From: a virus
Reading direction: 5' to 3' (one strand)
Length of the DNA: 23,405 nucleotides
IMG/VR virus record: IMGVR_UViG_3300034407_000115
Span: 1-23,405 of that record
Shown one piece after another: positions 1 through 23,405 of this stretch. The first letter of the stretch is position 1; every line of letters begins with the position of its first letter. The notes beneath the pieces were generated by a model, which saw nothing but the letters and a program-made list of their open reading frames with translations, was not told where the DNA came from and searched no databases. A program made the position numbers and the translations under genes.

Positions 1-252
1 CGTGCTTTCACCTACAAGGCCTTAAACAAGCTCATACAGGGCTCTGCGGCGGATCAGACTAAGAAGGCTATGGTTGACTGCTACGCCGAAGGGTTGAAGC
101 CCTTATTGACTGTGCATGACGAACTGTGCTTTTCTATAGAGAGCCAAGAACAAGCAGATAGGATCGTACAGATCATGGAAACAGGACTACCTTTGAACGT
201 ACCATCCAAGGTGGATGCAGAGTTAGGAGCTAACTGGGGAGAAGTAGGATGA
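1..252 (+). CDS. Family A (T7/Pol I-type) DNA polymerase, C-terminal end only
   Basis: The first 83 codons visible are the C-terminal end of a gene that begins upstream of the window. Two signatures are seen: the palm segment LNKLIQGSAADQTKKAM (codons 9-25) and, shortly after, LLTVHDELCF with the HDE triad of polymerase motif C, whose Asp and Glu are the catalytic metal-binding region of family A DNA polymerases. It would replicate the phage genome. The stop TGA overlaps the ATG of the next gene (ATGA), so the two are translationally coupled. The N-terminal exonuclease and fingers domains cannot be seen here. Identification of the family is firm; the subtype is not. Confidence 0.93.
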   Translation, partial: RAFTYKALNKLIQGSAADQTKKAMVDCYAEGLKPLLTVHDELCFSIESQEQADRIVQIMETGLPLNVPSKVDAELGANWGEVG

Positions 253-437
253 AAACTTTTTATTATCAAACGCACGACACGGACTATTGTTGGTGGGATT
301 CATACGTCCATAAAGATTGTAAAGTTTTAGCTACTCAAGACGCAAAAGAGTATCAGGCTCTTCCTAGTCGGTTTGCGATGTCCATATTCCTAGAGTCACC
401 CAACAAAGATGGAGATAAAGGAACCGAAGAAGCCTGA
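249..437 (+). CDS. Small hypothetical protein coupled to DNA polymerase
   Basis: A 62-aa protein that I do not recognise. Its ATG overlaps the polymerase stop in an ATGA arrangement, with a GGAGA purine run about 8 bases upstream, so it belongs to the replication operon. The sequence is rich in aromatic residues near the start (YYQT, DYCWWD) and has two cysteines. No domain or membrane segment is evident. Its last 85 bases lie antisense to the end of the 1466-aa structural gene, so this DNA is read on both strands. It is probably real because of the coupling, but no function can be given. Confidence 0.6.
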   Translation: MKTFYYQTHDTDYCWWDSYVHKDCKVLATQDAKEYQALPSRFAMSIFLESPNKDGDKGTEEA

Positions 438-3400
438 GACGTTTGGATGTTAGGTGGCGGAGTCACTATGTTAGGTGGCGGAGTCACTATGTTAGGTGGC
501 GGAGTCACAACTGGAGGATTGAGGTTCAAGGAACTAGTATTAATGTTTTCTCTTTTATTAATAGAAGATTGGTTCTCTTTAACAACAGGATTTTGAGGAC
601 CTAGTCTAATTCTTCTTTCTTCTCGTTGTATTCTTCTTATGTCGCTCCGTGGTAAAAATTTAATTGTACCATTTTGTTTCATGATTTTTATAGTACCTGG
701 GTTTATGTCTAATGGTTTAAACCTTCCTTGAAGAGCCTCATCAAAACCTGATACCCCCGCTTCTTTTAAAAGTCTTTTTTGTTGTGCTTTTGAAAAACCT
801 AATGTTTCAGCGTCTTGAGAAAGAACATAAAACTCATTCATGTTTCGTCTACGAGCGGCAGTCATGTTTTTGTATGCTTCTAGAAGTTGCTCACGGGTTA
901 CGTTTGGTCGTCGCGCTACGCTGTTAAATATAGTTGCGGAACTAGCTTTATCCTTGGCAATTTCATATCCTTTAAACTGATATCCTTTTTCCATGTCCGT
1001 ATCGATTTGACCAATACCACTAAAGACTCTAGACAGTTCTTCCGTTAAGTCTCTTTCTCTTCCCATACGATCTTTTATAGGTTGATCGGTTAAACCCAAT
1101 GAATTAACAAATCCTTGTGCAAATCTACTCGGAACAAATTTACCACTCTTTTCTTGCACTGGAATAATGTTAGGAGCGATAGCGTCTGCGAGATGGGTCA
1201 CACTTTTAAGAATCTTATCGGTAGCAGAGTCTTGAGAGTCATACACTTCCGCACCTGTTAGAGTTCTACCTCCTCTTGCACCTATAATATCGGTTACAAA
1301 ACCCTCTTCACCTTCTGGAAGAACGTCTCTCAACGCACTAAGAGCAATGGACTCAGAAAGAAACGGAGCATAAAGTTCTCGTGCTGATTGTGAAAAAGCG
1401 TTCCAAACGGTTTCCCCAGAAGATCTATTATTTAATCTATCTGTTTCTACAGAATTTAAAGCACCGTTTATAATTTTTTGAAGCATATCATATGGCATAG
1501 AGTAACTTAAATTTACGAACTCTGGATGCCCTTTTTCATTCCGCCCCACAGACAATAGTTGAGCGTTTGTATTCCACGAAGGCGACATAGATCTACGATA
1601 CGCATCTTCTTCTTCCTCGGTGACACCAGTAACGTGTCTACCCATTCTTACTAATCCATTAGGAACAATACTCGTACTTGCAGACAAACCTGTAATACGT
1701 CTTAAACCAATTTCTTGTATCTTAGGGTTGGAAGAGGCCATTTCATCTAAGCCTCGTTCTAGAATATTAATGCTAGTACGCATTATCTCATACGGAAAAG
1801 CTACAAAACTTCCTACTGGTGCTCGTCGTAAGGCCTTAATAGCTGCGGGAGACATGTTATAATTGGGAACTGTATTTCTAACAATACTTGCTGCTTCCTG
1901 TTCTAATAGATCCGTTACTATTGCTTTTTGTTGTCCTAAGTTTAAAGCATCAAAATTTCTAAGATCCGTAACATTCTTTAAAGATGTATTAAGATATGTT
2001 GCTTGTTCTTTAGGAGATAGATCAGCTAAAGCACTAATTAATTTATTTTTTTCGAAGTCAAAGGAATAAATCTTCCATATGTCATCACCAGCTTGATATA
2101 AATTTTCAGCTAATTTTAATTTACTTTTCACTGGTTTTGCAACTTTTCTACCAAAAGCTTTTACAGGAGACTCGTTTGGATCTGAACCAAACCTAGTAGT
2201 ACTTTTAGTTGGTGCTTCTAGGTCAAGACCTTTTGCCAGAAGTGCTTGAAGTTCTTTTAACTGAGCTTGACTTCCTACAACACCAAGTTCTTGTAACCTT
2301 TTGTACGCTCTTCCCTGTTCGTCGGGCCCAAGACGACCTAAGTTGTCATAAACTAAACGCATTGATTCTAACAAGTTAGCACCCTTACCCACGTTACCAT
2401 TCGCAAGAGCGAACATACTAGCGGTAGTTACGTTTCTGATCTGAGTAGCAGGAGACAAAATCGTTTTACCGTATTGTGTAGCACCTTTTGCTTTTAAAAA
2501 CCCTGAATACATACCCCTTATTGCGGATGAAAAGTCGCCACTCTGTTCGTAGACAGTTCGTGTCAAAGCATTGTATACCTGTTGAGGAACAGCGAAACCA
2601 TCCAATGTACCCCATCCAGAGGTTAAACTACTATCTGTTGCTGTCGCACCTCCTGGTGCACCCGAATCTCTAAAGGAACCAAATGTTTTTGCACCTTTTG
2701 GTGCACCTAAATCTCCTAAAAAATCTGCGTCATCTTTAAGACTAGCATCGTTTGCGGCTTTTGCCCCAGCATCTAAATCATCGGTTCCTTTACCTAAAAC
2801 AACATATCCATTGTCAGTAAGCATTTTTTTCTCTTGAGCAGTCATTTCGCTTGTATCCCGAAACAATTTTTCAATGCCTGGATTTCTTCCATCCGTTGCC
2901 ATCTGTCGGATAGAACCGAAGTAATCATCAACTGCTTTGAACTGAGATAGGTCTGCTACGGTAGAAACATATCGTTCCAAAGGATTCTTTACTTCTCCTA
3001 ATAAAGCTCTTTTATAGGCTGGTATATCTTTTCGTAGTTGGAAAAGACCCATGTCTAGTTTGTCTACTGGAATTCTACTGACATTTTTAAAAGTAGGTCT
3101 TCTCTGATGTCTTTTAAAAAAACTATCCGTAGCTAGATCAACTTGTTTAGCTGTCGGTGCACCACCTACCTGTAAGTCTAAAGGATCAAACTTTGTACCG
3201 AGAATTTTAGACTCCGTAGCTAGAAAATCTAATTCTTCTTGGACGGCTTTAGCGTCTCTTGCAAAACCATCTTTTGCTATTTTAAAAGTTTGTTTGCTAG
3301 GTTGATATGAACGGTCTGTATAAATTCTATATTGTCTTCTAAGATACTCACCCATGTTGGCTTCGATAGTTTCTTTTAAAGTTAATTCAGAACCTTTAGG

Positions 3401-4753
3401 TAACACAGAGCCATATTGTTTTATAAAGTCACCTTCAGCAACCTCCTTACTAAGTTGGCTCAATTGACTACGCATTATTTTTAGATCACCATGCAAACTT
3501 TTAGGTAAGTTACTTAGGATTGTTTCTGATGCGGCTTTGTCTGGGGTTAATATATAGGATTCAATGTCATTAAGCATCGCTTTTTGTGAGTTAGGAGTAC
3601 GATTAACAAAATCTTCTTCGCCTTTTTTTACAATTTTTGCTAATCTTGCATCCATTTTTTCAGTAAGAAGTTGCGCGGCTCTCGTTTCAGATTCTATTAC
3701 TCCACCCACTAGAGATCTTTTACTTGCTATTTCGTCTGGTAAGATACCTCTGTATCTAAGAGCACCTAAAGTATCTACAAGAGACCTCGTAAAAAGATTT
3801 TGTTTAGCTCCCATCCTTCTATCGTCTTCTAGTTTTTTAGCGTATTGTCCCAAGGGACCTTCTTTTATTTTTTGTACGCCTTTGCCTATTCCATAAGGAA
3901 TTTTACTTTTAATTGCACCTTTAGATATGATCTGCCCCAACGTAGAAATAACAGGAGGGAGAACACCTTGAGCGACTCCGCCCTCAACACCAATTCTTAG
4001 TTTATTTCGTATTGCTCTTAGAGCCTCTTGCCTGCCTTCTAAACCAATGTCGTCTTCTGTGTTCGTAATCTCACCACCGTACCAAGAGTCTGGAAGTAAG
4101 TTACCAAGACTTTGAGTTCCTTCCGTTGAAACTATCGCGTCTGCAACACCAGCGGCAGCAACACCTTTTCCAATTTTTTTTGCTTTTTGGAAAAAGGTAA
4201 GTGCTTTAAGTGGGCCTGTTATCACTTTGAGTGCGAGACCCGCTGGTCCCACAAACTGAGCACCTACATCCAACAAAGATGCTGTTACGCCAACTGGATC
4301 TATTCCAGCCGCTTCTCGAAAATCTTCTCCTGCTTTTGTAACTTTAGGTCTGAGGTTCGTGCCCAACGCAAGATCAGGGAGGAGAGCCGCTGTCTCTCCG
4401 ACACCTTGCACAATTTTAGTAAGACCTGAACCAACTCCCTCAAACATTTCTTGAGGAAGACCTTCCGACACTTTAGGATCGTAGTCAGGTTTTCGAATGC
4501 CAATGTCGCCAAACCCAGGAACTGCACCTAAAGCGGTACGAAGAGCAATAGCCCACATGTTATTGGGGTCAGACTTTTCCTCTGTCTCAACAACGTCTTT
4601 CTCAACAACGTCTGCCTTAACTTCCTGAGTATCCGTCTGAAAACTAGGTGTCCGTGATTGTATAGCTTTAATGATTTCTTCCCTAGAGGCACCTTCTGGT
4701 CCCTCTATTGTATACGTTTTTCCGTCTGGTCCTGATATACTATACGTTGCCAT
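353..4753 (-). CDS. Very large virion protein, putative internal/ejection protein
   Basis: At 1466 aa this is by far the largest gene in the window and the last gene of the late module. The N-terminus (residues 1-38) has a beta-hairpin-like repeat, SISGPDGKTYTIEGPEG, followed by an acidic linker (about 40-65). The middle is long, mostly helical, with Ala/Gly-rich segments around residues 75-190 and basic helical stretches. The segment YQAGDDIWKIYSFDFE is a type I know from large marine podovirus proteins. The tail is proline-rich, with tandem TPPPNIV units (about 1415-1437). Position after the nozzle and smaller internal proteins, and size comparable to T7 gp16, suggest a DNA-ejection protein delivered into the cell. 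I see no lytic transglycosylase or protease active-site motif. The stop lies inside the convergent small gene at 249-437. Confidence 0.6.
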   Translation of the reverse strand: MATYSISGPDGKTYTIEGPEGASREEIIKAIQSRTPSFQTDTQEVKADVVEKDVVETEEKSDPNNMWAIALRTALGAVPGFGDIGIRKPDYDPKVSEGLPQEMFEGVGSGLTKIVQGVGETAALLPDLALGTNLRPKVTKAGEDFREAAGIDPVGVTASLLDVGAQFVGPAGLALKVITGPLKALTFFQKAKKIGKGVAAAGVADAIVSTEGTQSLGNLLPDSWYGGEITNTEDDIGLEGRQEALRAIRNKLRIGVEGGVAQGVLPPVISTLGQIISKGAIKSKIPYGIGKGVQKIKEGPLGQYAKKLEDDRRMGAKQNLFTRSLVDTLGALRYRGILPDEIASKRSLVGGVIESETRAAQLLTEKMDARLAKIVKKGEEDFVNRTPNSQKAMLNDIESYILTPDKAASETILSNLPKSLHGDLKIMRSQLSQLSKEVAEGDFIKQYGSVLPKGSELTLKETIEANMGEYLRRQYRIYTDRSYQPSKQTFKIAKDGFARDAKAVQEELDFLATESKILGTKFDPLDLQVGGAPTAKQVDLATDSFFKRHQRRPTFKNVSRIPVDKLDMGLFQLRKDIPAYKRALLGEVKNPLERYVSTVADLSQFKAVDDYFGSIRQMATDGRNPGIEKLFRDTSEMTAQEKKMLTDNGYVVLGKGTDDLDAGAKAANDASLKDDADFLGDLGAPKGAKTFGSFRDSGAPGGATATDSSLTSGWGTLDGFAVPQQVYNALTRTVYEQSGDFSSAIRGMYSGFLKAKGATQYGKTILSPATQIRNVTTASMFALANGNVGKGANLLESMRLVYDNLGRLGPDEQGRAYKRLQELGVVGSQAQLKELQALLAKGLDLEAPTKSTTRFGSDPNESPVKAFGRKVAKPVKSKLKLAENLYQAGDDIWKIYSFDFEKNKLISALADLSPKEQATYLNTSLKNVTDLRNFDALNLGQQKAIVTDLLEQEAASIVRNTVPNYNMSPAAIKALRRAPVGSFVAFPYEIMRTSINILERGLDEMASSNPKIQEIGLRRITGLSASTSIVPNGLVRMGRHVTGVTEEEEDAYRRSMSPSWNTNAQLLSVGRNEKGHPEFVNLSYSMPYDMLQKIINGALNSVETDRLNNRSSGETVWNAFSQSARELYAPFLSESIALSALRDVLPEGEEGFVTDIIGARGGRTLTGAEVYDSQDSATDKILKSVTHLADAIAPNIIPVQEKSGKFVPSRFAQGFVNSLGLTDQPIKDRMGRERDLTEELSRVFSGIGQIDTDMEKGYQFKGYEIAKDKASSATIFNSVARRPNVTREQLLEAYKNMTAARRRNMNEFYVLSQDAETLGFSKAQQKRLLKEAGVSGFDEALQGRFKPLDINPGTIKIMKQNGTIKFLPRSDIRRIQREERRIRLGPQNPVVKENQSSINKRENINTSSLNLNPPVVTPPPNIVTPPPNIVTPPPNIQTSQASSVPLSPSLLGDSRNMDIANRLGRA
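447..509. repeat. Three tandem 21-base repeats in the 3' end of the large virion gene
   Basis: Three head-to-tail 21-base units (447-467, 468-488, 489-509) are identical except for the last base of the third. On the minus strand each encodes one TPPPNIV-type heptad, so length changes in steps of one unit would keep the frame. They lie just beyond the overlap with the plus-strand gene. The near-perfect identity at the DNA level points to recent duplication by slippage rather than old protein-level repetition. Confidence 0.95.
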
Positions 4754-4761
4754 AACAAGCC

Positions 4762-5994
4762 TTAATCTATAACTGTAACTTCACCAAAACCATCAGATGG
4801 TTTTTTCTTCTTTTCGTTCCTCTTCAGAAACGCCACAGCACCAGGAGCGTTTGGTTCTAGACCCGCTGCTAATCTATTGGCTTCCTCTCCTAGTTGTTCT
4901 GGAGTACGGTATTCTGGGTTTTTTGTTTTTCCATCCTCTAAAAATTCATCTATATACTCAGTCTCCTTTAATAGAGCTGTCAAAAATTGTTCTCTTGCCT
5001 GACCAAAACGAATTTCTGCTCTAGTTTTTTCTGAGTCTGGAGCTGCCCTTAACCCTGCAATTTTTTCGCGAGATTCTGCAAGGAGTTTAGCAGCTTCAAT
5101 AGCTCTTGTGTTTTCAGTCTCAATGTCCTCAACTGATTGAGATCTTTTCGTTGCCGCGTCTTCCAATTGGAACCCACGTTCAAGAGTAGCTTTAGCAATT
5201 AAATCAGCCCTAGTTTGGTCTGCCTCAAGTTGTGCTTTTTGTGCTTCTGCACCAGCTTTCAATCCATTGGCTATATTAACCACGGCGCGTGGATCTTTAC
5301 CCGCCGCAATAGTGAAGCCTGTTATCTGCCTATTTAATCCAGCAATAGTTTTCGCATTAGCCTTTTTACCAAAAGCTTGTTGGATAAGTTCTTTGTATTG
5401 CGCTGTTTGTTCTTCTTCGGTTCCACTTAAAGGTTGCCCAGCTACCTGTGTTGCCAGTTGATTTGCTTTGGCTAATTCACCACCGTCCGATGTAAGGATG
5501 TCTAGTGCCGCTTGTCTCGCAGCTTCTACCTCTTCGAACTCTGGTCCAGTGAATTCATTTGAGTTAAGATCGGGATCTACTACTTCTGTTGTTTCGGTTA
5601 CTACGTCTTCGGTTACTACGTCTTTATCCCCAGGCAAAGTAACACTACCCGCCGTTGCAGAAATGTCTACGTCTGAACCCTCACCAAGCATGTTCTTCAA
5701 AAAGTTAAAAGAAGGTTGTTCACCAACAGGGGGTATCGTGCCTGTTTTAATTTGATTCATAATAGAAGGAAGTCCCGCGTCTTCTCGTCTATGCTTCATG
5801 TTGTGGATAAAACCACCTTCATCATAACTAGGAATGTAACCACCTTGGTTCATGGACCGAGGAGCTTGGCTCACTGCTTGCATAAGTTCTGGACTAGACG
5901 CTACAATTCCACCCATATTAAGGAGCTTGGTGCGAGCATCTCGTCTCTTTTGTTTTTTATTTGCGAACAAAGGTCTGTCATATACACTATTCAT
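4762..5994 (-). CDS. Putative internal virion protein, coiled-coil rich
   Basis: A 410-aa protein that I cannot assign to a named family. The N-terminus is basic (NKKQKRRDARTK, residues 12-23), followed by SMNQGGYIPSYDEGGFI (47-63), a Gly-Gly-aromatic motif related to ones in the 237-aa and 78-aa proteins. Residues about 115-145 are acidic and rich in Val/Thr. From about 190 to 370 the sequence is helical and charged with strong coiled-coil character (long runs of A/E/K/R/Q). The C-terminus has a NEKKKK patch. It lies between the 342-aa and 1466-aa genes with gaps of 2 and 8 bases. Position and composition fit an ejection protein of the T7 gp15 or P22 gp16/gp20 kind; this is inference from context. 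Confidence 0.5.
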   Translation of the reverse strand: MNSVYDRPLFANKKQKRRDARTKLLNMGGIVASSPELMQAVSQAPRSMNQGGYIPSYDEGGFIHNMKHRREDAGLPSIMNQIKTGTIPPVGEQPSFNFLKNMLGEGSDVDISATAGSVTLPGDKDVVTEDVVTETTEVVDPDLNSNEFTGPEFEEVEAARQAALDILTSDGGELAKANQLATQVAGQPLSGTEEEQTAQYKELIQQAFGKKANAKTIAGLNRQITGFTIAAGKDPRAVVNIANGLKAGAEAQKAQLEADQTRADLIAKATLERGFQLEDAATKRSQSVEDIETENTRAIEAAKLLAESREKIAGLRAAPDSEKTRAEIRFGQAREQFLTALLKETEYIDEFLEDGKTKNPEYRTPEQLGEEANRLAAGLEPNAPGAVAFLKRNEKKKKPSDGFGEVTVID

Positions 5995-5996
5995 TT

Positions 5997-7025
5997 TTAT
6001 GCCCCGCTAGAGTTCATGATTCCGCCCAGTAAGGACTGCCCAGATGCGTCTCGTAATCCACCTAATCCCATAGCTGTACCTAAGAATGTAGAGTAAGGAC
6101 TAGGACTTGGCGTAGTACCCATTGTCATAGTTCCTTGGCTACTCGGCACACCTCTAAACATGTCAGACATAAAGCCCAACCTTCTAAAAGGTTCGTTTGC
6201 AACTTCTAAAGCGTTCTGTCGTTCTACGTCATACCCTGCTTGTATCTGTCCTTGTTCTAAGGCACCAAGATTAAACAATGCATTCACGTCTCGTGTTCCA
6301 GCGGCCTGCGCTGCTTCACCCATCGCTCCTTGTCGAACACCCATCTCACCTAGACCCGCGCCAATAGAACCAATGCCTGAACCTAGTGACCCAAAGATCT
6401 GCGCCGCATTTTGTCCACGTCTCATCTGGTCAGAGAAGGCACTCATTGCATTACCCATTGATTTATCAAACCCAGCGGATCTAAGTCCTGCACCTGTTCT
6501 TGCTTGTTGATCCGCAGTGTTTCTTGTTAATTCGGATTGTTGTAGAGCTCCTCTTGATCCACCAAATGCTCCTTGACCTATAGCTTGAGAAGTAAGTCTG
6601 TTTCTTTCCATGTCTGCTTGTCTGTTTATATCGGCAGTCGTGGTATCTATAACCTCTTGTGTGTAGGGGTTCATAAAATCTTTGTACGATTGAGGATCAA
6701 ATGCACCAGTGGTTCCACCCAAAGCATCAACACCTTTTCCATATGCACCCAAAGCATCTTGGTAAACACCAATACCTTCGTTTAAAGTCTTGGCTCCAGC
6801 ATCCATCATAGGTTTGTACGCACCTACGTTTTGCATACCCATTTGAAGAGCTTTTAATTGAGCCGGGGTAAAGCCAGCTAACTCAGCCGATGGAACGCCT
6901 GCTAGGAGATCTTTCTTCCCTTGCTCAGAAACAGAAGCAAGAAAGTCTTTGTAGAACTTTTCCTGGTACTCAGGTAGAACAGTTTGGGATTGATTGAGGT
7001 AGGTTACGTCCGCTGGATCAGCCAT
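5997..7025 (-). CDS. Putative internal virion/ejection protein
   Basis: A 342-aa protein. Residues 1-75 contain a helical segment with YQEKFYKDFL; the middle (about 130-235) is rich in Gln, Ala, Arg and Gly, with short helices such as NRLTSQAIGQGAFGGSRG and repeated GxGxG runs around 205-225. No signal peptide or enzymatic motif is visible. The start overlaps the stop of the 237-aa gene by one base, so expression is coupled. The family is familiar to me from marine podovirus genomes as a structural protein of unknown role. Its place just before the two larger ejection-type proteins suggests an internal core or tail-channel component. Confidence 0.5.
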   Translation of the reverse strand: MADPADVTYLNQSQTVLPEYQEKFYKDFLASVSEQGKKDLLAGVPSAELAGFTPAQLKALQMGMQNVGAYKPMMDAGAKTLNEGIGVYQDALGAYGKGVDALGGTTGAFDPQSYKDFMNPYTQEVIDTTTADINRQADMERNRLTSQAIGQGAFGGSRGALQQSELTRNTADQQARTGAGLRSAGFDKSMGNAMSAFSDQMRRGQNAAQIFGSLGSGIGSIGAGLGEMGVRQGAMGEAAQAAGTRDVNALFNLGALEQGQIQAGYDVERQNALEVANEPFRRLGFMSDMFRGVPSSQGTMTMGTTPSPSPYSTFLGTAMGLGGLRDASGQSLLGGIMNSSGA

Positions 7026-7738
7026 TACGCTCTCCCTTCTAAGTTATTCATCATCTTATACATCTCTGCGGCTCCTCTAGCACGGTCTCCCATCCCCGCA
7101 CCTCTTACCGCATCCTCAGTCATAACAAATTCACCGTCCGAGAGGCGAGCTTCTTGTACCGGTCCACCATCTTGATAGATCATAGCGGGTATAGAGTCAC
7201 TGGTTCCTGAACCAGGGCCCTCAATATATCCACCATCTTTCATGCCGTATATAGGTTGACCAACGTAATCAGTTCTTTCCCCTGTCCTCATTGTGTATTC
7301 TTGTTCTGGTGTTAATGTATTTATCCCACCTTTTTTCTCATTAGCAAGAAGCGCGGCTAGTACTAGATCGCCACCTTTACCACCGAGCATATCACCTAAT
7401 GCTCCTAAACCTCTTCCTCCACCAGCGGTCTCAGTAGAACCAGTAGCAGCTCCACCTATAGCCGCCGCAGCTTGGTCTTGTGCACCCGAATTAGTAAACA
7501 TTTTTGCGAACATATTCGTCTTGCTTGGATCACCACCAGCCATCATTCCTGCCATGTTCATGGCTCCCGGTGCAAGAGCCCCGATTCCAAAACCACTTAG
7601 GGCTCCAGCAAATCTATTGTCTTCATTTAAAGCAGCTCCTGCTAGAGCTCCACCTATCTTGGCTCCCATTGGACCGCCCACCATACCACCAATTATAGCA
7701 CCGATTCCTGAACCTAGTAGATCTTTGAAAACACCCAT
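7025..7738 (-). CDS. Glycine-rich virion protein with membrane-active N-terminus
   Basis: A 237-aa protein. Residues 7-68 are a Gly/Ala/Ile/Met-rich hydrophobic stretch (GSGIGAIIGGMVGGPMG and similar) that looks able to insert in a membrane, as expected of a small ejection protein such as T7 gp14. The C-terminal part (about 165-212) carries GGYIEGPGSGTSDSIPAM followed by RLSDGEFVMTEDAV, a motif known from many phage structural and tail tape-measure proteins. Its function is not established. A 43-base AT-rich gap precedes it on the transcription path. The role in forming a DNA channel through the envelope is inferred. Confidence 0.55.
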   Translation of the reverse strand: MGVFKDLLGSGIGAIIGGMVGGPMGAKIGGALAGAALNEDNRFAGALSGFGIGALAPGAMNMAGMMAGGDPSKTNMFAKMFTNSGAQDQAAAAIGGAATGSTETAGGGRGLGALGDMLGGKGGDLVLAALLANEKKGGINTLTPEQEYTMRTGERTDYVGQPIYGMKDGGYIEGPGSGTSDSIPAMIYQDGGPVQEARLSDGEFVMTEDAVRGAGMGDRARGAAEMYKMMNNLEGRA

Positions 7739-7781
7739 GACAAATCACCCTTCATTTTTCTTGTGTAGTTTAACTGTTTTT

Positions 7782-8084
7782 TTATGAAACAGCAACTGTT
7801 ACTGTTCCTATTGCGCCAGTTCCAGCCGATCCTGCACACGCAGCAGCATCAGCTAGAGCTATTTTAACAAATCCATTTACTTGATACAAGGTTCCAGCCT
7901 CTAGTCCAACATCGTTATCAGCTTGAATATTTGTAAGCGTTAATGTTGTTGCTCTTAGATCACCTGGGTTTTGCACTTGAGCTAAAAAGTATTCTAAAGC
8001 TCGAGTTAAATCCGTCATGTATCTTATGTCGATATCACCCGAAGGTGTTGGAAGTCTAGGAAAAGGAGTTACGTTTGTTGCCAT
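7782..8084 (-). CDS. Small virion-associated protein of unknown function
   Basis: A 100-aa protein starting one base inside the stop of the 623-aa gene. The N-terminal half contains a helical stretch (DIRYMTDLTRALEYFLAQVQ); the second half is beta-rich. The C-terminus, GTGAIGTVTVAVS, closely matches the C-terminus of the 107-aa protein at 15226-15549 (GTGEIGTVTVVTT). It is probably a small tail or head-tail component because it is coupled to the nozzle-like gene. I do not recognise a named family. Confidence 0.55.
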   Translation of the reverse strand: MATNVTPFPRLPTPSGDIDIRYMTDLTRALEYFLAQVQNPGDLRATTLTLTNIQADNDVGLEAGTLYQVNGFVKIALADAAACAGSAGTGAIGTVTVAVS

Positions 8085-9955
8085 TACCTTCTACCATCCT
8101 GACGTAATTCTATTCTTGGAGAACCGAGTCTCCATCTAACTCCGAGTGCCGTTGATCCTATTTTAAAAGCAAAAGATCTACCTCTTAATCGAATGTCTGC
8201 TTTCGTTGTAAATTGTTCAAAGGGTACTGTCGTTGTAGATATAGCGGTGGAAGAAACAGTGTCTGACTCAGCCTGTCCATAAGGACTACCAGGATAGTCT
8301 TGCATACTTAGTGTCATATCCACGCTCGGAGAACTACCAGTCGAACCTTGAAAAGTTATATCAGGGATAATTTTACTCACAAAAGCAAATCGTTCTCCCT
8401 CTCCTATGCTTCTGGGACTAGCTTCAATAGACGCAGCCATTGCAGAACCATCGTCATCGTATCCAACTTCATGGTCGTATAGATACCCACTTTCTGCCCC
8501 AATGGGATATTGAAAAGTACCTCTGTCTATAAACGCGGATCTACTTAAAGTACCGTAATACCAAACTTTTTCTGCATAGTTATAGGTAACGTAGAGATTA
8601 TTCTGACCAGAGCCGCCATTAGCTATAGAGTTAGTGTCAGAACAATAAAACCAAGTTACTTCTGAAAACTCTGCGTTATGAGCAGCGTATACCTTGTCTT
8701 TTTGAGAATAATTAAAATCAAAGAATACTTTTTCTTTTACCATGCAAGGGAGCTGTTGTGTGCCACCTTCGTAAAGATAAAAAGAATCTTGTCCCATCCA
8801 AAAGACTGCATCTTCAACTGCGACAGCCGCGTTAGGTCCCATGATTGTTATGCCCGTGGACAGAGGTTGAATACCAAATGAGAACGGTGCGCCCAAGAAC
8901 TGCATAGAATGTAGAGTGCTATCTGTAAAAATTACAATTTCTCGTTTCGTTTCTATTGCCGTGACAAAGGTTGATCCGCTACCTATTCTTAAATCCCCCG
9001 CTGAGTTGGTTGGTGTAGGAGCCCAGTCTGTTAAAGACTCTGAGCTAGAGAACCGTATAAGCAAAGGATCTTGGGTCGTGGTGCCAATTGTATTAGTTCC
9101 AAAAACTATTATATGCCTAGAGTTGTCCGAAACCATTACTTGTTTTGCAATCGTGGGAGCGTTGTTAGCGTTATCTACATCAACCAAGTTTACTGCTCTC
9201 GCAGCAAGTCCGCCGCTTTTATCCCAATAGTACACGCCCCCGTCTCTTAAATTAAGTAATAGATCTTCTCCAAAATTGTCTTCGTTCCAAAGAGATAATT
9301 CAGTAGCAACTCCTGTGCCAAAAGACGATCCCCATGTGCCTCTTTGCCATGTACCAGCACCCCAACCAGTGCCACCAACCTGAGTATCTAGTCCGCAATC
9401 TATTTGAAATGCAGCAACGGTACTGCCCCCGCCATTGCCCGTATCACTGCCATTAGCCGTAACAGAGAGGTTAATCGTAAAAGTATTGACAGTAGGGACA
9501 CTAATTATTTCGTATTCTTGGTTAAGCACTGCGGCTGTAACATTTCCTCCTAAAGAAGCCGCATCGCTAAATGTAACGAAGTCACCAACATTAGCACCAT
9601 GTGAAGTGTCTGTCACGGTAGCTACAGTAGCACCATTGGCAACTGCAAAAGTTGCTTCTCCAGTAGTAGTTTGTCTAATAGGAGTAATGTCATTAAAATC
9701 ATCTCCTTGAACTAAATAATACTTCGAAGAGGTGCCAACGGCTATGAACTTAGAACCGTCTAATGCCGTCCAAGGAAACAAACTTCTAGCCGAACCTAAA
9801 TAAGTGTTTACAGTTCTTTTTACCCACCCACCTATTTTCTCAGGAAAACCCAGTCTAAACCGTACCTTCTCACTATCAATCCAGCCACCCTCATTCGTGT
9901 AGGAAGTTACATCTCGATTAACACCGGGTCTATATTGCAGTTTCTGTATGGGCAT
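8084..9955 (-). CDS. Putative tail nozzle / DNA-stabilisation protein (P22 gp10-like)
   Basis: A 623-aa protein, beta-rich throughout. It opens with YRPGVNRDVT and the conserved VRFRLGFPEKIGGW (31-44), typical of the marine phage version of this family. Residues about 100-180 look like an inserted Ig-like domain (ATFAVANGATVATVTD). Residues 197-209 form a Trp-rich loop, GWGAGTWQRGTWG. The later part, with PLSTGITIMGPNAAVAVEDA and YLYEGG, resembles the blades of P22 gp10 (PF11134-type) and the T7 gp12 nozzle beta-propeller. It would form the short tail tube or nozzle that holds packaged DNA. Gene order after the adaptors and fibres supports this. The family link is from motif memory, not a search. 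Confidence 0.65.
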   Translation of the reverse strand: MPIQKLQYRPGVNRDVTSYTNEGGWIDSEKVRFRLGFPEKIGGWVKRTVNTYLGSARSLFPWTALDGSKFIAVGTSSKYYLVQGDDFNDITPIRQTTTGEATFAVANGATVATVTDTSHGANVGDFVTFSDAASLGGNVTAAVLNQEYEIISVPTVNTFTINLSVTANGSDTGNGGGSTVAAFQIDCGLDTQVGGTGWGAGTWQRGTWGSSFGTGVATELSLWNEDNFGEDLLLNLRDGGVYYWDKSGGLAARAVNLVDVDNANNAPTIAKQVMVSDNSRHIIVFGTNTIGTTTQDPLLIRFSSSESLTDWAPTPTNSAGDLRIGSGSTFVTAIETKREIVIFTDSTLHSMQFLGAPFSFGIQPLSTGITIMGPNAAVAVEDAVFWMGQDSFYLYEGGTQQLPCMVKEKVFFDFNYSQKDKVYAAHNAEFSEVTWFYCSDTNSIANGGSGQNNLYVTYNYAEKVWYYGTLSRSAFIDRGTFQYPIGAESGYLYDHEVGYDDDGSAMAASIEASPRSIGEGERFAFVSKIIPDITFQGSTGSSPSVDMTLSMQDYPGSPYGQAESDTVSSTAISTTTVPFEQFTTKADIRLRGRSFAFKIGSTALGVRWRLGSPRIELRQDGRR

Positions 9956-9974
9956 TAAGTGTCTCCATCAAAGT

Positions 9975-10328
9975 TTAATTTTCAACCCAACTAGTTGTTG
10001 CTTCATTCCATCCGTAGTGTTTGCCATCTGATGGGTACGCTATCGGAGCTTCATATTTACATGTGGTTTCATTTAATACCCAAGAAGGATAGGGAATAGG
10101 CTCTATAAAGGCATCTCTAGAACTATCGTAAGTGTATCCTATGCCCGCATAATTCTTACGAATATTACCGTTGTAAGATGTTTGCACCCAAGTACCACCT
10201 AACAAATCTTGACATATTTTGATACCCAATGCTTCTGATTCATTGTTTGACTCATCAAGAATATCACTATTATCAACAACAATTACTTGTGTTACTAAAT
10301 TGTCTTCTATTTTTGCAAAATGCGCCAT
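9975..10328 (-). CDS. Conserved marine-phage protein of unknown function (tail/fibre-associated)
   Basis: A 117-aa protein. The opening MAHFAKIEDNLVTQVIVVDN and the central GGTWVQTSYNGNIRKNYAG are characteristic of a small family common in marine T4-like and podoviral phages, where it usually lies among tail or fibre genes. It contains repeated Tyr/Pro/Trp patterns (YPSWVLNE, YGWNEATTSW) that suggest a compact beta structure. No enzymatic motif is visible. It lies just after the glycine-rich fibre-tip protein, which would fit a fibre-tip component or assembly partner. The biochemical role is unknown. Confidence 0.65.
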   Translation of the reverse strand: MAHFAKIEDNLVTQVIVVDNSDILDESNNESEALGIKICQDLLGGTWVQTSYNGNIRKNYAGIGYTYDSSRDAFIEPIPYPSWVLNETTCKYEAPIAYPSDGKHYGWNEATTSWVEN

Positions 10329-10335
10329 TCAATTC

Positions 10336-11178
10336 CTAATTCTGATATTTATATCTAATTATAACTATGCCAGATCCACCGCTTCGACCGTTGTTTCCTC
10401 GGTGCAACCGTACCCCTCCAGCTCCGCCTCCAGTATTTGCAGTGCCGTCCGTAGAAGCACCGTATGTATTTCTACCATTGGTACCAGTACCTCCGCCGCC
10501 ATCTCCACCAGATGGTGTATACGCTAAACCTTCGGCACCAGCTCCTCCACCGCCTGCATAAAAAGTGCCGTTTAACCATTCTACACCGTCACCTCCGTCA
10601 CATTGACGATCCGTGTTTCCTGCTTCTCCTGCACCGCCCCCGCCACCCGGTTGCCCGTCATTAGCCGCCGTACCACCGTCATTACCTTGTCCAGAAACCC
10701 CATCTCCCGGATTATTATTGCTATACGCGGAACCACCACCAGAACCCCCGTTACCACCTGCGCCATTATTCCAGTTAGAACCGTGTCCTCCGCCAGTTGC
10801 TGTTGACCCTAATCCAGTAGAGTTTGCGCCTTGCGACCCTGTACCAGAGTCATCGTTTATTGCACCTGCACCACCTGCACCAATCACAATAGAATAAGCC
10901 CCCGCAGATTTAGTAGCTCCTGTTACACGAACCATACCACCCGCACCGCCACCGCCAGAGTTGTCAATACCCGCACCGCCGCCACCAGCCGTTACCATGT
11001 AATCAATAGTTCCGCCCGCAGAATTGCCCTCAACGCTAATAGTAAATGTTCCTGACCCTGTAAAAGTATGGTACTTATAGTCACCATCAGTAGTTGTAGT
11101 ACCACCAGAGGCCTCATAGTACTTTACCCTAGTATAATCTGCTCCAAAACCATTTACGTTATAGCCAAAACCAGTCAT
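10336..11178 (-). CDS. Glycine-rich tail fibre tip / receptor-binding protein candidate
   Basis: A 280-aa protein with extreme glycine content. Residues 1-65 form a beta-rich head (VKYYEASGGTTTTDGDYKYHTF). From about 66 to 270 there are many GGGG runs alternating with short polar loops (GGGGAGIDNSGGGGAGG). It ends with the characteristic GGSGIVIIRYKY. This resembles the glycine-rich tip adhesins of phages such as S16 gp38, whose polyglycine helices stack in a sandwich and expose variable loops to the receptor. It directly follows the 436-aa fibre gene (10-base gap), so a shaft-plus-tip pair is likely. The loops between Gly runs are the probable specificity determinants. Confidence 0.7.
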   Translation of the reverse strand: MTGFGYNVNGFGADYTRVKYYEASGGTTTTDGDYKYHTFTGSGTFTISVEGNSAGGTIDYMVTAGGGGAGIDNSGGGGAGGMVRVTGATKSAGAYSIVIGAGGAGAINDDSGTGSQGANSTGLGSTATGGGHGSNWNNGAGGNGGSGGGSAYSNNNPGDGVSGQGNDGGTAANDGQPGGGGGAGEAGNTDRQCDGGDGVEWLNGTFYAGGGGAGAEGLAYTPSGGDGGGGTGTNGRNTYGASTDGTANTGGGAGGVRLHRGNNGRSGGSGIVIIRYKYQN

Positions 11179-11188
11179 CTAACGCTCC

Positions 11189-12499
11189 CTATGAGTCATT
11201 CTTAGCATCAGTGGTAAAAAATAATTTTATACCTTGTAGACGTGCTGTTCCTGTTTGTGAATCCGCAGATACATCTCTCATAATTTGAAAATAAGTAAAC
11301 GTGTCCGCCGCCGCACTTGCAATAGTAACGTCACCACTAACGGCTGAAACGTCTAAATCATTTGTTGTTCCACTATGCGATTTTGCCGCTGCGACTACGT
11401 TTGTACCAAAGGCTGTGTTGTTGCTTACATTGTCCGCTATTGAAACTCCAGATAACCCCCATGCTACTGTACCAGTATTTGTACCGGTTACAGTAAAGAA
11501 CGCTTGAAAAGTAACTGTGCCTTCGTTCCACGACTTAGGAAATATCACAGAAAATTGTGCAAAGTCATCCGCATCTGCCGCAAAATCTAATACACTTAAT
11601 TCTGGTCCATTACTTAGTTCTACTTGTGTTAAATCAGAACACCCATTTGTTGTATTTGGATACATGGCTCCAGCGGGTACATATATTGTTTCTAACCCTG
11701 CAACTTTAACCGCTGCTGTTGCATTTGTAAGGGCACCACTAATATCCGCAGTACCGTTTATATCAATCGCTGTAGCATCCAGTTGGATTTCATCTGTAGC
11801 CGCAAGATTTAATGTGGTCGCGTTAGTAGCATGAATAAATTGCGTTTCATCGTTAAACATAATTTTGTTTGTGCTGTTCAATGTTAGACCAGAACCATCG
11901 GTGTGTGTTAAAGTAGTATCTGTATCTGCGCCAAAACCAAGAACCGCTGAGTCTGATTTAAGAGTCACATCGTCACCAAAGTCCGCATCTCCTGTGTTTG
12001 TAAGAAGACCTTGGTTGGTAAGTGTAGCAGTTGTAAGAAGACCTGCGTTTGTAAGAACCGCAGTTTTTGTTGTCCCTGCTAAATTGACATCTGTTAAAAG
12101 ATCGTAAACTACTGCACTAGAGCCCCCTCCGTCCGTTGCAATAATTTTAGTTTCACCCGCTAGGATAGCAACATTAGCACCACTTCCTTGTGTGAAAGTT
12201 AAAGTAGCCGCTGTTGCATTCTCCATAATCCAAACTTTAGAAGATGTATTTGGTAAAATTGTTACAGTGCAGGCTTGACCTCCGCCCGTAAGTTTAAGTG
12301 CCATGCTTCTGTCCGCGTCTGACGCACCATCTGCTATTGTAATATTATCTGTTGAGGCGTTAGCAATCGCTCTTGTACCCCAACCTAGAGCCTGACCGAT
12401 TAATTCTAGATTAAGATTTGTTGTGGTACCCCATGTACCCGCACCATCTCCAGTCGCCATCTCATTAAGTCTAAGATTATTTACATAGGTACTAGCCAT
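11189..12499 (-). CDS. Tail fibre protein
   Basis: A 436-aa protein. The N-terminus (residues 1-31), beginning with STYVNNLRLNEMATGDGAG followed by TWGTTTNLN, is the conserved virion-attachment segment of a tail-fibre family widespread in marine phages. The next region (about 40-150) is a beta-rich domain (LKLTGGGQACTVTILPNTSS). Residues 150-280 are low-complexity fibre shaft with repeated T/L/N/A (TKTAVLTNAGLLTTATLTNQ) and typical shaft phrases such as DADFGDDVTLKSDSAVLGFG. The C-terminal domain (about 280-436) is an unrelated beta-sandwich-like head. It forms the host-contact fibre together with the glycine-rich protein encoded next. Confidence 0.75.
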   Translation of the reverse strand: MASTYVNNLRLNEMATGDGAGTWGTTTNLNLELIGQALGWGTRAIANASTDNITIADGASDADRSMALKLTGGGQACTVTILPNTSSKVWIMENATAATLTFTQGSGANVAILAGETKIIATDGGGSSAVVYDLLTDVNLAGTTKTAVLTNAGLLTTATLTNQGLLTNTGDADFGDDVTLKSDSAVLGFGADTDTTLTHTDGSGLTLNSTNKIMFNDETQFIHATNATTLNLAATDEIQLDATAIDINGTADISGALTNATAAVKVAGLETIYVPAGAMYPNTTNGCSDLTQVELSNGPELSVLDFAADADDFAQFSVIFPKSWNEGTVTFQAFFTVTGTNTGTVAWGLSGVSIADNVSNNTAFGTNVVAAAKSHSGTTNDLDVSAVSGDVTIASAAADTFTYFQIMRDVSADSQTGTARLQGIKLFFTTDAKNDS

Positions 12500-12511
12500 T
12501 TTATATGTTCC

Positions 12512-13084
12512 TTATGCCGCTATTTTTGTCCAACTGGGATCTTGTGAAGGAGTTGTACTACTCCAACTAGGATTCTGTGTGATACTTATAGCACTCCAAC
12601 TAGGGTCTTGTGAAGGGATAATTCTTCCCCATACGTTTTCTTCGCCAATTTCTCCAGTGCCTACTACACCCGTTGGGAAGACCGTAACACCTAATGCGAG
12701 AGTAACTTCTCCAACTTGTCCTGTTAAAGGTAGTTCAGTTGGAGGTAAAACAACAGCCGAACTTACGACCGATTCATTGCCAAGTGTACTTGTAGCAGAA
12801 ACTCCTGATGGACTTACTACTGCGGTTCCAACAACTTGTTCGTCACCAAAGCCAACGGTGCCTGTTAAGCCTGTTTCTGTAACAACTGCTCCACCCGCCG
12901 CAAGAACCGTTCCTACTGCGCTTGTCGCAGTAACTCCAGTAGGTTGAATTATAGAACTTATTACAAAACTTACGGATCCAACTGCGCCTGTTGCACCAGC
13001 CGCATTAGTAATAACAACAGGTATGGCTCGGCCCCAAGGACCTTGACCCCAACTACCGCGCCCCCAACCTGTTAGAATAGCCAT
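12512..13084 (-). CDS. Repeat-containing tail protein
   Basis: A 190-aa protein built almost wholly of repeats. Residues 6-18 are a Trp/Gly motif, GWGRGSWGQGPWG. Residues about 21-155 hold six degenerate units of about 22 aa with the pattern V-x-P-x-G-V-x-A-T-x-x-V-G-x-V (for example GVTATSAVGTV, GVSATSTLGNES). The end has three QDPSW or QNPSW units about 10 residues apart (158-186). Similar repeat proteins occur in marine tailed phages as structural proteins. A fibre-associated or surface role is inferred from position between the 150-aa gene and the tail fibre. The repeats make alignment-based identification unreliable. Confidence 0.6.
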   Translation of the reverse strand: MAILTGWGRGSWGQGPWGRAIPVVITNAAGATGAVGSVSFVISSIIQPTGVTATSAVGTVLAAGGAVVTETGLTGTVGFGDEQVVGTAVVSPSGVSATSTLGNESVVSSAVVLPPTELPLTGQVGEVTLALGVTVFPTGVVGTGEIGEENVWGRIIPSQDPSWSAISITQNPSWSSTTPSQDPSWTKIAA

Positions 13085-13095
13085 GAGTTACCTCG

Positions 13096-13548
13096 TTAAG
13101 CTATGCGGATAATAGCGTTAGAAGCATCTGCTGTTGGAAATTGAATTGTAAAACTTCCCGAAGAAGAAGATTTATTACCTCCAAAATCTAATACACAAAC
13201 AGCTTTATCACTATTTGTATCGTTATAGATTAAAGCACCTCTAGCCGTAATAGTTGCTGTAGTAAAAGTTATATCAGCAAAATCTGTGAATGCAGTAGTT
13301 CCGCTTGCAGTTGGAGCAACTTTAGTAAGAGTACCACCCCCAGCAGTATACGAACCACTATTCGCTATTTCCCCTGTAGTGACGTAAGCTGTAGATGTAG
13401 CACCTAATGTCGCTGTAGTACCAGATTTTCCACCACCACCAATAGCATATAACGCTAACTTAAAAGCATTTCCATTAGTAGCAAAATTATGTGTAGCCGT
13501 CAAAAGCTCTGTTTTAAAGGAAGTACACATCGCTTGTGTTATTGCCAT
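13096..13548 (-). CDS. Conserved structural protein of unknown function
   Basis: A 150-aa protein of a type common among marine phage virion genes. It begins MAITQAMCTSFKTELLTATH, with a short helix, and continues as a beta-rich body with many Thr/Ala/Gly residues (FKLALYAIGGGG, TKVAPTASGTTAF). The segment ARGALIYNDTNSDKAVCVLD lies in the C-terminal third. No enzyme motif or membrane segment is present. It lies one base after the 96-aa gene and 11 bases before the repeat protein, in the tail part of the module. A tail or baseplate-like role is plausible but not shown. Confidence 0.6.
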   Translation of the reverse strand: MAITQAMCTSFKTELLTATHNFATNGNAFKLALYAIGGGGKSGTTATLGATSTAYVTTGEIANSGSYTAGGGTLTKVAPTASGTTAFTDFADITFTTATITARGALIYNDTNSDKAVCVLDFGGNKSSSSGSFTIQFPTADASNAIIRIA

Positions 13549-13549
13549 T

Positions 13550-13840
13550 TTATATTCTCCTTATAGTATTAGCTAAGTCGGGGTGACCAGCCTCTCTTAG
13601 TTTATGGGCTATAGTAGCACGTTCTTCTTTTCTAGCCAACTCTATATGATAATGCACGACATTTCGCACGTTATCCGAAAAAGCTTGCGCTTGTTGCCTA
13701 ATTGGTTCCGGTGCTGTTTCCGACACGGCAATTATCTTATTAGTAGCCATCTCTGAAATTTGATCGTCACTAAGTCCGCCATTATTCGACGCAACTACAG
13801 TAACAAAACCTGTCTCAATTCCCCCCTTTACACTAAACAT
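13550..13840 (-). CDS. Small conserved phage protein of unknown function
   Basis: A 96-aa protein, largely helical after residue 25. The phrase GGLSDDQISEMATNKII (21-37), followed by APEPIRQQAQAF and a basic C-terminal helix with repeated Arg/Lys/His (ELARKEERATIAHKLREAGH), is known to me from marine phage structural modules. Its start lies inside the end of the 235-aa gene with an 8-base overlap, so the two are translationally coupled. The role is unknown; it could be a small accessory of tail assembly or a partner of the coupled 235-aa protein. Confidence 0.6.
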   Translation of the reverse strand: MFSVKGGIETGFVTVVASNNGGLSDDQISEMATNKIIAVSETAPEPIRQQAQAFSDNVRNVVHYHIELARKEERATIAHKLREAGHPDLANTIRRI

Positions 13841-14540
13841 TTTTTACTTCTCCCCCATTCATGTGTTTGTGATCGTGTCTCCCAAAAATTATTGGATCTT
13901 GATCCAATGGCTCTGGTGGCTCTACCTTAGACTGCCGAGTTATTAATAACCCTCCACTTTTGTACGACTGCACTAAAGGATCTTCCAATCTGTGATACCC
14001 ATACAACTTTTCATTCTCTGGCACATTCGTATCTAAAAGCCCAGAACTATGTGCAACCTCTATCTTCACGCCTCGAGTCGTAGCAATGGCACACCAAAAC
14101 TCTGTGCAAGCTCTTCCCGCTTCTGCCATGCTTACATTCTTATATGTATAATCTAAGCCATACAAACAAAGTTCTTTTACCCCGTAGTATATTGCATACG
14201 CAATTGCATAAGGGACAGTGTTGTTAAAATAACAAACGTTTAAATCTTTGATAACGGCCTCTAATGGATAAAGTTCTAGATGCTTTACTCGACTATCCAT
14301 TTCACAAGTAATAATAGGTTTAGTGTTTTTTTCTAAAAATTTTCTTGCTATTCCCGTTTGAGAACCCGCATCATCTGAATCTAAGAACCGTGATACGGGG
14401 TCCATCATTATAGTTTTATCAACGTGGATGATACCACCCACGCAATTAATACCCCAAACTTCATCAAAATGTTCTGAACGTATTCTAGCAGCTACATAGT
14501 CAGAATAACTCCCGCCTAATCCAACGATAGCTAGTTTCAT
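13833..14540 (-). CDS. MptE/DUF115/GT42-like Rossmann-fold protein
   Basis: A 235-aa soluble protein. It starts with a Rossmann-like strand and a Gly/Ser loop, MKLAIVGLGGSYSDY (1-15), then DEVWGINCVGG (26-36) and MMDP (45-48). NNTVPYAIAYAIYYG (106-120) is followed by VKELCLYGLDYTYKN (121-135) and later GVKIEVAHSSGLLD (157-170). This order (nucleotide loop, W-x-N, D-P, helix, strand ending G-x-D, terminal strand with S-x-L) matches the MptE-like DUF115 and the GT42 sialyltransferase fold as I remember them. The first would transfer a diphosphate, the second a sugar. I cannot identify the GT42 catalytic His with confidence. It overlaps both neighbours (ATGA with the 230-aa gene; 8 bases with the 96-aa gene), so it is an integral part of the late operon. 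The C-terminus is His-rich (RHDHKH). Confidence 0.5.
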   Translation of the reverse strand: MKLAIVGLGGSYSDYVAARIRSEHFDEVWGINCVGGIIHVDKTIMMDPVSRFLDSDDAGSQTGIARKFLEKNTKPIITCEMDSRVKHLELYPLEAVIKDLNVCYFNNTVPYAIAYAIYYGVKELCLYGLDYTYKNVSMAEAGRACTEFWCAIATTRGVKIEVAHSSGLLDTNVPENEKLYGYHRLEDPLVQSYKSGGLLITRQSKVEPPEPLDQDPIIFGRHDHKHMNGGEVKNV

Positions 14541-15229
14541 GACCTACGTCTTTCCGGTAGCCCTCTTCGGTATGCGTCTGAATTCTCTCTAGCTTCGGCA
14601 TAATCTTTCAACCTAGCTATAGATTCCGAAAATCTTTCATTATACATCTGCATTATATCCGGCTCACCCTTCATATAAACAGTAGCTTCAACTAAACTGC
14701 CAAACAACATAGCATTCGGGGCGTTCTCACTTAACCAAGTTGTGTTGTTATCACCAACCGCTGTTAAACTCTGAGGTCTGTAAAAGTAATGTAATTCCAT
14801 TTTATATTTATCATCAGGTACAGGTGCTATGATAAAGTTATCTTGATCAAAATACGCATAGTACAAAGGTCTTCCTACTTGCAAGAGAGACGCTGTCGTA
14901 TCTTGAGGAGCTGGAGTATATGTTTGAATAAAGTTTACATCTTTTTGAAGTAAAAATGTTTTAGGAGTAATAGAGACACCCGATATTGTGCCGTCAAATT
15001 GAGTTGATAAACTAAAAGAGGCTAAATAATCAGAGGGTACAGCAAGAAACTGACTGTTTGCTTGTAGAGTACCCGTTACATTTTTTCTAAATGTTTCTAA
15101 ATCAACCGATTTTAAAATTCGTTCTTCTACCGTCTTAATAAAAGTAGGAAGGTTAGCAACGAATGTTGTTTCCGTATTATCCGCATATTGTTGTATTGCT
15201 GTCTTTAATTCTGCATATGTAAAACTCAT
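14537..15229 (-). CDS. Head-tail adaptor candidate (SU10-type adaptor family)
   Basis: A 230-aa protein. The N-terminus, SFTYAELKTAIQQYADNTET followed by the helix IKTVEERILKSVD (28-40), is typical of a phage adaptor family seen in SU10 and many marine phages. The middle is beta-rich (FLAVPSDYLASFSLSTQFDG). LYYAYFDQDNFIIAPVPDDK lies just past the middle, and the C-terminal helix includes MYNERFSESIARLKDYAEAR. Such proteins form a ring under the portal that connects the head to the tail. It overlaps the next gene by ATGA and the preceding 107-aa gene in the same way, consistent with stoichiometric expression of a head-completion set. Confidence 0.65.
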   Translation of the reverse strand: MSFTYAELKTAIQQYADNTETTFVANLPTFIKTVEERILKSVDLETFRKNVTGTLQANSQFLAVPSDYLASFSLSTQFDGTISGVSITPKTFLLQKDVNFIQTYTPAPQDTTASLLQVGRPLYYAYFDQDNFIIAPVPDDKYKMELHYFYRPQSLTAVGDNNTTWLSENAPNAMLFGSLVEATVYMKGEPDIMQMYNERFSESIARLKDYAEARENSDAYRRGLPERRRS

Positions 15230-15549
15230 GTTGTCACCACCGTTACAGTTCCTATCTCTCCCGTTCCAGGGAGATCGTTAGGAGTTAACCCATCATTACT
15301 TGCCATACCTATAGGATTCCACCCATATTGTATAACTCTTTCTGCTGCCAGATTAGATTGAGGCCTAGGATCTCGAAGTGCTTGAGGGTCAGGAGTCACT
15401 GGAGGAGGATTTAATTGAGGCTGTTTTTCTTCCCACTCATCTGGTCCAACCTTTGCACCCGTCCATTCCACCCGCATAGTATTTAAACGGTATCTCCAAC
15501 CAGACCTATCTGAAATACCCCAAGCTTTTTTACCACTTGCGTATGCCAT
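15226..15549 (-). CDS. Small conserved head-tail module protein
   Basis: A 107-aa protein with the recognisable start AYASGKKAWGISDRSGWRYR and the segment VEWTGAKVGPDEWEEKQPQL (28-47), which recurs in marine phages between two adaptor genes. A proline-rich stretch (NPPPVTPDPQALRDPRP) follows. The C-terminus, GTGEIGTVTVVTT, matches that of the 100-aa protein at 7782-8084. It overlaps both adaptor genes by 1-4 bases. A role in the neck region is inferred from place only; the fold is unknown, and it is too short to be an enzyme of a familiar type. Confidence 0.65.
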   Translation of the reverse strand: MAYASGKKAWGISDRSGWRYRLNTMRVEWTGAKVGPDEWEEKQPQLNPPPVTPDPQALRDPRPQSNLAAERVIQYGWNPIGMASNDGLTPNDLPGTGEIGTVTVVTT

Positions 15550-16217
15550 TAGTTTGCCCTCAAATAACTACCACTGGGTCTCAGAGCAAGATCTAAGAAG
15601 TCTTGGTCCATGTCAGAAGCTCTAGCAAATTCTTCCTCGTAAACAGACTTTAATATTTGCAATCTATCTGGTGCTCGTTTCATAGCCATATAGTATGCTA
15701 GTCCCGCCACCATACAAGGATAAAAACGTAAGGGAGCCTCCACATTGTTATACAGATAATCTGCATCTTCCATTTGTTGGATGTAATAATACGTCAGTGT
15801 ATCTGTTGAGTTCTCTGGAGTAGCCCAAACATTTATAATAGGAGAAATCTTTCTATCAAAGTAGTACTGGCTAGGTCTTCCTTGCGTGGTTTTATTTGGG
15901 ATAGTAGCATAGTTAGCCCTACTAATTTGATCCATCTCGTAGTCCGTACCATCTCGGTTAAGAACTATCTGTAATATATCAACAGTGTGTTTGTTCAAAG
16001 TGTAAGCCGAAGTACCTTGTGTTAAAGCTTGAGTAGCAGAACGTACTGTCCAGAGATTAACTCCTCTGTTGGACCAATCAGCAAACATTAAGTTAAGAGA
16101 TCTTCTAGCTGTCTCTGCATCGTATCCCGTTCTCACTTCTAATCCGCACCGTTCATACGCTTCTTCTATTATCTCTGCGATACTAAGATCAAAGTTTCTA
16201 GTCCCTGACGTTGACAT
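15549..16217 (-). CDS. Head-tail adaptor / tail accessory protein (P22 gp4-like)
   Basis: A 222-aa protein. The segment IAEIIEEAYERCGLEVRTGY (13-32) followed by RRSLNLMFADWSNRGVNLWT (38-57) is the hallmark of a widespread head-to-tail adaptor family comparable to P22 gp4. The middle includes ALTQGTSAYTLNKHTVDILQ, and the C-terminal half is helical (YPCMVAGLAYYMAMKRAPDR). It should bind below the portal and form the ring to which the tail nozzle attaches. It begins 20 bases inside the end of the membrane protein gene and ends one base into the next, which fits tight coupling. Confidence 0.7.
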   Translation of the reverse strand: MSTSGTRNFDLSIAEIIEEAYERCGLEVRTGYDAETARRSLNLMFADWSNRGVNLWTVRSATQALTQGTSAYTLNKHTVDILQIVLNRDGTDYEMDQISRANYATIPNKTTQGRPSQYYFDRKISPIINVWATPENSTDTLTYYYIQQMEDADYLYNNVEAPLRFYPCMVAGLAYYMAMKRAPDRLQILKSVYEEEFARASDMDQDFLDLALRPSGSYLRAN

Positions 16218-16416
16218 ATTTCACCCTTTCTACGGAAAGATTTTTTAGTATTACAGTTAGCATAGCATGATTACTGGTTACTTTCTCATTCATCACTGCC
16301 GTAGTTTTATCAACAGTAACTAAAGTACGAGTAACCCAAGTAGACCATGTGCCAACAACGCCTACGACAATAGAAACTCCAGCAGCAATAAAGATTAATT
16401 TGACCTGATAACTCAT
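16198..16416 (-). CDS. Small single-span membrane protein
   Basis: A 72-aa protein. I chose the ATG at 16416-16414 (MSYQVKLIF) rather than an in-frame ATG four codons earlier. GGAG at 16423-16426 sits 6 bases before it, and the ATG overlaps the upstream stop (TGATG). Residues 7-29 form one hydrophobic helix (IFIAAGVSIVVGVVGTW); the rest is a polar, mildly basic tail with coiled-coil-like spacing (TVDKTTAVMNEKV). This could be a holin-like or spanin-like lysis protein or an envelope-contact protein. Its place among head-tail genes, away from the endolysin, does not decide. I do not recognise a family. Confidence 0.6.
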   Translation of the reverse strand: MSYQVKLIFIAAGVSIVVGVVGTWSTWVTRTLVTVDKTTAVMNEKVTSNHAMLTVILKNLSVERVKYVNVRD

Positions 16417-16691
16417 CAGCATCTCCATCTTTTACGAGCTTGTCGAAGCCGACTGTTTGGATCTTTAGCCGCCTTCGGAAATTGTTTCATTTGTCCCGCA
16501 GACCTAGCGCAATAAGATTTCCGTCTCTTCGCATCCTTGCTACCTTTTTTAACTTTGCCCGTGACCGCAGTCTTTAACTTTGATCCTGGGTTCTTTGCTC
16601 TATAGGATTTAACACCTTTCTCAGTCATCCCCGCCCCACTCTTAGTAGGACGAAAGTTCTTTTTATTTCTCTTTGGCATGTTATCAGCCAT
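16416..16691 (-). CDS. Small, very basic conserved phage protein
   Basis: A 91-aa protein with a large excess of Lys and Arg. The phrases KSGAGMTEKGVKSYRAKNPG (17-36) and KRRKSYCARSAGQMKQFPKA (55-74), and the end RLRQARKRWRC, belong to a family frequent in marine phages that I recall as DUF6321-type. Two cysteines are present (in SYC and at the C-terminus). A nucleic-acid-binding role, possibly with packaged DNA, is inferred only from charge. The first ATG is supported by a GAGG ribosome site; the second ATG (MPKRNKK) has none. It starts 8 bases after the 201-aa gene. Confidence 0.65.
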   Translation of the reverse strand: MADNMPKRNKKNFRPTKSGAGMTEKGVKSYRAKNPGSKLKTAVTGKVKKGSKDAKRRKSYCARSAGQMKQFPKAAKDPNSRLRQARKRWRC

Positions 16692-16699
16692 AGGAACCT

Positions 16700-17305
16700 C
16701 TAAGCGTAAAAGATCGTTGCAGAAGTTGCGTTAACAGAGCTGTAAGTAAGGTAAGCTCCGTCTGGAAACACCATCCCATTGTCTGGGACATCTGGATATT
16801 CCGAACCTACACTCGCAGGGGTTTGATATTGTAAAAGAGCCGTTCCTGTTACAGAGCCGTTCCTAAACGAAATCGTTCCACCCGTAGCAGTGCTGACTAA
16901 ATAAATACCTTTTAATCTACATCTTCCAGCAAAAATAGTAGCCTGTATTGTAGCACCTGATCCTGCCGTAACTGTTCCCGCTGGATCACCTACTGCGGCT
17001 ATTTGAGTAACTGTTGCAAAGATTGATGTTCCTGTTGCTATTCCAGCGTTGCCGCCTGTAATAGTTTCTGCTAGAGCCGCGCCGCTTGCATCTGTTCCAG
17101 TAACAGTGAAAGTTATTCCACTATCATTACCACCAGAAGTAATAGTAACATTTCTTGGACTGTCGAAAGTCACAGCACCGCCGCTTGCTAACGCACCACC
17201 TATGACTAAGTTAGCATTGTTTGCAACCTGTGCGCTTTCTGAAATTCCATCTGGATCCGCCGCCGCTGATTCAATAAAGGTGGATTGTACGTCTGAACCT
17301 GCCAT
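16700..17305 (-). CDS. Beta-rich virion protein (possible decoration protein)
   Basis: A 201-aa protein rich in Ala, Gly, Thr, Ser and Val, with alternating patterns typical of beta-sandwich virion proteins (VTITSGGNDSGITFTVTG, ATIFAGRCRLKGIYLV). It ends with YLTYSSVNATSATIFYA. There is a strong AAGGAG ribosome site. No catalytic or membrane motif is visible. It belongs to a group of proteins known from marine phages as abundant structural proteins of unknown role. Position behind a hairpin and the 205-aa gene suggests that both are needed at high copy number, for example as head decoration or head fibres. Confidence 0.55.
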   Translation of the reverse strand: MAGSDVQSTFIESAAADPDGISESAQVANNANLVIGGALASGGAVTFDSPRNVTITSGGNDSGITFTVTGTDASGAALAETITGGNAGIATGTSIFATVTQIAAVGDPAGTVTAGSGATIQATIFAGRCRLKGIYLVSTATGGTISFRNGSVTGTALLQYQTPASVGSEYPDVPDNGMVFPDGAYLTYSSVNATSATIFYA

Positions 17306-17325
17306 ATTATTCTCCTTTACAAAAG

Positions 17326-17347
17326 AGGTAGGGGTTTCCCCCTACCT
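17326..17347 (-). terminator. Perfect hairpin between two structural genes (attenuator or weak terminator)
   Basis: Nine-base arms AGGTAGGGG and CCCCTACCT enclose a TTTC loop. Read on the minus strand, the hairpin comes 6 bases after the stop of the 205-aa gene and is followed by a short, weak T run (CTTTTG). The GC-rich stem is convincing; the poor T tract suggests partial termination, RNA processing or protection of the upstream message rather than a full stop. Confidence 0.6.
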
Positions 17348-17353
17348 TAATTA

Positions 17354-17971
17354 TTAACTTGCTACATCGTAACCAGTGATTGTAATCAGCAAACGTCCCG
17401 CAGTATAATCTGCGTCTGTTGTTGCGCCCGCAGTTAAATACAGATACTGATCTGCCGCAATATCGCCACCGGCAACTAAACTACCCGCCGCTAAATCACC
17501 TGAGTTGATAATCAACGTCTCAGTTAGATCAGAAATAGCAGTATCTTCAACACCTGTAGCTTCTGTAGCAGAATGTAGATTAATGTCTGGATCTCCACCC
17601 GCAGGTGTTTCGAGACACATCATAGTAACACCAAAAACTGTACCGGAGTTAGCAGTAGTTACCTGACCAATGTAGGCAACTCCATCACCGTCTTTACCAA
17701 TAATATCTCCTGCTGCTGTTGAATGCAGTCCAGTTAGATCAATCATTATAGTTGTTTTAACAATGTTTACATTAGTAGTAGTGTCACTTTTAAATCTTTC
17801 TACTTGAGTAACATAAACAGCCGCAGTACCTTCTATTCCTGCCGCTGTTGCAGCTTCAACAGCCATTTTATTACCACTGGTAATTGTAATAGTACCTGTT
17901 GTTGCATTTTTTGTTACGGTTTCAAAACCATTTTCCGAACGGACTGGACCGTTAAATGTTGTATTAGCCAT
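17354..17971 (-). CDS. Beta-rich virion protein, possible head decoration or fibre
   Basis: A 205-aa protein beginning MANTTFNGPVRSENGFETVT, a start I know from marine phage structural proteins. The body is rich in Thr, Ala, Gly, Val and Asp (TTTNVNIVKTTIMIDLTG, TAAGDIIGKDGDGVAYIG), predicted all-beta and acidic, with no Cys-rich or catalytic motif. It is the first gene after the terminator and inverted-repeat region, with a strong AAGGAG site 6-7 bases before the ATG. It therefore heads a separate transcription or translation unit. High copy number on the capsid surface is inferred. Confidence 0.55.
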   Translation of the reverse strand: MANTTFNGPVRSENGFETVTKNATTGTITITSGNKMAVEAATAAGIEGTAAVYVTQVERFKSDTTTNVNIVKTTIMIDLTGLHSTAAGDIIGKDGDGVAYIGQVTTANSGTVFGVTMMCLETPAGGDPDINLHSATEATGVEDTAISDLTETLIINSGDLAAGSLVAGGDIAADQYLYLTAGATTDADYTAGRLLITITGYDVAS

Positions 17972-17997
17972 ATCAATCTCCTTGTCTTGGCAAATGT

Positions 17998-18016
17998 CAG
18001 TCGCGGGATGCGACTG
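17998..18016 (-). promoter_or_regulatory. Stem-loop in the leader of the 205-aa gene
   Basis: Perfect 7-base arms CAGTCGC and GCGACTG flank a 5-base loop (GGGAT on the plus strand). On the minus strand it directly follows TTGACA (18015-18020), with which it partly overlaps, and lies about 26 bases before the ATG of the 205-aa gene. It could be a 5' mRNA stabilising hairpin, a processing site or a protein-binding operator. It lacks a T tract, so it is not a terminator. Confidence 0.55.
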
Positions 18017-18028
18017 TCAAGGTATGTA

Positions 18029-18045
18029 TAGAATACAATATTCTA
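18029..18045. repeat. Inverted repeat TAGAATA / TATTCTA
   Basis: Perfect 7-base arms TAGAATA and TATTCTA are separated by CAA. It is AT-rich and lies between the terminator at 18054-18085 and the stem-loop at 17998-18016. The size and symmetry fit a binding site for a dimeric protein or an element of a phage promoter. No known factor can be named. Confidence 0.5.
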
Positions 18046-18053
18046 AAAGAAAA

Positions 18054-18085
18054 AGAAAGGGTCAAGTTGATACCGGACCCTTTCT
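18054..18085 (-). terminator. Rho-independent terminator after the 58-aa gene
   Basis: Ten-base perfect arms AGAAAGGGTC and GACCCTTTCT enclose a 12-base loop. On the minus strand the hairpin begins 4 bases past the stop of the 58-aa gene and is followed by TTTTCTTTTA, a good T tract. It closes the capsid part of the late module. Confidence 0.8.
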
Positions 18086-18089
18086 CTAT

Positions 18090-18266
18090 TTATTTGTCTT
18101 TTTTGGCTTCTTCTGCAATAATAAGTCCTAGGACAGCACATGCAACACCGACGAACAACAATTCGCCTACACCTGATATCATTCCTATACCTATAACTCC
18201 TACACCTATCGCAGCATAACTCGATGGTTCAGACAGGCGACCAGTAATCCAATTTACAATTTTCAT
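18090..18266 (-). CDS. 58-aa small membrane protein, holin-like
   Basis: I read this 58-aa frame directly (MKIVNWITGRLSEPSSYAAI...): start 18266, TAA at 18090-18092. AGGAG at 18273-18277, 6 bases before the ATG, makes translation convincing. Residues 1-16 are amphipathic with ITGRLSEPSSYA; residues about 18-50 are hydrophobic and Gly/Val/Ile-rich (IGVGVIGIGMISGVG, FVGVACAVLGLII), enough for one long or two short membrane helices. The tail is charged (EEAKKDK). Small proteins with this LxEPSxYA-type start occur in marine phages and are taken as holin-like. It lies alone between two terminators right after the capsid gene, so its level could be set separately from both neighbours. Confidence 0.75.
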   Translation of the reverse strand: MKIVNWITGRLSEPSSYAAIGVGVIGIGMISGVGELLFVGVACAVLGLIIAEEAKKDK

Positions 18267-18291
18267 TTTACTCTCCTTTTTAAACGAAAAA

Positions 18292-18313
18292 AGGGCGACT
18301 AAATAGCCGCCCT
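18292..18313 (-). terminator. Terminator after the major capsid gene
   Basis: Six-base GC-rich arms AGGGCG and CGCCCT, with a further CTA/TAG pairing in the 10-base loop. On the minus strand the hairpin starts 22 bases after the capsid stop and is followed by TTTTTTCGTTT. A strong terminator or read-through attenuator, expected behind the most highly expressed late gene. Confidence 0.8.
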
Positions 18314-18335
18314 CTCTATTTCTTAATAGTTCCGA

Positions 18336-19247
18336 TTACGCTCCTGGCGAACCGAATACACAACGTGGATCCGAGAATCCGAAGCTGTAACGCTCTCGAG
18401 CCTTGTATCTCATGTTGCCTGTATCGAAGTCGGACTCCATGTTGGTAGCCATCGGAGTACGCTCAAAGTGGATAAACCCACGAGGTGCATCTGTTTTAAC
18501 CCACCACGCATCTGGATCACTTAGGAAGTCATTGACAGCATAACCGTCAGGAACCATTCCCATTGATTTGATTGCGTTAGTGTCGTTATCCGCAGTGCCA
18601 ACCCGAAGATTAGATACCATGATACGTTCTGCGATGAACTGAAGTTGACGTGGTAGAATTAACTTCATACCGCGAAGAGCAACTTTCATCCCACGCTCAT
18701 CCACATAGCCAGCGATACTGATCAACGCATCTTCCAAAGAAGTTTCGTTTAAATCAGATGCAACCGCTGGTGTGTTTGATAGTGTCCCACCGTTTGTAAG
18801 AGGGTGTGCAGTTGAACAAAGTGCAACTCCATCTCCTCCGGCAGAAGCCCCACCAGTGAACGCGTTGTTCAAGATGCTTGCAGCTTTTACCTGTTTCGTG
18901 TGAGCCATTGACCTAGCAAGAGCACGGGTATATCGGCTTCCGAGACGATCATAAAGATTGTCTTCGATAGCTTCTTCCGTGATTGAGAATGCCAATGCGA
19001 TTGTTTCGTTGTTGTAACGAGCAGTGAATGCTTCGTTAGCATCATCGAAACTTACGGCGTTGCCTTCCGACTTGTTCGGAGCGGCACCAAATCCAGAGAG
19101 CATCACCTCTTCCTCAAACGCTCTGTCTGAAGATTCAGTAGTATAGATCTCTGCATGTTGGTTTTCGTACCTGTCATACTCCATGCCAAATAAGGCATTG
19201 AGACCAGGCTCTAGCTCTTTTGCTAGTTGTGCGCGTGATATAGCCAT
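18336..19247 (-). CDS. Major capsid protein (HK97 fold)
   Basis: A 303-aa protein with the hallmarks of the marine phage coat family. The N-terminal helix AISRAQLAKELEPGLNALFG is followed by a long loop (FEEEVMLSGFGAAPNKSEGN), then the spine-helix region EAIEDNLYDRLGSRYTRALA, with ARSMAHTKQVKAASILNNAF after it. The A-domain segment includes LRGMKLILPRQLQFIAERIM, and the C-terminal part has FIHFERTPMATNMESDFDTG. It follows scaffold and capsid-associated genes and is followed by a strong terminator, the usual position for the coat gene. It would form the icosahedral shell, with about 415 copies if T=7. Size is normal for a shell that needs no large insertion domain. Confidence 0.85.
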   Translation of the reverse strand: MAISRAQLAKELEPGLNALFGMEYDRYENQHAEIYTTESSDRAFEEEVMLSGFGAAPNKSEGNAVSFDDANEAFTARYNNETIALAFSITEEAIEDNLYDRLGSRYTRALARSMAHTKQVKAASILNNAFTGGASAGGDGVALCSTAHPLTNGGTLSNTPAVASDLNETSLEDALISIAGYVDERGMKVALRGMKLILPRQLQFIAERIMVSNLRVGTADNDTNAIKSMGMVPDGYAVNDFLSDPDAWWVKTDAPRGFIHFERTPMATNMESDFDTGNMRYKARERYSFGFSDPRCVFGSPGA

Positions 19248-19258
19248 TTTCTAGTCTC

Positions 19259-19903
19259 CTATACGCCAGTTGTTGAAACAGTACCCGCCGCAATGGAGCC
19301 AGTTGGCGCATTGAAGTGGTTATTGATTCTAACGATTAAAGGGATACCAGCGACAGTAAAGTCTTCATTATCAACATCGTCTTGGATGCCCATAACTCTA
19401 AGAGCTAAAGTGTTGGTGGTTGCGACAGTATTTAGATCCGCAGTTCCAGATGATATACCAGTACTATCAGTACCAGAGTTGCCATCTGCAAGAGCGATGT
19501 TTGAGAAGACCGCTGTGCGAACCTCTGCTTCAGTGTTGTAGCCAGCTACTACATTAGATGTAGCAATTGAGAACAATTGATTTGGACTGTCATACAAGAA
19601 AGCTTTGACGGGGAAATTTGTATCCGCGCCAGAACCAGGCCAGTAATTGGACCAAGTCATTTTTCCAGTAGAACTTGAGACATATTCACAGCCCCAGAAA
19701 ACACCGACAATAGAGACGTTACCACCAGCCGCAGCTTGTAGATCGTCAATAACTCCCGCCGCCAACGGAATAACCGCTTGGCCTTGATAGAGTTTGTTAG
19801 TGTTTGCTGCCGCTATGCGATACTCGCTCAAACCAGTGGAATTGGGTGTAGCACCCTGCATACTTATCGGTCTAAGACCGTATGCGCCATTAGTATTTGC
19901 CAT
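19259..19903 (-). CDS. Capsid-associated virion protein (decoration candidate)
   Basis: A 214-aa protein located between the scaffold group and the coat gene. It starts ANTNGAYGLRPISMQGATPN, which is typical of a family found next to the coat gene in many marine phages. The body is beta-rich, with IVGVFWGCEYVSSSTGKMTW, YWPGSGADTNFPVKAFLYDS and, near the end, VAGIPLIVRINNHFNAPTGS. It has no catalytic motif. Position suggests a capsid decoration or stabilising protein made together with the coat; proof would need virion proteomics. The gene lies 11 bases ahead of the coat start. Confidence 0.6.
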   Translation of the reverse strand: MANTNGAYGLRPISMQGATPNSTGLSEYRIAAANTNKLYQGQAVIPLAAGVIDDLQAAAGGNVSIVGVFWGCEYVSSSTGKMTWSNYWPGSGADTNFPVKAFLYDSPNQLFSIATSNVVAGYNTEAEVRTAVFSNIALADGNSGTDSTGISSGTADLNTVATTNTLALRVMGIQDDVDNEDFTVAGIPLIVRINNHFNAPTGSIAAGTVSTTGV

Positions 19904-19919
19904 TATAGCACCTCATTAA

Positions 19920-20381
19920 TTATTCAGAAGAGGGTTTTCCTCTGCCGAAGGTTACACGACTTTGCCTACTCTGATGAATAGGCATCAAAGGATTTTGTTC
20001 CTTCATTAGATCTTGATCGACTGCGGCCATTGCTTCGCGGGTCCGGGTCCCGTAATACTCGTTTCTTTCATTGGCGGTTTCGATAGGTATTCGACACAAC
20101 ATTAAGCCACCATTACCAATAACTCCTGCAAATTTACCATCTTCGATGGTCGGAGCTTCATAGTCAGGATACTCTTCAGAACGAACGGGTTCCCATCCTT
20201 CACGAAGTTTAGCATGAACATTTGTCTGGTCATCCTCTCCTCGCATAGATGTTCGTATCCAACGATGCACATAACCCGCTGGGGCTTCTGGGGCATCTAG
20301 GCGACTGGGCGGTGCCCAGGGTTTTCTGCGCGTTTGTTTTTCTCGCGTCTCAGTTGATCGTGGTGCTCTTGCTTCTGCCAT
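19920..20381 (-). CDS. Conserved head-module protein of unknown function
   Basis: A 153-aa hydrophilic protein. The N-terminal third is basic and proline-rich (RAPRSTETREKQTRRKPWAP), then GYVHRWIRTSMRGEDDQTNV and REGWEPVRSEEYPDY. A hydrophobic strand, GNGGLMLCRIPIE, comes later, then a helix with NERNEYYGTRTREAMAAVDQ. The segment around the Trp-Ile-Arg and the LMLCRIP strand are familiar from marine phages, where the gene also lies between scaffold and capsid genes. It may help capsid assembly or be a minor head protein. No enzyme can be proposed. Confidence 0.6.
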   Translation of the reverse strand: MAEARAPRSTETREKQTRRKPWAPPSRLDAPEAPAGYVHRWIRTSMRGEDDQTNVHAKLREGWEPVRSEEYPDYEAPTIEDGKFAGVIGNGGLMLCRIPIETANERNEYYGTRTREAMAAVDQDLMKEQNPLMPIHQSRQSRVTFGRGKPSSE

Positions 20382-20385
20382 GTTT

Positions 20386-21315
20386 TTAATCCTTCACATA
20401 CTTTGCATATTCCGAAATAGGTACATTAAGCTTCTTTGCCATCGCAACTTGCGATGGAGTTAGCGTCACGGTCCTGCGCCCCTTTTTAGTGTTGCGAGAT
20501 GCGGAAGATCCAGCGGGTGCGACCTGGGTACTTCCTCCCGTTTTCTTAACGCCTAATTTTGCCGGAAACTCCGACAATAATCTGCGATCTACCTCAGTAT
20601 AGTACTCATTTGACAGCGGGTCAAACCCTTCTTCTTCTACCATCTTACGATGGATGCCAAATGCAGCATAAGTCATAACCTCATCCTGACCAAACCAAGT
20701 ATTTTTTTCGGCCCACTCTCTAGCTTTAGGATCCTCTTGTCGAGGAGGAGGCGGTGCCGCTTGTTGCGGTGCAACAGCCTGTCTTTGTTCTTCGGGCTGC
20801 GCCTGCTCTACAGACAATCTTTGATCAGCGCGTTGTTTTGCAACATTATACCTGTCAGAGTCTATAGTTGCACGAGACAAATATTCTTGCGCCTTGACTA
20901 CAGCATCTGAATCACCGGACTCATACGCGTCCTTGTATGCCTGTCTAGCTGATTGCAACTGTGCATCAACTTTAGCTCCATACTGATTCAAGTAACCACT
21001 ATCTAGCTGTTTGTTATGAGCCTTTAGATTGTTGTTTTCCTGCAACAACTTCTCAGCAAATCTTTGAGCTTCTTCTTTATCACGTTTTTCTTGATGGTAC
21101 TTTGCTGTTTGTTTCTTAATTCGGTTCTGAACATTCTTACTATACGTTTCAAGTTCATCGCCAGCTTCTTCGCTAGGAGCCTCTTCTTGGACTTTAACTT
21201 CAGGCTCTTGCGTAGCAACCTTTTCTTCTGGTGCTTCACTACCGGTTTCTTCTACTTCAACAACAACTGGTTCTTCTGCGTCACCAGCTTGCTTGACTTC
21301 TGTTTCTTCACTCAT
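20386..21315 (-). CDS. Capsid scaffolding protein
   Basis: A 309-aa highly charged protein. Residues 1-55 are acidic and Glu/Val-rich; residues about 57-175 are a long charged helix region with coiled-coil character (NRIKKQTAKYHQEKRDKEEA, RFAEKLLQENNNLKAHNKQL). A Gln/Pro/Ala-rich linker (about 172-195, QRQAVAPQQAAPPPP) precedes a folded middle domain. The basic end carries RRTVTLTPSQVAMAKKLNVP, a helix-turn-helix-like tail that in other phages binds coat protein. This layout and the place upstream of the coat gene are those of a phage scaffold, which organises coat subunits and then leaves the shell. No protease is encoded in the visible region, so exit may be without cleavage. Confidence 0.8.
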   Translation of the reverse strand: MSEETEVKQAGDAEEPVVVEVEETGSEAPEEKVATQEPEVKVQEEAPSEEAGDELETYSKNVQNRIKKQTAKYHQEKRDKEEAQRFAEKLLQENNNLKAHNKQLDSGYLNQYGAKVDAQLQSARQAYKDAYESGDSDAVVKAQEYLSRATIDSDRYNVAKQRADQRLSVEQAQPEEQRQAVAPQQAAPPPPRQEDPKAREWAEKNTWFGQDEVMTYAAFGIHRKMVEEEGFDPLSNEYYTEVDRRLLSEFPAKLGVKKTGGSTQVAPAGSSASRNTKKGRRTVTLTPSQVAMAKKLNVPISEYAKYVKD

Positions 21316-21324
21316 GACTCTCTC

Positions 21325-21810
21325 CTAAATATGTTTAACGTCATCTGGTTCTAAAATAGTAGCAATAACTTCGTCATCATTTATGATGCGAACTTCGCCA
21401 CCATCAATTTTAAAACGAGATCCAGCATAACGACCAATGCAAACCCATTGACCTTGCTTGCACCAAGGCTCTGCGTCTGGTCCGAACTTGTTCGGATCCT
21501 TGTAAGCCATCGGACCAACTCGCATAACATAAGCAACAACAGTAGCTACTGCTTCTCTTTCACGAATTTCATCTGGAATAAATAGTCCACCACCAGTTTT
21601 AGCTTTCCCCTGGTACGGCATAACTAAAATACGCCACCCTGTAGGTTGAGGTAATCTTTCGACTAAGGGTTGATCTAAGAGTGAAGGGTCTAAAACCCTT
21701 TCATCGGCGGGTATATACGCGCTGTCAGCGATAGAAGACGACTTCTCAGCCTCCTTTTCAGCTTTCCTTTTCTGCGCGACATGTTCAGGAAGATATAAGG
21801 TCTTCGACAT
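21325..21810 (-). CDS. groES: GroES/Cpn10-like co-chaperonin
   Basis: A 161-aa protein using the ATG at 21808-21810 (MSKTLYLPEH); the longer in-frame start at 21876 is GTG and deep inside the previous gene. Residues 1-50 are a charged extension absent from host GroES (about 97 aa). From residue 57 the Cpn10 fold is readable: PTGWRILVMPYQGKAKTGG (strand and start of mobile loop), then LFI (76-78) in the place of the GroEL-binding IVL tripeptide, IREREAVATVVAYVMRVG, a roof-like insertion (102-116), and QGQWVCIGRYAGSRFKIDGG (119-138) with the closing DDEVIATI. It should cap the host GroEL to fold phage proteins, probably the coat, as T4 gp31 does. It lies 9 bases before the scaffold start. Confidence 0.85.
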   Translation of the reverse strand: MSKTLYLPEHVAQKRKAEKEAEKSSSIADSAYIPADERVLDPSLLDQPLVERLPQPTGWRILVMPYQGKAKTGGGLFIPDEIREREAVATVVAYVMRVGPMAYKDPNKFGPDAEPWCKQGQWVCIGRYAGSRFKIDGGEVRIINDDEVIATILEPDDVKHI

Positions 21811-22000
21811 CGTCTGCGTTCTTCTCCAGCAGGGCTTTAATTTCTTCTCTGGCAAAGGCAACGCCCCGTATCTCACCTACCAAAGATTTGTACTGCTCCC
21901 AGTCCTTAACTGCACCGTTGGAAAGAGCATCAGATATATTCTGTTCTCTCTCCTTCAATACCTTATACATATAGCGAGCAAATTCAACTCCGTCTAGCAC
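21785..22000 (-). CDS. Small helical protein of unknown function
   Basis: A 71-aa protein, almost entirely helical and acidic, with VEFARYMYKVLKEREQNISD (5-24) and SLVGEIRGVAFAREEIKALL (39-58) as two amphipathic helices. This is a small conserved family in marine phages, usually immediately upstream of head-assembly genes. Its end overlaps the start of the GroES-like gene by 26 bases, so it may regulate or couple that gene's translation. A structural helper role is a guess; there is no recognised function. Confidence 0.6.
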   Translation of the reverse strand: MLDGVEFARYMYKVLKEREQNISDALSNGAVKDWEQYKSLVGEIRGVAFAREEIKALLEKNADDVEDLISS

Positions 22001-22237
22001 TTAATAGATTCCGCTAAATAAATTTGGTTTTACTTGAGCTCCTTGGCCTTTAGCATCCACTTTACCGCCATCTTTGTACTTAACCATGCCGCCGCCCATC
22101 ATGCCTTTAACACCTCGGCCTTTAAGAATGTCCTTCTTAGTAACCTTGCCGTCTCCAGTTAAGTCAGGAAAGTTTCCTTTAACCTTGCCGCCATCTTTGT
22201 ACTTCATCTTTTTCTTTTTTCCCATTGATCCACACAT
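22001..22237 (-). CDS. Basic mini-protein with a single EF-hand/dockerin-like calcium loop
   Basis: A 78-aa protein. Residues 25-36 (DLTGDGKVTKKD) fit the 12-residue calcium loop pattern with ligands at positions 1, 3, 5 and 12, followed by the helix-like ILKGRG. Two copies of KYKDGGKV (12-19 and 53-60) flank it, and the DNA encoding them is also repeated. It is Lys/Gly-rich, has no membrane segment, and has an AAGGA ribosome site 7 bases before the first ATG, which supports that start over the Met at codon 5. Such mini-proteins occur in marine phage late modules. Calcium binding is inferred from the motif only. Confidence 0.65.
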   Translation of the reverse strand: MCGSMGKKKKMKYKDGGKVKGNFPDLTGDGKVTKKDILKGRGVKGMMGGGMVKYKDGGKVDAKGQGAQVKPNLFSGIY

Positions 22238-22253
22238 GAGAGTATCCTTTCTA

Positions 22254-22766
22254 TTACACTGCCATTTCTAATGCTGCTTCCAGCGTCTCATCGTTTCGTC
22301 TTGTCCATCCTCTACCAAAAGTATCGAACGTACTTAGACCTTCATAAAATTCCTGCCTTGCTTTATGCATAGGAACTATTATTTCTTCTGGAGCCATCTC
22401 TTCTACAGCTCGAAGCGTCATCGGTCCAATACCGCCATCTGCTTCCACACCAATAATTCGTTGTAATGCTTTGGCTGATCTACTCATACCACTGTTAACG
22501 CCCCAATCGAACACACACCAATCTACACCACTAGGTAACTCATCACAGCTACCTCGATCCCAATAATTGTTTTTGTATATTGGAGCTACGTCATCCACAG
22601 TAAGATCTCTCATCTCTTGTTCAGAGACTTCTCTTCCAACCCAGTCCTCATATACTTTTTTAGTAACACCGTGATTAGTGATCCCACCTGGATCGCTCGG
22701 ATGATTTACAAAACCCCCTTCGTGCTCTAGTAATAAGTGTAAACAATGCTCGTAATTTTGTATCAC
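22254..22766 (-). CDS. Endolysin, GH108-type N-acetylmuramidase with PG-binding region
   Basis: A 170-aa protein starting at GTG (22764-22766), with an AGGA site before it. The N-terminus has LLLEHEGGFVNHPSDPGGIT (11-30); Glu16 in the EGG motif is the expected catalytic acid, and NHGVT completes the GH108 signature. The middle has GVDWCVFDWGVNSGMSRSAK, and the segment GVEADGGIGPMTLRAV (about 106-121) is a PG-binding_3-type motif. It should cleave peptidoglycan glycan strands at the end of infection. No signal peptide is present, so it needs a holin for access; a holin candidate is encoded just upstream in transcription order. Confidence 0.85.
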   Translation of the reverse strand: MIQNYEHCLHLLLEHEGGFVNHPSDPGGITNHGVTKKVYEDWVGREVSEQEMRDLTVDDVAPIYKNNYWDRGSCDELPSGVDWCVFDWGVNSGMSRSAKALQRIIGVEADGGIGPMTLRAVEEMAPEEIIVPMHKARQEFYEGLSTFDTFGRGWTRRNDETLEAALEMAV

Positions 22767-22907
22767 TTAAGCTTTCCTTTTCTTAGCTTTCTTTTTAGGG
22801 AAGCCTGCCTTCATATTGGCATAGGCCTTTGGACTAATCGTGCTTTTCTTTTTAGAACGAGAAGTACCTTCTTTTTTCCTTTTATTCATGTTTGCATATA
22901 AACTCAT
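22767..22907 (-). CDS. 46-aa basic protein between holin and endolysin
   Basis: I read this 46-aa frame directly: ATG at 22905-22907 overlapping the stop of the holin candidate (ATGA), and TAA at 22767-22769 directly abutting the endolysin GTG. The sequence starts SLYANMNKRKK and ends FPKKKAKKRKA; nearly half of its residues are Lys or Arg. YANM occurs twice (4-7 and 29-32), as if from a small duplication. Short proteins beginning MSLYAN are frequent in marine phages, with unknown function. Tight coupling on both sides makes it very likely to be translated. Nucleic acid or envelope binding could follow from charge, but is not shown. Confidence 0.75.
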   Translation of the reverse strand: MSLYANMNKRKKEGTSRSKKKSTISPKAYANMKAGFPKKKAKKRKA

Positions 22908-23365
22908 TTAACTTTCCTCGCTTTGTCTATTGCCCTTGAGCCGAACCAAAAAGATAGTATAGCCGCAAAGATACCCTTAGTTTCGTCATCCCACAAGACA
23001 TTTATGGCTTCCGAGAAATTAGTGCCAGCTTTTAATGCTTCCATCAATAACGTGATCTCTATCGTAGCAAACAACAAAAAGAAAGCATAAGTGATTACGG
23101 GCCTTACCGATTTCTGTAACCCCGATATAAAACCAACACCTTGATTTATACTTATGTCATGTTGGATAAGACGATCATGCTCGTTATCTGCGCCCATTGT
23201 TTCGTACATGCGAACGTCATGGTCGTAGCCTGCGGCTCTTAATTCAGCCATCGTTCTCATTTTTTCTAATTCAAATTTATTGTCTTGTTTCTTAGCAAAC
23301 GCATCCGTAATAGCCGGAACCGCCGAACTAGCAAACCCAAGAACAGAACCTAATAATGCAAACAT
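22904..23365 (-). CDS. Holin candidate, three-helix type
   Basis: A 153-aa protein. An N-terminal hydrophobic helix (residues 2-22, FALLGSVLGFASSAVPAI) is followed by a charged cytoplasmic-type middle with KFELEKMRTMAELRAAGYDH and then two more membrane helices. One is around 89-110, starting at VRPVITYAFFLLFATIEI; the other, with GIFAAILSFWFGSRAID, is around 131-147. This resembles the Holin_3TM (PF11351-like) family of phages and gene transfer agents. It would time lysis by forming membrane holes for the endolysin encoded two genes later. A different membrane role is possible, but the endolysin neighbourhood is strong support. Confidence 0.7.
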   Translation of the reverse strand: MFALLGSVLGFASSAVPAITDAFAKKQDNKFELEKMRTMAELRAAGYDHDVRMYETMGADNEHDRLIQHDISINQGVGFISGLQKSVRPVITYAFFLLFATIEITLLMEALKAGTNFSEAINVLWDDETKGIFAAILSFWFGSRAIDKARKVK

Positions 23366-23366
23366 G

Positions 23367-23405
23367 TTATGCCTTCGCTTTCTTTTGTGCAGTCTTTGAA
23401 AGATC
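23367..23405 (-). CDS. C-terminal end of an unidentified upstream gene
   Basis: The last 12 codons and TAA of a minus-strand gene enter from the right edge, reading DLSKTAQKKAKA. The stop is one base before the holin start, so it is in the same operon. The fragment is too short to identify. In similar phages the portal or terminase gene lies upstream of such a lysis group, but nothing in the sequence shown proves this. Confidence 0.5.
   Translation of the reverse strand, partial: DLSKTAQKKAKA

Follow-up and report, generated by a model that had tools for sequence, protein, structure and literature searches.

Why a phage whose coat protein is of normal size should carry a chaperonin lid of its own, and what a long extension ahead of the lid fold might add to it, are the questions raised by a gene in the window analyzed here, the whole 23405-base stretch of an IMG/VR virus record. 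We examined the identity of this gene, its tie to the neighboring head genes, the build of its N-terminus, and the readings of its role that these data favor.

A GroES gene within the head-gene cassette

The product of the ORF at 21325–21810 matched the Pfam Cpn10 family (PF00166) over residues 55–152 (E 1.8e-9, 37.9 bits vs a gathering score of 21.1) and PHROG 3188, annotated as co-chaperonin GroES (E 2.9e-14), and a PDB sequence search returned GroES/Cpn10 chains. NCBIfam GroES models, which describe bacterial equivalogs and subfamilies, gave E-values down to 1e-11, with every score below the curated cut-off (best 44.6 bits vs 96); by these scores, the protein is a relative that lies outside the bacterial subfamilies. 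In an AlphaFold model built with 102 relatives as input, the core reached pLDDT 83–91, and its best structural match was the solved GroES 8wuc (Foldseek E 3.1e-6, VIA Z 9.4, residues 53–153), while VIA matches beyond GroES and T4 gp31 were oxidoreductase-type entries with Z ∼5 or below. The ORF is a genuine, well-supported phage GroES gene and not a chance resemblance. The initial annotation, made from the sequence alone, had read Cpn10 strands in it; the PF00166 and PHROG 3188 matches and the agreement of the modeled core with solved GroES bear this out.

On the minus strand, the gene order is a GH108 lysozyme (22254–22766), a 78-aa ORF, a 71-aa ORF, GroES, a scaffold-like gene, genes for proteins of 153 and 214 aa, and the coat gene. 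The features of this cassette and of the GroES core are as follows:

21785..22000, minus strand: 71-aa ORF with GTG start, upstream of GroES and overlapping its start by 26 nt
21325..21810, minus strand: phage GroES (Cpn10) gene, 161 aa, ATG start, TAG stop (included)
21355..21651, minus strand: Cpn10 beta-barrel core, residues 54–152, from Pfam and PDB matches
21577..21585, minus strand: mobile-loop LFI tripeptide, residues 76–78, located by alignment to GroES and conserved in position
21451..21516, minus strand: roof segment, residues 99–120, with the family-specific AY.D..KF....PWC (103-row alignment)
21328..21354, minus strand: C-terminal tail LEPDDVKHI, residues 153–161, conserved and outside the Cpn10 profile
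20386..21315, minus strand: scaffold-like protein, 309 aa, PHROG 28737 (no assigned function)
19920..20381, minus strand: 153-aa head-cassette protein, PHROG 36003 and synteny
19259..19903, minus strand: 214-aa head-cassette protein, PHROG 37556 and synteny
18336..19247, minus strand: major capsid protein, 303 aa, PF25209 (E 1.5e-10) and phrog_371 (E 1.2e-22)

The 309-aa protein is termed scaffold-like from its position, acidity, and conserved C-terminus. A first comparison covered 88 sequences, namely the window, L001, which duplicates the window locus, 80 further IMG/VR loci, and six phage records. Each of the 81 sequences extending >1100 nt past GroES had a scaffold homologue after it, and each of the 45 extending >4000 nt also had a coat homologue. 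In a larger set, 355/355 distinct GroES genes with ≥900 nt of downstream sequence were followed by an ORF of ≥180 aa, and none of these ORFs was shorter than 260 aa. The placement of GroES beside a scaffold, as initially proposed, holds for the 309-aa scaffold-like ORF next downstream. We also considered a programmed readthrough fusion of GroES and scaffold, since the window has both genes in one frame; the frame relation varies among relatives, with 58/135 motif-A loci (motif A is described below) in frame, and gives such a fusion no support. Elsewhere in the window, positions 353–4753 encode a 1466-aa protein without a confident Pfam match and with a PPPNIVT repeat near its C-terminus.

Within the core, the mobile loop reads KTGGGLFIPDE (residues 71–81), and its position is kept in 81 clade sequences; LFI, which the initial annotation had placed in the GroEL-contact position, does lie there at residues 76–78 and is predicted from the loop position to be GroEL-contact-like. 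In the roof segment, G99, Y103, W116, and C117 are invariant in the 103-row alignment, with 20 residues between G99 and G120. Among 73 distinct window-clade genes, pN/pS was 0.131 in the core and 0.257 in the mobile loop; the C-terminal tail (pN/pS 0.111) is constrained to the same degree as the core. The loose tail pattern P-[DE]-D-[IV] occurs in 280/361 distinct GroES, with relatives among loci L002–L436.

Co-occurrence of GroES with one capsid lineage

We approached the linkage from the capsid side, using coat relatives in IMG/VR that two alignment scans collected without reference to GroES (157 loci, of which 100 extend ≥3300 nt upstream). A Cpn10-like ORF (E ≤1e-10) lay upstream of the coat on the same strand in 98/100 loci, at a distance of ∼1.8–2.7 kb, and in 92/94 after removal of identical capsids. 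The two loci without an upstream GroES, L518 and L519, group with distant capsid records; L519 has portal, 90 aa, 248 aa, 155 aa, 161 aa, and coat in succession, an arrangement that looks like the window cassette minus GroES, as judged by size and order only. On a 63-row capsid tree, GroES presence needs a single change, the four GroES-free coats forming one side of one branch (support 100/98). Because these coats sit on one side of a branch, a single gain or loss accounts for GroES, which then stayed with its coat.

Phage records agree with this pattern. The window coat matched 22 of them by tblastn, and GroES occurs in all 18 whose capsid identity is 38.9% or higher, as seen by tblastn in 15 and by annotation in three (OK172329, MW202545, and MW202675, two of the three also by Pfam); in the 12 of these 18 that were inspected, GroES lies directly upstream of a scaffold-size gene. 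The remaining four records (BK063670, MW202601, MW202604, and MT836833) have distant coats of 28% identity or less, and no GroES was found in the three of them that were inspected, with Pfam applied to the six portal-to-coat proteins of two of them and with a profile search at maximum sensitivity. One further record, MT835992, has GroES and no coat match. The initial annotation had suggested looking for co-occurrence of the gene with this coat family, and it proves near complete, in 92/94 distinct capsids and 18/18 records. Our literature search, which missed most subscription journals, found no description of this one-change link between GroES and a coat lineage.

BK063670 (L251, 1725–6891) is assigned to a Methanomicrobiales virus and combines a distant coat relative and a similar head cassette with no GroES. 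Archaeal chaperonins usually function without a GroES lid, so the absence may be meaningful in this single case. HTVC-type GroES contigs (L279, L280, L282, and L290) occur in assemblies titled Pelagibacteraceae and Alphaproteobacteria that bear single-cell-style names, consistent with infected SAR11 cells.

The capsid-side sample also bears on the extension. Among its 92 GroES, 38 are ≤119 aa and nearly without an extension, and only two carry the N-terminal motif A of the window protein. Since these short forms occupy the same place beside the same scaffold and capsid family, the link of GroES to coat and scaffold does not come from the extension.

The N-terminal extension and the overlapping upstream ORF

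Ahead of the first conserved core residue, the window GroES has ∼52 residues, in line with the ∼50 extra residues of the initial annotation. Its description as a long charged extension stands as to length; alignment of 81 window-clade sequences shows, rather than a uniformly charged stretch, two conserved blocks flanking a variable charged linker:

21769..21810, minus strand: motif A, residues 1–14 (MSKTLYLPEHVAQK), hydrophobic tripeptide, Pro, [DE]H, and helix start
21721..21768, minus strand: variable charged linker, residues 15–30, with indels and pN/pS 0.553
21652..21720, minus strand: motif B, residues 31–53 (AYI....RVLDPSLL...LVERL), from the 81-sequence alignment

Motif A is conserved in 81/81 of these sequences, with the consensus LYLP[DE]HVAQK and with L5 and P8 at 100%. 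In motif B (pN/pS 0.242), L40, D41, P42, L44, and L49 reach 98–100%, and this block is retained in members that have no motif A. A strict motif A pattern matched 127/361 distinct GroES, a set gathered mostly with GroES queries in which the window clade is over-represented, vs a single match among the remaining ORFs of these loci, which total 2,073,666 residues. When 160 GroES cores were placed on a tree, six changes were required to explain motif A, and a single supported clade of 75 held 48/49 motif-A rows; eight of 168 representatives, all divergent and none with motif A, had been dropped when their core anchor was not found. Within its own clade, motif A is missing from 27/75 representatives, most of which begin near motif B. 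Other GroES clades have unrelated N-termini, and the extension spans 13 to 65 residues in the 352/361 distinct GroES with a recognized core start, although the relatives' start codons were chosen by rule (ATG plus Shine–Dalgarno) and individual lengths and N-termini may be off. Being almost confined to a clade on the GroES tree and present in 2/92 capsid-side GroES, motif A is, at the level of sequence, a clade-specific add-on to GroES.

Structure prediction gave the extension low confidence, with ten-residue pLDDT means of 44–63 over residues 1–50 in the first AlphaFold model. A second model, using motif-A sequences only, raised these means to 54–76 with a worse core and a lower overall mean pLDDT (63.7 vs 74.6), and neither model placed the extension confidently at a packing site. 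We found no description of a phage GroES N-terminal extension or of these motifs in a literature search that missed most subscription journals, and an earlier description is possible. Virioplankton chaperonins are reportedly the subject of a 2017 paper in the ISME Journal.

A small ORF of ∼62–77 aa lies immediately upstream of GroES in most relatives. In the window clade, its overlap with GroES is 26 nt in 77/80 loci and 29 nt in the other 3/80, so that all 80 measurable loci share one of two values; the upstream TGA spans GroES codons 8–9, and synonymous change in the overlap is low (pS 0.171). Such an arrangement could make motif A a side effect of gene overlap, with its sequence dictated by an upstream ORF that ends inside it, but we regard this origin as highly improbable. 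The motif is kept in divergent relatives whose genes overlap only slightly or not at all, reading TLYVPDHV in L258 (4 nt), GLILPDYV in L259 (8 nt), ELVVPKHI in L262 (none), and KLIVPQHI in L286 (8 nt). Residues 10–14, which lie outside the overlap, are nevertheless constrained like the core (pN/pS 0.116), and inside the overlap it is the GroES frame that is better conserved (identity 0.872 vs 0.813). Overprinting as the source of motif A was rejected on these three grounds. The value for residues 2–8 (pN/pS 0.415) comes from codons shared with the upstream ORF and is hence not comparable with those of other segments. In L258 and L262, a second open frame crosses the GroES start; it is dissimilar to the upstream gene and was taken as spurious.

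Known chaperonin lids and the probable role of the phage GroES

Over residues 48–154, the best structure and sequence matches are bacterial GroES (8wuc, 4v4o, and 1aon). Bacterial GroES is not known to have an N-terminal extension or a conserved P-[DE]-D-[IV] tail, and its roof sequence differs. Alcaligenes phage QDWS535 shares both the cassette and the capsid lineage, and its GroES (Cpn10 E 1.2e-8) differs from that of the window in being 113 aa long, with no N-terminal extension and a long mobile-loop region. GroES in L248 (3348–3689), L457, L468, L470, and L583 also lack the extension and have a long mobile-loop region without the Gly-Gly pair, recalling the gp31 loop.

Closer in setting are HTVC023P-type pelagiphages and CRP-901-type roseophages, in which the Cpn10 family, the position upstream of a scaffold-like gene, and the capsid lineage are the same. 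GroES is listed among 13 core genes of HTVC023P-type pelagiphages in PMC9599517, and it is named in the genome-map legend for CRP-901-type phages in PMC10149686. The window GroES shares 44% identity with that of HTVC027P, 41% with HTVC023P, and 33% with CRP-902; the extensions of HTVC027P (KEQ.S.S...PK) and CRP-902 (SHQH..Y.DEE) are both unrelated to that of the window and have no motif A. Phage GroES is thus already known, and the window version differs by its extension and motifs.

T4 gp31 and RB49 CocO are likewise phage-encoded lids of the Cpn10 fold tied to capsid folding, and the window model matched their structures (1g31, Z 6.1; 2cgt, Z 6.4). According to excerpts of PMC3012670 and PMC6318259, gp31 is required for the coat protein gp23, cannot be replaced by GroES, and gives an enlarged cage; it has no roof loops and a longer mobile loop, which these texts explain by the 56-kDa coat. 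The window GroES, by contrast with gp31 as portrayed in the excerpt of PMC6318259, has a roof segment with AY.D..KF....PWC in its sequence and accompanies a coat of 303 aa, so that neither the missing roof loops nor the oversized client of a gp31-type expanded cage was found. Because the coat is small and the roof segment is kept, the T4 reason for an enlarged cage does not carry over, as the initial annotation had argued from coat size. The capsid is small enough for a normal cage, a point against the need for a private lid.

We consider it probable that the gene product is a heptameric lid for host GroEL that folds a head protein, the major capsid protein being the likeliest client, with motif A as an accessory; of the readings considered, a GroEL lid used for a head protein makes the fewest demands. 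Its ring form, its docking on GroEL, its co-expression with the head genes, and its client are inferred. The phage GroES would be expressed together with the head genes, cap host GroEL as a heptamer, and serve the folding of that head protein. Motif A would be a detachable docking peptide on a flexible linker, in seven copies per ring in the window clade, and would bind one conserved partner without being the cause of the GroES–capsid link. The contrast between a constrained motif A (pN/pS 0.116, near the 0.131 of the core) and a loose linker (0.553) supports the docking-peptide part. Instead of a special client, dosage or timing could also lie behind the GroES–capsid linkage.

Three other readings compete with a lid for a head protein. 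The phage gene might provide a general supply of lids where host GroES is scarce or degraded, with any GroEL substrate as client, and the T4 and RB49 lids do substitute for GroES in all essential host folding (PMC3012670, in excerpt); a gene of that kind could sit anywhere and with any capsid, while here it is fixed beside one lineage with one gain or loss, and we think this reading unlikely. The extension might recruit scaffold or coat, motif A bringing a head protein to the chaperonin or coupling folding to prohead assembly. The scaffold-like gene does adjoin GroES wherever there is room (81/81, and 355/355 for an ORF of ≥180 aa), motif A is under constraint similar to that of the core, and P-[DENQK]-H-[VI] is retained regardless of the mobile loop, as expected of a dedicated partner site. 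Yet the GroES of ≤119 aa (38/92) and the rarity of motif A (2/92) upstream of the same capsid family, together with its absence from 27/75 representatives of its own clade, argue against such recruitment, which was the initial suggestion, as a general rule; we give it a minor chance as the role of motif A, and a recruiting role may hold within the window clade alone.

The last alternative makes motif A a second GroEL-docking strand that would bind in the apical groove and keep the lid tethered, either ahead of client displacement or afterward. Its hydrophobic tripeptide, Pro-acid pair, and helix resemble the mobile-loop contact, and the first model shows an extended tripeptide followed by a helix at both sites (helices 9–22 and 80–89). 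The clade consensus LYLPDHV aligns with the mobile loop LYIPDEV better than any of 5000 shuffles (0/5000 as good), and 77/81 clade members reach p <0.05. This resemblance, however, was noticed post hoc, is weaker in the window's own pair (145/5000 shuffles as good), and has no counterpart in other clades (1/82, 5/58, 0/19, and 0/4 at p <0.05); a sister subclade, moreover, keeps motif A with a mobile loop lacking the Pro-acid pair, and the two do not evolve jointly. We therefore find a second docking strand doubtful. A direct duplication of the mobile loop, our candidate origin for motif A, was rejected because the loop differs in motif-A relatives and other clades give no match, leaving the resemblance only as part of this alternative.

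Returning to the lid for a head protein, motif A is retained in relatives with a mobile loop of the form GGI.L[VTA]K.T or similar, and because of this persistence we treat it as a putative independent docking peptide whose partner would be GroEL or a head protein. A bolder form, in which, in one large clade of marine phages, the lid and its docking peptide (a hydrophobic tripeptide followed by P-[DE]-H-[VI]-A) act as an adaptor joining the chaperonin to capsid assembly, with extensions swappable between clades, is offered tentatively, at somewhat less than even chances.

If the adaptor form is true, the docking peptide binds a second GroEL site or a head protein of the phage, the lid is no longer passive but serves as an adaptor, and exchangeable adaptors on the lid would characterize this capsid lineage. 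The lineage is common among IMG/VR contigs, and in it a lid gene accompanies the capsid gene almost without exception although the coat is not oversized. Having a GroES-bearing lineage and a GroES-free sister cassette makes it testable which capsid change made the lid necessary, and the extensions offer a second test, of whether a chaperonin lid can bear partner-specific docking peptides.
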